A program made the position numbers and the translations under genes. From positions 1,922,001 through 1,986,000 of the forward strand of contig NZ_CP061379.1 in NCBI RefSeq assembly GCF_015624505.1: 64,000 bases of DNA, given 5' to 3'. Positions 1-64,000 of this stretch are shown in pieces (position 1 is the stretch's first letter; each line of letters starts with the position of its first letter). The notes beneath the pieces are model-generated. The model ran no database searches. It was given only the letters and a program-made list of their open reading frames with translations, and was not told the DNA's origin. This DNA comes from Bradyrhizobium commune. GTDB lineage: Bacteria > Pseudomonadota > Alphaproteobacteria > Rhizobiales > Xanthobacteraceae.

Positions 1-550
1 GTACGCGCAGATTGTCGAGCGTGACGACCTTCTTCACCAGCTCCGGATGCAGTTTTGCGAAATACATCGAGATGTCGCCGCCGTTGGAATGTCCCACCAG
101 GGTCAAATGGCGGTAGTCAGCGTTCGGATAGCTCTTCTTGAGCTCGTCGATCGTGAACAGGATGTTGGCGATGCCGCGATTGTATTGCGAGCGGCGGCCG
201 ACATATTCCTCGCCGGCTTTCGTCACCATGGGATCGTCGCTCGAAAGATCGTGCTGGATGCTGACGACCAGATAGCCGCGGGCGGCGAATGTGTTGGTGA
301 GGAACGAATACTCGGTGTGCTTGACCGTGTTGCCGTGGCTGAGAATCACGACCGGCAGATCGATCATTTCCGCCAGTGATTCCATCTCGCGGTCGCGGCG
401 AACGGAGACCTCCACGGTCACGTCGCGGTCGCCGCGTAGAATGTCGGCGAACGCCATGGTGCTGTGGTGGATCGCCCATTTGCCGGCAATGAAATAGAGG
501 AAGCCCATCAGCGCCGCGACTGAGGCGAAAACGGCAATGCCTCGCTTCAT
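1..550 (-). CDS. alpha/beta hydrolase, partial (3' end beyond left edge)
   Basis: The reading frame opens at an ATG at 548-550 on the minus strand and runs off the left edge, leaving about 183 residues. The N-terminus (MKRGIAVFASVAALMGFLYF) is a hydrophobic signal peptide or anchor, so the protein is probably exported. An early VVILSHGN strand-turn, an oxyanion-type region, and a GHSNGG nucleophile elbow near residue 160 identify a serine alpha/beta hydrolase of the dienelactone hydrolase/acetylhydrolase kind. The acid and histidine of the triad would lie beyond the edge. The substrate cannot be told. The gene is divergent from the desaturase at 858. Confidence 0.75.
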   Translation of the reverse strand, partial: MKRGIAVFASVAALMGFLYFIAGKWAIHHSTMAFADILRGDRDVTVEVSVRRDREMESLAEMIDLPVVILSHGNTVKHTEYSFLTNTFAARGYLVVSIQHDLSSDDPMVTKAGEEYVGRRSQYNRGIANILFTIDELKKSYPNADYRHLTLVGHSNGGDISMYFAKLHPELVKKVVTLDNLRV

Positions 551-857
551 GACAATCTCCGCATCTTGATGTTCAAAATCCCGTAGAGGGGGGAGCCAAT
601 GGCCCGCCGACCCCCATGCCTGACGTACCCGCAAAACTCCCCGCCGGACGTCCATGAATGGTCCGGAACCGTATTGCGGGGTTTTTACAGCCGGATGACC
701 GGCTTGTCCGGTGCGGCCAATGGAGCGAATTCTCTCGCAGAAGTGAGGGGATTGCCCGTTTTTCGGGCGGCCGGCCCCTCCCGGCAGGTCAAGGGGAAGA
801 CCTGTTGAAATCCCTGGGCGGCAGCTTGGGTTGCATGCGCCCGGCGGCTATGTACTT
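551..857. other. intergenic region with one hairpin
   Basis: This stretch separates the divergent hydrolase and desaturase genes. The short reading frames in it have no recognisable content. An imperfect hairpin spans about 639-686: CCCCGC pairs with GCGGGG, with an inner CCGGAC/GTCCGG stem, and it is followed by TTTTTA on the plus strand. That is terminator-like or a possible attenuator ahead of the desaturase. No gene is supported. Confidence 0.35.
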
Positions 858-1841
858 ATGGCCGCATTGGAATCCTGCCCCGTGCAACACAAACGCGATC
901 ACCGCATCCTCCGCAGCCGACATTTTCACAAGATGCAGCGGCGGCATTTCCTGGTTTTCGATGTGCTGCCCTTCGTCGTCACACTGGTTGCGCTAGGACT
1001 GCTGTTCTACCGCCCGATCGGTCCGATGGAGTTCGGCCTGTTGTTCAGCTTCTGGTTGATCACCGGCCTTGGCCTGACCGTCGGCTATCACCGCCTGTTC
1101 ACCCATCGCGCCTTTGCGACATCGACCACGATGAGCGCGGTCCTGATCGTCATGGGATCGATGGCCGGCCGCGGCCCGATGCTGTCCTGGGCGGCGATGC
1201 ACCGGCGGCACCACGAACTGTCCGATCATGACGGCGATCTGCATTCGCCGCGCCTGCATGGTGACGGCCTGCTGGGCCGGCTGCGCGGCCTTCTGCACGC
1301 GCACCTGACCTGGATGACCGAGCACGATTATCCCAACGTCGCCCATTATGTGCCGGACCTGATGGCGAACCGCACGCTGGTCGCGGTCAACAGCTATTAT
1401 TACAGCTCGGCCGCGCTCGGCCTGCTGCTGCCGGCCGCGATCGGCGGCCTTGCCACGATGAGCCTGTGGAGCGCGCTGAGTGGCCTGCTGTGGGGCGGCG
1501 TGGTCCGCATGTTCGTGGTCGAGCAGACCATGTCCGCCATCAATTCGATCATGCACACATTTGGCGCCCAGCCCTTCGTCACCCGTGACGACAACAGCCG
1601 GAATCTCGGCGTGATGGCCTGGCTCGCCTGGGGCGAGGGCTGGCACAACAACCATCACGCCTTTCCTTACTCAGCGGCCTTCGGCCTGCGCTGGTTCGAG
1701 TTCGATCCCGGCTTCATCTTCATCCGCGCGCTGGAAGCGCTTGGGCTCGCCTGGGACGTCAAGGTGCCGAGCGAAGAGAAGATCGCGCGGCGCATGCTGC
1801 GGCAGCCGGGCGATGCGGCGCCCGACCTGGAGACGGGCTAA
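858..1841 (+). CDS. membrane acyl-CoA/acyl-lipid delta-9-type desaturase
   Basis: Non-haem di-iron fatty acid desaturase of the stearoyl-CoA desaturase/DesC family, which inserts a double bond into an acyl chain at the membrane. Counting from the ATG at 858, all three histidine boxes are present: HRLFTH (about 78-83), HRRHH (115-119) and HNNHH (263-267). Hydrophobic segments lie between them in the usual order, and the 327-residue length is normal. A frame extension reaches a TTG at 831, and ATG 933 (MQRRHF, just before the first membrane segment) is another possible start; none has a convincing ribosome site. It lies 38 bp before the MBOAT gene on the same strand, so it is likely co-transcribed with the acyltransferase cassette. 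Confidence 0.9.
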   Translation: MAALESCPVQHKRDHRILRSRHFHKMQRRHFLVFDVLPFVVTLVALGLLFYRPIGPMEFGLLFSFWLITGLGLTVGYHRLFTHRAFATSTTMSAVLIVMGSMAGRGPMLSWAAMHRRHHELSDHDGDLHSPRLHGDGLLGRLRGLLHAHLTWMTEHDYPNVAHYVPDLMANRTLVAVNSYYYSSAALGLLLPAAIGGLATMSLWSALSGLLWGGVVRMFVVEQTMSAINSIMHTFGAQPFVTRDDNSRNLGVMAWLAWGEGWHNNHHAFPYSAAFGLRWFEFDPGFIFIRALEALGLAWDVKVPSEEKIARRMLRQPGDAAPDLETG

Positions 1842-1879
1842 GGCCCGACGTCCGGCGATGACGGCGCAGCGCTGAACCG

Positions 1880-3262
1880 ATGCTGTTCAACGACTACCCC
1901 TTTCTCCTGGTCTTCCTGCCGGCAGCGCTGCTGATCTGCCGTCTGGCCGATCCCTATCCGCACTTGCGGATCGGGGTGCAGGTCGCGCTGTCGCTCGCCT
2001 TCTATGCCTGGGGCAGCCCGTCCTTCATTCTGCTGCTGATCGCCTCGATCGCCGTCAACTGGCTCGCCTCGGTTGCCTCCGGACGGATGAAGTGGAAGGC
2101 GGTGCTGAAGATCGTGATCGTGCTCGATATCGGCGTGCTGGCGCTGTTCAAATACGCCAATTTCCTGCTCGCCAATCTCGGCCTGGTGCTCGGCTCGAAT
2201 TTGCCGACGCTCGACATCGGGCTGCCGCTCGGCATCTCCTTCTTCACCTTCCACCACATCATGTATCTGGTCGACCTGAGGCGCGGCAAGGCGCCGCTCT
2301 ATGCGCTCGACCGCTACGCGCTCTACATCGCCTTCTTTCCGCAGGCGATCGCGGGGCCGCTCGCGCGCTGGTCGGAAGTGATGCATCAGTTCGGCCGTCA
2401 GGTCTATGTGCCGGGCTGGCAGCGCCGGTTCTGCATCGCGACCTGCTTCATCACGCTCGGCCTGTTCCAGAAAGTCGCGATCGCCGACAGCATCGCGCAT
2501 CTGCTCGATCCGATCTATGCGCAAGCGGCGGACGGACCGCTCGGACGCGGCGACGCCTGGCTCGCCTTCTGCTTCTCCTTCCAGATCCTGTTCGACTTCT
2601 CCGGCTATTCCGACATCGCGATCGGCCTCGGCCTGCTGTTCGGCGTGCAGCTGCCCTACAATTTCAATGCGCCGCTGCGCTCGACCAACATCCAGGATTT
2701 CTGGCAGCGCTGGCACATCACGCTGATGCTGTTTCTGCGCGACTACGTGTTCTATCCGCTGGTCAATTTGCGCCTGCTGCCGCGGCGCTGGTTGCCGGTG
2801 CAGTTCTTCGGCGCGATGCTGGTCACCATGGCGCTGTGCGGCCTGTGGCATGGCGCGAGCTGGACTTTTGTGCTGTGGGGCGTGCTGCACGGTCTTGCTC
2901 AGGTCGTTTGTTCGTTGTGGCGGCGCTACGGCCCGCACTTCCCGTCCTGGCTCGGCTGGGCGCTCACGGTGTTGTTCGTGCTCGCGACCGGCGTGATCTT
3001 TCGCGCCGGCTCGGTCGAGGCTGCGTGGCACGTCTTTGCCGGGCTGGCCCAGCCGTTGCCGCTCGCACGCGGGCAGCATTTGTGGCCGCTGATCTTGGCG
3101 CCGTTGTCCGCCTTCCTGCTGCCGGCAAGCCAGGACATCGTTGCGTTCCTCACGCGCCGTCCGAATCCGTTTTTGGCCGGCGTGCTCGGCATCGGCCTGT
3201 TCGCTTTGCTGCTCCACATGGGTGGTCGGGATCTTCATGAGTTCGTCTACTTCAAGTTTTGA
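1880..3262 (+). CDS. MBOAT-family O-acyltransferase (AlgI/DltB-like)
   Basis: A 460-residue polytopic membrane protein of the MBOAT family. The diagnostic regions are QAIAGPLARW near residue 156, FQILFDFSGYSDIAIG in the middle, then QRWHITLMLFLRDYVFYPL, and the LWHGASWTFVLWGVLHG segment with the catalytic-type histidine at 324 and a second at 337. Known members pass an acyl group from a cytoplasmic donor to an extracytoplasmic acceptor: alginate for AlgI, teichoic acid for DltB. Its stop overlaps the start of the SGNH-like gene by 26 bp, the usual MBOAT/SGNH pairing. The nearby acyl-AMP ligase and carrier protein suggest that its donor is acyl-ACP; that is inference. Confidence 0.9.
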   Translation: MLFNDYPFLLVFLPAALLICRLADPYPHLRIGVQVALSLAFYAWGSPSFILLLIASIAVNWLASVASGRMKWKAVLKIVIVLDIGVLALFKYANFLLANLGLVLGSNLPTLDIGLPLGISFFTFHHIMYLVDLRRGKAPLYALDRYALYIAFFPQAIAGPLARWSEVMHQFGRQVYVPGWQRRFCIATCFITLGLFQKVAIADSIAHLLDPIYAQAADGPLGRGDAWLAFCFSFQILFDFSGYSDIAIGLGLLFGVQLPYNFNAPLRSTNIQDFWQRWHITLMLFLRDYVFYPLVNLRLLPRRWLPVQFFGAMLVTMALCGLWHGASWTFVLWGVLHGLAQVVCSLWRRYGPHFPSWLGWALTVLFVLATGVIFRAGSVEAAWHVFAGLAQPLPLARGQHLWPLILAPLSAFLLPASQDIVAFLTRRPNPFLAGVLGIGLFALLLHMGGRDLHEFVYFKF

Positions 3263-4247
3263 CACCGATCCCGCTTGGGGCAGAAGCCTGATGGCGTGCC
3301 TGGGCGCGCTGACCGGCGCCGCATTGCTGGTGCTCGCGCTGATGGTGCTGGTCGATCCCTATGACAGCGGCAAGCTTGGACTGCTCGGCATCGACGGCGT
3401 CGACAATCGTCTCACCCAGATCACGGCGGCGAGCCGCGCACGCGACCCGAATTTCAACGCGGCCATCCTCGGCAATTCGACGGCGCAGTTGATCGAGCCG
3501 GCGGAATTGTCGCGCGCGACCGGCCTGCGCTTCGTGCAGCTCTACATGACCGGTTCGGCTCCGCGCGAGCAGCTCGCGGTGCTCGACTTCTTCCTGCGCA
3601 ATCACCGGCAGGTTGGGGCGCTGGTGATCGCTGCCGACCCCGGCTGGTGCGTGCATGCGCGGCCGAAAGAGGAGGGCGCGCCATTTCCCTACTGGCTCTA
3701 TGACAGGAGCGTCGTCACCTACGCGGTGCGGCTGATCTCCTGGCAGGCGATCGAGCAGGCATTTCAGCGGCTCGGCATCGGGCTCGGCTGGCGGCAGCGG
3801 ATGAATCCGGACGGCTTTGTCAGCTATGAGGACATCTGGCCGCCCGGCCAGTTCAAGGAGATCGGTCAGCCCAGGGATCCTGCGCCGGCAGCATCCGCCG
3901 AGGCGCGTGCGGCATTTTCCGAGATCGCTGCACTGGAGGAGATCGTCAGAAAGCTGCCGGCCGACGTACCGATCGTGATCATCGTGCCGCCGACCTTTGC
4001 GGCCACCGTGCCGAGGCCCGGCACGGATGCCGCGCTGGAGCGCAGCGCCTGCGACGCCGCGCTGAAGACAATCGTGGCGGGACGGCCGCGCAGCAATTTC
4101 ATCAGCTATCGCGTCGACAACGAGCTGACCCGCGACCGCGGCAATTTTGCCGACTTCATCCACTATCGTCCGAAACTCGCGCGCGCGATCGAGCGGGGCA
4201 TCATCGCGAGCCTGCGCGACGGCGAGAAGGCGAAGATCGATTTCTGA
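3237..4247 (+). CDS. SGNH-like membrane-anchored partner of the MBOAT protein (DltD/AlgJ-like role)
   Basis: A 336-residue protein. The frame is open from 3141, but the ATG at 3237 fits best because residues 18-40 from it form a single signal-anchor helix, as in DltD, AlgJ and AlgX. After the anchor, AAILGNSTAQL places a serine in a GNS block (S81) and the C-terminus has DFIHYRP (D306, H309), the DxxH end of an SGNH triad. Sequence in between is divergent, so activity is uncertain. It overlaps the MBOAT gene and is probably translationally coupled. Its TGA stop (4245-4247) forms one arm of a hairpin shared with the convergent ligase gene. Confidence 0.75.
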   Translation: MSSSTSSFDTDPAWGRSLMACLGALTGAALLVLALMVLVDPYDSGKLGLLGIDGVDNRLTQITAASRARDPNFNAAILGNSTAQLIEPAELSRATGLRFVQLYMTGSAPREQLAVLDFFLRNHRQVGALVIAADPGWCVHARPKEEGAPFPYWLYDRSVVTYAVRLISWQAIEQAFQRLGIGLGWRQRMNPDGFVSYEDIWPPGQFKEIGQPRDPAPAASAEARAAFSEIAALEEIVRKLPADVPIVIIVPPTFAATVPRPGTDAALERSACDAALKTIVAGRPRSNFISYRVDNELTRDRGNFADFIHYRPKLARAIERGIIASLRDGEKAKIDF

Positions 4248-4262
4248 ACCGCAGGCGGTTCA
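4245..4262. terminator. palindrome containing both convergent stop codons
   Basis: TGAACCGC-AG-GCGGTTCA is a perfect 8-bp inverted repeat. Its left end is the TGA of the SGNH-like gene and its right end, read on the minus strand, is the TGA of the acyl-AMP ligase gene. It may act as a compact two-way 3' hairpin. There is no T-tract, so intrinsic termination is not certain. Confidence 0.45.
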
Positions 4263-5960
4263 GGAAATCTCTTCGAAGCCGCCGTCGCGCCAGAGTTTTC
4301 GTGCCAGCTTGCGCTGGATCTTGCCGCTGGTGGTTTTTGGCAGGGCGCCCGGGCGGATCAGCGCGATGTGCCGGGCGGAGAGTTCGTGATTGTCGACGAC
4401 GGCCTCGCGGATCCGGCCCTTGATCTCTTCGGCGTCGATGGTGTGGCGCGCGGTGCGCTCCACTTCCTGCACGATGACGAGGCTCTCCTCGCCATGTTCG
4501 TCAGGGACAGAAAACGCCGCGCCGCAGTTTTCGCGCAATGCGCTGTCCAGCGCCTGCACCGTGCGCTCGATGTCCTGCGGATAATGGTTGATGCCGCGGA
4601 TGATGATCAGGTCCTTGATCCGCCCGGTGACGAACAATTCGCCTGTTGCGTCGAGGAAGCCGAGATCGCCGGTGCGCAGCCACCTTCCGTCCTCGCCGGC
4701 AATCGCCGCATTCAGCTCCTCGCGCGTCGCCACGTCGTTGCGCCAATAGGCGCGGGCGATATTGGCGCCGCTGACCCAGATTTCGCCGACGCGGTCGGCG
4801 GGAAGCCGCAGGCAGCGCTCGGGTTCGACAATGGCAATATGTTCGCCGACAAGCGCGCGCCCGCAGCTGACCACGATCTGCGCATCCCCGGAATCGATCG
4901 GCATGGCTGCCGCGTGGGCCTGAAGCGCTGCGCGGCTGATGCTGCGTGTGACATAACCGCCACCGCGTGTCCCGCCGGAGATCAACAGCGTCGCCTCCGC
5001 CATGCCGTAGGCCGGATACATCGCGCGCGGATCGAATCCATGCGGCGCGAATGTCGTGACGAATCGCTCGATGGTTTCCGCATGCACCGGCTCGGCGCCA
5101 TTGAGCGCGATCCTGAGCGAGGACAGATCCGTGCCCTCCATCTGGTCGGTGCGATAGCGGCTGACGCAGAGGTCGAAGCCGAAATTCGGGCCGCAGGCGA
5201 CCTCGGCACGATAGTGCGAGATCGCGCGCAGCCAGCCGAGCGGCCGCTGCATGAATGCGTTCGGCGCCATCAGCACGCAAGTCGACCCGACATAGAGCGC
5301 TTGCAGCGCGTTCAGGATCAGTCCCATGTCGTGATAGAGCGGCACCCAATTGACATAGGTCGATTGCCTTGTGTTGCCGAGCGCGAGCCGGATCATCTCG
5401 AGATTGGCGAGCAGATTGGCGTGGCTCACCATCACGCCCTTCGGCTCGGATGTGGAGCCGGAGGTGTATTGCAGGAAGGCGACGTCCTCGGACGTCGGCT
5501 CGGGCAGATCGACCTCTGCACCGGCTTCTCCGGTAAGGTCGACCTCGATCCAGCGGATGTTCTCCTGCGCGAAACGCGCCTGCAAATCGCCGCGCAGCGC
5601 AAAAGCGGAGGTGGTCAGCGCCAGCGCCGGCTCGCAATTGGCGAGGATCGCGGCGCTGGCATCACGCGCGCTGTTTCGGCGCGGCATCATCATCGGTACC
5701 GCGATGATGCCGGCGATCAGGCAGCCGAGGAACGCCACCATGAATTCGATGCCCGGTGGAAACACCAGGATGGCGCGGTCGCCGGGGCGCGCGATGGCGG
5801 TCAGGCGCATCGCAAGCGCGCGCGAGGCCTCATGCAATTGGCGAAAGGTGAGGGCGGCCTCTTCCGTCCCGCGATCGGAGACGAAGACATAGGCGCGATC
5901 GTCGCCCCGGTCCGCCGCACGCCGGGCCAGCAGCGCCACGAGCGAGCGGAAAGTGTCCAT
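4260..5960 (-). CDS. fatty-acyl-AMP ligase (FAAL-type acyl-adenylate synthetase)
   Basis: A 566-residue ANL-superfamily enzyme that adenylates a carboxylic acid and hands it to a carrier protein. The phosphate-binding loop YTSGSTSEPKGV is at residues 165-176. YPAYGMAEATLLISGG is the A5-type motif in the form typical of FAALs rather than acyl-CoA ligases. GRIKDLIIIRGINHYPQDIE is the hinge/A8 region, also FAAL-like, and KTTSGKIQR carries the C-terminal lysine. It starts 25 bp after the carrier protein gene on the same strand, which supports acyl-AMP to acyl-ACP transfer. It converges with the MBOAT/SGNH pair. The chain length of the acid cannot be inferred. Confidence 0.88.
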   Translation of the reverse strand: MDTFRSLVALLARRAADRGDDRAYVFVSDRGTEEAALTFRQLHEASRALAMRLTAIARPGDRAILVFPPGIEFMVAFLGCLIAGIIAVPMMMPRRNSARDASAAILANCEPALALTTSAFALRGDLQARFAQENIRWIEVDLTGEAGAEVDLPEPTSEDVAFLQYTSGSTSEPKGVMVSHANLLANLEMIRLALGNTRQSTYVNWVPLYHDMGLILNALQALYVGSTCVLMAPNAFMQRPLGWLRAISHYRAEVACGPNFGFDLCVSRYRTDQMEGTDLSSLRIALNGAEPVHAETIERFVTTFAPHGFDPRAMYPAYGMAEATLLISGGTRGGGYVTRSISRAALQAHAAAMPIDSGDAQIVVSCGRALVGEHIAIVEPERCLRLPADRVGEIWVSGANIARAYWRNDVATREELNAAIAGEDGRWLRTGDLGFLDATGELFVTGRIKDLIIIRGINHYPQDIERTVQALDSALRENCGAAFSVPDEHGEESLVIVQEVERTARHTIDAEEIKGRIREAVVDNHELSARHIALIRPGALPKTTSGKIQRKLARKLWRDGGFEEIS

Positions 5961-5985
5961 TGGTCTGTGCCGGGTTCAACCGCCC

Positions 5986-6240
5986 TCAGGCGGCGGAGCG
6001 GATCGCGCGCTTGTTGGCGAGATATCGCGACAGCCCCTCAACGGTCGGGTGGTCGTAAAAGTCGTCGGTCGACAGTTCGAGGTCGAGCTTCTCCTCGAGT
6101 TCCATCATGAAATAGACAAGCATCGCCGAATCAAGCCCGAGGCGATTGAATTTTGTGCTGAGGTCGACCCGGTCCCTCGAGATTCGCAGGATATTGGCCA
6201 GCGCAGTAACGCAAAAATCCGAAATCTGCTCGCGTGTCAT
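5986..6240 (-). CDS. acyl carrier protein
   Basis: An 84-residue carrier protein. The frame is open to 6294, but the ATG at 6240 (MTREQISDF) gives a normal ACP length. The phosphopantetheine site is GLDSAM with serine 38, followed by the acidic helix MMELEEKLDLELS and then YDHPTVEGLSRYL, a standard helix IV. Divergent from household AcpP, it resembles carrier proteins of adenylation clusters. It is the first gene of a two-gene minus-strand operon with the fatty-acyl-AMP ligase, which probably loads it. Confidence 0.9.
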   Translation of the reverse strand: MTREQISDFCVTALANILRISRDRVDLSTKFNRLGLDSAMLVYFMMELEEKLDLELSTDDFYDHPTVEGLSRYLANKRAIRSAA

Positions 6241-6459
6241 TTCATTTCCCAGAAACAGTCGGTACGACAATACGGGCGACCCCGGGGTTGTCAATTTGGC
6301 CGGAACGCCGAAGCGTTGAAGGTTGGGGACTGTTGCTTTCCTGCGTCGTTTTGCTGCTCATTTCGTCCCCGGCTCCCGCGATTTACCGCGGTCGACAGGA
6401 GCGGCGCCCGCCCCTATCCTCCCAAAATTGCCATCTGACGCGCGTGACGGGATTTTCGC

Positions 6460-9400
6460 ATGAGCCGCGCCCGCTTGTTTGCTGCATTTTTGATTCTGGT
6501 CCTGCTGCCCTTCCGGGCCATCGCCCAGCGCGGCAATGATTTTGATTCGCTGCTCGCGCAGATGAATGCAGCGACGCAGGAAGGGCGCTGGGCCGACGGG
6601 CTGGCGGCGGCCCAGAAGCTGGACGTTCTGGTGCGCCGCCGGCAGGGCGCCGACAACATGAACTATGCCGGCGTGCTCCATAACGAGGGCATGTTCCTGC
6701 ACAATCTCGGCCGCTACCCAGAGGCCATCGACAAGTTGAATGCGGCGCTGGCGATCAAGCTGCGCAACAACGACGTCGCCTCCGTGCTGCGCACCTCCAA
6801 CATCCTGGTCGGCGCGCTCGGCGTGCTCGAGCGGCGCGCCGAGGCAACCACGGTGGCCGAACGGGCACTCGCGCTCGGCACCAGCGCGTTCGGCGCCAAC
6901 GACGTCCGCCTCTCGGACACGCTGGCAGCACTCGGCGGACTGGCGCGCGACAAGGAGAACTACCAGGAGGCGGCCGGCTATTTCGAGCGCGTGCTCGCGA
7001 ACTTGCGGGCCGCCAATGCGCCGCCTGTCGATCTCGCCAACGCGATGGACAATCTCGGCGACACCTATGGACGGCTTGGACGTTTCGATGACGGCGAGCG
7101 TCTGCTGAAGCAGGCGATCGATCTGCTCGATCGCAGCTACGGGCAGAACGCTCAGGCCGCGCCGAATTACGACGAGATCTTCAACAACCTCGGCAGCCTC
7201 TACAAGGATGCCGGCCGCTTCGCCGAGGCGGAAGCCGCGATGCGGCGATCACTGGCGATCGTGCGGGCGCGCAGTGGCGAGGATCACCCCAACACCGCGG
7301 CGACCATGGGCAACCTCGCGATCGTGCTCGAGCAGGAGGGGCGTTACACCGAGGCCGAAAAGCTCTACCAGCGCGTCCTGGAGGTCTATGAGAAGGTCTA
7401 TGGCCCGAACCATCCGACCACGGCGATCGGCCTCTACAATCTCGCCGACGTCTATGTCGATCAGGGCAAGGTCGAGGCCGCGGTGGGATTGCAGCAGCGC
7501 GTGCTTGCGATCTACGAGAAGAGCGCCGGCGCCGACAGCCCCGATGTCGGGCGCGCCCTGAACAATCTCGCCAACAGCTATGCGAGCCTCGGGCGCTATG
7601 ACGAGGCGATCGATCTGTTTCGGCGCGCGCTCGCGATCATGGAGCACAAGTTCGGTCAGGGCAGCGGGCCGACCGCAGTGGCGGCGGAGTCGCTGGGGCG
7701 CGGTCTGACCGATGCCGGACATCTCGACGAGGCCGCGCAATATCTCGGCCAGGCGCTCGAGATCAACCGGCGCATGCTCGGCGAGACCCATCCCGAGCTC
7801 ATCAAGTCGCTTGGCAATCTCGGCTTTCTCGAGCTGAAGCGGGACCACGCGGTCGAAGCGCGACGCCTGTTCGATCAGGCGCTCCGGATCGCGCAGGACC
7901 GGTTGGGGCCGCGCCATCACGACACCGTCGCGGCCATCGTTCACCTCGGCAATCTCGACACGCATGAGGGAAAATGGGCCGATGCATTGGTGCGGTTGAG
8001 ACAGGCATCGGCCGTGTTCAACACCGAGCGCAATCCGCAATTCACCCGCTTCGTCGAGCTTGATCCGCTCCTGATCGAGGCGATCTGGCGCGTCACGGAC
8101 GGCCATCCGGACGATGCGGCGAAGGATGAGGCATTTGGCGCCCTCCAACGGGCCCACGAGACCAAGGCAGGCGCGGCGCTGGCGCAGATGGCGGCGCGAT
8201 TTGGCGCCGGCAATGACGCCATCGCGGTGCTGCTGCGGCGCCAGCAGGACCTGAAGGCGAGCCTCGAGGCGCTCGACAAGCGTGTCACGACCGAGCTTGG
8301 CCAGCCTGAGGGCAAGCGCAACGATGCGCTGATCGGCAGCCTCCGCGCGGAATTGGCGCGGACGCAGAAATCCTATGACGACGTCACGGCGCAGCTCGAG
8401 CGCGGCTTCCCGGCCTATGCCGAATTGTCGAGCCCGCAGCCGCTGTCGATCGCGCAGGCGCGAGAGCTGTTGAAGCCGGACGAAGCGCTGGTGGCGTTCA
8501 TCGCATGGTATAACGAGGTCTTCGCCGTCGCGGTGACGCGCGAGACGAGCGCGCTGCGGAAGATCGCGCTCAACAGCAAGCAGATCAGCGACCGGGTGGC
8601 GCATCTGCGGACCAGCCTTGCCAACCCGGAGACGCGCGCGACGTTCGATCTCGACGCTTCGTTTGATCTCTATAGTGCGCTGTTCGGTCCGATCAGCGCA
8701 GACATCGCCGGCAAGCCGAAGCTGCTGGTGGTCCCGGCCGATGCGCTGACCAGCCTGCCGTTCCACGTGCTGGTGACGAAGAAGCCCGATCCCGCATTGG
8801 CTGCCGATGAGCGCTACCGGCAGGCGGCCTGGCTGCTCAACGAGCGCGCGATCACGGTGCTGCCGTCGGTGCCCAGTCTGCGCGCATTGCGCCGCCTGGC
8901 CAGGGAATCGCATGCGACGAAGCCGTTCATCGGATTTGGCGATCCGGTGTTCCAGCGCACATCCCCGGACAAGCCGGCGGGCACCGGGCGCAACGTGCGG
9001 CCGTATCAGGACTACTATCAGGGCTCCACCGTCGATCTCGAACGCCTGCGCACAGGCCTGCCTGCGCTGCCGGAGACCGCGGGCGAGCTTCAGGCCGTGG
9101 CGCGTGCGCTCGGCGCTTCGCCGCAGGACGACGTCAAGCTCGGCCCGGCCGCCACGGTTACCAATGTCGGCACGCTGCCGCTGGATCAGTACCGCGTCGT
9201 CGATTTCGCTACCCACGGCCTTGTCGCCGGCGAGGTCAACGGCCTCAGTGAGCCTGCGCTGGTGCTGACACTGCCGGACCGGCCGACCAGCGAAGACGAC
9301 GGCCTGCTCACCGCAAGCCGGATCGCCAAGCTCAAGCTCGACGCGGATTGGGCGGTGCTGTCCGCCTGCAACACGGCCGCCGGCGACAAACCCGGCGCGG

Positions 9401-9657
9401 AAGGCCTGTCGGGCCTCGCGCGCGCGTTCTTCTATGCCGGCGCGCGGGCGCTGCTGGTCTCGCACTGGCCGGTCGATTCCGATGCGGCCGTGCGGCTGAC
9501 CACGGGCGCGTTCTCCGAGCTGACCGCGCATCCCGGCATCGGCCGCGCCGAAGCGCTGCGGCGGTCGATGAAAGCGCTGATCGCCGATCGCTCGTCGCCA
9601 CGGAACGCCGATCCGGCCGTCTGGGCGCCGTTCGTGCTGGTCGGCGAGGGCGGTTGA
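6460..9657 (+). CDS. secreted TPR-CHAT domain protein
   Basis: A 1065-residue protein. The N-terminal residues form a signal peptide (MSRARLFAAFLILVLLPFRA, then IAQ). About 60-520 are tandem TPRs of the 42-residue kinesin-light-chain type, with repeated units such as LGRYDEAIDLFRRAL. A helical linker of about 200 residues follows, and about 750-1063 is a CHAT caspase-like domain. Both members of the CHAT dyad are seen: histidine 919 in FATHG and cysteine 970 in LSACNTA, followed by ARAFFYAGARALLVSHWPV. TPR-CHAT proteins are proposed proteases, and some act in defence or cell death, but a signal peptide places this one outside the cytoplasm. The gene following at 9721 may be co-transcribed. 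Confidence 0.88.
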   Translation: MSRARLFAAFLILVLLPFRAIAQRGNDFDSLLAQMNAATQEGRWADGLAAAQKLDVLVRRRQGADNMNYAGVLHNEGMFLHNLGRYPEAIDKLNAALAIKLRNNDVASVLRTSNILVGALGVLERRAEATTVAERALALGTSAFGANDVRLSDTLAALGGLARDKENYQEAAGYFERVLANLRAANAPPVDLANAMDNLGDTYGRLGRFDDGERLLKQAIDLLDRSYGQNAQAAPNYDEIFNNLGSLYKDAGRFAEAEAAMRRSLAIVRARSGEDHPNTAATMGNLAIVLEQEGRYTEAEKLYQRVLEVYEKVYGPNHPTTAIGLYNLADVYVDQGKVEAAVGLQQRVLAIYEKSAGADSPDVGRALNNLANSYASLGRYDEAIDLFRRALAIMEHKFGQGSGPTAVAAESLGRGLTDAGHLDEAAQYLGQALEINRRMLGETHPELIKSLGNLGFLELKRDHAVEARRLFDQALRIAQDRLGPRHHDTVAAIVHLGNLDTHEGKWADALVRLRQASAVFNTERNPQFTRFVELDPLLIEAIWRVTDGHPDDAAKDEAFGALQRAHETKAGAALAQMAARFGAGNDAIAVLLRRQQDLKASLEALDKRVTTELGQPEGKRNDALIGSLRAELARTQKSYDDVTAQLERGFPAYAELSSPQPLSIAQARELLKPDEALVAFIAWYNEVFAVAVTRETSALRKIALNSKQISDRVAHLRTSLANPETRATFDLDASFDLYSALFGPISADIAGKPKLLVVPADALTSLPFHVLVTKKPDPALAADERYRQAAWLLNERAITVLPSVPSLRALRRLARESHATKPFIGFGDPVFQRTSPDKPAGTGRNVRPYQDYYQGSTVDLERLRTGLPALPETAGELQAVARALGASPQDDVKLGPAATVTNVGTLPLDQYRVVDFATHGLVAGEVNGLSEPALVLTLPDRPTSEDDGLLTASRIAKLKLDADWAVLSACNTAAGDKPGAEGLSGLARAFFYAGARALLVSHWPVDSDAAVRLTTGAFSELTAHPGIGRAEALRRSMKALIADRSSPRNADPAVWAPFVLVGEGG

Positions 9658-9720
9658 CGGCGGCCGAAGAAAGCCGAAACTGGCCCGCAAAAGAAGAAGT
9701 GGTTCCGGGAGGAATTTGAG

Positions 9721-10983
9721 ATGCGGTTGATCCTCATCGCGACGATGGCGGTTCTCATGGTCGGACAGGCGGCAGCCAGGGACGTGTTGTCGGGCGCGAG
9801 CCTCTATGACGATGTGGCGCGCTACGCCTCCTTCGGCCTGCATCGCTTCGGCACGCCCGGCGATCGCGCCACCGCCGACTGGATCGCCACTGAGCTTGGC
9901 GCCGCCGGCTTCGCGATCAAATTCCAGCCCGTCGTGCTCGGCCGGCAATATGTTGTTGAGCGAGCGACCGCGGACGCCGCCGGCACGACGGTCGAGGCGA
10001 CGCCGTTCTGGTGGCCGCCGGAGGACAAGGCCAGCTTCCAGCTGTCCGCGCCGCTTGCGCGCGATGGCGACGTCGCTGGCAAAATCCTCATGGTCGATCT
10101 GCCCTTTGATCGCGGCGCCTATCTCGGTCCCGGCCATCGCGCGGCGATCGCGGAAGCGGCAGCGAAGAAGCCGGCTGCGATTTTGCTGATGATCGGCAAC
10201 CCCGCCGACGATCGTTTTGCCTACAACGTCACACAGGAGGATGCGCCCTGGCCGGTGCCGGTGATGGTGGTCGGCGCCAGGGCACGCGGCACATTCGAAC
10301 GCGCGCTTGCCTCAGGCGCGCCGGCGACGTTCGACGTCGCCGGTCACTACGAGCGCAACGTCGCCGGCCGCAACGTCATCGCCGAGATCGGCGCCGGCCG
10401 CGCGCCGACCGTCGTCGTCTCCACGCCGATGACGGGCTGGTACAGCTGCGTCTGCGAGCGCGGCCCTGGCATCGCCAATTTCCTCGCGCTGGCGCGCACG
10501 GCGGCCGCGGAAAAATGGCCGGCGCATTTCGTCTTCATCGCCACCGCCGGTCACGAGATCGGGCATGGCGGCATGGAGCTGTTCTTGAAAGATGGCGCGC
10601 CGGCGCCAAAGGAGACGCTGGCCTGGATTCATTTCGGCTCGTCGAACGCCTGCTACGCCTTTGCGGAAGGCACCCGCACCGAGCGGCCCGAGCAGGAGCG
10701 CTATCTCGTGCTGAGCAAATCAGCCGTCAAGCTGACCGACGAGGCCTTTGCCAAGGTCGACGCAAAGCGACTGGTGACGGAGAAGCAGGCGGTCGGTGAG
10801 CTCCGCGACGTGCATGCGGCGGGCTACGCCAACTTCCTCGGCATGGCCGGCCGCCATCAAACTTTCCACACGCCGGCGGACGATCTCGGTGCGACTGGGC
10901 CCGAAATCCTCGAGCCGGTCGCCCGCGCCTTCGTCGATGCTGCGCGAAAGATCGTCGAACGCGGCGACGCCGCGTTCAGATAA
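9721..10983 (+). CDS. M28-peptidase-like secreted protein, metal site degenerate
   Basis: A 420-residue protein with a signal peptide (MRLILIATMAVLMVGQAAA) and the general plan of an M28 zinc aminopeptidase. There is an N-terminal HRFGTPGDRATADWIATEL region, a PA-like insert around 60-200, and a C-terminal catalytic-like domain from about 220. The usual first ligand motif (HxD) reads STPMTGWY, the GANDN-type motif reads RGPGIANF, and the EE pair reads AGHEIGHGG; FHTPADDL near the end keeps a histidine. Most canonical zinc ligands are therefore absent. It may be a pseudoenzyme or use other ligands. GGAGG upstream (within 9706-9713) supports the ATG. It lies 63 bp after the CHAT gene. Confidence 0.7.
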   Translation: MRLILIATMAVLMVGQAAARDVLSGASLYDDVARYASFGLHRFGTPGDRATADWIATELGAAGFAIKFQPVVLGRQYVVERATADAAGTTVEATPFWWPPEDKASFQLSAPLARDGDVAGKILMVDLPFDRGAYLGPGHRAAIAEAAAKKPAAILLMIGNPADDRFAYNVTQEDAPWPVPVMVVGARARGTFERALASGAPATFDVAGHYERNVAGRNVIAEIGAGRAPTVVVSTPMTGWYSCVCERGPGIANFLALARTAAAEKWPAHFVFIATAGHEIGHGGMELFLKDGAPAPKETLAWIHFGSSNACYAFAEGTRTERPEQERYLVLSKSAVKLTDEAFAKVDAKRLVTEKQAVGELRDVHAAGYANFLGMAGRHQTFHTPADDLGATGPEILEPVARAFVDAARKIVERGDAAFR

Positions 10984-11020
10984 GCATGATGGAGTTAAGT
11001 TCGATCGGCTGTCCAGGTGT

Positions 11021-11043
11021 CACCTCTCCCTTCGGGAGAGGTG
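11021..11043. repeat. palindromic CTCTCCC hairpin between convergent genes
   Basis: CACCTCTCCC-TTC-GGGAGAGGTG is a perfect 10-bp stem. It lies in the 114-bp gap between the convergent M28-like and L,D-transpeptidase genes. The same core is in the larger elements at about 31.8-31.95, 37.17-37.23 and 61.69-61.82 kb, so this is a minimal copy of a dispersed palindrome. It may also work as a two-way terminator. Confidence 0.65.
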
Positions 11044-11097
11044 TTCGGAGTTCTTGGCCGGCATCGATTTAACCTAACCAAAATTCCGCGTTTAGCC

Positions 11098-11880
11098 TCA
11101 GTTCTGATAGTAGTAATTGCGCGGCTGATAATACTGCCGGGGCTGCTGCTGATAGTAGCCCTGCTGGCCATAGCCCTGGTCGTAAGAGGGCTGCGGTTGC
11201 GGCAGCTGCTGGTAGACCTGCGTGCCATAGGGGCGGTTGATCGGGCGTGGTGCCGGATAGCGCGCGCCGGTGTCGCTGCCGTCGGCCGGATAGATGTAAT
11301 TGTCGTCCTGCGGCATGTAGCGGCGGGCGGGCTGGACCGGCGGCGTCAGGTTCACGGGATCGCCAGTGGTGGCGTACTGCTCCTCGCCCGGCTGCTGCGC
11401 GCGGGCGACGGCATTGGCGTTGCGGCCGCGTGGATTGCGCGCGAGCGCCACCTGTGCCGAGCCGGTCAGCGTCACCGTGGTGTTGAGCACGCCCTGCTCC
11501 TGCACCAGCGCGTAGAGCGTCGAGGCATTCTGGCGCGACAGCCGCACGCAGCCATGCGACGCCGGCGTGCCGAGCCGGCCGACGGAGTCGGTGCCGTGGA
11601 TGGCGTGCCCGACCTTGGTGAAGAAGATCGAGTGCGGCATCGGCGCATCGTCGAATTCCTTGGAGAAGTGATCCTCTTCCATGCGGAAGGCGCGGAACGA
11701 ACCGGCCGGTGTCTCGCGCGAGGGGATGCCGGTCGAGACCGGCCAGTGATAGCGCGTGACGCCGTCGACCACGACGGTCATCTGCTGATTGTCCTTGTCG
11801 ACGGTAATGTCGACCTTGGCCTGCGCGGTGCCCGCGCTCAAAAGCATCAAGGAGGTGAACGCAATGAAAAAGGAACGCAT
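11098..11880 (-). CDS. L,D-transpeptidase (YkuD domain) with Q/Y/P-rich tail
   Basis: A 260-residue exported protein that cross-links peptidoglycan or attaches proteins to it. The start at 11880 (MRSFFIAFTS) is chosen over 11913 because GGAGG lies 11 nt upstream and the signal peptide begins there. The YkuD catalytic block HGTDSV...SHGCVRLS has histidine 95 and cysteine 111. From about 150 onward the protein is low-complexity, rich in Gln, Tyr, Pro and Asn (for example QGYGQQGYYQQQP). That kind of tail is common in rhizobial YkuD proteins and may be a flexible cell-wall or secretion segment. Confidence 0.88.
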   Translation of the reverse strand: MRSFFIAFTSLMLLSAGTAQAKVDITVDKDNQQMTVVVDGVTRYHWPVSTGIPSRETPAGSFRAFRMEEDHFSKEFDDAPMPHSIFFTKVGHAIHGTDSVGRLGTPASHGCVRLSRQNASTLYALVQEQGVLNTTVTLTGSAQVALARNPRGRNANAVARAQQPGEEQYATTGDPVNLTPPVQPARRYMPQDDNYIYPADGSDTGARYPAPRPINRPYGTQVYQQLPQPQPSYDQGYGQQGYYQQQPRQYYQPRNYYYQN

Positions 11881-12241
11881 CTGACTTTTGGCCTCCGGCC
11901 TGTTCACGCTCAAGCATGATCCGGAAAAGTGTGGAGCGGTTTTCCGAAAAGATCAGGCTCAAGCAAGTACGCCGCGGCTCTCCGTCGCCCGGCTTGCACT
12001 ATGCTCGCAATCCGGCTTTCGTTCCAGCGGCCTGCCGGCCCATCGTTAACGTGATGCCGGGCGTAAGCAAGGCCGCCTGCTGCCGCGCATGTCCCGGCGG
12101 CGCTGACATTTTCGCGAGCGGGGCGCCCGTTCACGCAGCCGACAATTCGACACAAAGGCGCAACCATTTGGCCGTCCCGGGCGTTGAGTGTTACCTGCCT
12201 CGACAGGCGGCTTTCGCCGCCGTTTACCCTTGGGACTGAAG

Positions 12242-12565
12242 ATGAACAAAGCCCGTGTTACCGCCGCCGCCCTGTCGGCCGGCTTGCCCGTCCGCCTGCT
12301 GTTCGCAGCCGCCGCCATCCTTCTTGCCCTGGCTTGCGTGCCGCAACCTGGCCACGCCCAGGGCATCGTCCGCGGTGCCCAGGAAGGCTCGTACGAAGGC
12401 AACCGCATTGCCGGACCCGTAGGTGGCGCGGTCGGCGGCGTCGTCGGCGCCGGTGTCGGTGGCGCCGTTGGTGCCGTCGACGGCATCCTGGGCATTCCCT
12501 ATCACGGCCACCGTCATTGCCGCGGCTATTACGACGGCTACCACCACTTCCGCTGCTACCGGTGA
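12242..12565 (+). CDS. small secreted glycine-zipper protein
   Basis: A 107-residue protein. The ATG at 12242 (MNKARVTAAALSAG) is preferred to the longer frame from 12188 because it starts a clean signal peptide ending near GHAQG. The mature part has a Gly/Ala/Val zipper (PVGGAVGGVVGAGVGGAVG) and a His/Tyr/Cys-rich end (HGHRHCRGYYDGYHHFRCYR). Glycine-zipper proteins of this size are usually envelope-associated. The specific role is not known. Confidence 0.65.
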   Translation: MNKARVTAAALSAGLPVRLLFAAAAILLALACVPQPGHAQGIVRGAQEGSYEGNRIAGPVGGAVGGVVGAGVGGAVGAVDGILGIPYHGHRHCRGYYDGYHHFRCYR

Positions 12566-13070
12566 ACCCGCCACCGAATTACGGTGACAGTGCTGGACTG
12601 CACCCCTGAAGTGAGACACGGCAATTCCCGTGACAGTGCAGTTGCCTCCCGTACTTGCCCGGAGGCTGGATATCAGCAGGGCTTCCGCGCGCCGCCTGCG
12701 GCGATTGGCGGTCGCCGCTTCCGAATGGCCACGATGGCATAATGCCACTGTTTTGCCCGACGAGTCAAAAGATGTTCGTAAAATTCGAAATTGGTGCGGG
12801 CCTTGGATCGCGCCCGGCTGACGGCATGTCTGGCCGCGAAAACCACCCCGCGCCGCAGATGCTGCGGTGCTTGCCTGTTTGCTTCTGATTTGCGCGACGC
12901 GGCAATGACTTGACGGAGCGGGCCCTGTGCCGGCCGGTAGCCGTGGTTCTACTGTGCATGGGGTTGTTTTTCATTTTTTTGCAGAGAGCCGTCCGTCGCC
13001 CGGATTTCGCTTCCGCCTTCGCTCTCTGAGCTACGGCGGACAAGTCGCTCCATCCGGGCGACGCTGTCCG
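12566..13070. other. intergenic, no gene seen apart from a palindromic repeat
   Basis: About 505 bp between the glycine-zipper gene and the 3' end of the ABC exporter operon. The reading frames here have no recognisable protein and poor codon quality. A palindromic repeat lies at its right end (12994-13063). The part around 12755-12800 is notably AT-richer than its surroundings. I see nothing else I can name. Confidence 0.5.
12994..13063. repeat. palindromic intergenic repeat, CGTCGCCCGGAT family
   Basis: CGTCGCCCGGAT (12994-13005) is repeated as its exact inverse, ATCCGGGCGACG (13052-13063), around a 46-bp centre containing GCTCTCTGAGCTACGGCGGA. From memory, sequences of this kind are frequent between genes in Bradyrhizobium. 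It lies just downstream of the ABC permease stop, as REP-type elements often do. Confidence 0.65.
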
Positions 13071-13828
13071 TCAATTCTTTAGCCGATACCCCGTCTTGAA
13101 AATCCACCAGATCACGGCGAGGCAGATCACCAGGAACGCCAGCGTCATGCCGATGCTGACGGACACGCTGACATCGGCGATCTCGTAAAAGCTCCAGCGG
13201 AAGCCCGAGATCAGATAGACGACCGGATTGAGCAGCGCCACATTGCGCCAGGTCGGCGGCAGCATGTCGATCGAATAGAAGCTGCCGCCGAGGAAGGTCA
13301 GCGGCGTCACCACCAGCATCGGGATCATCTGGAGCTTCTCGAAACCATCGGCCCAGATGCCGATGATGAAGCCGAACAGGCTGAAGGTAAGAGCTGTCAG
13401 CACCAGGAAGGTCAGCATCCAGACCGGATGATGGATCTGGAGCGGCACGAACAGCCCAGCGGTGGCGAGAATGATCAGGCCGAGGACGATCGACTTGGTC
13501 GCGGCGGCGCCGACATAGCCGAGCACGATCTCGAAATAGGAAATCGGTGCCGACAGGATCTCGTAGATCGTGCCGGTGAATTTCGGGAAGTAGATGCCGA
13601 AGGACGCGTTGGCGATGCTCTGCGTCAGCACCGAGAGCATGATCAGGCCCGGCACGATGAAGGTGCCGTAGCTGACGCCCTCGACCTGGCTGATGCGCGA
13701 CCCGATCGCGGCGCCAAACACCACGAAATAGAGCGAGGTCGAGACCACCGGCGAGACGATGCTTTGCAGCAGCGTGCGCCAGGTGCGCGCCATTTCGAAC
13801 AGATAGATGGCGCGGATGGCGCGGTGGT

Positions 13829-13832
<4 letters not shown>
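13071..13832 (-). CDS. ABC-2 type transporter permease (YadH-like)
   Basis: A 253-residue inner-membrane permease of the ABC-2 family, with about six hydrophobic helices. The start is the ATG at 13832 ([16 protein letters not shown]); the open frame continues to 14468 only because it lies opposite the ATPase gene in another phase. The segment [20 protein letters not shown] and the later [15 protein letters not shown] (the ABC-2 signature area) resemble E. coli YadH. Its ATG overlaps the stop of the ATPase gene (ATGA), so the two are translationally coupled. Exporter; substrate unknown. Confidence 0.9.
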
Positions 13833-14752
<920 letters not shown>

Positions 14753-15032
14753 GGTGGCCGGTGGGGATGGGGAGGGGACGCGCAGGTGCCCGCGCCCTGG
14801 CGGGCGGGGACCGCGGAGCCCTGAAATAGGAACGCCCTTGCCCGGTCGCAATTGGCGAGAGAAAAATCGTCTCAAAACAGGCACTTCAGGGGCCAGTTCC
14901 GGGCAACTGTTGCGCGATGGTCACGGGTTGCGGCTAAGATTGTCGCTCACGCGGCTCTTTGTTGCGTCTGCGAGCAGGCCGTGGCTACGATTCCGGCCAA
15001 TCGCGAAGCGTTTGTTCCCAGGGAAAAGATCG

Positions 15033-15743
15033 ATGAGACCGAACGGCCGTCACACCGCCGGCGCCAGCCAATTGTCCACTCTCCGGGTTTGGGCGACCTG
15101 CCTGCTCCTGCTGTCAGCTGTCGCCATCAGCCCGGGCCCCGCCAAGGCGGCGCCGAGCCAAGCGGCCGCGACGACCCATGTCTACCTGCTGCGCGGCGTG
15201 CTCAACATCTTCTCGCTCGGGCTCGACACCATCGGCGCCCGGCTCGAGGCGCAGGGCATCCCGGTGACGGTCGCGAACTTCGTGTCCTGGTCCTCGCTCG
15301 CCGATGAAGCCGCGACCGCCTACAGGGCTGGCCGCCTCAAGACCATCATCCTGGTTGGCCATTCCTCTGGTGCGACCGCGCTGCCCGACATGATCGCCAA
15401 GCTCAACCAGCTCGGCGTTCCCGTGAAGCTCGCGATCGGCCTCGATTCCGTGTTCAAGACCAGGCTGTCGACCGGAGCCGAGCGCTACATCAACATCTAT
15501 ATCGGCGACGGGCCCGGGGAGCCGGTGCGGGCTGCCTCCGGTCTGCGCGGCAGGCTCGACAATGTCGACGTGCGCGGCAGCGGCGTCGGCCACATCACCA
15601 TCGACAAGAATGAGGCGATCCAGCGCCGCGTCATCGCCGAGATCGACGCCGCGATCGCACGTTCGCGCGGTCCGGCACCGGTTGCCGAACCCGGCGCGCT
15701 GCGGCCTGCGCGCGCGGCGGCAGCGACCGCGCCGGGGCGCTGA
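15033..15743 (+). CDS. secreted alpha/beta-fold hydrolase-like protein (paralogue of the gene at 16569)
   Basis: A 236-residue protein, starting at the ATG at 15033 (MRPNGRHTAG); the frame upstream is not credible. A signal peptide ends near GPAKAAP. The domain has THVYLLRGVLNIFSLGLD at its start, a GHSSGA nucleophile elbow, an acid in AIGLDSV and a histidine in GVGHITIDK, so a Ser-Asp-His triad is plausible. The same order (RGAMG..., GHSMGG, TIDPAH, VSHINIEK) is in the LysM-bearing protein 0.8 kb downstream, showing an ancient duplication. The substrate is unknown. The C-terminal 25 residues are Arg/Ala/Pro-rich and disordered. Confidence 0.7.
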   Translation: MRPNGRHTAGASQLSTLRVWATCLLLLSAVAISPGPAKAAPSQAAATTHVYLLRGVLNIFSLGLDTIGARLEAQGIPVTVANFVSWSSLADEAATAYRAGRLKTIILVGHSSGATALPDMIAKLNQLGVPVKLAIGLDSVFKTRLSTGAERYINIYIGDGPGEPVRAASGLRGRLDNVDVRGSGVGHITIDKNEAIQRRVIAEIDAAIARSRGPAPVAEPGALRPARAAAATAPGR

Positions 15744-15764
15744 GCCGTTCCGGTCTCCGTCTCG

Positions 15765-15941
15765 TTACGCGAGGAAGGCGCGAATGCTCTTCGCGATTTC
15801 CCGCGCATGCGTCTCCAGCGCGAAATGGCCGGTGTCGAAGAATTTGACCACGGCGTTCGGATTGTCGCGTTTGAACGCTTCGGCGCCCGGCGGGATGAAG
15901 AACGGATCGTTCTTGCCCCACACCGCGAGGAACGGCGGCTT
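15765..15941 (-). pseudogene. 3' remnant of an alpha/beta hydrolase gene
   Basis: On the minus strand the frame ending at TAA 15765-15767 reads KPPFLAVWGKNDPFFIPPGA, then a stretch ending FDTGHFALETHAREIAKSI. This is the C-terminal fifth of an alpha/beta hydrolase (haloalkane-dehalogenase/epoxide-hydrolase type), with the acid in GKND and the catalytic histidine in GHFALE. Upstream of about 15941 the resemblance stops and no N-terminal part or start is found; instead a small plus-strand frame begins. The fragment looks like the leftover of a deletion or replacement. Confidence 0.65.
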
Positions 15942-16101
15942 GACTGATGAAGCATGGAGCAGGGCGAACGCGGATCGGCGTTTGGCCGGCGAGAGAGATG
16001 ACCACGACTCGATCCTCGAGCCCGGCTTCTGGATGACGGCCCTGGTCGCATTTCTGCCGACAGTGGCGGGTTGCCTCTATCTCTTCCTGACCCAGGGCTG
16101 A
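15940..16101 (+). CDS. possible small single-pass membrane protein
   Basis: A 53-residue frame from a TTG at 15940 with AGGAA about 10 nt upstream. It ends in one clear membrane helix (GFWMTALVAFLPTVAGCLYL, then FLTQG). Third-position GC is high, as in real genes of this genome. The start is uncertain: TTG 15982 would give 39 residues. It begins where the hydrolase remnant on the other strand breaks off, so the boundary may be a recombination joint. No known family is recognised. Confidence 0.35.
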   Translation: MTDEAWSRANADRRLAGERDDHDSILEPGFWMTALVAFLPTVAGCLYLFLTQG

Positions 16102-16114
16102 GGCCTGCATCGCG

Positions 16115-16477
16115 ATGCATTCACGATATGCGGTGACGTGGTCCGCGACCTTGACGCTGTTGCTCGCGGGATGCGCGTCGAATGTCAATCTTCCGCCCGT
16201 CTATCAGCCTTCGCGCCCGCCCAGCGCCAAGGCCGTGCAGGAAGGCGTCAAGAAGGGCGCCACCGAGGCCAAGCTGACCGGCGGCCTCGAAATATCTGTC
16301 GTGCGTCACACCGACCACGGACCGGGATCGTATTTCGTTTGCCTGAAGCAGACGGGCTCGACGGCGGCCGGACGGCCAGTCTATTCGGTCTTCTTCGACA
16401 ATGATGACTACAAGGGAATCCAGAGTTCCGTGCTAACCGATGCGTGCGAAGCCGAACCATCGCTTCCGTTCAAATGA
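16115..16477 (+). CDS. small lipoprotein of unknown function
   Basis: A 120-residue protein with a lipoprotein signal peptide: MHSRYAVTWSATLTLLLAGC, with lipobox LAGC at about residue 20. The mature part is hydrophilic, with conserved-looking GLEISVVRHTDHGPGSYFVC and YSVFFDNDDYKGIQSSV stretches and two further cysteines that could pair. I associate this type with rhizobial genomes, but I cannot name a family. It lies between two paralogous secreted hydrolase-like genes. Confidence 0.7.
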   Translation: MHSRYAVTWSATLTLLLAGCASNVNLPPVYQPSRPPSAKAVQEGVKKGATEAKLTGGLEISVVRHTDHGPGSYFVCLKQTGSTAAGRPVYSVFFDNDDYKGIQSSVLTDACEAEPSLPFK

Positions 16478-16568
16478 GGCCTCGATGCCCGTCGCCGGCC
16501 CGGTTCCGTGCCCCAAAATCCACCCAATCGGTGGTCACTAAGCCCGGCGGGGGAGGCCACTGCCTCCT

Positions 16569-17525
16569 GTGGTGGGACTGCGGGACTTGATGATTGATCC
16601 AAGGCGAGTTGTGGTGCTGGCAGCGGTCGTGCTGCTCGCCTTGATTTCCGGCATGGCTGCGGCTTCGCCCGCCAAGCCGAAGCCGGCGGCGGTCCCGGCG
16701 GTTGTGCCGCCACCTCCGCCGGCCGAGCCGCTGCCGCCACCGAAAATCTACCTGTTTCGTGGCGCGATGGGGCCGTTCTTCTCGACCGGCATGGACCGGC
16801 TCGGCGACAAGCTGACGGCGGCCGGTTTTTCGGCCGACGTCTACGAATTTACGATCTGCCGATGGATCGGCGATCGTGCCATCGCGAGCTACAAGGAGAC
16901 GCCGGCGCCGATCGTATTGATCGGCCATTCCATGGGCGGGCTGTGCTCGGTCCTGATCTCCGAGATGGCGGCCAAGGAGAATGTCCCGATCAGCCTCGTC
17001 ATCACCATCGATCCCGCGCATGCGACCGATGACGTGCCGCTCAATGTCGAGCGCTTCATCAACATCTTCCTCTCCGACAGCGTGCTCGGTGGCGGCAATG
17101 TGGTGGCGGTGCCGGGCTTCCGCGGCCATTATGCGAGCTATGACCTCAAGGAGAACTCGCGGGTTTCCCACATCAACATCGAGAAGTCCGACGACATCCA
17201 TCGCCAGATTCTTGACATGGTGACGCAGTTGCCGCGCATTCAGCCGCAGGCCCAAGGCGATATCGTGCCGCTGCGCTATCTCGTGCCGGCGGACACGCTG
17301 GTCGAATTGTGGGATAGCGGCGTGCGGTTGTCGGTCCGCCGCGGCGACACCATGGCGAGCATCGCTGCCGCCAATCGCGTGCCGCTGTGGGCACTCGCGC
17401 AGAGCAACTCGCTGGCCGAGAACGCGACGCTCACTCCGGGCCAGTCCATCATCGTTCCGCGGCACCTGACACCGCCGGAGCCGGCCGCGGCCATGGCGAC
17501 GCCGGCAACGCCGAGCCGGCGCTAG
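16569..17525 (+). CDS. secreted alpha/beta-fold hydrolase-like protein with C-terminal LysM
   Basis: A 318-residue protein (an alternative ATG at 16590 would remove seven residues). Signal peptide or anchor at about 15-32, a Pro/Ala-rich linker at 33-58, then a hydrolase-like domain (KIYLFRGAMGPFFSTGMD, GHSMGG elbow, TIDPAH acid, VSHINIEK histidine). A LysM-like segment follows at about 257-300 (RRGDTMASIAAANRVPLWAL ... LTPGQSIIVP). LysM suggests binding to peptidoglycan or another GlcNAc polymer, so the enzyme may act in the periplasm or at the wall. The shorter paralogue at 15033 lacks LysM. Confidence 0.75.
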   Translation: MVGLRDLMIDPRRVVVLAAVVLLALISGMAAASPAKPKPAAVPAVVPPPPPAEPLPPPKIYLFRGAMGPFFSTGMDRLGDKLTAAGFSADVYEFTICRWIGDRAIASYKETPAPIVLIGHSMGGLCSVLISEMAAKENVPISLVITIDPAHATDDVPLNVERFINIFLSDSVLGGGNVVAVPGFRGHYASYDLKENSRVSHINIEKSDDIHRQILDMVTQLPRIQPQAQGDIVPLRYLVPADTLVELWDSGVRLSVRRGDTMASIAAANRVPLWALAQSNSLAENATLTPGQSIIVPRHLTPPEPAAAMATPATPSRR

Positions 17526-17587
17526 ACTCTCGGGAGCAAGAGGCTTGGAATGCTCCGCCGACAGTACCCTTCCGAGTGCTGTCGGGC

Positions 17588-18106
17588 TTAGCCCGTCATC
17601 CGCGCATCTGCTGCCGAGGCAGCCGTCTTGGTGGTGAGTTCGCCAATGACGATCGCGCCGTGGCGGTTGCTCGGCTCGCCGGGCGATAGGGCGCGGACAG
17701 AAGCATCAGAAACAGTGCTCTTTCGGCAGCATATTTGGCTGCGGGTCGACCGTTTTCCAATCCGTCCATGACGAGGCGCCCTTCCGTCGTGCATAGACGC
17801 CAACGCCACGCCCTTCGGCCGCATTTCTTCAAGAACACTTCGAAAGTCGGGAATTCGTCGGGCATTAGATTGGCCTTGGCTGTATGCTACCGGCGGCGGA
17901 GTTGCGTTCCTGATCGTCCCGACTTGAGCTTGGAAGCTCAACGGGAACGTCGAGGCAGCGATGTTCTCCAACGCCGACCGTTCCTCCGCCAGCCGCCGCT
18001 CAATGAAATGCCGCTCGAACTCCGTCAGCTCGGTCTTGAGCAACCGGTGGTAACGGCTGATGTTGTTGCGGTGCGCACGCAACAGGGCCAGGTTTTCGTC
18101 CATCAT
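17588..18106 (-). CDS. hypothetical protein, probably read through a lost stop codon
   Basis: The first 70 residues from the ATG at 18106 (MMDENLALLRAHRNNISRYH, ending near ATPPPVA) form a helical, charged domain of a small-protein type I associate with Bradyrhizobium, where I expect an end at about this point. Here the frame continues another 100 residues over the next gene in a different phase, with unconvincing composition (SKSTRSQ-like, Arg/Ser-rich). The codon after GTA GCA is TAC; a TAG there would have closed the gene. A stop-loss mutation is my reading. ATGs at 18115 and 18103 are other possible starts. Confidence 0.5.
   Translation of the reverse strand: MMDENLALLRAHRNNISRYHRLLKTELTEFERHFIERRLAEERSALENIAASTFPLSFQAQVGTIRNATPPPVAYSQGQSNARRIPDFRSVLEEMRPKGVALASMHDGRAPRHGRIGKRSTRSQICCRKSTVSDASVRALSPGEPSNRHGAIVIGELTTKTAASAADARMTG
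17596..17865 (-). CDS. small conserved hypothetical protein
   Basis: An 89-residue protein from the ATG at 17865 (MPDEFPTFEVFLKKCGRRAW). The middle reads WRLCTTEGRLVMDGLENGRP, then AAKYAAERALFLMLLSAPYR, a pattern I recall from small rhizobial proteins, so it is more likely than the overlapping phase. It follows the 18106 gene and overlaps its read-through tail. No function can be assigned. Confidence 0.55.
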   Translation of the reverse strand: MPDEFPTFEVFLKKCGRRAWRWRLCTTEGRLVMDGLENGRPAAKYAAERALFLMLLSAPYRPASRATATARSSLANSPPRRLPRQQMRG

Positions 18107-18135
18107 CGTGATCATCCGTTTGAACAGTCGGTCTG

Positions 18136-18453
18136 CTAGGCTGCGAGCCCGGCACGTGAGGTCGATTTCAAGCGCGCAGGCTTGCCGCCGGGGGGTCCCT
18201 TCGGGTGGTGGTCCAACGTGGCGAGCGCGTCGAGAATCTCGTCGATGGTTACGATTCTGTTCGAACCGGGCAGTTCTCTGAGCGCCGGATTTGACGCAAC
18301 GCTGGCCGCGTCCGAAGCCCAGGACGCGAGGATTGCACGCTTCTCGGCGATCGAAATCGTCGGATCCTGGACGACATCGCGGGGATGATCATAGACAGAG
18401 CCAGGATGCAATATCGCATTGAGGTCGATAACGTTGTCGGCATCGTGGATCAT
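18136..18453 (-). CDS. conserved rhizobial hypothetical protein
   Basis: A 105-residue soluble protein. The start at 18453 (MIHDADNVIDLNAILHPG) is set by a strong GAAGGAGG seven bases upstream; the frame to 18537 is not needed. It contains DHPRDVVQDPTISIAEKRAI, LASWASDAASV and VTIDEILDALATLD, then PPGGKPARLKS, features of a short protein I associate with Bradyrhizobium genomes. The role is unknown. It lies 120 bp downstream of the hsp20 gene on the same strand, so a stress-linked operon is possible. Confidence 0.75.
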   Translation of the reverse strand: MIHDADNVIDLNAILHPGSVYDHPRDVVQDPTISIAEKRAILASWASDAASVASNPALRELPGSNRIVTIDEILDALATLDHHPKGPPGGKPARLKSTSRAGLAA

Positions 18454-18572
18454 GAGAGGTCCTCCTTCTCCTTTCGTTAGAAGCCTCTGGATTGAGTTCG
18501 GGTCGCAGTCGCAGGCAGGTAGCTCCCGCCCGGGCACCGGGCGGGAAGCACTAGCCTCCGACAGGCGAGAAT

Positions 18573-19031
18573 TTACGCGGCGGCTTTGCCTTCGAGCTGA
18601 TGCACATTGCCGCTCAATGCGCCGTTGATGGCGATTCGCCGCGGCTTCATGGCCTCGGGGATTTCCCGGACCAGCTCAATCTTCAGCAGACCGTTCTCGA
18701 ACGCGGCGCCCTTCACCTGAACATAGTCAGCGAGGTTGAATTGCCGCTTGAAGGGCCGTGCGGAAATGCCGTGATAGAGATATTCGCGTTCGGCCTTGTC
18801 CGCCTTGTTGCCCTCGACGATGACCGCATTCTGCTCGGCAGTCACCGAGATCTCGTCGGGTGAAAAGCCGGCAACGGCAAGCGAAATCTGATAACGATCC
18901 TCGCTGACGCGTTCGATGTTGTAGGGGGGATAGTTGTCCTCGCCAGCACGCTGCGCTGTTTCAGCGAGGTCAAAGAGGCGGTCGAAGCCAATGGTCGAGC
19001 GCCACAGGGGGGAGAAGTCGTAAGTGCGCAT
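18573..19031 (-). CDS. small heat-shock protein (Hsp20/alpha-crystallin)
   Basis: A 152-residue ATP-independent holdase chaperone of the IbpA-like class A group of rhizobia. The start at 19031 (MRTYDFSPLWRSTIGFDRLF) is preceded by GGAGGA, which is itself part of an RNA thermometer. The alpha-crystallin domain spans about 35-130 (YNIERVSEDRYQISLAVAGF, EREYLYHGIS, FENGLLKIELVREIPEA). The frame to 19070 crosses the thermometer and is not real. Heat control is expected at the level of translation (see 19032-19124). Confidence 0.93.
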   Translation of the reverse strand: MRTYDFSPLWRSTIGFDRLFDLAETAQRAGEDNYPPYNIERVSEDRYQISLAVAGFSPDEISVTAEQNAVIVEGNKADKAEREYLYHGISARPFKRQFNLADYVQVKGAAFENGLLKIELVREIPEAMKPRRIAINGALSGNVHQLEGKAAA

Positions 19032-19124
19032 AGCCAGATCCTCCAAAGAGCAAAATGGATACAGCGACACCGGACACGACCGGTGCCCGTCTCAGCTGTC
19101 CCCAACCCTTCAGGCGTCGGGGAC
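19032..19124 (-). promoter_or_regulatory. ROSE-type RNA thermometer
   Basis: This is the 5' leader of the hsp20 gene, read on the minus strand. It can fold into GTCCCC/GGGGAC (98-103 with 119-124 of 19000), CACCGG/CCGGTG (68-73 with 80-85), and a last hairpin where TTGCT (49-53) pairs with the GGAGG ribosome site (40-44). TTGCTCTTTGGAGGA closely follows the U(U/C)GCU...GGAGGAU signature of Bradyrhizobium ROSE elements, which mask the ribosome site at normal temperature and melt on heat shock. Confidence 0.85.
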
Positions 19125-19146
19125 ACCACCTCTCGGCGGCAGCAAA

Positions 19147-19175
19147 AAAATAAAAAAACACGGTTTTGGTTTCAA
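19147..19175 (-). promoter_or_regulatory. predicted housekeeping-type promoter of hsp20
   Basis: On the minus strand TTGAAA and TATTTT are separated by exactly 17 bases, about 20 bp before the first ROSE hairpin. The region is unusually AT-rich for this genome. ROSE-controlled genes are known to use housekeeping promoters, which fits. CTTGAA would also suit a heat-shock sigma factor -35, but no matching -10 is seen. Confidence 0.55.
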
Positions 19176-19332
19176 GAGGGGAGCCGAAAATTTTTTAGAG
19201 CCTGCCTGGCTTGGTCCAGGAGGGGACCGCCTCCTCGTCCCGCTTGAGAGGTGACTCGGCGCGCACCCGCCTATCACCATCTCAGCGCGAGCGATGCTCA
19301 TCGGGTTCCCGTAGGAGCGGAGATGAGATGAA

Positions 19333-20406
19333 CTACACGTTCGACCCGTGGATCGCGTCGATCACGGCGTCGGTTACTTCCTTCGTCGTCGCCTTGCCGC
19401 CCACATCGGGCGTCAGCACGCCGGCCGCGCAAACGCGTTCGACCGCCTTCATCAACCGCGCGGCGGCGTCCTTCTCGCCGAGATGCTCGAGCATCTGCAC
19501 GCCGGTCCAGAACGTCGCCACCGGGTTCGCGATGCCCTTGCCGGTGATGTCGAAGGCCGACCCATGGATCGGCTCGAACATCGAGGGGAAGCGGCGCTGC
19601 GGATCGATGTTGCCGGTCGGCGCCACGCCGAGGCTTCCCGCGAGCACGCCGGCGAGATCGGAGAGGATGTCGGCGTGGAGGTTGGTCGCAACGATGGTGT
19701 CGAGGCTCTTTGGATGCAGCGTCATCCGCACCGTCATGGCGTCGACCAGCATCTTGTCCCAGGTGACGTCGGGGAATTCGGTCGCGACTTCGGCTGCGAT
19801 CTCGTCCCACATCACCATGCCATGGCGCTGCGCGTTCGACTTGGTCACCACGGTCAGGAATTTGCGCGGGCGCGACTGCGCGAGCTGGAACGCATAGCGC
19901 ATGATGCGCGTCACGCCGACGCGGGTGAACACGGCGACCTCGGTGCCGACCTCTTCCGGCAGGCCCCTGTGGGCGCGTCCGCCCATGCCGGCATATTCGC
20001 CTTCGGAATTCTCGCGCACGATCACCCAGTCGAGATCGCCGACGCCGACATTGCGCAGCGGCGAAGAGACACCCGGCAAGATCTTGGTCGGCCGCACGTT
20101 GGCGTATTGGTCAAAGCCTTGGCAGATCGGCAGGCGCAAGCCCCATAGCGTGATGTGGTCGGGCACGTCGGGCGCCCCGACCGCACCGAAATAGATCGCG
20201 TCGAACTTCTTCAGCTCAGAAAGGCCGTCCGCCGGCATCATCACGCCGTGCTTCTTGTAATAGTCCGAGCCCCAGTCGAAGGTCTTGATGGCAAAGGCGA
20301 TGTCGCCGCTGCGCTTGGCGAGCGCCTCCAGCACGCGAACGCCGGCCGAGATCACCTCGGGGCCGATGCCGTCGGCTGGGATTGCTGCAATCGAATGGGT
20401 GCGCAT
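19333..20406 (-). CDS. ttuC: tartrate dehydrogenase/decarboxylase (TtuC family)
   Basis: A 357-residue NAD-dependent beta-decarboxylating dehydrogenase that oxidises tartrate or D-malate. It begins IAAIPADGIGPEVISAGVRV and carries the substrate loop GLRLPICQGFDQYANVRPTK, the VIVRENSEGEYAGMGGRAHR block, KSNAQRHGMVMWDE with the active-site lysine, and LHADILSDLAG with metal-binding aspartates. GSAFDITGKGIANPVATFWT ends the cofactor region. The match to TtuC over isopropylmalate dehydrogenase is strong. The MFS transporter gene just upstream on the same strand makes a likely uptake-and-use operon. Confidence 0.9.
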   Translation of the reverse strand: MRTHSIAAIPADGIGPEVISAGVRVLEALAKRSGDIAFAIKTFDWGSDYYKKHGVMMPADGLSELKKFDAIYFGAVGAPDVPDHITLWGLRLPICQGFDQYANVRPTKILPGVSSPLRNVGVGDLDWVIVRENSEGEYAGMGGRAHRGLPEEVGTEVAVFTRVGVTRIMRYAFQLAQSRPRKFLTVVTKSNAQRHGMVMWDEIAAEVATEFPDVTWDKMLVDAMTVRMTLHPKSLDTIVATNLHADILSDLAGVLAGSLGVAPTGNIDPQRRFPSMFEPIHGSAFDITGKGIANPVATFWTGVQMLEHLGEKDAAARLMKAVERVCAAGVLTPDVGGKATTKEVTDAVIDAIHGSNV

Positions 20407-20427
20407 GGGAAAGCTCCGTTTGAAAGT

Positions 20428-21726
20428 TCAGTGGGACTGCGGGACGGGTTCGACGGGCGCGGTCTGCGCCCGCGACAATAGCAGGGTCAAGACCGCGGAG
20501 AGAACGAGCAGGCCGCTGACGAAATAGAGCCCGCCGACAAAACTGCCGGTCTGGTCCTTGATCCAGCCGATCATGGCGGGACCGACGAAGCCGCCGAGAT
20601 TGCCGATCGAATTGATGGTGGCGATGCCGGCCGCAGCCGCCGGGCCCGAGAGGAATAGCGTCGGCATGCTCCACAGCGGCGGTTTTGCCGAAGAGATGCC
20701 GATATTCACGAGCGTCAGTGCGACCAGCACCGCGACGACACCAGCTGCGAGGCCGGCATAGGCGAGCCCGGCCGCGGCGACCAGGCAGGCCCACACGACA
20801 TGCCAGGTGCGCTCGCCGGTGCGGTCCGAGTGCCGCGCCCACAGCACCATGGCGACGACGGCCGCCGTTGCCGGCAACGCATTGAGGAAGCCGACCTGGA
20901 GCGTCGATAGTCCAAATTGCTTGATGATCTGCGGCGCCCAGACGCCGAGCGTGTAGAGACCGGCCGAGGTGCCGAAATAGATCAGCGACAGCGCGAGCAC
21001 GCGCGGATCAGCGAGCCCGCGCCAGATGCTGTGGCTCGCGGTCGCGGCCTTGCTGGTGGTCTCGTCATTCATGGTCTCGACCAGCCAGCGGCGCTCGTCA
21101 TCGGCGAGCCACTTTGCTTTCTCCGGCCGGTCGGTGAGGAACGCCAGCACCACGAAGCCTAGCAGCACGGCCGGCAGCGCTTCCAGCGCGAACAGCCACT
21201 GCCAGCCCTTGATGCCGGCGAGGCCGTCCATCTCCAGCAGCGCGCCTGAGACCGGAGAACCCAGCACGGTCGAGAGTGGGGCGGCTGCCATGAACAGCGC
21301 GGTCACGGCAGCGCGCTGGCGCGCCGGGAACCAGTAGGAGAGATAGAGGATGATGCCGGGAAAGAAGCCGGCTTCAGCGACACCAAGCAGGAAGCGCAGG
21401 ATGTAGAAGCTGGTCGGCCCTTGCACGAACGCCATCGTGGCCGAGACGAGACCCCAACTGATCATCACCCGTGCGATCCAGATCCGCGCGCCGACCTTGT
21501 GCAGGATGATGTTGGAGGGCACCTCGAACAGGAAGTAGCCCCAGAAGAAGATGCCGGCGCCAAAACCGTAGACGGTCGGCGACAGGCCGATGTCCTTGTT
21601 CATCGTCAGCGAGGCGAAGCCGATATTGACGCGGTCGATGAAGGCCACGAAGTAGAGCAGCATGATGAAAGGAACGATGCGCCAGGTGATCTTGCGCAGC
21701 ACGCGCGTCTGAATCTCGCTCGCCAC
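20428..21726 (-). CDS. MFS transporter, ACS family (tartrate/organic anion uptake)
   Basis: A 432-residue twelve-helix permease of the anion:cation symporter family (TtuB and phthalate transporter relatives). The GTG at 21726 (VASEIQTRVLRKITWRIVPF) is preferred; the frame to 21747 begins with TTG inside the purine-rich ribosome site. Family marks are FIDRVNIGFASLTMNKDIGL in the first loop and FFWGYFLFEVPSNIILHKVG. The gene is 21 bp upstream of tartrate dehydrogenase and divergent from a LysR regulator, so induction by the substrate is likely. Confidence 0.88.
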   Translation of the reverse strand: MASEIQTRVLRKITWRIVPFIMLLYFVAFIDRVNIGFASLTMNKDIGLSPTVYGFGAGIFFWGYFLFEVPSNIILHKVGARIWIARVMISWGLVSATMAFVQGPTSFYILRFLLGVAEAGFFPGIILYLSYWFPARQRAAVTALFMAAAPLSTVLGSPVSGALLEMDGLAGIKGWQWLFALEALPAVLLGFVVLAFLTDRPEKAKWLADDERRWLVETMNDETTSKAATASHSIWRGLADPRVLALSLIYFGTSAGLYTLGVWAPQIIKQFGLSTLQVGFLNALPATAAVVAMVLWARHSDRTGERTWHVVWACLVAAAGLAYAGLAAGVVAVLVALTLVNIGISSAKPPLWSMPTLFLSGPAAAAGIATINSIGNLGGFVGPAMIGWIKDQTGSFVGGLYFVSGLLVLSAVLTLLLSRAQTAPVEPVPQSH

Positions 21727-21807
21727 TCTGCCCCCCCTGAAACCCAATTTTCGTTGTCTGGCGGCGAGCCTAGGCGGAGACGGGAGGCGGACTCAATTGG
21801 CGCTGGT

Positions 21808-21829
21808 TTATACAAAAAAATGATATAAT
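21808..21829. promoter_or_regulatory. LysR-type operator and -10 box between divergent genes
   Basis: TTATA (21808-21812) and TATAA (21824-21828) are inverted repeats separated by 11 bases, the T-N11-A form of LysR sites. The right half is part of TATAAT, a good -10 for the regulator gene. The AT-rich patch stands out in the 128-bp divergent gap between the MFS gene and the LysR gene. Confidence 0.5.
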
Positions 21830-21854
21830 CGTCGCGAGACGAGAGGATTTGCGA

Positions 21855-22772
21855 ATGGAATTGCATCAACTTCGATGCTTCGTGGCGGCGGCCGAGCAGC
21901 TGCATTTCGGCCGTGCTGCGCAGCATCTCCAGATGCTGCCGTCCGCGCTCGGCCGCCAGATCAGGCTGCTGGAGGAGGATCTGGGAACGCGGCTGTTCGC
22001 GCGTACGACCCGCGCGGTGTCGCTGACCGACGACGGCACGACGCTGCTGCGCGATGCCCGCGCCATCCTCGCCAGGGTCGAGGCGGTCGAGAGCAACTTG
22101 CGCAACCGCTCCCGCGCAGGCGTCGCGCGACGGCTCCGGGTCGGTGCGATCGACAGCGCGGCGGCCGGCCTGTTGCCGCCGCTCTTGCGTGACTTCCGCG
22201 CAAAACATCCCGAGGTCGCGGTCCAGCTTCTTGAGGACAAGACCGTCCGGCTGCTGCCAAAAATCCTGACCGGCGCGCTTGATCTTGCCTTCGTCCGCCC
22301 GCCCGACCGGCCGGACAAGCGGCTCGAATTTCGCCCTCTGCTTCAGGAGACCGCGATCGTAGCCTTTCCGCAACGCCACGCACTCGCGGCGCGAAAATCC
22401 ATCACGCTGGCCGATATCGCCGACGAGCCCATGCTGGTGCCGGATCGCCGCTCGCGACCGCACAGCCACGACCTCACGGTCAAACTGTTCGAGCAGGCTG
22501 GGCTGACGCCGCTCATCGTGCAGGTCGCCGACGAGAAGCAGACCATCATCCATCTGGTCGCAACCAAGCTCGGGGTTGCCATCGTGCCGCGCTGGACCAC
22601 GCGGATGGCCGTCTCCGGCGTGCGCTTCGTGTCGCTCCGACTGAGGCAGAGCGGCCCGGTCGGCCGGTTGCCGCTGGCGGCGGCCTGGCTGCGCGGCTCG
22701 CGGGATCCCGCCCGCGATGCCATGCTGGCGGTGCTGGAGGCGCGCCTGCGCAGCTATGCGCGAGAGGCGTGA
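21855..22772 (+). CDS. LysR-family transcriptional regulator
   Basis: A 305-residue regulator, ATG at 21855 with GAGAGGA upstream. The N-terminal winged helix reads MELHQLRCFVAAAEQLHFGR, AAQHLQMLPSALGRQIRLLE and ARTTRAVSLTDDG. Note LQMLPSAL where most relatives have a Q-P/S-ALS type turn. The ligand-binding domain starts near residue 90 (LRVGAIDSAAAGLLPPLLRD). It is divergent from the tartrate MFS/dehydrogenase genes and has the aspartate dehydrogenase-like gene 38 bp downstream, so it probably controls both sides. Confidence 0.9.
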   Translation: MELHQLRCFVAAAEQLHFGRAAQHLQMLPSALGRQIRLLEEDLGTRLFARTTRAVSLTDDGTTLLRDARAILARVEAVESNLRNRSRAGVARRLRVGAIDSAAAGLLPPLLRDFRAKHPEVAVQLLEDKTVRLLPKILTGALDLAFVRPPDRPDKRLEFRPLLQETAIVAFPQRHALAARKSITLADIADEPMLVPDRRSRPHSHDLTVKLFEQAGLTPLIVQVADEKQTIIHLVATKLGVAIVPRWTTRMAVSGVRFVSLRLRQSGPVGRLPLAAAWLRGSRDPARDAMLAVLEARLRSYAREA

Positions 22773-22810
22773 GGCGCTATGACATCGGCTTGGCAAGAAA
22801 GTGGGATGCG

Positions 22811-23635
22811 ATGACTGCACAGAAAGCTTCGAACGATTTGAGGGTGGCCATCGCAGGACTGGGCTCGATCGGCAGCAAGATCGCGACCGCCCTGGATCAG
22901 GGCATCGAGGGGTTGGTACTCTCCGCCGTGGCCGTGCGCGATCCCGCCAAGCATCGGGCATTCCTCAACGGCCTGCGTCGTGCGCCACAGGTGTTGCCGA
23001 TCGATCGGCTCGGCGACGCCGCCGATATCGTGGTCGAGTGCGCGCCGAGCAGCCAGCTGCGTGCGATCGTCGAGCCTGCGGTGAAACGCAGGAAGTCCGC
23101 GGTCGTCGTTAGCGTCGGCGGCCTGCTCGACAATTTTGATCTGGTCGATCTCGCCCGGGCCAATGGCGGCCGCATCATTGTGCCGACTGGCGCGCTGATC
23201 GGGCTCGACGCGGTCAATGCGGCTGCGGTCGGTACCATTCATTCGGTAAAGATGGTGACGCGCAAGCCGATCGACGGGCTGAAGGGTGCGCCGTTCATCG
23301 TTCAGAACAACATCGACATCGACAATCTGCGCGAACCGCTAAAACTGTTCGAGGGCAGCGCGCGTGAAGCGGCGAAGGGCTTTCCGGCGAACGTCAACGT
23401 CGCGGTCGCGCTGTCGCTGGCGGGCATCGGGCCCGATCGCACCCACATGCAGGTTTGGGCCGACCCGACCGTGACGCGCAACGTGCATCGCATCGAGGTC
23501 GAGGCGGATTCGGCACGATTCTCGATGGGCATCGAGAACATCCCATCCGAAAATCCCAAGACCGGGATCATCACCGCACTGTCCGTGATCGCGCTGCTTC
23601 GCAAGCAGCGCGCCACGCTGTGTGTGGGGACGTAA
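22811..23635 (+). CDS. L-aspartate dehydrogenase family protein (AspDH/NadX-type)
   Basis: A 274-residue NAD(P)-binding oxidoreductase; the start at 22811 (MTAQKASNDLRVAIAGLGSI) is preferred to the longer frame from 22769. It has Rossmann GLGSIGSKIA, DIVVECAPSSQLRAIVEPAV, VSVGGLLDNFDLVDLA, PTGALIGLDAV and NVNVAVALSLAGIGPDRT, the order found in aspartate dehydrogenases that interconvert aspartate and oxaloacetate/iminoaspartate. No quinolinate synthase genes are nearby, so an NAD role is not supported. It follows the LysR gene and is convergent, by 3 bp, with the sorbosone-dehydrogenase-like gene. Confidence 0.82.
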   Translation: MTAQKASNDLRVAIAGLGSIGSKIATALDQGIEGLVLSAVAVRDPAKHRAFLNGLRRAPQVLPIDRLGDAADIVVECAPSSQLRAIVEPAVKRRKSAVVVSVGGLLDNFDLVDLARANGGRIIVPTGALIGLDAVNAAAVGTIHSVKMVTRKPIDGLKGAPFIVQNNIDIDNLREPLKLFEGSAREAAKGFPANVNVAVALSLAGIGPDRTHMQVWADPTVTRNVHRIEVEADSARFSMGIENIPSENPKTGIITALSVIALLRKQRATLCVGT

Positions 23636-23638
23636 CTC

Positions 23639-24943
23639 TTAGGCCCCCGTCACGCGCCAGATCACGTTGCCGACGTCGTCGGCCATCAGCAGCGACTTCT
23701 TGTCGGGGCCGATCACGACACCGACCGGGCGGCCGTAGGATTCCTTCTCGTCGGGTGCCAGGAAGCCCGACAGGATGTCGCGACCGGGGCCGGAGGGCTT
23801 GCCGTTCTCGAACGGGATGAACACCAGCTTGTAGCCGGAGAGCTTGCTGCGATTCCACGAGCCGTGCTGGCCGATCACCATGCCGTCTGGGAAGCCCGGC
23901 AGCGTGCCTGATGGCATCCAGCACAGGCCGAGCGAGGCGGTGTGGCCGCCGAGCGCGTAGTCCGGCGTCAGTGCCTTGGCGACCATCGCCGCATCCTGCG
24001 GCACGCGGTCGTCGACCGTCTTGCCCCAGTAGCAATAGGGCCAGCCATAGAAGCCGCCGTCGCGCACCGAGGTCAGATAATCCGGCGGAGTCTCGTCGCC
24101 GAGACCGTCACGCTCGTTGACGACGGTCCAGAGCACGTTCGTATTCGGCTCCCAGGCGAGGCCAACCGGATTGCGCAGGCCCGCACCAAAAATGCGATGC
24201 GTGCCGGCTGCGAGATCGAGCTCGTAGACGGCGGCGCGGCCTTCCTCGACCTCCATGCCCATTTCAGCGATGTTGCTGAGCGAGCCCACGCCGGCATAGA
24301 GCTTCTTGCCATCGGGGCTCGCGAGCAGGCTGCGCGTCCAATGGCCGCTCGGCTTGAACGTGGTGAGCCGCTTGCCCGGCGCGACGATATTGTCCGCGCC
24401 CGCGACATAGGGAAACGCCATCACGCCATCGGTGTTGCCGACATAGAAGGTGTCGCCGACCAGCGCCATGCCGAACGGCTGGTTCAGATTCTCCATGAAC
24501 GCGCCGCGCACCTCGGCAACGCCGTCGCCGTCCTTGTCCCGCAACAGCGTGATGCGGTTGGCGGACACGCCGAGCGCCGCGGCGCGCCGCATGGTTGCCT
24601 GCATCGCATAGTGGAACACCGTGCGCGGGGGGCCGGCGACCTGCGTCGCTTCGGCGATCAGCACGTCGCCGTTGGGCAGCACCTCGATCCAGCGCGGATG
24701 GTCGAGGTTGGTCGCGAAGGCGTTGACCTTGAGCCCGGGCGCGACGGTCGGCTTCTGCCCTTCGCTCCAGCCGCGCGCCGTCGGCATTTTCAAGGTCGGG
24801 ATCGCGCCTTGCGGCTTCGCCTCGGGAATAGACGGGGCTTCGCCCCAGGCAGGTGCGGGCTCGGTCCCCGACAGTTTTCGCCATTGCAGCGCGATGCCAC
24901 CGAGGACCGCGACGAACTGCGCGAAGATGCTGGAAAAGGTCAT
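23639..24943 (-). CDS. PQQ-dependent sugar (sorbosone) dehydrogenase-like protein
   Basis: A 434-residue protein with an N-terminal hydrophobic segment (IFAQFVAVLGGIALQW) that should export or anchor it. The body is a six-bladed beta-propeller of the sGDH/L-sorbosone dehydrogenase type. It has VNAFATNLDHPRWIEVLPNG at the start, GVSANRITLLRDKDGDGVAE, FMENLNQPFGMALVGDTFYV, a central histidine-bearing SGHWTRSLLASPDGKKLYAG, FGAGLRNPVGLAWEPNT, and TASLGLCWMPSGTLP near the end. It probably oxidises an aldose or similar substrate in the periplasm; the true substrate is unknown. Confidence 0.82.
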   Translation of the reverse strand: MTFSSIFAQFVAVLGGIALQWRKLSGTEPAPAWGEAPSIPEAKPQGAIPTLKMPTARGWSEGQKPTVAPGLKVNAFATNLDHPRWIEVLPNGDVLIAEATQVAGPPRTVFHYAMQATMRRAAALGVSANRITLLRDKDGDGVAEVRGAFMENLNQPFGMALVGDTFYVGNTDGVMAFPYVAGADNIVAPGKRLTTFKPSGHWTRSLLASPDGKKLYAGVGSLSNIAEMGMEVEEGRAAVYELDLAAGTHRIFGAGLRNPVGLAWEPNTNVLWTVVNERDGLGDETPPDYLTSVRDGGFYGWPYCYWGKTVDDRVPQDAAMVAKALTPDYALGGHTASLGLCWMPSGTLPGFPDGMVIGQHGSWNRSKLSGYKLVFIPFENGKPSGPGRDILSGFLAPDEKESYGRPVGVVIGPDKKSLLMADDVGNVIWRVTGA

Positions 24944-25348
24944 GAGAAGCCCCTGTCGAACCCTGAAGCACAGTCTAATGCCGGATCACCCAAAACCCCG
25001 CGCGGGCTCAGGCCTGATCGTCGACCTCTCCAGATCCACGATGGATGTCGTCGTGCCTCGTTGCGCGCGCATCCAACTGGGTGGCGGTAAAAAGGTCAAC
25101 CTGTGCAGGACTGGATCGGGACGTTTATGACGCAGATGGCAGCACGCTGAATTTGCATGGCAAGGATGCGACCGTGCGCGCGCAAGACTCTCGGTGTCGT
25201 CCCGGCGAAGGCCGGGACCCATACCGCGGGATCCATCGGTTTGCAGTCGGTCGGAGTACCGAACGACTATCTTCGCCAAACCACTCCCCGGGGTTATGGG
25301 TCCCGGCCTTCGCCGGGACGACACCGAGGGATGTGGCGACTCGTTACC
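24944..25348. other. intergenic region holding a REPIN-like element
   Basis: About 400 bp between the sorbosone-dehydrogenase-like gene (divergent, left) and the 3' end of the methyltransferase operon (right). Short frames here are not coding. The one clear object is the inverted-repeat element at 25191-25327. Confidence 0.5.
25191..25327. repeat. REPIN-like element with perfect 33-bp inverted arms
   Basis: The left arm (25191-25223) and right arm (25295-25327) are exact inverse copies over 33 bases, around a 71-bp centre. Each arm holds its own small palindrome, TCCCGGCGAAGGCCGGGA. Two REP-type hairpins in opposite orientation make a REPIN, a non-autonomous element normally moved by a RAYT transposase encoded elsewhere; none is in this window. 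Perfect identity of the arms suggests recent movement or strong selection. Confidence 0.85.
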
Positions 25349-25975
25349 TCACCGCGGCGACAGGAACGGAATGATCATCGGCACGCGGCGGCAATAGGCA
25401 CCGTAGGCGTCTTCGCCGAGCTCCTTCGACAGGAACACCTCTTCCATCCGGCCTTTCTGCCACATGCCGAGCGAGATCAGGATCGCGCCGAGGATCGCGG
25501 TCACGGTGCCGACCGCGATGCCGGTGACGAGCATGCCGGCGATCAGGCCGGTGTAGATCGGATGGCGCACGATACCGTACGGGCCGGTGTCGATGACGCG
25601 GTGGTCTTCCTTGTGGGTGATGGTGTTGGACCAGAATTGTCCGAGATGCAGCCGGCCCCACCAGGTGAAGGAGATGCCGGCGAGCACGATCAGGGCTGCG
25701 ATGTAGACACCGGTGTTGCCGAATACCCAGAGCGGCTTCTCGCCGAGCACTTCCGCGGTCCACGGCGTGAACAGGATGCCGCCGACCAGGATCGGCAGGC
25801 GATAGCGGGTCGAGTCCAGCGTCATCACCTGCTTCTGGGTGCGGCCCTGCCAGAACGAGGCACCGACCCAGCTGGCGAGCCAGGCGAGCCAGATCAAGGC
25901 GAGCAGTTGCGTCGGCCAGGTCGTGGTCCAGCCACCCCAGGCGACAGAGAGAAGCTTGCTGAAATCAAATGACAT
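25349..25975 (-). CDS. isoprenylcysteine methyltransferase (ICMT)-like membrane protein
   Basis: A 208-residue membrane protein with five or so hydrophobic helices. The start at 25975 (MSFDFSKLLSVAWGGWTTTW) is chosen because the frame beyond it has no sensible sequence. The diagnostic C-terminal part DTGPYGIVRHPIYTGLIAG and later MEEVFLSKELGEDAYGAYCR match the SAM-binding RHP-Y-G and E-x-Y motifs of ICMT/phospholipid methyltransferases. The substrate in bacteria is generally unknown. It is the last gene of a three-gene minus operon with an SDR epimerase and an Mpo1-like protein. Confidence 0.85.
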   Translation of the reverse strand: MSFDFSKLLSVAWGGWTTTWPTQLLALIWLAWLASWVGASFWQGRTQKQVMTLDSTRYRLPILVGGILFTPWTAEVLGEKPLWVFGNTGVYIAALIVLAGISFTWWGRLHLGQFWSNTITHKEDHRVIDTGPYGIVRHPIYTGLIAGMLVTGIAVGTVTAILGAILISLGMWQKGRMEEVFLSKELGEDAYGAYCRRVPMIIPFLSPR

Positions 25976-26006
25976 GCGGAAAGGTTCTTTGGGTTGGGGG
26001 AGCAGA

Positions 26007-27038
26007 TCAGCTCGCGCGCGACGACAGCGCGTGATGCTCGATGGCGCCGGAGGCAGGCAGCCCGCCGCGGGCGAGCAGATGGGTGATGGTTTCGCGCAAG
26101 ACCGGCTCGATCGGGCGCGGCGAATAACCGAGCTCGGTACGCGCCTTGCCGATCGAGAGGTCGCTTGCGGCCAGCGCAATGCGCACGCCCTCGGCGGTGC
26201 CGTTGGGCGGCCGCCGCGTGACGTGATCGGAGATGTACTCGAGCATGGTCGCCGACAACTCGGCGATCCTGCCCGGCACGACCACCGGAAACTGCCGGCG
26301 GCCGCTCATCGCGGACATCATGCGCAGGATCCGGCCGAGCGGCACGCAGTCGCCGCCCAGGATGTAGCGCTGGCCGATGCGGCCGCGCTCCATGGTCAGC
26401 ACCAGGCCCATGGCGACGTCGCGGACATCGACGAGGTTGACCAGGAAGTTGAGATGCGGCTGCACCTTCTTCTGGAGGAAGTACCAGAGCATCGCGGTCG
26501 GCGGCGTCAGATTATGGTCGGCCGGACCGATCGGCATGGTCGGCGTGCCGATCACGAGCGGGAAGCCCGCGGCTGCGGCCTTTGCGGCGTGATGCTCGGC
26601 GAGCGACTTCGACCGCGTGTAGGCGCCAGGCATCGCATCGGCCGGCTGAAGCGCCTCTTCGGCGGCAGCGCCGTTGAGGTTCGAATAGGCGAACAGGATC
26701 GATTCCGTCGAGCAGTGCAGGAAGCGCGACACGCCGCGCGTCATCGCGGCGGCGAGAACGACCTCGGTACCGCGGAAATTGACGTCGTGGAAGGCGTGCT
26801 TGTTTGCGACCCACATCCCGGGCAGGCCGGCGAGGTGATAGACCTGATCGACCCCGGCGATCGCGGCATCGACTGCGGCGCAATCCAGCACCGACCCCTG
26901 CACAAACTCAACGTCTGTGTTGGCAGCGGCCGGCGGCCGGACATCGAGGACACGTACCCGCTGCCCACGGGCGCGGAGCGCTTCGACGAGATGCTGTCCG
27001 ATGAAACCACTGCCACCGGTAACCAGTACGAGAGCCAT
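26007..27038 (-). CDS. NAD(P)-dependent epimerase/dehydratase (extended SDR)
   Basis: A 343-residue extended SDR. It has the dinucleotide motif VTGGSGFIGQHLVEALRARG, acidic VLDVRPP after beta-2, HLAGLPGMWVANKHAFHDVN, the catalytic serine region LHCSTESI, and the YTRSKSLAEHH tyrosine-lysine pair. The pattern is closest to dihydroflavonol-4-reductase/HpnA/3-beta-HSD types, which act on lipid-like or sugar substrates. It begins between the Mpo1-like gene (30 bp upstream) and the ICMT-like gene (31 bp downstream), so the three are likely one operon. Confidence 0.88.
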   Translation of the reverse strand: MALVLVTGGSGFIGQHLVEALRARGQRVRVLDVRPPAAANTDVEFVQGSVLDCAAVDAAIAGVDQVYHLAGLPGMWVANKHAFHDVNFRGTEVVLAAAMTRGVSRFLHCSTESILFAYSNLNGAAAEEALQPADAMPGAYTRSKSLAEHHAAKAAAAGFPLVIGTPTMPIGPADHNLTPPTAMLWYFLQKKVQPHLNFLVNLVDVRDVAMGLVLTMERGRIGQRYILGGDCVPLGRILRMMSAMSGRRQFPVVVPGRIAELSATMLEYISDHVTRRPPNGTAEGVRIALAASDLSIGKARTELGYSPRPIEPVLRETITHLLARGGLPASGAIEHHALSSRAS

Positions 27039-27068
27039 GAAGAAGGTTTGCTGTTCCGCTTCTGGAAG

Positions 27069-27587
27069 CTATCGGGTTGAAAGGGAATTGGCCGGAAGAG
27101 GCGCGAGAATCGCGGCAAGGTCGCGACGAAAACCCAGTGCAATGTATAATTTTGCCATGACGAACATCGGTCCAAGCAGGAAATGCGTGGGATGGTCGAC
27201 CATCGACGGCTGCCGCTCCTCAAACACCTTGTGGCCGACGATCTGCGACGCGACGCCAACTCCGATCAGCACCGCAAAAATCGACCACATCATGGCGATC
27301 GAGACCCGATTGCCGATTGCCGTTGCGACCGAAAGCAGCACGATCATGGCCGCGAGGATGCCGAGGCCGACCCCGGCGTCCAGCATCAGCCAGTAAACCA
27401 GCACCGGCAGGGCTAAAATCACCGCCAGGCTCACCTCGATCCCGAACACCGGGAAATGGACCAGCGTCAGCGGCAGCGTCGCACCGGTGAAGAGCAGAAG
27501 AATGCCGACCACATGCATCGCGCAGTTCCAGGGATCGCGGTGGTATTCGACATAATCGGCCAGTTGGCGTTGAAAATAGCCAGCCAT
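27069..27587 (-). CDS. Mpo1/DUF962-like membrane protein
   Basis: A 172-residue protein (ATG at 27587, MAGYFQRQLADYVEYHRDPW). It has four hydrophobic segments and the DUF962 histidine pattern: YHRDPWNCAMHVVG near the start and GHKVFEERQPSMVDHPTHFL near residue 120. Yeast Mpo1 of this family is an iron dioxygenase for alpha-oxidation of 2-hydroxy fatty acids. A role in 2-hydroxy acyl-chain breakdown is possible but not shown. It is first in an operon with the SDR and ICMT-like genes. Confidence 0.8.
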   Translation of the reverse strand: MAGYFQRQLADYVEYHRDPWNCAMHVVGILLLFTGATLPLTLVHFPVFGIEVSLAVILALPVLVYWLMLDAGVGLGILAAMIVLLSVATAIGNRVSIAMMWSIFAVLIGVGVASQIVGHKVFEERQPSMVDHPTHFLLGPMFVMAKLYIALGFRRDLAAILAPLPANSLSTR

Positions 27588-27759
27588 CTTGGTCTCTTGC
27601 ACACGGGGTCGGGGAAGGACGAATAGAGGCTATAGCACCGGATAGGGCAGTGCACAAACCGGCACGATTGTCGCGCAAAACCGCGCTGTCGCGCTGTGAG
27701 ACAGGTCACAAAACGGTCAAGACTTCAAAGGGTTCCGCCACACGCTGAAGCGCGTGCGC

Positions 27760-28428
27760 TCAGTGTTTCTTGGCGGGTTTTTTCGCCGCAGGCCCGGCTG
27801 CGGCAGCGGGGCGCGCAGGCTCGTCCTCGGGCAATTTGGCAAAGGTCAGGATTTGCAACTGGCCGTTGACCGCCGAGGTCGGCTTGGCGCGGTCCAGGAA
27901 CTGCTCCTCGCCAAGACCGATCGGCTGAAGCCGCTTGGTCGAGATCTTGAACGTGTTCACCAGCACGTCACGGATCGCGTCCGCCCGGCGCTGGCTCAGG
28001 ATCGCGTTGGCTTCCCGCGTCTTCTGATTGGACTCGACATGGCCGACGATCAGGAAGGTGTAGGGCAGCAGCGAGGCATGAACCATTGCGTCCGCGATGC
28101 GGCCGACGGTCTGATAGGACTCCGGCTGGATGATCGGCGTGTCGGCGTCGAACTGGATCTGGGCGTTGAAGGCCGGCAGCTTGGCGAGGTCGGGCGCGAT
28201 CAGCGGCCGGTTCACCGGACCCGGATCGTTCTTGATCCTGGCCTTGGCCCGCTCCATCACCTGCTGCTTCAACGCGGGGAGGTCAACCTCGGGCGCTTCC
28301 TCGAAATGATTGAGCTTGCCGACGATGTCGTCGCGGGTCGGCGCCGTCTGCGCGCCGGCGGCGCCCGCGAGCAGGGCCAGTCCCAGCGCGATGCCAATTC
28401 CAGCAGTGGTATGCTTGACGGCGCGCAT
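27760..28428 (-). CDS. OmpA-like domain protein with altered peptidoglycan-binding motif
   Basis: A 222-residue protein with a signal peptide (MRAVKHTTAGIGIALGLALL to GAQT). An OmpA-C-like domain lies at about 85-200: AQIQFDADTPIIQPESYQTV, FLIVGHVESNQKTREANAIL, SQRRADAIRDVL, IGLGEEQFL. The normal GHTD reads GHVE, so the aspartate that binds diaminopimelate is changed, while the arginine of SQRRA remains. A basic Lys/Pro/Ala tail follows. Its ATG overlaps the previous stop by one base (TGATG), giving coupled translation with the Cys-rich gene. Confidence 0.8.
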   Translation of the reverse strand: MRAVKHTTAGIGIALGLALLAGAAGAQTAPTRDDIVGKLNHFEEAPEVDLPALKQQVMERAKARIKNDPGPVNRPLIAPDLAKLPAFNAQIQFDADTPIIQPESYQTVGRIADAMVHASLLPYTFLIVGHVESNQKTREANAILSQRRADAIRDVLVNTFKISTKRLQPIGLGEEQFLDRAKPTSAVNGQLQILTFAKLPEDEPARPAAAAGPAAKKPAKKH

Positions 28429-28844
28429 CAGCGGTACCCCGCGTCGTCAACGGCCTTCAGGCAGTTGTTGCTGATGCCCTTGGGCGTCGAGATCAGGCAG
28501 GGGACCGACTTGCTGGTCTCCTTGGTCGAGCCGCCGCAGACCTTGACGATCTCGCGCTGGCAGGCGTTCGCCACGGTGACGCGCGCGGCGACGCGCTTCT
28601 GGATGGCGTCGAAGGCGGTCAAATAGTCGCTCTGGCATTGCTGTGACAGCACGTCCCGGTTGCGGGACAGGCATTCCTTCAGGCGGGTCGAGTCCGGATT
28701 GACGCCGCGGCAATTGGCGATGATTTCCGCACCGCAGCTTTTCGCCAGCATCCCGATCGACTCGCCAAAGCTCATCGTCTCCGCCGCCGCAAGCGACGGC
28801 ATCCCCAATGCAAGCACGATCAGTGTGATGGAGCCCCGGACCAT
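28428..28844 (-). CDS. secreted cysteine-rich repeat protein (GLG1-like repeat)
   Basis: A 138-residue secreted protein from the ATG at 28844 (MVRGSITLIVLALGMPSLAA). The mature part has six to seven cysteines with the pattern CGAEIIANCRGVNPDSTRLK, ECLSRNRDVLSQQC and ACQREIVKVCGG, like the Cys-rich repeat of Golgi protein GLG1 (PF00839), which also occurs in proteobacterial periplasmic proteins. The cysteines probably form disulfides. It is coupled by a TGATG overlap to the OmpA-like gene, so the two may work together in the periplasm. Confidence 0.75.
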   Translation of the reverse strand: MVRGSITLIVLALGMPSLAAAETMSFGESIGMLAKSCGAEIIANCRGVNPDSTRLKECLSRNRDVLSQQCQSDYLTAFDAIQKRVAARVTVANACQREIVKVCGGSTKETSKSVPCLISTPKGISNNCLKAVDDAGYR

Positions 28845-28932
28845 GGCTGCATCTGATACGGGGAAGTTCGCGGTGGTCAAGGGCTGTTCGGACCCGAACC
28901 GTCGAGAGTCCGACGAGTGCGGCGAACAGTCC

Positions 28933-29223
28933 TCACTCCTCGGCGTCGGCGCTGGGAGGAAATTCGATCAGGACGACCGTGTGGTTCCGGAGGCCGTCGG
29001 CAAATTCCGGGTCGGCCTTGAGCTGGTCCAATGTCCGCGGCGGAGGAAGCTCGCGGCCGTCCTCGGTCAGCTCCTTCGCATAGAATGCGATCGCCTCGGG
29101 CGCATTCTCCAGCGCCTCGTCGAAATCGTCGCCGCCGGAGACGCAGCCGGGCAGGTCGGGAAACCATAGGCCCACGGCATCGTCCGGGCCGGCATCCTCG
29201 ATGATGGCGATGTAGTGAGGCAT
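28933..29223 (-). CDS. HicB-like protein, no HicA partner found
   Basis: A 96-residue protein starting at 29223 (MPHYIAIIEDAGPDDAVGLW). Residues 1-50 form the HicB partial RNase-H-like fold (GLWFPDLPGCVSGGDDFDEA, then ENAPEAIAFYAKEL). No HTH or ribbon-helix-helix domain follows; the end is VVLIEFPPSADAEE. HicB normally neutralises the HicA mRNA toxin encoded next to it, but neither neighbour has the short dsRBD-like HicA sequence. It is therefore an orphan; it may serve as a regulator or as a stand-in antitoxin. Confidence 0.8.
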   Translation of the reverse strand: MPHYIAIIEDAGPDDAVGLWFPDLPGCVSGGDDFDEALENAPEAIAFYAKELTEDGRELPPPRTLDQLKADPEFADGLRNHTVVLIEFPPSADAEE

Positions 29224-29328
29224 GGCGGGGCCGGTATCGCAGAGCTGATGTCGCAGGGCTGGTGTTCCCTGCGGTTGTGCCGCCGGGTTTGCTTCAATTA
29301 TGACTACCTCATCCGCGGAGGTACGCAA

Positions 29329-30156
29329 TTGAGCAAATTGACTCTGGCCGAAGGCGCCGGCTCGTTCCTGTTTCGGGATGAGGGCGCCGTCCCCTTGCCG
29401 CGTACGATTCGGGTCTTCTCGTTTTGCCCCCGATCGAGCAGCCGGCACACACGCGTCATCGTAGCGATGCATGGTGTTGATCGCGCTGCCGCCGCGTTTC
29501 GCGATCTTCTGGCGCCTCAGGCCGAACGTAATGGGCAGATCGTGCTGGTTCCGGAGTTCGATCCGGATCATTTCCCGGGCGTCCATGCGTACAATTTCGG
29601 CGGGGTGCGGCTGCCGCCGCCGGACAGCACGGTCTTGCCGCGCGATCATTGGAATTTCGGAGTGGTCGACCGGTTGTTTCATCATGTTCGACATGCGATC
29701 GGGTCCAGCCGGGGGACCTTCGGCCTGTTCGGCAACTCCGCGGGCGCCCAATTTGTCCTGCGCTATCTTGCGCTCAACGAGGCCGCTTGCGTTGATCTGG
29801 CGGTCGCTGCCAATTGCGGCGTCTACATGCTGCCGAACCTCACTGCAGAGTATCCGAGCGGCATGGGAGGGATTGGCCTCAGCGCAGACGATCTGCGCAG
29901 GTATCTAGGGCGTCCGCTTGTGATCCTGCTCGGTGATGCTGATAACGACCCTGCCGCCCCCGACTTGCCTCGCTGGGATGAGGCCATGGCTCAAGGGCCT
30001 CATCGTCTTGCGCGCGGCCTCTGGCATTTCGAGCATTGCACGAAACTGGCCAAAGGCCTTGGTATGGAGCTGGGCTGGCGACTCGAAATCGCGCTTGGTG
30101 CCGGGCATGTCGATCAGCGGATCTACGACCAGGGCGCCAACATCCTCAGCGACTGA
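29329..30156 (+). CDS. alpha/beta hydrolase family protein
   Basis: A 275-residue protein. The TTG at 29329 is chosen because GCGGAGG lies 7 bases upstream (29315-29321); the frame extends to an ATG at 29215 inside the divergent hicB start, without a ribosome site. It has RVIVAMHGVDRAAAAFRDLL (oxyanion HG), GLFGNSAGAQFVLRYLALN (nucleophile serine), VILLGDADNDPAAPDLP (acid) and EIALGAGHVDQRIYD (possible histidine). It resembles esterase/PHB-depolymerase-like hydrolases, without a signal peptide. The substrate is unknown. Confidence 0.7.
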   Translation: MSKLTLAEGAGSFLFRDEGAVPLPRTIRVFSFCPRSSSRHTRVIVAMHGVDRAAAAFRDLLAPQAERNGQIVLVPEFDPDHFPGVHAYNFGGVRLPPPDSTVLPRDHWNFGVVDRLFHHVRHAIGSSRGTFGLFGNSAGAQFVLRYLALNEAACVDLAVAANCGVYMLPNLTAEYPSGMGGIGLSADDLRRYLGRPLVILLGDADNDPAAPDLPRWDEAMAQGPHRLARGLWHFEHCTKLAKGLGMELGWRLEIALGAGHVDQRIYDQGANILSD

Positions 30157-30175
30157 GTCATGCGTGAGGGCCAGC

Positions 30176-32770
30176 TCACGCCCGCTGTACAAAACTGTCC
30201 ACGACCTTCTTCTCGCCGGCCTTGTCGAAGGCGATGGTCAGCTTGTTGCCGTCGATCTTGGTGACGCGGCCGTAGCCGAACTTCTGGTGGAAGACGCGGT
30301 CGGAGAGTGCGAATTCCGAGGTCGTGCCGGTGGATTTGGCGACCAGCTCGCCCTCGATCGTCATCGGCCCGCGGCGGCGCGAGGAGAAGCTGCCGAAATC
30401 GGGCCCGGCCGACGAGGAGGACGAGAACGTCGAAGCCTCTTCCTCAAAGCCACTTCTGCCGCCGCCATTGCGACCAGCGCCGCGGTTGCGGTTGGCCTGC
30501 GCCCGCTGCCAGCCGGGTGTCGAATAGCTGGACCCGAACGCCTCCATGTCGTCGAAGCGCGAGGCGCCATAACCGCCGGTGCCGCCCCAGGCCGAGCCGC
30601 CCTTGGATTCCGTGATCTCGACATTGGCCGCCGGCAATTCGTCGAGGAAGCGCGACGGGATCGTGGTCGACCAGGTGCCATGGATCCGCCGGTTGGTGGC
30701 AAAATAGATTTTTGCGCGGCGCCTCGCGCGGGTGAGGCCGACATGGCCGAGGCGGCGCTCTTCCTCCAGCCCCGCGCGCCCCTGTTCGTCCAGCGTGCGC
30801 TGGCTCGGGAACAGGCCTTCCTCCCAGCCGGGCAGGAACACGTTGTCGAATTCGAGCCCCTTGGCCGAATGCAGCGTCATCAGCGACACCGCGTCGTCCT
30901 CGGCGCCACCGTCGCGGTCCATCACCAGTGAGATGTGCTCGAGGAAACCTTGCAGGTTCTCGAACTCCTCCATCGAGCGCACCAGCTCCTTGAGGTTTTC
31001 GAGACGGCCGGCGGCATCCGCCGAACGGTCCTTCTGCCACATCTCGGTATAGCCGCTTTCGTCGAGCACGATCTGGGCGAGATCGGTGTGCGCGGTGACT
31101 TCGCGCTGGGCGCGCCAGCGGTCGAATTGGGTGATGAGATCGCGCAGCGAGCCGCGCGCCTTCGGCTTCAGCTCGTCGGTCTCGACCACGGCGCGCGCCG
31201 CCTCGAACAGCGGAATGCGGCGCTTGCGGGCGTGGTCGTGCAGCATCTGCACGGTGGCGTCGCCAAGCCCGCGCTTCGGCGTGTTGACGATGCGCTCGAA
31301 GGCGAGGTCGTCGGCCGGTGAATTGATGACGCGCAGATATGCCAGCGCGTCGCGGATTTCGGCGCGCTCATAGAAGCGCGGGCCGCCGATCACGCGGTAG
31401 GGCAGGCCGAGCGTGACGAAGCGGTCTTCGAACTCGCGCATCTGGTAGGAGGCGCGCACGAGAATGGCGATCTCGTTAAGCTTGTCGCCCTGGCGCTGGA
31501 TCTGCTCGATCTCCTCGCCGATGCCGCGGGCTTCCTCCTCCGAATCCCAGGAGCCGGTGACCGTGACCTTCTCGCCGTCCTGGTCCTCGGTGCGCAGCGT
31601 CTTGCCGAGCCGGCCTTCATTATGCGCGATCAGATGCGAGGCGGCGGCGAGGATATGGCCGGTCGAGCGGTAATTGCGCTCGAGACGGATCACCTTGGCG
31701 CCGGGGAAATCGTGGTCGAAGCGCAGGATGTTGTCGACCTCGGCGCCGCGCCAGCCATAGATCGACTGGTCGTCGTCGCCGACGCAGCAGATGTTTTTGC
31801 TTTTCTCCCTCTCCCCGTCTTTCACGGGGAGAGGGCTGGGGCGAGGGGCTGCTTCCACGAGCTCGGCTTGTGGAGAGTCCCCCTCACCCGCATCGCTCGG
31901 GCGCGCAATTGCGCTGCCTTGCGATGCGACCTCTCCCCGCAGGCGGGGAGAGGTGAGAGAGGACGGCGCCTGCGACAACAGCCGCAGCCAGAGATACTGC
32001 GCGACGTTGGTGTCTTGATATTCGTCGACCAGGATGAATTTGAAGCGCTGCTGGTACTGCCGCAGGATATCCGGGTGCTCGCGGAAAATGCGGATATTCT
32101 CCAGCAACAGGTCGCCGAAATCCGCGCCGTTCAAAATCTTCAGTCGCTCCTGGTAGCTCGCATAGAGCTTGCCGCCCTTGCCGTTGGCGAACATCGCGGC
32201 TTCGCCTGACGGCACCTGCGACGGCGTCAGGCCGCGGTTCTTCCAGCCGTCGATCAGGCCGGCCAGCATCCGCGCTGGCCAGCGCTTGTCGTCGATGTTC
32301 TCGGCTTGCAAAAGCTGCTTGAGCAGCCGCACCTGGTCGTCGACATCGAGCACGGTGAAATTCGACTTGAGCTGCGCCAGCTCCGCATGGAAACGCAGGA
32401 TGCGGCCACCGATGGAATGGAAGGTGCCGAGCCACGGCATGCCTTCCACGGCGTGGCCGAGCATCTGGCCGAGCCGGTGCTTCATCTCGCGCGCGGCCTT
32501 GTTGGTGAAGGTCACCGACAGGATCTCGGCGGGGCGCGCGCGGCCCTGGCTCAGGATGTGGGCGATGCGCGTGGTGAGCACGCGGGTCTTGCCGGTGCCG
32601 GCGCCGGCCAAGACCAGAACCGGGCCGTCCAGCGTCTCCACTGCTTCGCGCTGCTCCGGATTGAGCCCGGTCAGATATTTCGGGCCCACCGAGGCGCGCG
32701 CACGCGCGGCAATGCCGCCGGCTGCGGGCTGGTGATCGGGGACACCTGTGATCTTGCTTGGCTCGGTCAT
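30176..32770 (-). CDS. uvrD: ATP-dependent 3'-5' DNA helicase, UvrD/PcrA family, with in-frame repeat insertion
   Basis: An 864-residue SF1 helicase for DNA repair and replication restart. It has Walker [13 protein letters not shown] (about 54-65), [17 protein letters not shown], motif [22 protein letters not shown] (about 247-251), motif [62 protein letters not shown] and VGLTRARR. Between LRLLSQ and [10 protein letters not shown] there are about 55 extra residues encoded by a palindromic repeat (31800-31970). The C-terminus (about 790-864) carries the PcrA-type Tudor-like end [20 protein letters not shown] after a Gly/Ser-rich linker. The start is the ATG at 32770 (MTEPSKITG); 32788 is less likely. 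Confidence 0.93.
31800..31970. repeat. palindromic repeat element inside the helicase gene
   Basis: Two perfect hairpins bound the insert: CCTCTCCCCGT/ACGGGGAGAGG at 31808-31834 and ACCTCTCCCCGC/GCGGGGAGAGGT at 31929-31954. Their stems share the CTCTCCC core of intergenic elements at 11021, 37165 and 61692. Here the element is read as protein ([20 protein letters not shown] and then a Pro/Glu-rich stretch) in the same frame as the helicase, with no stop. The exact edges and any target duplication cannot be fixed by eye. Confidence 0.8.
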
Positions 32771-33019
32771 GCGAATCATTTGCCTCACGATGGCACCGCG
32801 CCGTCGTGGGAGGGAGCCTTCTTAACAGGGATTGGTGGCTATATGGGGCGGCGGGGAGGGGTTTTCCACGTGCGCGGCGGGCCGAATTGTTCCCGCGGAA
32901 GCCGCGAATTTCCACGCCGCGCGTGTCGGAACCTTCGTTCCCACGTCGAGATTGTTTGTGCAAGTGAGGCGCGTCAGCCGCGCCGATCGCTACAGACACC
33001 GACACAGAGGGTTTTGACC

Positions 33020-33190
33020 ATGTTGAGCTGGGTTGTAACGTTTCTGGTTATCGCATTGATCGCCGGTATCCTGGGCTTTGGCGGCATCGCCGGCGCGTCG
33101 ATCGAAATCGCCAAGATCATCTTCTTCATCGCAATCGTGCTGTTCCTGGTCTCGGCCGTGGTCGGCCTCGCCCGCGGCCGCAGGATCTAG
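33020..33190 (+). CDS. DUF1328/UPF0391 small membrane protein
   Basis: A 56-residue protein from the ATG at 33020 ([20 protein letters not shown]). It has two hydrophobic helices joined by a [14 protein letters not shown] turn and ends in ARGRRI, the complete form of the UPF0391/DUF1328 family. It is common in proteobacteria and often stress-induced. The function is unknown. The frame to 32306 is a shadow of the helicase gene. Confidence 0.9.
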
Positions 33191-33194
33191 TGGC

Positions 33195-33701
33195 CTAACG
33201 TTTGGAGGGCATCGCCACGCTCCGGCCGATGCCCTCGGGTCGCGGCAGGGCGCTGTGAGCCTTGGCGATCTCGGCGATACGCGCCTGGATATCGGGTGGA
33301 AACGCCGCAACGCGCCGCGCTTTCATGTCCATGTGCAGCGACATGTTCTCGGAGGTCGCCGACAGCCAGCCTTCGGTGCCGTGCCTCAGCTCCTCGAACG
33401 TGTGCAGCCGCTTGTCGTCGGCCTCCAGCAGCCACACCAAAATCTGCACGGGATCGCCGAGATGGATCTCGCGCAGATACCGCACATGGCATTCGGCCGT
33501 GAAGGTCGAGCCGTGGCGTTCCTGCTTGTAGACCGGGCCGATCCCGAGCTCGAGCCAGAGCTCGTCGATCGCACGGTCGAACATCACGTTGTAATAGGCC
33601 ATGTTGAGATGGCCGTTATAGTCGATCCATTGCGGCTCGATCTGCATGATCGACGAGCGGAACGGCTCGGCCTTGGGCGATGAGACGACGGTCTCCGGCA
33701 T
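33195..33701 (-). CDS. thioesterase-family (hotdog) protein
   Basis: A 168-residue protein from the ATG at 33701 (MPETVVSSPKAEPFRSSIMQ). The hotdog signature WIDYNGHLNMAYYNVMFDRA places it in the 4HBT superfamily, in the subgroup seen next to carnitine/betaine dehydrogenases; CHVRYLREIHLGDPVQILVW and SATSENMSLHMDMKARRVAA complete it. It likely hydrolyses an acyl-CoA. The 5 bp gap to the convergent DUF1328 gene and the 82 bp to the divergent lactate dehydrogenase-like gene are tight. Confidence 0.85.
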   Translation of the reverse strand: MPETVVSSPKAEPFRSSIMQIEPQWIDYNGHLNMAYYNVMFDRAIDELWLELGIGPVYKQERHGSTFTAECHVRYLREIHLGDPVQILVWLLEADDKRLHTFEELRHGTEGWLSATSENMSLHMDMKARRVAAFPPDIQARIAEIAKAHSALPRPEGIGRSVAMPSKR

Positions 33702-33783
33702 GTGTGCTTCCCCAGCTATGCGTCCGGTCGCTTGACTTGACCGGTGAGATGTCCTTTGCCACGGTTTCTTCTCGTCGGGAGGA

Positions 33784-35214
33784 ATGTCCGTGGGTACGAC
33801 CGTCACCAATAATCCGCCGCGCGTCGAGCCGAAAGCCCTCGCAAGCGCGCTGGAGCAGCTTGCCGCACGCTTCGGCAACCGCCTGATCACCTCGCAGGCC
33901 GTGCGCGAGCAGCACGGCCATACCACGACATGGATCGTCAACCAGCCGCCGGACGGTGTGGTGATGGCGCAGGAGACCGCCGACATCCAGGACGTGGTGC
34001 GGATCTGCGCCAAACAAGGCGTGCCCGTCATACCCTTCGGCACCGGCACCTCGCTCGAGGGCCAGGTCAATGCGCCCGCCGGCGGCATCTCGATCGATCT
34101 GCGCGACATGAACAAGGTGCTCGCGGTGCATGCCGAGGACCTCGACTGCGTGATCCAGCCCGGCGTCACCCGCAAGGCGCTGAACGAGCATCTGCGCGAC
34201 CAGGGCCTGTTCTTCCCGATCGATCCCGGCGCCGATGCTTCGCTCGGCGGAATGGCCTCGACCCGCGCTTCGGGCACCAATGCGGTACGCTACGGCACCA
34301 TGCGCGACAGCGTGCTGGCACTGAAGGTGGTGCGTGGCGACGGCGAGATCATCACGACCGGCACGCGCGCCAAGAAATCATCCGCCGGCTACGACCTGAC
34401 GCATCTGTTCGTCGGCGCCGAAGGCACGCTCGGCATCATCTCCGAACTCACGATCCGCTTGCGCGGCATTCCCGAGACGATCGCGGCCGGCGCGGTGTCG
34501 TTCGAGACCGTGCACGGGGCGTGTCAGGCGGTGATCCTGGCGATCCAGACCGGCATTCCGGTAGCGCGTATCGAGCTCTTGAATGCCGCGCAGGTGAAGG
34601 CCTGCAATGCGTATTCAAAGCTGACGCTGCCAGAGACGCCGCTGCTCTTGATGGAATTCCACGGCAGCGAGATCGAGGTCGGAGAGCAGTCCAAGGCGTT
34701 CGGCGAGATCGCAAAGGATTGCGGCGGCGGCGATTTCTCTTGGACCACCAAGCCGGAGGATCGCACAAAACTGTGGCAGGCGCGGCACGATGCCTACTGG
34801 TCCGTGAAGGCGCTGCGGCCCGGCGATAGCGTCGGCGTGGTTGCGACCGACGTCTGCGTGCCGATCTCGCGGCTCGCCGAGTGCGTCGACGAAACCGAGG
34901 AAGATCTCAAGCGGCTCAACCTGTTGTCTCCGATCGTCGGCCATGTCGGCGACGGCAATTTCCACTGCTCGCTGGTCTGCGACACCAACGATGCCGACGA
35001 GATGGCGCGCGGCGAGGAGTTCATGCATCGCCTCGTGGAGCGCGCGCAGGCGATGGACGGCACCTGCACCGGCGAGCACGGCATCGGCCAGGGCAAGCAG
35101 AAATATCTCAAGGCGGAGCTCGGCCCCGAGGCACTCGACGCGATGCGTGCGCTGAAAAAGGCACTCGATCCGCAGAACATCTTCAACCCCGGCAAGATCG
35201 TGCCAGAGGTGTAG
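33784..35214 (+). CDS. FAD-binding D-lactate/2-hydroxyacid dehydrogenase (Dld/GlcD-type)
   Basis: A 476-residue flavoprotein of the PCMH/VAO family. It has the FAD-binding region VIPFGTGTSLEGQVNAPAGG, GVTRKALNEHLRDQGLFFPI, ASLGGMASTRASGTNAVRYG, KKSSAGYDLTHLFVGAEGTL, and the C-terminal domain with GHVGDGNFHCSLVCD (metal/substrate histidines) and GTCTGEHGIGQGKQKYL. This is the cytochrome-type D-lactate dehydrogenase or glycolate oxidase subunit plan, passing electrons to the respiratory chain. It reads as a single gene, not with GlcE/GlcF, so D-lactate is the more likely substrate. Confidence 0.88.
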   Translation: MSVGTTVTNNPPRVEPKALASALEQLAARFGNRLITSQAVREQHGHTTTWIVNQPPDGVVMAQETADIQDVVRICAKQGVPVIPFGTGTSLEGQVNAPAGGISIDLRDMNKVLAVHAEDLDCVIQPGVTRKALNEHLRDQGLFFPIDPGADASLGGMASTRASGTNAVRYGTMRDSVLALKVVRGDGEIITTGTRAKKSSAGYDLTHLFVGAEGTLGIISELTIRLRGIPETIAAGAVSFETVHGACQAVILAIQTGIPVARIELLNAAQVKACNAYSKLTLPETPLLLMEFHGSEIEVGEQSKAFGEIAKDCGGGDFSWTTKPEDRTKLWQARHDAYWSVKALRPGDSVGVVATDVCVPISRLAECVDETEEDLKRLNLLSPIVGHVGDGNFHCSLVCDTNDADEMARGEEFMHRLVERAQAMDGTCTGEHGIGQGKQKYLKAELGPEALDAMRALKKALDPQNIFNPGKIVPEV

Positions 35215-35336
35215 CGTCAGCCTGTTGCGGTGCGCCCGGCCGTGCGACGCGGCCGGCACGGGAACTTTCGGCAGGCTAGGCGGTTCCAATCCCAATATGA
35301 TGATGCCTCACTGGTGCGGATCTACGGGAGCGTGAG

Positions 35337-36656
35337 ATGTTGCGACCAGTCGTTGGAATTGCCGCGCTGGCTCTGGCTTGCCTGCTGGCGGGTGCAGCAC
35401 TGGCTAAGGGCGGTCATGGCGGTGGCCACGGTGGTGGCCATGGTGGTGGCCATGGCGGCGGTCACGGTGGTGGACATCACGGCGGCGGCCATTTCGGTGG
35501 TCATGGCTTCGGTCACGCCCATGTCGGCGGCGGGCCTCACGGCGGGGGCCGGTTCGCAGCCGTCGCGCGGCATGGCGGTCCGAACTTCGGCCAGCTACGC
35601 AACGCAGCCGTGCGTCCCGCCAATCTCCGCAATGCTCTGAACATGCAGGCCAGTGCGTTTCGGAACGGCCGCTTGATCGGCAATCCCGCGGCGCGGGCCC
35701 AGATTGCGGCCGCGGCCGCGCTGGTTGGCTGGCACGGCGCAGGTGGCGGATGGTGGCAACATCCCGGCGGCTTCTACGGCTGGGTCGGACCGCTGTTCTG
35801 GCCGTTCGCCTATAACGATCTCTACGACTATGCCATCTGGGGCGACGGTCTGGGCTTCTGGGGCTACGGCTATCCGGACGTCTACGCCGGCATCTTTGGC
35901 CCCTATGGCTATGATGGTCTTGCGACCTACCTGCCGCAACGTTCCTCGGGACGACGTCAGGCAAGGGGCGTCCCGCTCGATCAGCTTTGCGGCAGCGACC
36001 GCCGCGAGATCACCGGCCTGCCGGTCGATCAGATTGCCGCTTCAGTGCAACCGACGGACGCGCAGGGCGCGGCCCTCGACGCGCTCGGCAATGCCTCGAT
36101 CGAGGCGGCAGCGATCATCCGCGCGTCGTGCCCGACGCAAGTCGCGGCCACGGCGCCTGGCCGTTTGGCGGCGATGCAGCAGCGCGTCGAGGCGATGGTG
36201 CAGGCCGTCGAGCTGGTGCAACCGGCGCTCGACACATTCTATGGGGCGCTCGCCGACGAGCAGAAGGCCCGTTTCAACGCGCTGGCCGACGACCAGCGCC
36301 GCACCACAGCAGCCTCCGGCAACAATGCGTCGCTGGTGCAGAATTGTGCTGCGCCCGTTGGGCTCGATTGGCCGAGCGCCGAGATCGACGCTCGGCTCCA
36401 TCCGAGCGAGTCCCAGCGTGGTGCTCTGCAAGTGCTTCAGGACACCAGCGCCAGGGTCAGGGATGCGCTCAAGGCAGCGTGCGAGCCCGGCGACGTGATG
36501 ACGCCGCCGGCGCGCATGGCCGCGGTCCGCAAGCGGCTCGATACGATGCTGGACGGCGTCAAATCGGTGCGCGCTGCGCTCGAGGATTTCTACGCCACGC
36601 TGAACGACGAGCAAAAGGCCCAATTCGAGGCGATCGGGCCGCGTCGGATGTCCTAA
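35337..36656 (+). CDS. secreted His/Gly-rich protein with LTxxQ/Spy-like repeats
   Basis: A 439-residue protein. Signal peptide to about 22 (MLRPVVGIAALALACLLAG), then a His/Gly tract at about 24-75 made of GHGG units. A Gly/Tyr/Trp-rich middle follows (about 140-200, WWQHPGGFYGWVGPLFWPFA). Two copies of a helical Spy/CpxP-like domain come last: LDTFYGALADEQKARFNAL at about 300 and LEDFYATLNDEQKAQFEAI near the end, the LTxxQ-type motif. Cysteines at CGSDRREI and CAAPVG flank the repeats. The His tract could bind metal; the Spy-like part suggests envelope stress or chaperone work. Confidence 0.75.
   Translation: MLRPVVGIAALALACLLAGAALAKGGHGGGHGGGHGGGHGGGHGGGHHGGGHFGGHGFGHAHVGGGPHGGGRFAAVARHGGPNFGQLRNAAVRPANLRNALNMQASAFRNGRLIGNPAARAQIAAAAALVGWHGAGGGWWQHPGGFYGWVGPLFWPFAYNDLYDYAIWGDGLGFWGYGYPDVYAGIFGPYGYDGLATYLPQRSSGRRQARGVPLDQLCGSDRREITGLPVDQIAASVQPTDAQGAALDALGNASIEAAAIIRASCPTQVAATAPGRLAAMQQRVEAMVQAVELVQPALDTFYGALADEQKARFNALADDQRRTTAASGNNASLVQNCAAPVGLDWPSAEIDARLHPSESQRGALQVLQDTSARVRDALKAACEPGDVMTPPARMAAVRKRLDTMLDGVKSVRAALEDFYATLNDEQKAQFEAIGPRRMS
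35407..35510 (+). repeat. short tandem repeat encoding GHGG units
   Basis: About eight imperfect copies of a 12-base unit of the form GGTGGTGGCCAT or GGCGGTCACGGT encode Gly-Gly-His-Gly blocks. It is inside the LTxxQ gene and in frame. Repeats like this change length by slippage, so the number of histidines may vary between strains. Confidence 0.7.
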
Positions 36657-36778
36657 ACGTGCCGCAAGCCTAAGGCGTGGCGGAAAAAACCGCCTCGCCG
36701 ATCGCACCGCAGTTCTCTATGCTGGGCAGAGCCGAAGCTCGACAATGCGGTGGCCGGAAGGCTGCGGGTGGCTGGGTG

Positions 36779-37141
36779 ATGAAGTGGTTCGCAAGGCAGA
36801 AGCCGCGGGAGATCTGGGACGAAGCGATCGCATGGCCGCTCGGCGACATCGAAGCCGCCGAGCGCATCCGAATCATCTGCGAGACTGCGGCTTCCTGCGC
36901 CGCCGGCTCTGCGCGCAACGACAAGGGTGACAGCGAGCGCTACGAGTGCGCCGCAAAAGTCGCGATGGAAATCGCGATGAAGATGTCGGATGGATTGATG
37001 CGCGACGACGCGGTCCATCGCATCGTCGGTCTCTGCATGAAGGCGGGCGACCTCAAGACCGCGCAGATCCTGTTTCGCGCGATCCATGCCAGCTGGATCC
37101 GCGAGGCCTTGCAGCGGGATCATCCGACGCTCGTGCAATAA
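36779..37141 (+). CDS. hypothetical protein
   Basis: A 120-residue soluble, mostly helical protein if read from the ATG at 36779 (MKWFARQKPREIWDEAIAWP). The frame is also open to a GTG at 36677 and an ATG at 36719. Residues KVAMEIAMKMSDGLMRDDAV and GLCMKAGDLKTAQILFRAIH look like an amphipathic repeat. I do not recognise a family. It lies between the LTxxQ gene and the convergent SulP gene, with a palindromic repeat at its 3' side. Confidence 0.5.
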   Translation: MKWFARQKPREIWDEAIAWPLGDIEAAERIRIICETAASCAAGSARNDKGDSERYECAAKVAMEIAMKMSDGLMRDDAVHRIVGLCMKAGDLKTAQILFRAIHASWIREALQRDHPTLVQ

Positions 37142-37164
37142 CGACTCGTTGTCGCCACGAAGAT

Positions 37165-37232
37165 GGTGCGCTCCCTCCTCGCTTGCGGGGGAGGGATCGG
37201 GAGAGGGTGTCTCCGCAAGCGGGAGAGGTGCA
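37165..37232. repeat. palindromic CTCTCCC-type intergenic repeat
   Basis: GCTCCCTCCTCGCTTGCGG on the left and CCGCAAGCGGGAGAGGTGC on the right form an imperfect inverted repeat around GGGAGGGATCGGGAGAGGGT. It fills the gap between the convergent hypothetical and SulP genes. It belongs to the same family as the elements at 11021, 31808 and 61692. Confidence 0.65.
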
Positions 37233-37255
37233 CCGAGCCTGCGGCCAAATCCAAC

Positions 37256-38935
37256 CTAATTTGCCAGCGTTCGCACCGCCTCGTCCACGCTGTGGAAGAC
37301 GTGCTGCTTCGGCAGCGCGTCGAACAATCTGAAGCGCTCGAAGGCGTCCTGCGCGCGCACTGATTCCAGCCGTGCAAGCGCGACCGTCACGCCCTGTTCG
37401 CTGCACGCCTTGAACACGTCGAGCAAAATCTGCGCGGCGGTGAAGTCGATCTCGACCATGCCGCTCGCCTCCAGCACCAAAAGTTGCGGTGTGGCCGTCG
37501 TAAGCACCTTGGTCACGTCGCTGCGGAAGCCGGGCGCGTTGAGGAAGGACAGCGGCGCCTGGAGCCCGATCACGGCGACGCCGGCGATGCGCTCGCCGGC
37601 GATGTGCGGATGTGCCGGCCACCAGATCGTTGTGCCCGGCACGCGCTCGAACTCCACGAGGCGTGCGCGCGTGGTGCTCCAGATGCCGTGGAGCAGCGAC
37701 AGCACGATGCCGAGAAACGCGCCCTGCTGGATCGGCAGCACGATGATCAATGCGGCGGTGGCGACGATCAGCAAAAATTCGCTGAAGGACTGGCGATAGA
37801 TCGTGACGATCTGGTTCAGGCGGATGATGCGCAGGGCGACGAACAGCAGGATGCCGCCGAGTGCGGCGTCCGGTACGTGGCGCAACAACCCGGTCCCGAA
37901 AGCGAGCAGCAACAGCACGATGACTGCCGCGGCAAGGCCCGCGAGCTGCGATTGTCCGCCGGTCTCGGCGACGATGCCGGTCCGCGGCGGACTGGCATTG
38001 ACGGGGAAGGCTCCGAACAGGCCGCCGAGTACGCTGCCGGCGCCGGCGCCGAGGAAGTCGCGGTCGACATCGGCAGGCTTGTCGGGATCGGACGGGAACG
38101 ATCGTGTCGTGGCGGCGGTCTGCACCATCACCACGACAGTGATGACGAAGGCGAGCGGCACGAGGCGCACCCAGAGCTCCGGCGCAAGCACCGGCAGGGT
38201 CGGCCGCGGCAGCGTACCGGGCACGCTGCCTACGACGTTGACGCCCTTGCTCTCGAGGCCGAGCGCGATTGTGGCGAGCGTCGCGGCGACGAGCCCGATC
38301 AGCGCGCCCGGAATTTTTGCACTGATCTTCTCGGAGACGACGACCACGGCCAGCACACCGAAGCCGATGCAAAGCGTAACCGGATTGGTCCGGCCGAGCT
38401 CGGTTGCGAGCACGCCGATGCGACCGAGCGTCGGCCCGCTCGGCGATTCCAGCCCGAGCACGCCCGGCAATTGCGAGACGATGATGTGGACCGAGATGCC
38501 GGCGAGGAAGCCGACCATCACCGGCATCGACAACAGATTGGCGATGCCGCCGAGCCGAAACGCGCCGCCGGCCAGCATCATCGCGCCGACCATCAGCGCC
38601 AGCGCGATCGCCAGCTCCTGATAGTCGGGCGTACCGGCAGCGGCGAGCGCGGCAAGGCCACCGGCAAAGATCGGCGTGATCGTGGAGTCGGCGCCGCAGG
38701 ACAGGAATCGGTTGCCGCCGAGCAAGGCAAAGCCAAGCGAACCCGCCATGAAGGCGAAGAAGCCGATCTGCGGCGCGAAGCCGCCGAGCCGCGCGGTCGC
38801 CATCTGCTCGGGGATCGCAATCGCCGCCAGCGTCAGGCCCGCGATGAGATCGCCGGGCAGAGCATAGGAGGCGAGCGATTGGAAGAGCGGCCATCCCCGC
38901 TTGGCTGATCCTTTGGCGTGTACGTCTTGCGGCAT
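37256..38935 (-). CDS. SulP-family anion transporter with STAS domain
   Basis: A 559-residue SLC26/SulP transporter. After a short hydrophilic start, the membrane domain opens SYALPGDLIAGLTLAAIAIP (the SulP signature), then GGNRFLSCGADSTITPIFAG. GAGAGSVLGGLFGAFPVNAS with its Pro-Arg follows, then FGTGLLRHVPDAALGGILLF. The STAS domain spans about 430-545 (GVAVIGLQAPLSFLNAPGFR ... VEIDFTAAQILLDVF). It may carry sulfate, bicarbonate or a dicarboxylate; the sequence does not tell which. Confidence 0.9.
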   Translation of the reverse strand: MPQDVHAKGSAKRGWPLFQSLASYALPGDLIAGLTLAAIAIPEQMATARLGGFAPQIGFFAFMAGSLGFALLGGNRFLSCGADSTITPIFAGGLAALAAAGTPDYQELAIALALMVGAMMLAGGAFRLGGIANLLSMPVMVGFLAGISVHIIVSQLPGVLGLESPSGPTLGRIGVLATELGRTNPVTLCIGFGVLAVVVVSEKISAKIPGALIGLVAATLATIALGLESKGVNVVGSVPGTLPRPTLPVLAPELWVRLVPLAFVITVVVMVQTAATTRSFPSDPDKPADVDRDFLGAGAGSVLGGLFGAFPVNASPPRTGIVAETGGQSQLAGLAAAVIVLLLLAFGTGLLRHVPDAALGGILLFVALRIIRLNQIVTIYRQSFSEFLLIVATAALIIVLPIQQGAFLGIVLSLLHGIWSTTRARLVEFERVPGTTIWWPAHPHIAGERIAGVAVIGLQAPLSFLNAPGFRSDVTKVLTTATPQLLVLEASGMVEIDFTAAQILLDVFKACSEQGVTVALARLESVRAQDAFERFRLFDALPKQHVFHSVDEAVRTLAN

Positions 38936-39017
38936 CGATGTGCCTCCGAAAAATCTGAGTCGGTCGATCAGACTACAGCATTTCCGGATTCGAAGGCGGC
39001 AGATGGCCCCATCAACA

Positions 39018-39050
39018 GAAATGTCCGCAAGCGAGGCTTGCGGACATTTC
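39018..39050 (-). terminator. strong hairpin downstream of the caspase-like gene
   Basis: GAAATGTCCGCAAGC and its exact inverse flank a 3-base loop, giving a perfect 15-bp stem. It lies 23 bp beyond the stop of the caspase-like gene, before the SulP gene on the same strand. A good run of T is missing, so it may act with Rho or as an mRNA 3' end. Confidence 0.6.
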
Positions 39051-39072
39051 TTCGCATCGCTGTGCGACGGCC

Positions 39073-40578
39073 TCAGTATCCCCTGTGATAGCCTTCGCCG
39101 CCGTGGTTCATCTCGCCGCCGCCGCGGCCGCCGCCGCCCATGCCCATGCCGATGCCGATACCGATGCCGATCCCTTGCATGATCGCGCCGGGCGGCGGGC
39201 CGCGGTCCTGCGGTGGCGGCGCGTGCTCGACCACTTCGTCAGGCGGCGGCTTGCGCGATTTGGGCGGCGTGTCGACCACCTTGCGCTTCGGCGGCGTGTC
39301 GTCGACGCGCTTCTTGATGATCGGCGCGACTGTCGGGTTGATCGGCGTTGCCGGGGTCGTCGGCGTCGAGCACGGACATGTCGGCGCTAGCGCAACGGCG
39401 ACCGGAGCAGGAACCGCAGCAGCCACGACAGGCAATACATAATTGCGGTTCTGCACGCGGAGCAGCAGCCGACGCGCGGTCGCAGCCAAGTCGCTGTTGT
39501 CCCAGTTCACCAGATAGGCCTCGTAGGAGGCGCGGGTGTTGATCGCCAATGCGCGATCCCATGCGAGCATCTGGCGCCGGCGCTCCAGCACCGTGCGCAG
39601 GCGCGGGGCGTAGACGGCTTGCGTGTACAGCTCGACGTAAGCCTGATACGCCGGCACCGTGTCGTCGGCGATCACGAGATCATAGGCGACCTTGGCGTCC
39701 TTGCCCTGCAATTCCTTGCGCCAGTCCTCGACGCTGCGCGTTGCGCTGGCGAGCGCCATCGAGTCCGCGCCCGAAGCAGGGGGCTGACCGCTGTTGCTCT
39801 CGGCGCCGAAGAACTTGAAGTCGGTCGTCAGCGACGAGCTTTCCCAGGGGATCTGGCGCCCGTCGGTCGACTGCGCCACCGAGATGCGGATGCGCTTGAA
39901 CACTTCCTCGATCGGGATGTTCGGTTGCTTTGCGACCGAAAGCGCCGCGGTGGTGTAGGGGCTGTCGACGCCGGTGCCGTCCTCGGCTTCGGCGCCGGGC
40001 GAGGTCGAATAGGAGATGAAGGAGCCGGGCGCGCCGGCCTTGGTGTCGACGATCGCAAGGCCGTGGCCGGCACCGCTGAGCGCCGGGAAGGGATTGTTGC
40101 GGCAGGCGTCGAGCATGAAGATGCGTGCCCGCGTCGGCAGCGCGCCGAGCGTGTTGAGCATGTCGTTCAGCCGCACGCCTTGCAGAGGAATGTCGGCTTC
40201 GCGCTTGGGATCGAGATCGACCGGCACGAGATAGTTCTCGCCGTCGATCTGCAAGCCGTGGCCGGCATAGAACACCAGTGCGACGGTGTCGGCGCCGCTG
40301 GCGCTGACCTTGCCGGCGAAATCCGAGATCGCCTGGCGCATCGCGTTCTGGTCCAGGTTCGGTGCCGCGGTGACGTTGAAGCCGGCATTGCCGAGCATCT
40401 CGGCCATGCCCTTGGCGTCATTGGCGGCGTTGGGCAGCTCCGGCACGGTGCGATACGCGGATTGGCCGATCACGAGTGCAAGCCGCGCTTCGGCCGCGGC
40501 GTCTGTCGGCGTCATCATTTGCGTGAGCGCAAGGAGGCCGGAGGCAAGAATTAAACTACGAAAGACTGGACGGCGCAT
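39073..40578 (-). CDS. secreted caspase-like (peptidase C14) protein with Pro/Gly tail
   Basis: A 501-residue protein. The ATG at 40578 (MRRPVFRSLILASGLLALTQ) has GGAGGTGACACC before it and opens a signal peptide. The caspase-fold domain is at about 31-270 (ARLALVIGQSAYRTVPELPN). The catalytic pair is seen as histidine 107 in FYAGHGLQ and cysteine 159 in LDACRNNPF. A helical repeat region of about 110 residues follows. The C-terminus is low-complexity: Thr/Pro-rich TTPATPINPTVAPIIKK, Lys/Pro-rich DDTPPKRKVVDTPPKSR, then Met/Gly-rich with HGGEGYHRGY. Processing or signalling outside the cytoplasm is possible. Confidence 0.85.
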   Translation of the reverse strand: MRRPVFRSLILASGLLALTQMMTPTDAAAEARLALVIGQSAYRTVPELPNAANDAKGMAEMLGNAGFNVTAAPNLDQNAMRQAISDFAGKVSASGADTVALVFYAGHGLQIDGENYLVPVDLDPKREADIPLQGVRLNDMLNTLGALPTRARIFMLDACRNNPFPALSGAGHGLAIVDTKAGAPGSFISYSTSPGAEAEDGTGVDSPYTTAALSVAKQPNIPIEEVFKRIRISVAQSTDGRQIPWESSSLTTDFKFFGAESNSGQPPASGADSMALASATRSVEDWRKELQGKDAKVAYDLVIADDTVPAYQAYVELYTQAVYAPRLRTVLERRRQMLAWDRALAINTRASYEAYLVNWDNSDLAATARRLLLRVQNRNYVLPVVAAAVPAPVAVALAPTCPCSTPTTPATPINPTVAPIIKKRVDDTPPKRKVVDTPPKSRKPPPDEVVEHAPPPQDRGPPPGAIMQGIGIGIGIGMGMGGGGRGGGEMNHGGEGYHRGY

Positions 40579-40724
40579 GGTGTCACCTCCATTCGGCAAT
40601 ATGCGCGAGGATGTCACCTTTTCTAGTCGTGCGCCATGACTCTGTCTGTGCGCTAGCTCACGCTGCCGCCTGCGACAAAATGGGGCAGGAGGTCTGCCTG
40701 AGCTGATGGCAGGTCGGTATGCCG

Positions 40725-41645
40725 TCAGAACAGTCCGCGGTCCCACGGTGGATCCGGCGAAAACTGTGCGGCGAGAAAATCGATGAAGGCGCGCACCTTG
40801 GCCGGCGGCCGGCGATCGGGCAGGTAGACCGCATGCACGGCAGACGACTGGATCTCCGGCTGGTCGAGCGGAAGCGCCACCAGCGTGCCGGCGCGCAGGT
40901 CATCGGCGATGATGAAGGTTGGCTGGCGTGCGAGGCCAAGGCCGGCGAGCGTCGCCGCACGCAGCGCATCGCCATTATTGGCGCGCAGATTGCCGGACAC
41001 CTGGACGCGGATCTCGCCGTCCGCGCCGAACAGCCATTCCGCCGCGCTCGCCTGTTGCGAGAGCGTGTAGCCGAGACAATTGTGAGTGGCGAGATCGGCC
41101 ACGCCGCGCGGCGTGCCGTGCTTGGCGAGATATGAAGGCGCGGCGCAGACGACCAGGCGGTTCGGCGCAAGCCTCCGCGCCACCATGCTGGAGTCGCGGA
41201 GCTTGCCGATGCGGATCGCGAGATCCCAGCCTTCTTCTGCAAGGTCGACGAGGCGATCGTTGAGCCCGAGCTCGATCGTGACCTCGGGATGGCGCTCCGA
41301 GAACTCCGCAATCAGCGGGGCGATCTGCCGAGTGCCGAACACCACGGGCACGTTGACTCGCAGCAATCCACGCGGCTCGGCGCGTTCGCGCGCAATCGCC
41401 GCGTCCGCGGTCTCCATGTCGGCAAGGATGCGTTCGGAGGATTCCAGATAGAGGCGGCCGGCCTCGGTGATCGACAGCCGCCGTGTGGTGCGGTGGAACA
41501 GCTTTGTGCCGAGCCGCGCCTCGAGCGCAGCGACATGCTTGGTCACCATGGTCTGCGACAGGCCCATCGCACGGCCCGCGCCGGACAGGCTTCCGCTCGT
41601 CGCCACTTTGGCGAAGACTTCCAGGCTGGTGAGGCGGTCGAGCAA
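40725..41645 (-). CDS. LysR-family transcriptional regulator
   Basis: A 306-residue regulator starting at a TTG at 41645 with GGAGTG eight bases upstream. The winged helix reads MLDRLTSLEVFAKVATSGSL, MGLSQTMVTKHVAALEARLG and FHRTTRRLSITEAG. The effector domain begins LRVNVPVVFGTRQIAPLIAE. It is close to the DsdC/CrgA-like single-LysR type that controls a divergent neighbour, here the DoxX gene. Confidence 0.9.
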   Translation of the reverse strand: MLDRLTSLEVFAKVATSGSLSGAGRAMGLSQTMVTKHVAALEARLGTKLFHRTTRRLSITEAGRLYLESSERILADMETADAAIARERAEPRGLLRVNVPVVFGTRQIAPLIAEFSERHPEVTIELGLNDRLVDLAEEGWDLAIRIGKLRDSSMVARRLAPNRLVVCAAPSYLAKHGTPRGVADLATHNCLGYTLSQQASAAEWLFGADGEIRVQVSGNLRANNGDALRAATLAGLGLARQPTFIIADDLRAGTLVALPLDQPEIQSSAVHAVYLPDRRPPAKVRAFIDFLAAQFSPDPPWDRGLF

Positions 41646-41691
41646 GCAATTTCACTCCATCAGTGTGAGGTGTAATTCCAGAATAGCAGAT

Positions 41692-41710
41692 TATCATCAA
41701 AACGAGGATA
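41692..41710. promoter_or_regulatory. putative LysR operator
   Basis: TATC (41692-41695) and GATA (41707-41710) are inverted around 11 bases, the T-N11-A pattern of LysR sites. It lies in the 94-bp divergent gap between the LysR and DoxX genes, close to the DoxX ribosome site, as a self- or co-regulating site would. Confidence 0.4.
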
Positions 41711-41739
41711 GATCATATTGCACTGCAAAGGAGACCATC

Positions 41740-42183
41740 ATGATCGATTCCCGTACCGCCCCCTACGCCGCACTGGTGCTGCGCGTGACCCTGGGCGCGC
41801 TCTTCCTGGCCCATGCCAGCCTGAAGCTGTTCGTCTTCACCCCGGCCGGCACCGCAAAATTTTTCGGGAGCCTCGGCTTCCCGCCCGAACTGGCTTATCT
41901 CGTGATGACCGTGGAAGTGCTGAGCGGCATCGCGCTGATCCTCGGTGTCTGGACCCGCTATGCGGCGCTGGCCGGCATTCCGGTCCTGCTCGGCGCGATC
42001 TTCACCGTGCATGGTGCGGCCGGGTTCTTCTTCACCAATCCGAAGGGCGGCTGGGAATTCCCCGCCTTCTGGGCGATCGCGCTGGTTGCGCAGGCGCTGC
42101 TCGGCGATGGCGCTTTCGCGCTGCGCCCATCGCGCGATGTCGAGGCCGCGAGCGGCCAGTTGAGCGCCGCCGCTTCGCGCTGA
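41740..42183 (+). CDS. DoxX-family membrane protein
   Basis: A 147-residue protein, ATG at 41740 (MIDSRTAPYAALVLRVTLGA) with AAGGAGA upstream. It has four membrane helices and the DoxX signature: LFLAHASLKLFVFTPAGTAK, FFGSLGFPPELAYLVMTVEV and LSGIALILGVWTRYAALAGI. DoxX proteins are linked to quinol-dependent redox or stress reactions. Its divergent LysR neighbour probably controls it. Confidence 0.88.
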   Translation: MIDSRTAPYAALVLRVTLGALFLAHASLKLFVFTPAGTAKFFGSLGFPPELAYLVMTVEVLSGIALILGVWTRYAALAGIPVLLGAIFTVHGAAGFFFTNPKGGWEFPAFWAIALVAQALLGDGAFALRPSRDVEAASGQLSAAASR

Positions 42184-42550
42184 CATCAAGCATCGTTGAA
42201 ACGCGAGAGCTGCGGGACCACGATCCCGCAGCTCTTTTTCGTTGCGCGCTGATGCGCCGGGCGCAGCCCAAGGTCCATCAATCTGCGTTCGGCATCGATC
42301 CATACCCGAATTGGATCGATCTGCGTCAATCTTGCCCAGCCCGCCCTTTGGCCGCGATGCGGCATCATCAAAATCATCCTCAAACATAGGCGTTCCGCGG
42401 CGCCTCTGACCGAGCGCTTGGCTCGCGCGCGTTCACCGCGCCGCCAGCCGCAACCCTTGCCTGCCCCGTCGCTTTGGCCATACAGTCCGCGCAACAGGCC
42501 GGCGGCAACGACCGCGGTCGCAAATAAAAATATCGGGGAGAGACCGCGCC
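42184..42550. other. intergenic region before the TRAP operon
   Basis: A 367-bp gap between the DoxX and TRAP binding-protein genes. It holds the DoxX terminator at 42207-42239 and, at its right end, the GGGGAG ribosome site of the DctP gene after a short AT-rich ATAAAAATATC patch. I see no gene or recognisable regulatory site otherwise. Confidence 0.5.
42207..42239 (+). terminator. Rho-independent terminator of the DoxX gene
   Basis: GAGCTGCGGGA pairs perfectly with TCCCGCAGCTC over 11 bp with a 6-base loop (CCACGA), and TTTTTC follows at once. This is a classic intrinsic terminator, 24 bp after the DoxX stop. Confidence 0.88.
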
Positions 42551-43582
42551 ATGACCATCGTGCCCGTCAGCCGTCGCACGTTCATCAAGTCGTCGACGGC
42601 GCTGACCGCCGGCCTCGTGCTCTCTCCCGCGATCATCGGCCGCGCCGAAGCGGCGACGCTGAAGCTGAAATGCTCCTCCTCGCTACCGAACGATCCGAAA
42701 TACGCCAACGGCCGCGTCTACTACGACAACCTCGTCAAGAATTTGAAGGCGAATGGGCTCGGCGAGCAGGTCGAGGTCGCCTTCTTCCCGGACAACCAGT
42801 TAGGCCAGGAAATCGACGTCATCAATTCGGTGAAGCTTGGCGTCATCGACCTCATGGTGTCGGGCTCGTCGATCTCGGCCAATCTGGTGCCGCTGGTCGG
42901 CACCTTCGACCTCGGTTATCTCTTCGCGAGCTTCGAGCAGCAGACCAAGGCGTTTGACGCCGGCGCCGCCAAGCCGATCGAGGATGCGCTGCTCAAGGGC
43001 GGCAATATCCGCGTCATTGCCTGGGCCTATAATTTCGGCGCGCGCAGCGTGCTGGCGAAGAAGCCGGTGAAGACGCCGGAGGATCTCGCCGGCCTCAAGA
43101 TCAGGACGCTGCCCAATCCCGTCATCACCGAATGCCTGCGCCTGATGGGCGCGGCGGCAACCCCGCTCGCTTTCGGCGAGATCTACACCGCGCTCCAGGC
43201 CGGCGTCCTTGACGGGCTCGAGCACGACGCGCCCACCATCCTCGCCAGCAAGTTCTTCGAGACCTCGAAGCACTATGCGATGACGCAGCACATCTTCTCG
43301 CCGCTCGCGATCTATTTCAGCGACATGACCTTCAACCGCATGGACCCGAAGCTGCGCGAGGGCTTCCTCGACGCGGCGAAGAAGGCGGCGGCCGATAGCC
43401 GCGTCCATGGACGGGCGGTCGAGAAGGAGGCGCTCGCAACGCTCGGCGAGAAGGGTGTGACGGTGATCGAATGCGATCGCGAGGCCTTCCGCAAGCGCGT
43501 CGCTCCGCAGACCGAGAATTTCATGAAGGCGCGGCCGGAATCCAAGCCCGTCATCGACATCATCCGCGCGACGCAAGCCTGA
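42551..43582 (+). CDS. TRAP transporter substrate-binding protein (DctP)
   Basis: A 343-residue periplasmic binding protein. The signal region SRRTFIKSSTALTAGLVLSP has the double arginine of a Tat substrate, cleaved after AEA. The mature part starts TLKLKCSSSLPNDPKYANGR; VEVAFFPDNQLGQEIDVINS and the conserved GLKIRTLPNPVITECLRLMG (ligand-carboxylate arginine) place it in the DctP family. GEIYTALQAGVLDGLEHDAP is the dimer/ligand region. It sits one base before the DctQM permease gene, so they make one transporter. Confidence 0.92.
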   Translation: MTIVPVSRRTFIKSSTALTAGLVLSPAIIGRAEAATLKLKCSSSLPNDPKYANGRVYYDNLVKNLKANGLGEQVEVAFFPDNQLGQEIDVINSVKLGVIDLMVSGSSISANLVPLVGTFDLGYLFASFEQQTKAFDAGAAKPIEDALLKGGNIRVIAWAYNFGARSVLAKKPVKTPEDLAGLKIRTLPNPVITECLRLMGAAATPLAFGEIYTALQAGVLDGLEHDAPTILASKFFETSKHYAMTQHIFSPLAIYFSDMTFNRMDPKLREGFLDAAKKAAADSRVHGRAVEKEALATLGEKGVTVIECDREAFRKRVAPQTENFMKARPESKPVIDIIRATQA

Positions 43583-43583
43583 G

Positions 43584-45473
43584 ATGGCCAAATCGGAAAT
43601 GGCCGAGTCTCAAATGGCGATGACAGGCGCCATGTCGCTCTCCGGCGCCTGGCACGGGAGCGTCGCCCTGTTGCTTCGCGTGAGCGACGCCATCGCAGCC
43701 GTCCTTCTGGCTGCCGACCTCGTGGTGGTCTGCGGCTCCGTGTTGCTGCGTTACCTCTTCAACGCACCGGTCGAATGGTCCGATGACGTCGCGCGCGGAT
43801 TGATGGTCGGCTCCGCCTTCTTCGGTGCGGCGAGTGCGCTCGCGCGCGGCGAGAATGTCGGCGTGTCCTTCTTCCGCGACCTGCTGCCATTGCGGCTGCG
43901 CACGCTGGTCGATGCCGCGAGCGCACTCCTGATCATGCTGATCTCCGCCTATGTTGCCTACAACGCGGTCAAGCTGGGCTCGCTCACGGCGGGACAGACC
44001 ACGGGATCGGGCCTGCCGCTGGAGCTGACATTCTATCCGATGGGAATCGGCGCGCTGTTCATGACAGTGTTCGCGATCGATCATCTCTGCGCCCGGCCGC
44101 TTCCCGATATCGTCAAGGGCCTCGTTGCCATTGCCGTCGCGACCGGCCTTTATCTGGCCTGGGATTATGTGTCGCCGTCCTCGGTACCGTCGGCAGGCAC
44201 GCTGATGCTGATCGGCTTCTTCGCAACGCTGTTCGGCGGCTTGCCGATCGGTTTTGCGCTGGCGCTCGCGGCGCTGATCTTCATCTGGGTCGAAGGCGCG
44301 CTGCCCGGCGTCATCTTCGCCCAGCAGATGGCGCGGGGCATCGACAATTTCGTGCTGCTGGCGATCCCGTTCTTCATCCTCGTCGGCTACCTGATGGAAG
44401 CCAACGGCATGTCGGTGCGTCTGATCGAGCTGTTGCAGCGCGCCGTGGGGCGCATGCGCGGCGGGCTCAATGTCGTGATGGTGGCCTCGATGGTGCTGTT
44501 CTCCGGCATCTCGGGCTCGAAGATGGCCGATGTCGCGGCCGTCGGCTCCGTGCTGATTCCGGCCGCGCGGCGTTCGAAGCAGAACCCCGGCGGTGCGGTG
44601 GCGCTGCTTGCCGCGTCCGCAGTGATGGCGGAAACCATTCCGCCCTGCATCAACCTGATCATCTTGGGCTTCGTCGCGAACTTGTCGATCGGCGGGCTCT
44701 TCATCGCAGGACTGCTGCCGGCGGCGCTGATGGCACTGGTGCTGATCGTGGTGTCGATCATCTTCGGCAAGCGCCCGGCTGATGCCGGGGAGATCGAGCC
44801 GCAGGTACCGGTTTCGGGCCTCTGGAGCGGCGCGATCGCCTCATTCGGCCTGATCTTCATGATCTTCTTCGGCTTCAAGAGCGGCTTTGCCACGGCGACC
44901 GAGATCTCCGCCTTCGCGGTGGCCTATGCGATTGTCGTCGGCAGCGTCGTGTTCCGCGAACTCAGCTTCAAGACGGCCGCGCACAGCTTTGTCCAGGCCG
45001 CGACGCGCGCGGGACTCGTGCTGTTCATCGTTGCCGCCGCGCAATCGCTCGCCTTCACGCTGACCTTGCAGCAGGTGCCGCATGCGGTCGGCGATTTCAT
45101 GCTGGGGCTATCGAAGACCAGCGGCGTCTGGCTGTTCATCCTGCTCGCGATCGCAGTGCTGATCGTGATGGGCTCTGTGCTGGAGGGCGCCGCCGCGCTC
45201 ATCATCTTCGGGCCGCTGCTTTTGCCGGTGGCAGTGCAGCTCGGTGTCGATCCTCTGCATTTCGGCGTCGTGCTCGTCATCGCGATGGGCATCGGCCTGT
45301 TCGCGCCGCCGCTCGGGCTCGGGCTTTACGGCGCCTGCCTGATCGGCAATGTGCCGATCGAGCAGACGGTGAAGCCGATCATGGGCTATCTCGGCCTGTT
45401 GTTCCTCTGCTTGCTCGTCATCGCCTTCGTGCCATGGCTGTCGACCGCGCTGCCGCGTGCGTTCGGCTACTAA
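43584..45473 (+). CDS. TRAP transporter fused small and large permease (DctQM)
   Basis: A 629-residue membrane protein joining both TRAP permease parts. Residues about 25-175 are DctQ-like (four helices; FNAPVEWSDDVARGLMVGSA), and about 205-629 are DctM-like. The latter has ADVAAVGSVLIPAARRS and AVMAETIPPCINLIILGFVA, the usual large-subunit sequences. It uses the sodium gradient for uptake of an organic acid. The hydroxyacid dehydrogenase gene 12 bp on suggests that a 2-hydroxy or 2-keto acid is carried; that is inference. Confidence 0.92.
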   Translation: MAKSEMAESQMAMTGAMSLSGAWHGSVALLLRVSDAIAAVLLAADLVVVCGSVLLRYLFNAPVEWSDDVARGLMVGSAFFGAASALARGENVGVSFFRDLLPLRLRTLVDAASALLIMLISAYVAYNAVKLGSLTAGQTTGSGLPLELTFYPMGIGALFMTVFAIDHLCARPLPDIVKGLVAIAVATGLYLAWDYVSPSSVPSAGTLMLIGFFATLFGGLPIGFALALAALIFIWVEGALPGVIFAQQMARGIDNFVLLAIPFFILVGYLMEANGMSVRLIELLQRAVGRMRGGLNVVMVASMVLFSGISGSKMADVAAVGSVLIPAARRSKQNPGGAVALLAASAVMAETIPPCINLIILGFVANLSIGGLFIAGLLPAALMALVLIVVSIIFGKRPADAGEIEPQVPVSGLWSGAIASFGLIFMIFFGFKSGFATATEISAFAVAYAIVVGSVVFRELSFKTAAHSFVQAATRAGLVLFIVAAAQSLAFTLTLQQVPHAVGDFMLGLSKTSGVWLFILLAIAVLIVMGSVLEGAAALIIFGPLLLPVAVQLGVDPLHFGVVLVIAMGIGLFAPPLGLGLYGACLIGNVPIEQTVKPIMGYLGLLFLCLLVIAFVPWLSTALPRAFGY

Positions 45474-45485
45474 GGGAGTATCATT

Positions 45486-46463
45486 GTGAAAGTCCTGCTG
45501 GCCCACACGCCCGAGATGCGCCGCAATTACTACGGCGATCGCAGCCTGAACGGCCTGCGGTCGATTGCGGATGTGATCCTGCACGAGGGCGGCCAGCCGC
45601 TGGACGCAGCCGGCCTCGTGCGCGCCGCGAAAGATGCCGACATCATCGTCGCCGATCGCATGACCGAAGGTCGCGGCGAGATCTTTCCGCAGCTGCCGCA
45701 TCTTCGCGCCTTCGTCCGCTGCGCCGTCGACATCCGCAACATCGATGTCGAGGCCGCATCGCACGAAGGCGTGCTCGTGACCCGCGCCGGTCCCGGCTTC
45801 GTGCAGGCGGTCGCCGAGCTCGCACTCGGCTTCATGGTCGATCTCTCCCGCGGCGTGTCGCGGACGACGGCCGACTATCACGCCGGCCGCAGGCCCGAGG
45901 CGCGGATGGGCCGCCAGCTCGCCGGCAGCAAGATCGGCATCATCGGCTATGGCAGCATCGGGCGTCATCTCTCCGAGATCGCGAAGGTGTTGCGCATGGA
46001 GGTGCTGGTCTCAGATCCCTTCGCTGAAGTCAGCGACAGCGCGATCAGGCAGGTTGGTCTCGATGAACTTCTTGCCGCATCGGACTATGTTGTTTGCCTC
46101 GCCATCGCCAATGAGCAGACCGAGAAGCTGATCGGAGAGGCGGCACTCGGGCGCATGCAGAGGCACGCCGTGTTCCTCAATCTGTCTCGCGGCAATCTCG
46201 TCGACGAGGCTGCACTTGCCAGGGCGCTGCTCGGGAACCGCATCGCCGGCGCGGCCATGGATGTCGGGCGCGCGCCCGACCAGATGCCGACGCCGGAGCT
46301 GGCGAAGCTTCCGAACGTCATCGCCACGCCGCATGTCGGCGGGCTGACGCCGCAGGCGATCGAATATCAGTCGCTGGAGACCGTGCGGCAGGTCGACGCG
46401 ATCATCAAGGGCGAGGCGCCGCAGGGCGCCGTCAACGCCGATCGCTGGACGCGCCGGCCGTGA
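45486..46463 (+). CDS. D-2-hydroxyacid dehydrogenase family protein, unusual active site
   Basis: A 325-residue NAD-dependent dehydrogenase starting at GTG 45486, with AAGGGAG nine bases upstream. The Rossmann motif GSKIGIIGYGSIGRHLSEIA and the domain pieces CLAIANEQTEKLIGEAALGR, NLSRGNLVDEAALARALLG (catalytic Arg) and VIATPHVGGLTPQ (catalytic His) are standard. The glutamate normally found in the DV-x-x-x-EP motif is absent: it reads MDVGRAPDQMPTPELAKLPN. Either another residue does this job or the chemistry differs. It is the third gene of the TRAP operon and is convergent with the binding-protein gene at 46470. Confidence 0.85.
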   Translation: MKVLLAHTPEMRRNYYGDRSLNGLRSIADVILHEGGQPLDAAGLVRAAKDADIIVADRMTEGRGEIFPQLPHLRAFVRCAVDIRNIDVEAASHEGVLVTRAGPGFVQAVAELALGFMVDLSRGVSRTTADYHAGRRPEARMGRQLAGSKIGIIGYGSIGRHLSEIAKVLRMEVLVSDPFAEVSDSAIRQVGLDELLAASDYVVCLAIANEQTEKLIGEAALGRMQRHAVFLNLSRGNLVDEAALARALLGNRIAGAAMDVGRAPDQMPTPELAKLPNVIATPHVGGLTPQAIEYQSLETVRQVDAIIKGEAPQGAVNADRWTRRP

Positions 46464-46469
46464 ACGGCG

Positions 46470-47636
46470 TTACAGACGATCAACCGCCTTGAACGTCCCG
46501 TCCTTCTGGATCACCGTCAAAAACACCTTCGGCGGCGTGTCGATGGCGCGGGCGCCGACGGTGATGATGTTGCCGCTGATGTCGAAGCGGCCGATGTCGT
46601 TGACCACACGCAGCAACCCCGCGCGCGTCGGATTGGGTCCGAGGCTTTCCAGCGCCGCCGCGGTGAGGCGGCCGGACAAATAGCCCTCGAGCGACACGAA
46701 ATCCGGCGGCAGCGTCGGATCGAACGCCTTCTGCGCCGCCTGATAGTCGGCGACGACCTTGAGCGAGCGATCCCAGGGAAACGGCACGACCTGCGAGACG
46801 ATGACGCCTTCGCCATCGGGGCCGAGCTCGTGGGCGAGCGCGTTGGCGCCGACGAAGGAGATGTTGACGAAGGTCGGGTAGGCGCCGCTGCGATGCGCGA
46901 GCTTGATGAATTCGGCGCAGGGCCCGTAGGTCCCGACCATGACGATGGCCTCGGGCTCGGCGCGCCTGATCATCCGCCAGGCCGAACCGACCGCGCGAGT
47001 GTTGCGCTCGAAGGTGCCTTCGGCGGCAAGCTCGAGGCCGCGTTTGGCCAGCGCGCTCTTCACGCCGGCAAGACCGTCGCGGCCGAAGGAGTCGTCCTGG
47101 TAGAAGATGCCGATGCGGGTGAAGTGGCGATCTTCCGTGAGGTGCTTGATCCACGCCTCGGCCTCCGCGCCATAGCTCGCGCGGATGTTGACGACGTTCG
47201 GAAGTTCGAGGTCGCGCAGGAATTCTGCGCCGCTGAACGGACCGATGAAAGGAACGTTGCGCGCGCTGGTGATCGGAATGGTCGCCATCGCGGTCGGGGT
47301 GCCCACCGCGCCGATCAGCGCGAACACCCTGTCGTCCTCGATCAACCGCAGCGTCTGCACCACCGAACGGTCGGGATCGTAGCCGTCGTCGCGGCTGATG
47401 AGTTGCAGCTTGCGGCCATGGATGCCGCCCTTCGCGTTGATCTCGGTGAAGGCCGCGACGATGCCCTGCCGCATGCGCTGCCCGAGCGCGGAGGACGGAC
47501 CTTCGAGCGCCGCCGCCTGACCGAACAGGATCGCATCCTCGCTGACGCCGACCTCCTCGCCGCTGGCCGCGCGCGCGGCCATGGCCAGCAGCGTGACGGC
47601 GAGGGCGAGACGTATCGCTGATCGAAACGATTTCAT
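46470..47636 (-). CDS. branched-chain amino acid-type ABC substrate-binding protein
   Basis: A 388-residue periplasmic protein of the LivJ/HAAT family, starting at 47636 (MKSFRSAIRLALAVTLLAMA), signal peptide to about ASGEE. It reads VSEDAILFGQAAALEGPSSA, INAKGGIHGRKLQLISRDDG and FALIGAVGTPTAMATIPITS; later VVNIRASYGAEAEAWIKHLT and FGRDGLAGVKSALAKRGLEL. No Liv permease or ATPase genes follow, so it is a lone binding protein or acts with a distant transporter. Receptor use is also possible, given the sensory gene beside it. Confidence 0.88.
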   Translation of the reverse strand: MKSFRSAIRLALAVTLLAMAARAASGEEVGVSEDAILFGQAAALEGPSSALGQRMRQGIVAAFTEINAKGGIHGRKLQLISRDDGYDPDRSVVQTLRLIEDDRVFALIGAVGTPTAMATIPITSARNVPFIGPFSGAEFLRDLELPNVVNIRASYGAEAEAWIKHLTEDRHFTRIGIFYQDDSFGRDGLAGVKSALAKRGLELAAEGTFERNTRAVGSAWRMIRRAEPEAIVMVGTYGPCAEFIKLAHRSGAYPTFVNISFVGANALAHELGPDGEGVIVSQVVPFPWDRSLKVVADYQAAQKAFDPTLPPDFVSLEGYLSGRLTAAALESLGPNPTRAGLLRVVNDIGRFDISGNIITVGARAIDTPPKVFLTVIQKDGTFKAVDRL

Positions 47637-47924
47637 CAGGCGGTCATGCCAGATCCAGGGGAGTGTCGAGCAAATGATATCCCAGCAGCCTGAATAGCTC
47701 GCTAACCGGCGACGCACCGGGCCCTCCGTACTATTCCGGGTAAAATCGGCAAATTATCTCCACCGCGCCCGATCGCGCGCGCAGTTCATTAACTAAGCCG
47801 TGCAATGCGGGAAAGCCGGGTTCCGAAATTGTGCAGTTCTTAACTGCGGTCCTTGTCCGATTGCCGCCCCGGCGGTTCAACCAGAAGTTCAGTCCGCCGC
47901 GGAGAGGGGACGACGGCTTTACGG

Positions 47925-50354
47925 ATGGGCGATCGCGATCAGAATGATCAGGATCGGAAACGCGTGACCGGGGGGTGGCGCGCCGCGCCGTTGCTCGGGT
48001 TCTATCGTCCTGCGCTGGTCGCAGCCGGCGTCGGTCTCCTGTTTTCGCTCGCGGGCGCGGCCGCGGTGGCGCGCTGGGAAGACCGCGTCAACAGAATCGA
48101 GTTCGAGAGCGCGGCCGAGACCGAAGCCATCGTCATGCAGAACGGCATGAACGAATATATCAGCCGGCTCGTCGCGCTGCGCACCCTGTTCGAATCCGCC
48201 AACGAGGAAATCACCCGCAGCGAGTTCGAGACCTTCAGCGTAAGGCTGTTCGAGCGCCATCCGGGCATGCTGCGCATCGCCTGGTTGCCGCGCGTCAACC
48301 GCAAGGAACGCGCCGAATACGAGGCGGCCGCGGTCGCGGACGGCATCTCCAGCTATCGCATCAAGTCGCTCCAGGGCGAGGGTTTTGGAGTCGCGCCGCA
48401 GAGCGACGAATATTTTCCGGTGTTCTACTCGACCCAGCCGAAGACCTCGCCGGTCTACGGCATGGATTACGCGACCATTCCGGAACGACGCGTGGCCCTC
48501 GAGCGTGCGCGCGACAACGACCGGATCGCCGGCATTCGCACGCGCCTTTATCAGCAACGCGAGGACGGCCGGTTGCCCGATGTTCTCGTGGCCGTTCCAG
48601 TCTACGCCAAGGGCACGTCACGCGAGACGATCGCGGACCGGCGCCGCAATCTTGCAGGCTACGTCGTCGGCGTGTTCGACCTGCCGCTGCTGATGCAGGG
48701 CATCCGCGTCACGACCGGGGCAAACCCGGCGATCAGCGTCAACATCTATCCGCCCTTCACGGGGCAGATCATCAGCCTCGAAGAGGAACTGCCGGATTAT
48801 TCGTCCGCCGCCACCGCGCCCCAGTCGATGCGCGACGTCGCGCGGGACCTGCACTGGTCCGGCCATCTCAGGATCGGGGATACCGACTGGCAGGTGCGCG
48901 CAATGCCGACGGCCGGAGGCCCGTTGGAGATGACCTATGACCGCGCGGTCGCGGTCATCACCGTCGGCATATTGCTGACGCTGTCGCTTGCGACCTACCT
49001 GATGCTCGCCAGCCGTAATTCGCGCCGGCTGTCGCTGGCCAATCGCCGCGTACTGGAGCTTGCGCAAACCGACATCCTGACTGGATTGCCGAACCGCGCC
49101 TTCTTCCTCGCCCGGCTCGACGAGCTCAACGGCGAGCTCCGGGATCGCGGATCGACCTTCTCGATCCAGATGCTCGATCTCGACCGCTTCAAGAACGTCA
49201 ACGACTCGCTCGGCCATGGCGCCGGCGACGTGCTGCTGCGCCAGGTGGCGCAGCGGCTGAAATCCGCAGTGCGCGCCACCGATGTGCTGGCGCGCCTCGG
49301 CGGCGACGAATTCGCCATCATCCAGGAGGGCTGCGAGGATCAGCGGATCTGCTCGACCGAGCTCGCGGCGCGGATCGCCAAGCTCGTGGCCGAGCCGTTC
49401 CTCCTGCCTGGACACCGCGTCGAGATCGGTACCAGCATCGGCATTGCGATCGCGCCGGATCACGGCAGCGACCAGGAGCAACTCCTGAAGAAGGCCGACC
49501 TTGCGCTCTATCGCTCGAAATCGGCGGGCCGCAATTGCTTCACCATCTACGACGAGGCGATGTCGGCCGAGCTCGAGGCGCGCAACACGCTGGAAGGCGA
49601 TCTGCGCGACGCCATCGCGCGCTGCCAGCTCGAGGTGCACTATCAGCCCTTCATGGATGCCAATAACGGTGCGCGGCGCGGCTTCGAGGCGCTGGTGCGC
49701 TGGCGGCATCCGGCCCGCGGCCTGATCCCGCCGGACCAGTTCATTGCGCTCGCCGAAGAGACCGGGCTGATCGTGCCGCTCGGCGAATTCGTGCTGCGGC
49801 GAGCCTGCGCCGACGCTGCCACCTGGCCCTCCGGGCTGATGGTGGCCGTGAACCTGTCGCCGATCCAGTTCAAGGAAGCCGATCTGTTCGACGTCATCTG
49901 CGCAGCGCTGAGGGATTCCGGCCTGGCGCCGCACCGGCTCGAGATCGAGATCACCGAGTCCGTCCTGTTGGAGCGCGGCGCCGAGAACCATGCCTTCATG
50001 GAGCGGCTGAAGCATCTCGGCATCGAGCTCGCGCTGGACGATTTCGGCACCGGCTATTCGTCGCTGAGCTATCTTACGGCGTTTCCGTTCGACAAGATCA
50101 AGATCGACAAGTCGTTCATCCGCAACCTCACGCACCAGCCGCGCTCTTCCGCCATCATTTCCTCGATCGTGACGCTGGCGCGCGGGCTCGACATGTCGGT
50201 CACCGCCGAGGGCGTCGAGACAAGCGAGGAGTATGAACGCCTGAAGGCGCTCGGCATCAATTTCGCGCAAGGTTATCTGTTCGGGCGTCCGCAGCCGGTC
50301 GGCCAGATCGACCTCGACGAGCCCGTTCAGTCTTCCCAGCGCGACGCCGCCTGA
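47925..50354 (+). CDS. CHASE-GGDEF-EAL cyclic-di-GMP protein
   Basis: An 809-residue membrane receptor. From the ATG at 47925 (MGDRDQNDQDRKRVTGGW): first helix about 26-46, a CHASE sensor about 75-300 (IAWLPRVNRKERAEYEAAAV), second helix about 345-365. The GGDEF domain has RLGGDEFAIIQEG at about 455-470, and the EAL domain has GFEALVRWRHPARGLIPPDQ and LDDFGTGYSSLSYLTAFPFD. Both GGDEF and EAL motifs are intact, so it may both make and break c-di-GMP in response to an extracytoplasmic signal. The frame also extends to a TTG at 47853. Confidence 0.92.
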   Translation: MGDRDQNDQDRKRVTGGWRAAPLLGFYRPALVAAGVGLLFSLAGAAAVARWEDRVNRIEFESAAETEAIVMQNGMNEYISRLVALRTLFESANEEITRSEFETFSVRLFERHPGMLRIAWLPRVNRKERAEYEAAAVADGISSYRIKSLQGEGFGVAPQSDEYFPVFYSTQPKTSPVYGMDYATIPERRVALERARDNDRIAGIRTRLYQQREDGRLPDVLVAVPVYAKGTSRETIADRRRNLAGYVVGVFDLPLLMQGIRVTTGANPAISVNIYPPFTGQIISLEEELPDYSSAATAPQSMRDVARDLHWSGHLRIGDTDWQVRAMPTAGGPLEMTYDRAVAVITVGILLTLSLATYLMLASRNSRRLSLANRRVLELAQTDILTGLPNRAFFLARLDELNGELRDRGSTFSIQMLDLDRFKNVNDSLGHGAGDVLLRQVAQRLKSAVRATDVLARLGGDEFAIIQEGCEDQRICSTELAARIAKLVAEPFLLPGHRVEIGTSIGIAIAPDHGSDQEQLLKKADLALYRSKSAGRNCFTIYDEAMSAELEARNTLEGDLRDAIARCQLEVHYQPFMDANNGARRGFEALVRWRHPARGLIPPDQFIALAEETGLIVPLGEFVLRRACADAATWPSGLMVAVNLSPIQFKEADLFDVICAALRDSGLAPHRLEIEITESVLLERGAENHAFMERLKHLGIELALDDFGTGYSSLSYLTAFPFDKIKIDKSFIRNLTHQPRSSAIISSIVTLARGLDMSVTAEGVETSEEYERLKALGINFAQGYLFGRPQPVGQIDLDEPVQSSQRDAA

Positions 50355-50364
50355 GCAAATAGGC

Positions 50365-51738
50365 ATGCGCGAAAAGCGCTTGACCCAGGCGCCCCCGGAT
50401 GGTCCGAAGGACCGTCCAGGGATGAAATACGAAAAGATGCGGCTTCCATTCTTCTATGGCTGGATCGTGGTCGCGGTGACCTTTGTCACCATGGCCATCG
50501 GCGTCAACGCGCGCACCGCCTTCTCATTGTTCTTTCCGCCGATCATCTCCGAGTTCGGCTGGGAGCGCGGCGTCACTGCCGGCGCCTTCTCGTTCGGTTT
50601 CGTTGCGTCGGCGATCGCGAGCCCGCTGATCGGCCGGCTGATGGATCGCGCCGGGCCGCGTGCGGTGATGGAACTCGGCGTCGTGCTGATGGGGGGCGGG
50701 CTGTTGCTGGCCCCGGTCACCAGTCAGCCCTGGCATCTCTATGTCACGATGGGCGTGATGGTCGGCGCCGGCTCCGTGTGTCTCGGCTATTCCGGCCAGT
50801 CGCTGTTCCTGCCGAACTGGTTCATCCGCACGCGCGGCTTTGCCATCGGCATCGCCTTCGCCGGTGTCGGCATCGGTTCGGTGACGTTGCTGCCCTGGGT
50901 GCAGCACATGATCGAGCAGACCAGCTGGCGCACCGCCTGCACCGCGATGGGCCTGATGATCCTGATCGTGCTCGCGCCGATCAATCTGTTCCTGCACAAG
51001 CGGCCCGAGGATATCGGCTTGCGGCCGGACGGTGATGCCGCACCCAGCGCGGGTGCCGCGAAGCCGGTCTCCAACATCGTCGATCCCGTGTGGGCCAGCA
51101 CCGAATGGACGCTTCGGCGCGCGCTTGCGACGGCGCGGTTCTGGTGGATCGCACTCGGCTATTTCGGCGGCCTGTACATCTGGTACGCGGTGCAGGTGCA
51201 CCAGACCAAATTCCTGCTCGACATCGGTTTCAGCCCGAGCGTCGCAGTGTGGGCGCTCGGCGCCGTCAGCCTGCTCGGCATTCCCGGCCAGATCTTCCTC
51301 GGTCACATCTCGGACCGGATCGGACGGGAATGGGTGTGGGCAATCAGCTGCGCCGGCTTTGCGATCTGCTTCGCGGCGCTGATCGCGCTGAAATACCAGC
51401 CCTCGCTCTGGCTGGTCTATCTGATGGTGTTCACGCAAGGCGCGCTCGGCTATGGCCTGACCTCGATCATGGGCGCGGTGGTGTTCGAGATTTTTGGCGG
51501 CAGGCACCAGGGCAGCATCTTCGGCATGATCATGCTCGCGGCATTGGCGGGTGGCGCTTCCGGTCCCTGGGTGACCGGCTTCCTCTACGATCGTGCCGGC
51601 GACTACACGCTCGCCTTCGCTATCGCCATGGTCATGAGCGGCCTGTCCGCGCTGTCGATCTGGCAGGCCTCGCCGCGCAAGGTGCGGGCGGTCGCCGGCC
51701 GGCTCCACAGGCTGAAGACTGGAACCCCCGCAGAATAA
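50365..51738 (+). CDS. MFS transporter (monocarboxylate/OFA-like)
   Basis: A 457-residue twelve-helix permease. The start may be 50365 (MREKRLTQAPPDG) or ATG 50422 (MKYEKMRLPFFYGWIVV); the first helix follows the second. It has IGVNARTAFSLFFPPIISEF, the GRLMDRAGPRAVMELGVVLM family A-motif, and LGYSGQSLFLPNWFIRTRGF. The pattern is that of monocarboxylate/oxalate-formate MFS members. It sits between two GGDEF-EAL genes, ten bases after the first, but I see no link in function. Confidence 0.85.
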   Translation: MREKRLTQAPPDGPKDRPGMKYEKMRLPFFYGWIVVAVTFVTMAIGVNARTAFSLFFPPIISEFGWERGVTAGAFSFGFVASAIASPLIGRLMDRAGPRAVMELGVVLMGGGLLLAPVTSQPWHLYVTMGVMVGAGSVCLGYSGQSLFLPNWFIRTRGFAIGIAFAGVGIGSVTLLPWVQHMIEQTSWRTACTAMGLMILIVLAPINLFLHKRPEDIGLRPDGDAAPSAGAAKPVSNIVDPVWASTEWTLRRALATARFWWIALGYFGGLYIWYAVQVHQTKFLLDIGFSPSVAVWALGAVSLLGIPGQIFLGHISDRIGREWVWAISCAGFAICFAALIALKYQPSLWLVYLMVFTQGALGYGLTSIMGAVVFEIFGGRHQGSIFGMIMLAALAGGASGPWVTGFLYDRAGDYTLAFAIAMVMSGLSALSIWQASPRKVRAVAGRLHRLKTGTPAE

Positions 51739-51877
51739 GTTCCAAACGGAGCAAGATACCTTCGCCGCCTTCGCGGAATGTTAAGCATGTCGCGTCTTGG
51801 CGGGACGCAAGCCGGTTGCAAGAACGTCTTGGACACCATCGGAGCGTTAACTTGGGGCCGATTGCCGCATCTTCCCG

Positions 51878-54475
51878 ATGCATCCGGGTCCAACGATGTT
51901 CGCCTCCGATTGCCTAGTGACAGACAAGCCGGACGTGTTGCGCGCGGCGCTCGAATGCGCCGACGACGGCATCGTCATCGTCGACGATGCGCATCGCATC
52001 ACGCATTTCAATTCGGCCGCGGAGCGGGTCTGGAACCTGGCGCGCGCTGATGCACTCGGGCAGGACGCCAGAATTCTCACGCTCAAATGCCTTCAGGCCG
52101 ATCCGGTCGCAGACTTCCGCGACGAGATCAGCCTGGTGCGGCGCGACGGCAGCCGGATCAAGGCGCTGATCGCGCTGTCGTCAGCGACCATCGACGGCGC
52201 GACCCATCACATCGTGTTCGCCCGCGACGTCACTGCGGACGCCGAGCGCCGCGTTCGGATCGGGCTGCTCAACGCGGTCTCCGACCAGACCAATCGCGCG
52301 GTGATCATCACTGACGTCGAGCAGACCATCCGTTACGTCAACTCGGCCTTCACGACACTGTTCGGCTACACCAGCGAGGAAGCCGAGGGACGCCGCGCTG
52401 CCGAGCTCATTGCCGGTGGCCACACCAACCGCAGGGCGATTGCGAAGCTCGTCAAGCGCCTGATGAATGGCGGCCGCCGCGGCGAGGTCGAGACGATGGT
52501 CTACGACAAGAACGGCGAGGAGATCTGGGTCTGTGCGCGGCTCGACGCCTTCCGCGACAAGAAGGGCCGGCTCAAGCACATCTTCGCGCTGGTCGAGGAC
52601 ATCACTGAAACCAAGCAGCTGCGCTCGCTCCAGCAGCTCATCATGAGCGCGCTCGCCGACGAGGTACCGATCACCGAGATCGCCGACCGGCTGTGCCGCC
52701 GCGTCGAGGAGATCGCGCCCGATGTCGTCTGCTCGCTGCTGCATGTCGATGCCGCCGGCCTGGTCCATCCGCTTGGCGGGCCGAGCCTGCCGGAGGACTA
52801 TTCCCGCGCGCTGGACGGCATCGCGATCGGTCCCGATGTCGGCTCCTGCGGCACCGCCGCCTTCTACGGCGAGCCGGTGCTGGCCGAGGATATCGACACC
52901 GATCCGCGCTGGCAGCCCTACAAGGCGCGTCCGCTCGAGGTCGGCTTGCGCGCCTGCTGGTCGACGCCGATCAAGGCCAAGGACGGCCGCGTCATCGCCA
53001 CCTTCGCGTTCTATTTCCGCGAGCCGCGCGCACCGAGCAACTGGCACCGCCGCATCGTCGAGGCCTGCGTCAATCTCGGCGCCTTCGCGATCGAGCGCAA
53101 GGAAGCGCGCGCCGAGATCGCGCGGCTTGCCTATCACGACATCCTCACCGGCCTGCCGAACCGCGCGCAGCTGCGGCACCTGATCACCACCGCGATCGAC
53201 GCCTGTCCGACCGGCAGCCACGTCGCGCTCGCCTTCCTCGACGTCGACCACTTCAAGGACGTCAACGACACGCTCGGCCATGCCGCCGGCGATGAGCTGC
53301 TGATCCAGCTGGCGCAGCGCCTGCGCGAGCAGATTGGCCCTGAGGATATGCTGGGCCGGCTCGGCGGCGACGAATTCGTCATCCTGCTGCCGCATCGCAA
53401 CGCCGGGAGCGCCGAGCGTGCCGCCGCCAGGATCACGGAAGCGCTCGCGACACCGTTGCGGCTCGGCTCCAGGCACTTGCAGATGTCGGCCAGCATCGGC
53501 ATCAGCCTTTATCCGGACCATGCCACCGACATCGACACGTTGATGCAGCAGGCCGATGCCGCGATGTACATGGCCAAGCAGGCGGGACGTTCGACTCATC
53601 GCATCTTCAGCGCCGAGATGAACGGGCTTACCGAGCAGCGGCTGGCGCTGATCGCAGCGCTGCGCCGTGCCATCGCGGAGGGCGCGCTCACGCTCAGCTA
53701 CCAGCCGCAAATCCGCAGCGGCGACGGCGCCATCCACGGCGTCGAGGCGTTGGCGCGCTGGCACGATGCCGTGCTCGGCGAGGTCTCGCCGGCAAAGTTC
53801 ATCCCGCTGGCCGAGGAGTGCGGCCTGATCGAGCAGATCGGCCTGTGGTCGGTGCGCGAGGCCTGCCGGCAGATGGCGAGCTGGCGCCGCGCCGGGCTCA
53901 ACATCCCCTCCGTGTCGGTGAACCTGTCGCCGCTCAACTTCCGCAATGTCACCCTGGCCGCGCGGCTCAAGGACATCCTCGCCGAGCACGATCTGCCGCC
54001 GGACGCACTGATGCTCGAGATCACCGAAGGCACCTTCATGCAGGACGGCGCGACGGCGCTGGAGACCATGCATGCGATCCGCGAGCTCGGCGTCGGGCTC
54101 TCGGTCGACGATTTCGGCACCGGCTATTCCAGCCTCAGTCGGCTCGCCCATCTGCCGATCCGCGAATTGAAGATCGACCGCAGTTTTATGCGCGACATCG
54201 AGCGTGACCCTGGCGCCGTCGCGATCGCCACCGCCGTGGTGCGCGTCGGCCAGGGCCTCGGCCTGACCGTGGTCGCCGAAGGCGTCGAGACCGAGGGCCA
54301 GCGCAAGATGCTGGCCGAGCTCGGCTGCGATGTCGTGCAAGGCTTCCTCTACGCGCCCGCGCTGGCGCCGGTCGCGTTCGAGCGCTGGCTGATCGAGCAT
54401 TGCGCCGAGCAGGCGCGGGCGATGCTGGGGCGGCTTGCGCCGGTCGATGCGGTTGCTGTGAAGCGGTCGGCTTAG
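51878..54475 (+). CDS. PAS-PAS-GAF-GGDEF-EAL cyclic-di-GMP protein
   Basis: An 865-residue cytoplasmic sensor with no membrane helix. PAS 1 at about 20-125 (ADDGIVIVDDAHRITHFNSA), PAS 2 about 130-245 (NRAVIITDVEQTIRYVNSAF, then FGYTSEEAEG), and a GAF domain about 255-405 (LHVDAAGLVHPLGGPSLPED ... PDVGSCGTAAFYGEPVLAED). GGDEF follows with RLGGDEFVILLPHR near 495, then EAL with GVEALARWHD and VDDFGTGYSSLSRLAHLPIR. Both catalytic motifs are intact. ATG 51896 is another possible start. Confidence 0.92.
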   Translation: MHPGPTMFASDCLVTDKPDVLRAALECADDGIVIVDDAHRITHFNSAAERVWNLARADALGQDARILTLKCLQADPVADFRDEISLVRRDGSRIKALIALSSATIDGATHHIVFARDVTADAERRVRIGLLNAVSDQTNRAVIITDVEQTIRYVNSAFTTLFGYTSEEAEGRRAAELIAGGHTNRRAIAKLVKRLMNGGRRGEVETMVYDKNGEEIWVCARLDAFRDKKGRLKHIFALVEDITETKQLRSLQQLIMSALADEVPITEIADRLCRRVEEIAPDVVCSLLHVDAAGLVHPLGGPSLPEDYSRALDGIAIGPDVGSCGTAAFYGEPVLAEDIDTDPRWQPYKARPLEVGLRACWSTPIKAKDGRVIATFAFYFREPRAPSNWHRRIVEACVNLGAFAIERKEARAEIARLAYHDILTGLPNRAQLRHLITTAIDACPTGSHVALAFLDVDHFKDVNDTLGHAAGDELLIQLAQRLREQIGPEDMLGRLGGDEFVILLPHRNAGSAERAAARITEALATPLRLGSRHLQMSASIGISLYPDHATDIDTLMQQADAAMYMAKQAGRSTHRIFSAEMNGLTEQRLALIAALRRAIAEGALTLSYQPQIRSGDGAIHGVEALARWHDAVLGEVSPAKFIPLAEECGLIEQIGLWSVREACRQMASWRRAGLNIPSVSVNLSPLNFRNVTLAARLKDILAEHDLPPDALMLEITEGTFMQDGATALETMHAIRELGVGLSVDDFGTGYSSLSRLAHLPIRELKIDRSFMRDIERDPGAVAIATAVVRVGQGLGLTVVAEGVETEGQRKMLAELGCDVVQGFLYAPALAPVAFERWLIEHCAEQARAMLGRLAPVDAVAVKRSA

Positions 54476-54568
54476 GGCGCGTACTCCTGAACGCAATCAG
54501 CACGTAAGGGCTGCCATGTCCGATTTATCCTTGGGAGCAGACAAGGGCAGCCGGCGGTAATGCGTCAG

Positions 54569-55675
54569 CTAAGGGCTACGAGCAGGCCTCCGTGCTTTGC
54601 TCCGCAATAGTCTCGCTTTGATGCGCTGGGATGGTATCCCCAAGTTCAGTTGCCCCTTGAGCTGCTTTACCGGCAAATCTTCACCGGTGATCCAAGAATT
54701 GAAATCAACGTCCAACATGTCTTCTTCGAGTGCCGCAGCGTCGCCCCCAATACCTATCAAGAGCCGTCGCTTTCCTGGCTCGGTAACTATGGTATGCAGC
54801 GTTTGGGCATTACCGTAGTTGTGGAAGGCCGGCGAAGCTGAAAAGTTCAGCGCCTGGAACGTCTGTTCGGCACCAAGCCTTCGCGCGGCCCAGCCTTCCA
54901 GCGGCGGCAGCCGGCCGATCGAGTGCGCTACTCGGCGATTCAAGCGCTTCAATTGCGGCGACTGGAAATGATTGGTGCAAGCAAGCCAGTCGCCGCTGCG
55001 CACCGCGACTGCGCCGGCCCCCGCTTCAACTACCGCAGCGACGCCATCGGCATCGAGTATCGAATAGTTATACTGCATGGCGTGAGGCGTGCGACGCAGA
55101 AGGTCGATTGCCTCCGCCGTCGTCGCACAGCTGTCCAATACTCGCCTGACAAGCAACACGCTGTTGAGGCCGGGGGCTCGCGGCCGTGCCTTCACGAGAT
55201 GTAGACCGATGGTCAGGCCGTGCTCGTTCATGCCGTCCAATCGCCCAGTCAACTGATGGCTGCCGCCTATACTGGCGTAGCTGCCGCGGACCTGGAGGAG
55301 CGCCAGGCGTCCCTCATACCCTCGCGGCCAGAAATCATAGTTGCGGCCATAAACACCACCACTCATGACTGCCGAGCAGCCACCTGTTGGCATCCTCATG
55401 CCCTCGTTGCCAAAATAAGTGACTGCATGCTCCATCGAGATGTTGAGCCCCTCGGCGATCCCGCCGATTTCCTCCCACAGTGCTGGTGCATAGGTCCTGA
55501 ACGCACGTTCCTCTGTACGAATGTTTAGCCACCATGGCAGTTTCAACTGTTTCCGGAGAAATGCCTTGCCCTTGCGTGTGGCGGCAAATGCATCAGCTTG
55601 AGCACGGCCGACCTCGTAAGGAGTGCCGCGACATTGCACAAGGCTCACGCGGAGCGTCTTGGAAGTGTCCGCCAT
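54569..55675 (-). CDS. C45/acyl-CoA:6-APA acyltransferase-like Ntn hydrolase
   Basis: A 368-residue protein from the ATG at 55675 (MADTSKTLRVSLVQCRGTPY). It fits the C45 family of self-processing Ntn hydrolases: GRAQADAFAATRKGKAF early, EGLNISMEHAVTYFGNEG, then GGC100-SAV, where cysteine 100 would be the nucleophile after cleavage, and GRNYDFWPRGYEGRLALLQV. Family members transfer or remove acyl groups on amines (penicillin acyltransferase, conserved bacterial homologues). Base composition is visibly lower in GC than the neighbours, suggesting transfer. The frame to 55885 is not needed. Confidence 0.82.
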   Translation of the reverse strand: MADTSKTLRVSLVQCRGTPYEVGRAQADAFAATRKGKAFLRKQLKLPWWLNIRTEERAFRTYAPALWEEIGGIAEGLNISMEHAVTYFGNEGMRMPTGGCSAVMSGGVYGRNYDFWPRGYEGRLALLQVRGSYASIGGSHQLTGRLDGMNEHGLTIGLHLVKARPRAPGLNSVLLVRRVLDSCATTAEAIDLLRRTPHAMQYNYSILDADGVAAVVEAGAGAVAVRSGDWLACTNHFQSPQLKRLNRRVAHSIGRLPPLEGWAARRLGAEQTFQALNFSASPAFHNYGNAQTLHTIVTEPGKRRLLIGIGGDAAALEEDMLDVDFNSWITGEDLPVKQLKGQLNLGIPSQRIKARLLRSKARRPARSP

Positions 55676-55898
55676 TGTGATGCTCAGTTGGATCGAAGGT
55701 GGGACGGGTGGGCTACTACCTCTACAGCGTAGAGCCAAGCGGTCGCAACTCGATTTGCACGCACTACGTGTGCTTTCGCGACAGCTGACCAAGAGTTCGC
55801 TTCGGGTCAAAAGACGAAATGACGGAGTTGGCTGCTTAGGTCTGCTTCGTCCCAGGAAGCGGACATCCCGCACAAGTGGGGACATGCGCCAGGCGCCC

Positions 55899-56510
55899 TC
55901 ACTCCTCCGCCAGCCCCGTCCGCCGCCGCAAATCCGTGATCGCCCGCAAGAAGCTATCCGCCGGCGTCGTCTCCGGATCGATCAGCCGGTGCAGGCGAAA
56001 GCCGTCTTCCAGCGCCAGCACGACGGACGCCATCCAGGGCGGGTTCAGCGTCTCGCCCTTCGCCTTGTCTTTCAGCGTCGCCTCGACGATGTCGGCGATC
56101 AGCTTGCGCCGCGCGCGCAGGCGTTTTGCCAGTTCCGGGCGGCGTTTCTCGGCGCGCGCGACGAACAGGATCATCTCCATGTGCAGGAGAGGGGAGCGGC
56201 CGAGCGGATCCTGCTTGCTGCGATCCATCGCCTTCAGCGCCGCGATGAAATCGTCGAGATTGTCGTGCTGCGCGAGGATGTCCATGTTGCGCCGGATCGA
56301 CTGATCGACATGGTCCTCGATCATGGCGATGATCAGCTCGTCCTTGCTCTTGAAGTTCGAATAGAACGCGCCGCGGCTGAAGCCGGCGGCTGCCGCGATC
56401 GCCTCGATGCTGGCGCCGCCGATGCCGTCTTGCTCGAACACGCGCGCGGCCGCCTCGAACAACTTGTCGCGCGTATCGTCCCTGGTCGGCCTGGTTCTCA
56501 CTCTTGACAT
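55899..56510 (-). CDS. TetR-family transcriptional repressor
   Basis: A 203-residue regulator, start at 56510. The HTH region is TRDDTRDKLFEAAARVFEQD, GIGGASIEAIAAAAGFSRGA and FYSNFKSKDELIIAMIEDHV, the standard TetR N-terminus. The effector domain (about 60-200) is helical. It is divergent from the cytochrome P450 gene, and a 12-base inverted repeat lies between them, so it likely represses the P450 and itself until a hydrophobic ligand binds. Confidence 0.92.
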   Translation of the reverse strand: MSRVRTRPTRDDTRDKLFEAAARVFEQDGIGGASIEAIAAAAGFSRGAFYSNFKSKDELIIAMIEDHVDQSIRRNMDILAQHDNLDDFIAALKAMDRSKQDPLGRSPLLHMEMILFVARAEKRRPELAKRLRARRKLIADIVEATLKDKAKGETLNPPWMASVVLALEDGFRLHRLIDPETTPADSFLRAITDLRRRTGLAEE

Positions 56511-56532
56511 CGGCGCAGGTTAGGGCAGAATG

Positions 56533-56560
56533 CAACTCAATACAATAATGTATCGAGTTG
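56533..56560. promoter_or_regulatory. TetR operator palindrome
   Basis: CAACTCAATACA and TGTATCGAGTTG are inverted repeats with 11 of 12 positions matching and a 4-base centre (ATAA). They are 22 bp from the TetR start, in an unusually AT-rich divergent gap. A related but weaker repeat, ACTTGAATAACTAAGT, lies at about 56569-56584 and could be a second site. Confidence 0.78.
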
Positions 56561-56666
56561 AGTAATCGACTTGAATAACTAAGTTGAATGATCCTGGGGA
56601 TGGTTACGCCGGGCATCGGGGCTGCCTTGCGTATGCGTGTCATGCGGCAACCGATGTGAGGTCACC

Positions 56667-57899
56667 ATGAACGAGCAAGTGCAGCCGACCAACAGCGATC
56701 CGCTGTTCAACCCGCTCTCGCCGGACTACATCCGCAATCCCTATCCGCATTACGACCGGCTGCGCACGATTGATCCGATTCACGAGACGCCGTTCGGCCA
56801 GTTCGTCGCCAGCCGCCACGCCGATGTCAGCCTCGTGATGCGCGACAAGCGCTTTGGCAAGGATTTCGTCGAGCGCTCCAAGCGCCGCTACAGCGCCGAG
56901 ATCATGAACGAGCCGGTGTTCCGCAGCATGAGCCATTGGATGCTGCAATCCGATCCGCCGGATCACACCCGCCTGCGCGGGCTCGTCGTAAAAGCCTTCA
57001 CCGCCCGCCGGGTCGAGGACATGCGGCCGCGCATCCAGGAGATCGTCGACCAGGCCATCGATGCCGTGATCGATCGCGGCCACATGGACCTGATCGAGGA
57101 CTTCGCCTTCCGCCTGCCCGTCACTGTGATCTGCGAGATGCTCGGCATCCCCGAGGACCATCGCGAGGTCTTCTACAAGAGCTCGCGCGATGGCGGCCGC
57201 CTGCTCGATCCCGTGCCGATGACGCCGGAGGAGATCGCCAGGGGCAACGCCGCCAACATGATGGCGCAGATGTACTTTCAGCAGCTGTTCGAGCTGCGCC
57301 GCCGCAATCCCGCCGACGATCTCATCACCCAGCTGGTGCAGGCCGAGGAAGACGGCAACAAGCTCAGCAACGAGGAGCTGACCGCCAACATCATCCTCTT
57401 ATTCGGGGCCGGCCACGAGACCACCGTCAATCTGATCGGCAACGGCCTGTTGGCTCTGCATCGCAATCCGGACCAGCTTGCGCTCCTGAAGGCACGGCCG
57501 GAGCTGATGGTCAACGCGGTCGAGGAATTTTTGCGCTACGATTCTTCGGTGCAGATGACCGGTCGCGTCGCGCTCGAGGACATCGAGGATCTCGGCGGCA
57601 AGAAAATCCCCAAGGGCGAGACGGTGCTGTGCCTGCTCGGCTCGGCCAATCGCGACCCGGCGGTCTATCCCGACAGGCCCGACCGGCTCGACATCACCCG
57701 GCCAAATGTCAGGCCGCTGTCGTTCGGCGGCGGCATCCATTTCTGCCTGGGTGCCCAATTGGCGCGCATCGAGGCCGAGATCGCCATCGCCACACTGTTG
57801 CGGCGACTGCCGGATTTGCGGATCGACGACGTCGAGAACCCGGAATGGCGGTCGACCTTCGTGCTGCGCGGCGTGAAGCGCCTGCCGGCGAGCTGGTGA
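56667..57899 (+). CDS. cytochrome P450
   Basis: A 410-residue bacterial P450 from the ATG at 56667 (MNEQVQPTNSDPLFNPLSPD). The I-helix oxygen site is FGAGHETT (246-253), the K-helix ExxR is EEFLR (E287, R290), and the haem loop FGGGIHFCLG puts the ligand at Cys360. It is soluble, like CYP107/CYP108-type enzymes, and needs a ferredoxin and reductase not found here. The divergent TetR gene and operator suggest induction by a substrate, perhaps a xenobiotic or fatty compound; that is inference. Confidence 0.93.
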   Translation: MNEQVQPTNSDPLFNPLSPDYIRNPYPHYDRLRTIDPIHETPFGQFVASRHADVSLVMRDKRFGKDFVERSKRRYSAEIMNEPVFRSMSHWMLQSDPPDHTRLRGLVVKAFTARRVEDMRPRIQEIVDQAIDAVIDRGHMDLIEDFAFRLPVTVICEMLGIPEDHREVFYKSSRDGGRLLDPVPMTPEEIARGNAANMMAQMYFQQLFELRRRNPADDLITQLVQAEEDGNKLSNEELTANIILLFGAGHETTVNLIGNGLLALHRNPDQLALLKARPELMVNAVEEFLRYDSSVQMTGRVALEDIEDLGGKKIPKGETVLCLLGSANRDPAVYPDRPDRLDITRPNVRPLSFGGGIHFCLGAQLARIEAEIAIATLLRRLPDLRIDDVENPEWRSTFVLRGVKRLPASW

Positions 57900-57934
57900 G
57901 GCCGTTAACCTCCGCGCGCAACAGTCGCTGTGAC

Positions 57935-57962
57935 TTCGCCATACTTCCCCCTATATAAGGGG
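57935..57962 (+). promoter_or_regulatory. possible promoter before the AsmA-like gene
   Basis: A short AT-rich patch TATATAA lies inside a small palindrome CCCCTATATAAGGGG, in a gap of 125 bp that is otherwise GC-rich. GTGACT is 16 bases upstream and could be a weak -35. The assignment rests only on these spacings. Confidence 0.3.
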
Positions 57963-58024
57963 CTGTTCCGGCGCGCCTGAGGCCCTCAGGCCTGGCCCGG
58001 GCCGGTTTGGCCGAGGGGAGACCC

Positions 58025-61000
58025 GTGCAGACGACGCTGCTCGGATTGGCGATTGCCTTCATCTTAGCGCTTTTGGCCGCGTTGATCGGGCCTTACTTCA
58101 TCGACTGGAACCAGTTCAGGCCCCAGTTCGAGGCGGAGGCGAGCCGGATTATCGGCGTGCCGGTGCGGGTGGCGGGCGAGCTGGACGCGCGGCTGCTGCC
58201 GGCGCCAACCCTGCGGCTGCGTTCCGTCACCTTCGGCGGCAACAATGATCTCGGCCGCCTGCGCGCCGACAAGCTCGACGTCGAGTTCAGCCTGGGCTCG
58301 CTGATGCGCGGCGAATGGCGCGCCACCGAGCTTTCGGTCAACGGCATGGCTGTCGATCTCGGCCTCGACGCCAGGGGGCGGGTCGATCTGCCGTCCACCG
58401 CGAGCGGCACCTTCAATCTGGCTTCGCTCGCGATCGAGCGGCTGAACCTCACCGGCCGCATTGCGCTCCATGATGCCGCCAGCCGCTCGACGCTGGAACT
58501 CACCGACATCGCCTTCTCCGGCGACGTGCGCTCGCTCGCCGGCTCAGTGCGCGGCGATGGCAGTTTCATCGCGTCCGGCACGCGCTATCCGTTCCGCATC
58601 TCCTCCGGCCCGAGCGCCGATGGCAGCGCCACCCGTCTCCATCTCAATATCGATCCCGGCGAGCGCGGCATTCTCGCCGATCTCGAAGGCGTGCTCGCCT
58701 TCGACAACCGCCTGCCGAAATTCGATGGCGCGCTGACGCTGGCCGCGCCTGCGACGAAGAAGCCGGGCGAGGCGGGACCGACGCCATGGAAGCTCACGAC
58801 GAAGCTCAAGGCCGATCCGGCCGGCGCGAAGTTCGAGCAGGTCGATGCGAGCTTCGGTCCTGAAGACACCGCGCTGAAGGTCGGCGGCGTCGGCGACATC
58901 AGGTTCGGCGCGTCGCCTCTGCTGCGCGCGGTGCTGTCGGCGCGACAGGTCGATGCCGACAAGCTCGCCGGCAAGGACGATGCCGAGCCGCTGCGCATCC
59001 TGCCGGCGCTGCGGGCGGGCCTCGCCGCAATCCCGCAGGCGCCGATTCCGGCGCAGATCGAGTTCAACTCCGACCAGATCATGCTGGGCGGCCGTCCGCT
59101 CCAGAACATCACGACGGAGCTGACGACCGACGGCCGGTCATGGACATTCCAGCGGCTCGAGCTGCGCGCGCCCGGCATGACGCAGCTGTCGCTGAACGGT
59201 GCTGCTCCAGGCTCCGACAGTTTCAGCGGCCGCCTCAGCGTCGAATCCTCCGACCCCGATACGCTGGTGGCCTGGCTCCAGGGCCGCAGCGAGGTCAACC
59301 GCCGCAGCACCAGGCCGTTGCGGTTGGCCGGCGACGTGACGATCGCCGCCAATCATTTCGCCATCGACAAGCTCAAGGCCGATATCGAGGGCGGCGCCGT
59401 CGAAGGACGGATCGCCTTTGTCCAGACTGGCGCGAGCAATGGCTCGCGGATCGACACCGAGCTGAAAGCCGACCGTCTCGACCTCGATGCCGCCGCAAGT
59501 TTTGTGCGCGCGCTCGCGGGCCCGCAGGGGGAATGGCCGGAGGAAGCGAGATTGTCGCTCGACGTTGGCCGGGCGATCTCTGCGGGCCAGGAGTTGCAGG
59601 CCTTCGTGGTCCGGCTCAACTACGATGCGAAGAACATCGTGCTCGATCAGCTGAAGTTCGGTCAGGTTGGCGGCCTGTCGATCGATGGCGGCGGCAATCT
59701 CGACAGGAGCAATTGGCAGGGACGGCTGGTGCTGGACCTGACGGCGGCTTCGCTGCGGCCGATGGCGCCCCTGGTCGAGGCCGTCTCGCCTACGCTCGTC
59801 CCGCGCCTGCTCGCGATCGATTCCGACGCAGGACCTTCCGCTGCGAGCCTGGTCCTCGACCTCGGCAACGACAAGAAAGGCGACGGCGACCGCCGTTCCG
59901 CCGTCGCGCAGTTCGATTTCGCTACACCGCGGGCGAGAGGGTATGTCCAGGCCGCAGCGACGCCGTCACTGTCCGCCCTTCGCAATTTCGATGTCGCATC
60001 CCTCGCGGGTGGCGAATTCACTGTGGATACGAGGATGTCGTTCGAGCGGAGCAGCGCTCTGCTGGCCCTGCTCGGTCTGGATCGTGTGGTTGCCGCGGGT
60101 GACGGCGGTGCGCGCCTCGAAGGTCGGCTGAGCGGAACGTGGCGGCAGCCATTGCAGCTCAATGCGAAGCTCGCCGGCGGCGGGCTCGATGCTGACGCGC
60201 AAGGCAGCGTCGACCTGTCGGCGTCGGAGCCGAAGGCCAGCGTGAACCTGCGCGCGCGCAACGTCAATCTGGCGCCGCTGTTCGGGACCGGCCCGGCCGG
60301 CAAATCCGTTCAGAACATCAGCCTGGCTTCGCGCCTCACGCTGTCGGGCAACAAGCTCACCTTCGACGATCTCGACAGCAATGCATCCGGCTCGCATCTG
60401 CGCGGGCATCTCGCCATGACCCTGGATCAGGAGAAGAGCGTCGACGGCGAGGTCGGCCTCGATTCGCTCGATCTTGTGCCCGCGCTCGCAGTGGCGCTGG
60501 GCGCAGCCGGACAAGACAGTAGCGAGCCGTTGAGCGCGGGGCTCATCGCTGGCTGGCGCGGGCGGATCGCCTTTCAGGCGTTGCGCGGCAGCCTGCCCGG
60601 CGGCATCGAGCTTCGTCCCTTCAGCGGCACGATCAGGAATGACGGCCAGTCGCTCGCGCTCGACACGCTCAAGGGCGGCGTCGGCGGCGGCGAGATGACC
60701 GCAAGCCTCGATGCGCGCAATGGCGCCAATGGCCTGGCGCTGAATGCGCGTCTCGATCTCGCCAATGTCGATGCGACGACGCTGCGCTACCGTGATCTCG
60801 CGCTGCCGAAGGGGCGCGCCTCCGTGCAGATGGCGCTGACGAGCCAGGGCCGCAGCGTCGCGGCCTTGACCGGTGCACTCGCCGGCAACGGCACGGTGAC
60901 GCTCGACTCCGCCGAGATTGGCGGTCTCAATCCGCGCGCCTTCGAGATCGCCATCCGCGCCAGCGACGGCGGGCAGGTCGCCGACGACAACCGGCTGCGG

Positions 61001-61660
61001 CAGCTGGTCGAGCCCGCTTTGTCGGCAGCTCCCATTGCGGTTGCGTCGGTGCAGGTCCCGTTCACGATCCGCGATGGACGGCTGCGCGTCGGCGCCACGC
61101 CGCTCGAGGCCAAGAACGCCCGCGCCATCGTCTCCGGCGGTTACGACATTCCCGCCGACCAGGCCGACATCCGCGCCAGTCTGACGCCGATCATGACCGG
61201 GCTGTCCGGCGCACCGCCAGAGATCCAGCTGTTTGCGGCGGGTCCGCCCGACAGGCTCAGCCGGACCGTCGATCTCACGCCACTGTCGTCGTGGCTCGCG
61301 GTGCGCACCATCGATCGCGAGACGCGTCGGCTCGATGCCATCGAGCGCGGCGAGCCGCCGCCGGCGACCGCCGCGCTGCCGACGCTGGTCTCGCCCGATC
61401 CCGTGCCCGAGCCGTCGCTGACCGATGTGCCGGTGCCGGGCCGCGACCCGCGTCGGGCGCCGCCGAAGCCCAGAGTTGAACCCAAGGTCGCGCCGACGCC
61501 GAAAGCGCCGCAGGCCGCCCCGGCCGCGCCGAGCCCGCCGCTTGCTAGCCAGCAGATCGCGCCGCTGCCGCCGCCGATCGAGGTCCGGCCGGCCCCCGGC
61601 CCGCCGCCGCCTCGACCCAAGCCGAAGCCGCCATTGGTGCTGACGCCGTCTAATCCTTGA
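58025..61660 (+). CDS. AsmA-family large envelope protein
   Basis: A 1211-residue protein beginning at GTG 58025 after GAGGGGAG; the TTG at 58007 is less likely. Residues 5-25 form an N-terminal helix (TLLGLAIAFILALLAALIG). The AsmA N-terminal domain follows (FIDWNQFRPQFEAEASRIIG, VPVRVAGELDARLLPAPTLR), then long beta-rich repeats typical of AsmA/TamB-like bridge proteins, and the AsmA C-terminal domain at about 950-1090. A disordered Pro/Arg-rich tail ends the protein. Family members move lipids between membranes or guide outer-membrane assembly. Confidence 0.88.
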   Translation: MQTTLLGLAIAFILALLAALIGPYFIDWNQFRPQFEAEASRIIGVPVRVAGELDARLLPAPTLRLRSVTFGGNNDLGRLRADKLDVEFSLGSLMRGEWRATELSVNGMAVDLGLDARGRVDLPSTASGTFNLASLAIERLNLTGRIALHDAASRSTLELTDIAFSGDVRSLAGSVRGDGSFIASGTRYPFRISSGPSADGSATRLHLNIDPGERGILADLEGVLAFDNRLPKFDGALTLAAPATKKPGEAGPTPWKLTTKLKADPAGAKFEQVDASFGPEDTALKVGGVGDIRFGASPLLRAVLSARQVDADKLAGKDDAEPLRILPALRAGLAAIPQAPIPAQIEFNSDQIMLGGRPLQNITTELTTDGRSWTFQRLELRAPGMTQLSLNGAAPGSDSFSGRLSVESSDPDTLVAWLQGRSEVNRRSTRPLRLAGDVTIAANHFAIDKLKADIEGGAVEGRIAFVQTGASNGSRIDTELKADRLDLDAAASFVRALAGPQGEWPEEARLSLDVGRAISAGQELQAFVVRLNYDAKNIVLDQLKFGQVGGLSIDGGGNLDRSNWQGRLVLDLTAASLRPMAPLVEAVSPTLVPRLLAIDSDAGPSAASLVLDLGNDKKGDGDRRSAVAQFDFATPRARGYVQAAATPSLSALRNFDVASLAGGEFTVDTRMSFERSSALLALLGLDRVVAAGDGGARLEGRLSGTWRQPLQLNAKLAGGGLDADAQGSVDLSASEPKASVNLRARNVNLAPLFGTGPAGKSVQNISLASRLTLSGNKLTFDDLDSNASGSHLRGHLAMTLDQEKSVDGEVGLDSLDLVPALAVALGAAGQDSSEPLSAGLIAGWRGRIAFQALRGSLPGGIELRPFSGTIRNDGQSLALDTLKGGVGGGEMTASLDARNGANGLALNARLDLANVDATTLRYRDLALPKGRASVQMALTSQGRSVAALTGALAGNGTVTLDSAEIGGLNPRAFEIAIRASDGGQVADDNRLRQLVEPALSAAPIAVASVQVPFTIRDGRLRVGATPLEAKNARAIVSGGYDIPADQADIRASLTPIMTGLSGAPPEIQLFAAGPPDRLSRTVDLTPLSSWLAVRTIDRETRRLDAIERGEPPPATAALPTLVSPDPVPEPSLTDVPVPGRDPRRAPPKPRVEPKVAPTPKAPQAAPAAPSPPLASQQIAPLPPPIEVRPAPGPPPPRPKPKPPLVLTPSNP

Positions 61661-62005
61661 CGGACGGTGCCCTGCCGCAAGGCGCGGTGTTCACCTCTCC
61701 CGCTTGCGGGAGAGGTCGGCGCAAAGCGCCGGGTGAGGGCTCTTTCCACTTGGGGATTGTCCCTTTGTGGAGGCGCCCTCTCCCCAACCTTCTCCCGCAA
61801 GCTGGAGAGGGAGCGCACCTCCGCCTTGCCCGCCGGTAGACGCATTCCCTCGCATTTGAATGAATTTTTGTCGGCAAAACTGAGCTGCCGATTTTACTGG
61901 ATTCTCGCGTTTGTTCCCTAGTCTCGGCTTTCAGAGGAATCCGCGTCCTGCCGGTCGAGGCAGGATAGCCGGCCAAGGACTGGGCCAAGAATTGGGGTTA
62001 CCGAG
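61661..62005. other. intergenic region with palindromic repeat
   Basis: A 345-bp gap between the AsmA-like and DUF2336 genes. The left part is the palindromic repeat at 61692-61816. The right part (about 61855-61925) is AT-richer and may hold the promoter of the DUF2336 gene, but I could not fix clear -35/-10 boxes. Confidence 0.5.
61692..61816. repeat. palindromic CTCTCCC-type intergenic repeat (long copy)
   Basis: It begins with the perfect hairpin ACCTCTCCCGC/GCGGGAGAGGT (61693-61716), continues through GGTGAGGGCTCTTTCC, and ends with CCCTCTCCCCAACCTTCTCCC and a CTGGAGAGGG stem. This is a longer member of the family whose copy interrupts the helicase gene. It lies 32 bp after the AsmA stop. 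Confidence 0.75.
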
Positions 62006-63130
62006 ATGAACGGGGCAAAATCGCTTCTGCAGGATCTGGACGACGCGATCGCGCGCGGCACCGACGAGAGCCGGACGCGGGCGTTGTGGCATGCGACCGA
62101 CCTTCTGATCACCGGTCGCTATGTCGACGACGAGATCAGCATGTTCGGCGAGGTCATCGGCCGGCTTGCCGACGAGATCGAGATGGAGGCGCGGGCGCAG
62201 CTCTCCGAATTGATGGCGGCGTGCGATCACGCTCCGCTCAACGTCATCGAGAAGCTCGCCCTCGACGACGAGATCGAGGTCGCAGGCCCGGTGCTGCGTG
62301 ACTCCACCCGGCTCGACGAGAAGGTGCTGGTCGAAAGCGCCATGACCAAGGGCCAGTCGCATCTGCTCGCGATCTCCCAGCGCAAATCGATCGGCGAAGC
62401 CGTGACCGACGTGCTGGTCAAGCGCGGCGACCAGGAGGTCGTGACTTCGGTTGCGAAGAACGAGGGCGCGCGTTTCTCCGGCTCCGGCCTGCTGCACATG
62501 GTCCGGCGCGCCGAGGGCGATTCGATCCTCGCCGAGCAGATCGGCCTGCGCAAGGACGTGCCGCGGCACGTCTTCCAGCAGCTCATCTCCAAGGCGTCGG
62601 AGGACGTCCGCCGCCGGCTCGAGACCGAGCGGCCGGAGATGATGGCGCAGATCCAGAGCTCGGTGACCGATGTCACCGGCGATCTCCAGTCCAAGTTCGG
62701 CCCGTCCTCGCGCAGCTATTTCGTCGCCAAGCGCGTGGTGACGACGCAGTATCGCCAGGGCAACCTCAACCAAGATTCGATCGCCAATTACGCCCGCCAG
62801 CATCGCTTCGACGAGGTGCAGATCGGCCTGTCGCTGCTGTCCGCGCTGCCGGTCGACGTGATCGAGCGCGCGCTGATGGACCGCAACCGCGAGATGCTGC
62901 TGGTGCTGTGCAAGGCGCTCGCCTTCTCCTGGGACACGACGATGTCGCTGTTGTTCCTCGGCGCCAAGGATCATCTGATCACGGCGCGCGAGCTCCACGA
63001 CAACGAGCGCGATTTCGGCCGGCTCAAGGTCGAGACGTCGCGCAGCATCCTGAAGTTCTACCAGTCGCGCAAGAACAGCGCGGGTGCCGATGCAGCTGCG
63101 GGCCGTCAGCCCGAGCTTCAGGTCCACTGA
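62006..63130 (+). CDS. DUF2336 domain protein
   Basis: A 374-residue soluble, all-helical protein (MNGAKSLLQDLDDAIARGTD). The DUF2336 pattern is seen in RTRALWHATDLLITGRYVDD, LALDDEIEVAGPVLRDSTRL, KGQSHLLAISQRKSIGEAVT and DVLVKRGDQEVVTSVAKNEG. These are HEAT-like repeats, found mainly in alphaproteobacteria. The function is not known. The next small gene is 27 bp on and probably co-transcribed. Confidence 0.88.
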   Translation: MNGAKSLLQDLDDAIARGTDESRTRALWHATDLLITGRYVDDEISMFGEVIGRLADEIEMEARAQLSELMAACDHAPLNVIEKLALDDEIEVAGPVLRDSTRLDEKVLVESAMTKGQSHLLAISQRKSIGEAVTDVLVKRGDQEVVTSVAKNEGARFSGSGLLHMVRRAEGDSILAEQIGLRKDVPRHVFQQLISKASEDVRRRLETERPEMMAQIQSSVTDVTGDLQSKFGPSSRSYFVAKRVVTTQYRQGNLNQDSIANYARQHRFDEVQIGLSLLSALPVDVIERALMDRNREMLLVLCKALAFSWDTTMSLLFLGAKDHLITARELHDNERDFGRLKVETSRSILKFYQSRKNSAGADAAAGRQPELQVH

Positions 63131-63157
63131 GCGGAAAGCGAGAGAGGAGTATTGGCA

Positions 63158-63391
63158 ATGTTGCCTCAATTCGGCACCGCAGTTCGCAAGACCAAGAGCC
63201 TCAACGCCGAGGCGAGTGGATCGGCTCCGGACAAGGCCTCCGTCGATGCCGCCTGGCTCGTGCTGGAAGCCGCCAACGATCTCGGCGACCACGCCGCGGT
63301 CGAAGCCTGCCGCCGCGTCATCGACGCCGAGCTGAACGGCACGGTCGCCGGCAGCTCGGATCTCGATCTCGTGCTGGGGTATTTCCGCTAA
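63158..63391 (+). CDS. small hypothetical protein
   Basis: A 77-residue soluble protein from the ATG at 63158 (MLPQFGTAVRKTKSLNAEAS), with AGAGGAG upstream. It is mainly helical (DAAWLVLEAANDLGDHAAVE, then ACRRVIDAEL). A TTG at 63152 could add two residues. I recognise no family. It follows DUF2336 closely on the same strand, so a shared role is likely. Confidence 0.7.
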   Translation: MLPQFGTAVRKTKSLNAEASGSAPDKASVDAAWLVLEAANDLGDHAAVEACRRVIDAELNGTVAGSSDLDLVLGYFR

Positions 63392-63924
63392 GCTTCGGAG
63401 CCTGATGCCCATTCTCCGGCCGTCAGGCGACCGGTATTGGCAAGGCCAGGACGCCACCTGGCTTGTCGCACCTCGCCAAGACGGCGAGGTGCCGGCCCCA
63501 CTTCTACCTTTGCGATAATTCATGACATGATGTAGCCTGCACTTGCAGGCGCCGTGAGGCGCCGGCGGGCAATGGGGTCTGGAGCGGTCGCGAGGGGGCG
63601 GCATGCCTTCTTTGTGAACCGTTTCACGCGGACGGACGTGCTTGCGGGTTATTCTGCATGCGCTCGGGACGCGGCCCTTCGCGGGCTGCCGTTGTCGTTT
63701 GTTTGAACATTGTCATTTGCTCGAAGATGATTGGAAGGCTTCCGGTGCGGGGCGCAGCTGCATCAGGGGTGCATGATCGCCGATTGCCTGCGCGGCGAAC
63801 GCATTGACGTCATTGTTGACCAGTGCCGGACGCGAGGCCGCGTTGATTGATCGCGGCGGCGGCCGGCTGGAAGTGCCGATTCAGAGTTGCCGTATTGAGA
63901 GCTTCACAGCCATTGGAGCCGAAT
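63392..63924. other. intergenic region, two hairpins, no gene seen
   Basis: A 533-bp stretch with no believable reading frame. It contains two adjoining hairpins at 63445-63492. The segment 63495-63540 is AT-richer, and about 63870-63924 leads into the next gene without a clear ribosome site. A small RNA cannot be ruled out but is not supported. Confidence 0.45.
63445..63492. terminator. paired hairpins after the DUF2336 operon
   Basis: GCCAGG/CCTGGC (63445-63462) and GCACCTCGCC/GGCGAGGTGC (63468-63492, perfect 10-bp stem with 5-base loop) lie 54-100 bp after the small gene's stop. No T-tract follows, so they may serve as an mRNA end or a REP-like site rather than a true intrinsic terminator. 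Confidence 0.45.
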
Positions 63925-64000
63925 ATGAAATTTAATGTACGCGTAGCATTGCTTGCCATCGCGGCCGTTCTCGGCGTTTTCATTTGCGCTGCAGCCGACG
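63925..64000 (+). CDS. secreted protein, partial (start only)
   Basis: The ATG at 63925 opens a frame running off the right edge. The 25 visible residues (MKFNVRVALLAIAAVLGVFI, then CAAAD) are a signal peptide. The family cannot be told. Confidence 0.55.
   Translation, partial: MKFNVRVALLAIAAVLGVFICAAAD

What the first reader, a model, noticed from the sequence alone, without database searches (positions are those of the whole stretch)
858..6240. Dlt-like acyl-transfer cassette built around a fatty-acyl-AMP ligase
Seen: desaturase, MBOAT and SGNH-like genes on the plus strand converge with an acyl carrier protein and an FAAL-type ligase on the minus strand. Known: the DltABCD system has the same four parts (adenylation enzyme, carrier protein, MBOAT DltB, SGNH DltD) and moves D-alanine to the outside of the membrane. 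Inference: here a fatty acid, perhaps unsaturated by the desaturase, is activated, loaded on the carrier and passed by the MBOAT protein to an outside acceptor such as a polysaccharide, lipid or hopanoid. I know of no named system of exactly this composition.
Basis: partly seen in the sequence, partly recalled or inferred. Interest (0 to 1): 0.78.

Follow-up and report, generated by a model that had tools for sequence, protein, structure and literature searches.

The report
Fatty-acid relay to the cell surface
Five neighbouring genes in a Bradyrhizobium soil bacterium look like one machine that activates a fatty acid, hangs it on a carrier protein and hands it through the membrane to something outside the cell, a new variation on systems known for attaching D-alanine or acetyl groups.

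Summary
In detail: window 858-6240 holds desaturase, MBOAT and SGNH genes (+) converging on a FAAL-type ligase and an ACP (-), with catalytic motifs intact. They behave as a unit. 40 of 242 Bradyrhizobium genomes have the FAAL orthologue; all 39 fetched loci keep the five genes in order (one desaturase cut, one frameshifted). In 20 of 20 sampled genomes without it, the flanks sit together and the cassette is missing (one keeps an ACP scrap). FAAL, ACP, MBOAT and an SGNH or SGNH-like partner recur in other arrangements in two further genera, an Acetobacteraceae bacterium and a cyanobacterium.
Best reading: a carrier-protein-fed MBOAT-SGNH system (Dlt-type donor, PatA-type shuttle) moving a fatty acyl group outward. 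A 2025 paper says non-Dlt MBOAT/SGNH systems lack a carrier protein. Donor use, chain length and acceptor are unproven. Hopanoid-lipid A is disfavoured: BTAi1 makes it without the cassette.

The parts
858..1841 (+). membrane-bound fatty acid desaturase (327 aa from this ATG); predicted to act on the carrier-bound acyl chain
   Evidence: PF00487 72 bits; His boxes HRLFTH, HRRHH, HNNHH; 54-56% relatives near FAAL in family f41; tree
1880..3262 (+). MBOAT acyltransferase (460 aa): DltB-like core 1-384, His324, plus C-terminal tail ending FVYFKF (Tyr457)
3050..4247 (+). exchangeable tract (start approximate): MBOAT codons from about 390 on plus the SGNH gene, swapped between two lineages in Bradyrhizobium
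   Evidence: identity steps in three pairs; 8 of 8 class-fixed MBOAT columns at 399-451; 48% against 84-87% identity; trees
3237..4247 (+). SGNH-fold partner (336 aa), N-terminal helix 12-39 (predicted membrane anchor), Ser81, Asp306, His309
4260..5960 (-). fatty-acyl-AMP ligase (FAAL) type adenylating enzyme (566 aa)
   Evidence: PF00501 231 bits; PDB matches include FadD32, FadD23 and FadD28 fatty-acid-AMP ligases
5986..6240 (-). stand-alone acyl carrier protein (84 aa), Ser38 in GLDS; ends 25 nt before the FAAL start on the same strand
   Evidence: PF00550 59 bits

Best explanation
A carrier-protein-fed MBOAT-SGNH system that moves a fatty acyl group out of the cytoplasm. (1) FAAL makes acyl-AMP and loads the fatty acyl onto ACP Ser38. 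(2) The desaturase, whose nearest relatives found outside the genus also lie near a FAAL gene, modifies the ACP-bound chain, as JamB does on JamC. (3) Acyl-ACP docks on the cytoplasmic side of the MBOAT as DltC does on DltB; His324 helps transfer the acyl to Tyr457 in the C-terminal FVYFKF motif on the periplasmic side. (4) The tail hands the acyl to Ser81 of the membrane-anchored SGNH protein. (5) The SGNH protein passes it to an extracytoplasmic acceptor, most likely a cell-envelope glycan or glycolipid. Shown here: gene content, motifs, predicted folds, co-inheritance, and the joint swapping of tail and SGNH. Inferred from Dlt, PatAB and JamABC: every chemical step. The acceptor is a guess; the one hint is a glucan-type exporter beside the ACP gene in genus g13.
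Against: No biochemistry. PatA, with the same kind of tail, uses acetyl-CoA (PMC12148441), and this MBOAT is no closer to the DltB model than its paralogues. The ACP is not recognised as DltC (14 bits, cut-off 68), and the ligase is below the curated cut-offs of the FAAL models it matches. In Bradyrhizobium the two halves are convergent, so not one operon. No desaturase was found in the 8 MBOAT-bearing loci outside Bradyrhizobium scanned (some cut by contig ends), so it is optional. Only 7 of 80 FAAL loci in the named-genome scan have an MBOAT in the held flanks, 4 of them Bradyrhizobium, so most relatives of this FAAL serve other pathways. In g9 and Crocosphaera the SGNH partner is assigned by place and a GDS/GTS motif (in Crocosphaera also DxxHY) only. 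PatB-like fold scores are tied with plain esterases. No acceptor is pinned down.
Confidence: 0.73

Rival explanations
1. Two independent pathways side by side: an acetyl-CoA-fed MBOAT-SGNH O-acetyltransferase of PatA/AlgI type, and a separate FAAL-ACP-desaturase trio making an unsaturated acyl-ACP for something else.
For: PatA, an MBOAT with the same kind of C-terminal motif, uses acetyl-CoA (PMC12148441). Desaturases lie near FAAL without MBOAT in other families. Convergent orientation in Bradyrhizobium.
Against: All five genes are present or absent together, with 12 changes by parsimony on the flank tree, at least 4 of them forced by well-supported branches. ACP, FAAL, MBOAT and the SGNH or SGNH-like gene lie on one strand in g9 and in Acetobacteraceae UBA6159. 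No PKS- or NRPS-sized frame is in the ORF list of the own 20-kb locus (by eye).
Confidence: 0.16
2. The cassette attaches the hopanoid to lipid A (hopanoid-lipid A of Bradyrhizobium), with the FAAL activating a hopanoid acid.
For: The hopanoid-attaching enzyme was unidentified in 2017 (PMC5613085, passages); the genus fits; ORS278, a producer, carries the cassette (G321 contig 7456587).
Against: BTAi1, where this lipid A was first described, matches G341 by replicon lengths (8264687 and 228826 against 8264689 and 228826 in Table 1 of PMC3899966). G341 has no FAAL orthologue (best 39%) and only a 40% MBOAT relative. Only 3 of the 24 photosynthetic genomes have the FAAL orthologue.
Confidence: 0.03
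3. The acyl group is not a long fatty acid but a short, branched or hydroxy acid that this FAAL-type enzyme accepts; the machine is otherwise as described.
For: JamA, called an acyl-ACP synthetase, loads 5-hexenoic acid (PMC4356899, passages). Another MBOAT locus of the same genome has an ACP and an FkbH-type protein, so carrier-linked MBOATs may handle varied acyl groups.
Against: Six of the 18 best PDB matches are named fatty-acid-AMP or fatty-acyl-adenylate ligases; a desaturase stays in the Bradyrhizobium cassette. Neither fixes chain length.
Confidence: 0.25

Closest known systems
DltABCD(X), D-alanylation of teichoic acids
   Same: adenylating enzyme, stand-alone carrier protein, MBOAT with DltB fold, SGNH protein; FXYXXF shuttle motif
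   Different: ligase is FAAL-like, not recognised as D-alanine ligase; shuttle motif is fused to the MBOAT instead of on DltX; below cut-off for the DltB and DltC models; no teichoic acid expected in this Gram-negative genus (recalled); extra desaturase
PatA/PatB and other MBOAT-SGNH O-acetylation pairs (AlgI, WssH)
   Same: MBOAT with C-terminal tail and FXYXXF, separate SGNH partner; PatB among the structural matches
   Different: described as acyl-CoA-fed and without a carrier protein (PMC12148441, passages); here FAAL and ACP are inherited with the pair
JamABC terminal-alkyne trio (acyl-ACP synthetase, membrane desaturase, ACP)
   Same: ligase, membrane desaturase and ACP encoded together
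   Different: JamABC primes a PKS-NRPS line; here the partner is an MBOAT-SGNH pair; Jam proteins were not compared by sequence
FkbH-MBOAT-ACP locus in the same genome (L033)
   Same: stand-alone ACP beside an MBOAT ending FVYKAF
   Different: FkbH-domain protein (TIGR01686, 293 bits) instead of FAAL; the protein in the SGNH position showed neither of the two motifs looked for and its fold was not tested

Membership tests
Dlt system | DltB-fold MBOAT with catalytic His | tested here: met
Dlt system | DltB equivalog score | tested here: not met
   TIGR04091 172 bits, cut-off 375; paralogues score alike
Dlt system | D-alanine-type ligase DltA | tested here: not met
   no DltA model among the best 25 of 106 NCBIfam matches, which are led by NRPS/PKS and fatty-acid-AMP ligase models, all below cut-off
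Dlt system | DltC carrier | tested here: not met
   NF003464 14.4 bits, cut-off 68
Dlt system | separate DltX microprotein | not tested
   no search for a small ORF was made; the shuttle motif is on the MBOAT itself
PatAB-type MBOAT-SGNH pair | C-terminal FXYXXF on the MBOAT | tested here: met
   FVYFKF; 49 of 50 loci
PatAB-type MBOAT-SGNH pair | SGNH-fold partner with Ser-Asp-His | tested here: met
   Ser81, Asp306, His309; their geometry was not measured
PatAB-type MBOAT-SGNH pair | acetyl-CoA donor, no carrier protein | not testable with these tools
   donor use needs an assay; a carrier protein is part of the unit
fatty-acyl-AMP ligase (FAAL) | closest to FAALs among solved structures and family models | tested here: met
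   18 PDB sequences at 1e-40 or better: 6 named fatty-acid-AMP or fatty-acyl-adenylate ligase; the top three are named polyketide synthase and the fourth Saframycin Mx1 synthetase B (that these are FAALs is recalled). NCBIfam fatty-acid-AMP ligase models match at 453 and 410 bits, below cut-offs 775 and 975
fatty-acyl-AMP ligase (FAAL) | FAAL-specific insertion | tested here: inconclusive
   aligned with only short gaps to 7r7f through that stretch; its place is recalled and no CoA ligase was aligned as control
JamABC | ligase, membrane desaturase and ACP encoded together | tested here: met
   FAAL-desaturase-ACP order in Scytonema L162
JamABC | acetylenase or desaturase activity on acyl-ACP | not testable with these tools
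   needs an assay

The most novel reading that the evidence does not exclude
There is a general class of carrier-protein-fed MBOAT machines outside Dlt, in which exchangeable loaders (FAAL here, perhaps FkbH in L033) and tailoring enzymes (desaturase, P450) choose the acyl group, and an exchangeable output module (MBOAT tail plus SGNH) sets the hand-over and acceptor. The Bradyrhizobium cassette is its fatty-acyl member, and recombination has swapped the output module as one piece while leaving the loader.
Probability: 0.5. Interest if true: 0.85.

Novelty: new variant of a known kind. Interest (0 to 1): 0.71.

Why it matters
The account in PMC12148441 divides bacterial MBOAT-SGNH systems into Dlt (carrier-fed, separate shuttle DltX) and the rest (acyl-CoA-fed, fused shuttle, no carrier). 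This cassette has a fused shuttle and a co-inherited carrier and FAAL, so the division may not be clean, and lipid-like groups may be put on envelope molecules by this route. The natural swap of tail plus SGNH, starting about where DltB similarity ends, is an evolutionary hint for the shuttle model. ORS278, a legume symbiont in which mutants have been made (PMC5613085), carries the cassette, so it can be tested directly.

Tried and rejected
Hopanoid-lipid A: disfavoured, see rivals. CHAT/TPR gene 6460-9657 and alpha/beta hydrolase 2-655 as parts: rejected; both also occur at the site without the cassette (CHAT in 3 of 20, hydrolase in 2 of 20) and CHAT was matched beside the cassette in only 5 of 39 fetched loci. 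A hairpin between the convergent SGNH and FAAL stops (4245-4262): not kept in the 13 loci printed, not claimed. Sequence-only search of solved structures with an SGNH profile gave 0 matches and Pfam only weak ones (GDSL 5 of 38, SGNH 3 of 38 members); the fold comparison settled the fold. NCBIfam DltB score as a sign of Dlt kinship: rejected, the paralogues score the same. A clean 'FAAL-linked desaturase clade': not borne out; see the full report. Literature: no paper in the held library has 'fatty acyl-AMP ligase'+'MBOAT'+'acyl carrier protein' or 'acyl carrier protein'+'MBOAT'+'SGNH'; 'fatty acyl-AMP ligase'+'O-acyltransferase' gave two papers, off topic by listing; 'MBOAT'+'SGNH'+'DltB'+'Gram-negative'+'fatty acid' gave two, of which passages of PMC9558356 were seen and PMC12423673 only in the listing. 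Most subscription journals are not held.

Full report
What is there. The five genes are at the stated coordinates. The SGNH start codon lies 26 nt inside the MBOAT gene, and ACP and FAAL are 25 nt apart on the other strand. The CHAT/TPR and hydrolase neighbours are not part of the unit.

Is it a unit? The FAAL orthologue is in 40 of 242 Bradyrhizobium genomes (own genome counted) with a clear gap from 69% down to 41% identity; the lower group lies mostly in very long reading frames of NRPS/PKS size. All 39 other loci were fetched, and each has desaturase-MBOAT-SGNH converging on FAAL-ACP; L044's desaturase is cut by the contig end and L071's is frameshifted. In 36 of the 39 the same upstream flank gene is in the fetched stretch; L044 and L059 are on short contigs and L053 lies elsewhere in its genome. 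Of 60 genomes searched for that flank gene, 59 have it; 52 of these 59 have no FAAL orthologue. I fetched 20 of the 52, mostly those nearest to the window in that gene. In 20 of 20 the flanks sit together without the cassette, sometimes with a CHAT, hydrolase or other flank gene between; one (L207) keeps a 49-residue ACP scrap. On a quick tree of the flank gene (37 with, 20 without) presence needs 12 changes by parsimony, of which well-supported branches alone force 4. So the five genes come or go together, more than once.

Elsewhere. In genus g13 (2 of 3 genomes) MBOAT-SGNH converge on FAAL-ACP without a desaturase (in L014 with a solute-binding-protein gene between), and an ABC exporter above the cut-offs of the glucan-exporter models PRK13657 and chvA lies directly upstream of the ACP gene on its strand. 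In g9 (FAAL matches in 3 of 8 genomes) ACP-FAAL-MBOAT and an SGNH-like gene lie on one strand in L115 and L230; in L230 the FAAL is split between frames, and the G117 pieces are cut by contig ends. In L115 that partner has a GDSM motif but no Pfam match and no DxxH match in the scan used. An MBOAT lies within the held flanks in 7 of 80: four Bradyrhizobium, Acetobacteraceae UBA6159 (same-strand MBOAT-SGNH-ACP-FAAL), Crocosphaera MO_167.B6 (FAAL-P450-ACP-MBOAT and a protein with GTS and DxxHY motifs but no Pfam match) and Okeania SIO1I7 (FAAL, an ORF that looks like an acyl-CoA dehydrogenase by eye, ACP, MBOAT; no SGNH found by the profile). Of the other 73, 51 have the FAAL in a frame of 900 residues or more (counted by eye), so this kind of FAAL alone does not predict an MBOAT.

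The desaturase. Relatives stand near FAAL without MBOAT: family f41 (54-56% identical, 3 of 3 loci fetched, of 4 genomes found; in L106 with an ACP and a P450 named by eye and a CMAS-type methyltransferase confirmed by Pfam), family f85 (44%, with an ACP match, 2 of 2 loci fetched, of 3 genomes found) and cyanobacteria L127, L162, L164. On a tree of 17 rows the Bradyrhizobium cassette desaturases and those of f41 are parted by a well-supported branch from a group holding the f85 and cyanobacterial ones and also two of the genome's own paralogues (L220, L222), with a long-branch warning; two other paralogues did not match the profile. So the nearest relatives that I found outside the genus are FAAL-linked, but they were found through FAAL, and no single clean FAAL-linked clade is shown. 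JamABC (passages of PMC4356899) is the precedent for acyl-ACP synthetase, membrane desaturase and ACP working in that order.

Swapped output module. Of 42 loci with all three proteins I set aside 12 divergent rows (L014, L015, L045-L054), leaving 30 close cassettes: SGNH class A 24, class B 6. In a subset of 9 A and 6 B the SGNH proteins are 80-82% identical within and 48% between classes, while FAAL is as similar between (83.7%) as within (83-85%) and MBOAT nearly so (86.5% against 89%). On the FAAL tree the class changes 5 times, on the SGNH tree once (quick trees with few well-supported forks). DNA identity falls from about 80-90% to about 60-70% just after MBOAT codon 390 and recovers around or just after the SGNH stop in three A-B pairs, and stays high in one A-A and one B-B control pair. 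All 8 MBOAT columns that separate the classes lie at 399-451 of 460, that is, in the tail beyond the DltB-like core. Physical closeness alone could explain why tail and SGNH travel together, so this supports a working module but does not prove it.

Function. I commit to outward transfer of a fatty acyl group from ACP through the MBOAT tail and the SGNH protein (0.73; lowered from 0.74 on checking, because the SGNH partner in two of the outside examples rests on place and motifs alone; the novel case went from 0.55 to 0.5 because the L033 partner is not shown to be SGNH). The acyl is probably unsaturated in Bradyrhizobium (inference from the desaturase). The acceptor is open: envelope glycan or glycolipid is my guess, with the glucan exporter in g13 as the only hint. 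Hopanoid-lipid A is disfavoured: BTAi1 (G341 by replicon lengths) has it without the cassette, while ORS278 (G321, length 7456587) carries the cassette.

Novelty. No paper on this composition was found in the held library. It is filed as a new variant of a known kind: it seems to work like Dlt, shares its shuttle with PatA, and fails the curated Dlt models.

Noticed in passing
L033 (G000:C1:5916500-5936400), 5737-11993, - strand: The same genome has another carrier-linked MBOAT locus: FkbH-domain protein, MBOAT ending FVYKAF, a protein in the SGNH position, ACP, and a MaoC/SDR protein. Its acyl group may be a small acid loaded through FkbH (inference).
   Followed up: partly
L106 9070-15298; L108 6491-10727: Operon-like sets desaturase-ACP-methyltransferase(-P450 in L106)-FAAL without MBOAT in two other families (CMAS-type methyltransferase confirmed by Pfam in L106 only); they look like makers of a cyclopropane or methylated acyl-ACP.
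   Followed up: partly
L146 3725-9874 (Crocosphaera MO_167.B6): FAAL, P450, ACP, MBOAT (ends FIYFQF) and an SGNH-like protein in a row: a cyanobacterial carrier-linked MBOAT set with a P450 instead of a desaturase.
   Followed up: partly
L120 5194-7454 (Bradyrhizobium sp. dw_78): A second MBOAT (ends FIYFQF) with a following protein lies a few kb from the cassette.
   Followed up: no
window 6460-9657: A 1065-aa TPR-CHAT protein beside the cassette, variably present at this site with or without the cassette.
   Followed up: partly
L017 6657-10804; L021 8089-10485; L022 9516-13744: A sister MBOAT-SGNH pair (38-42% and 38-39% identical) in other genera of the family, in L017 and L022 followed by a carbamoyltransferase-like ORF (named by eye); no ACP match, and no FAAL match except a 27% relative some 5-6 kb away in L017.
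   Followed up: no
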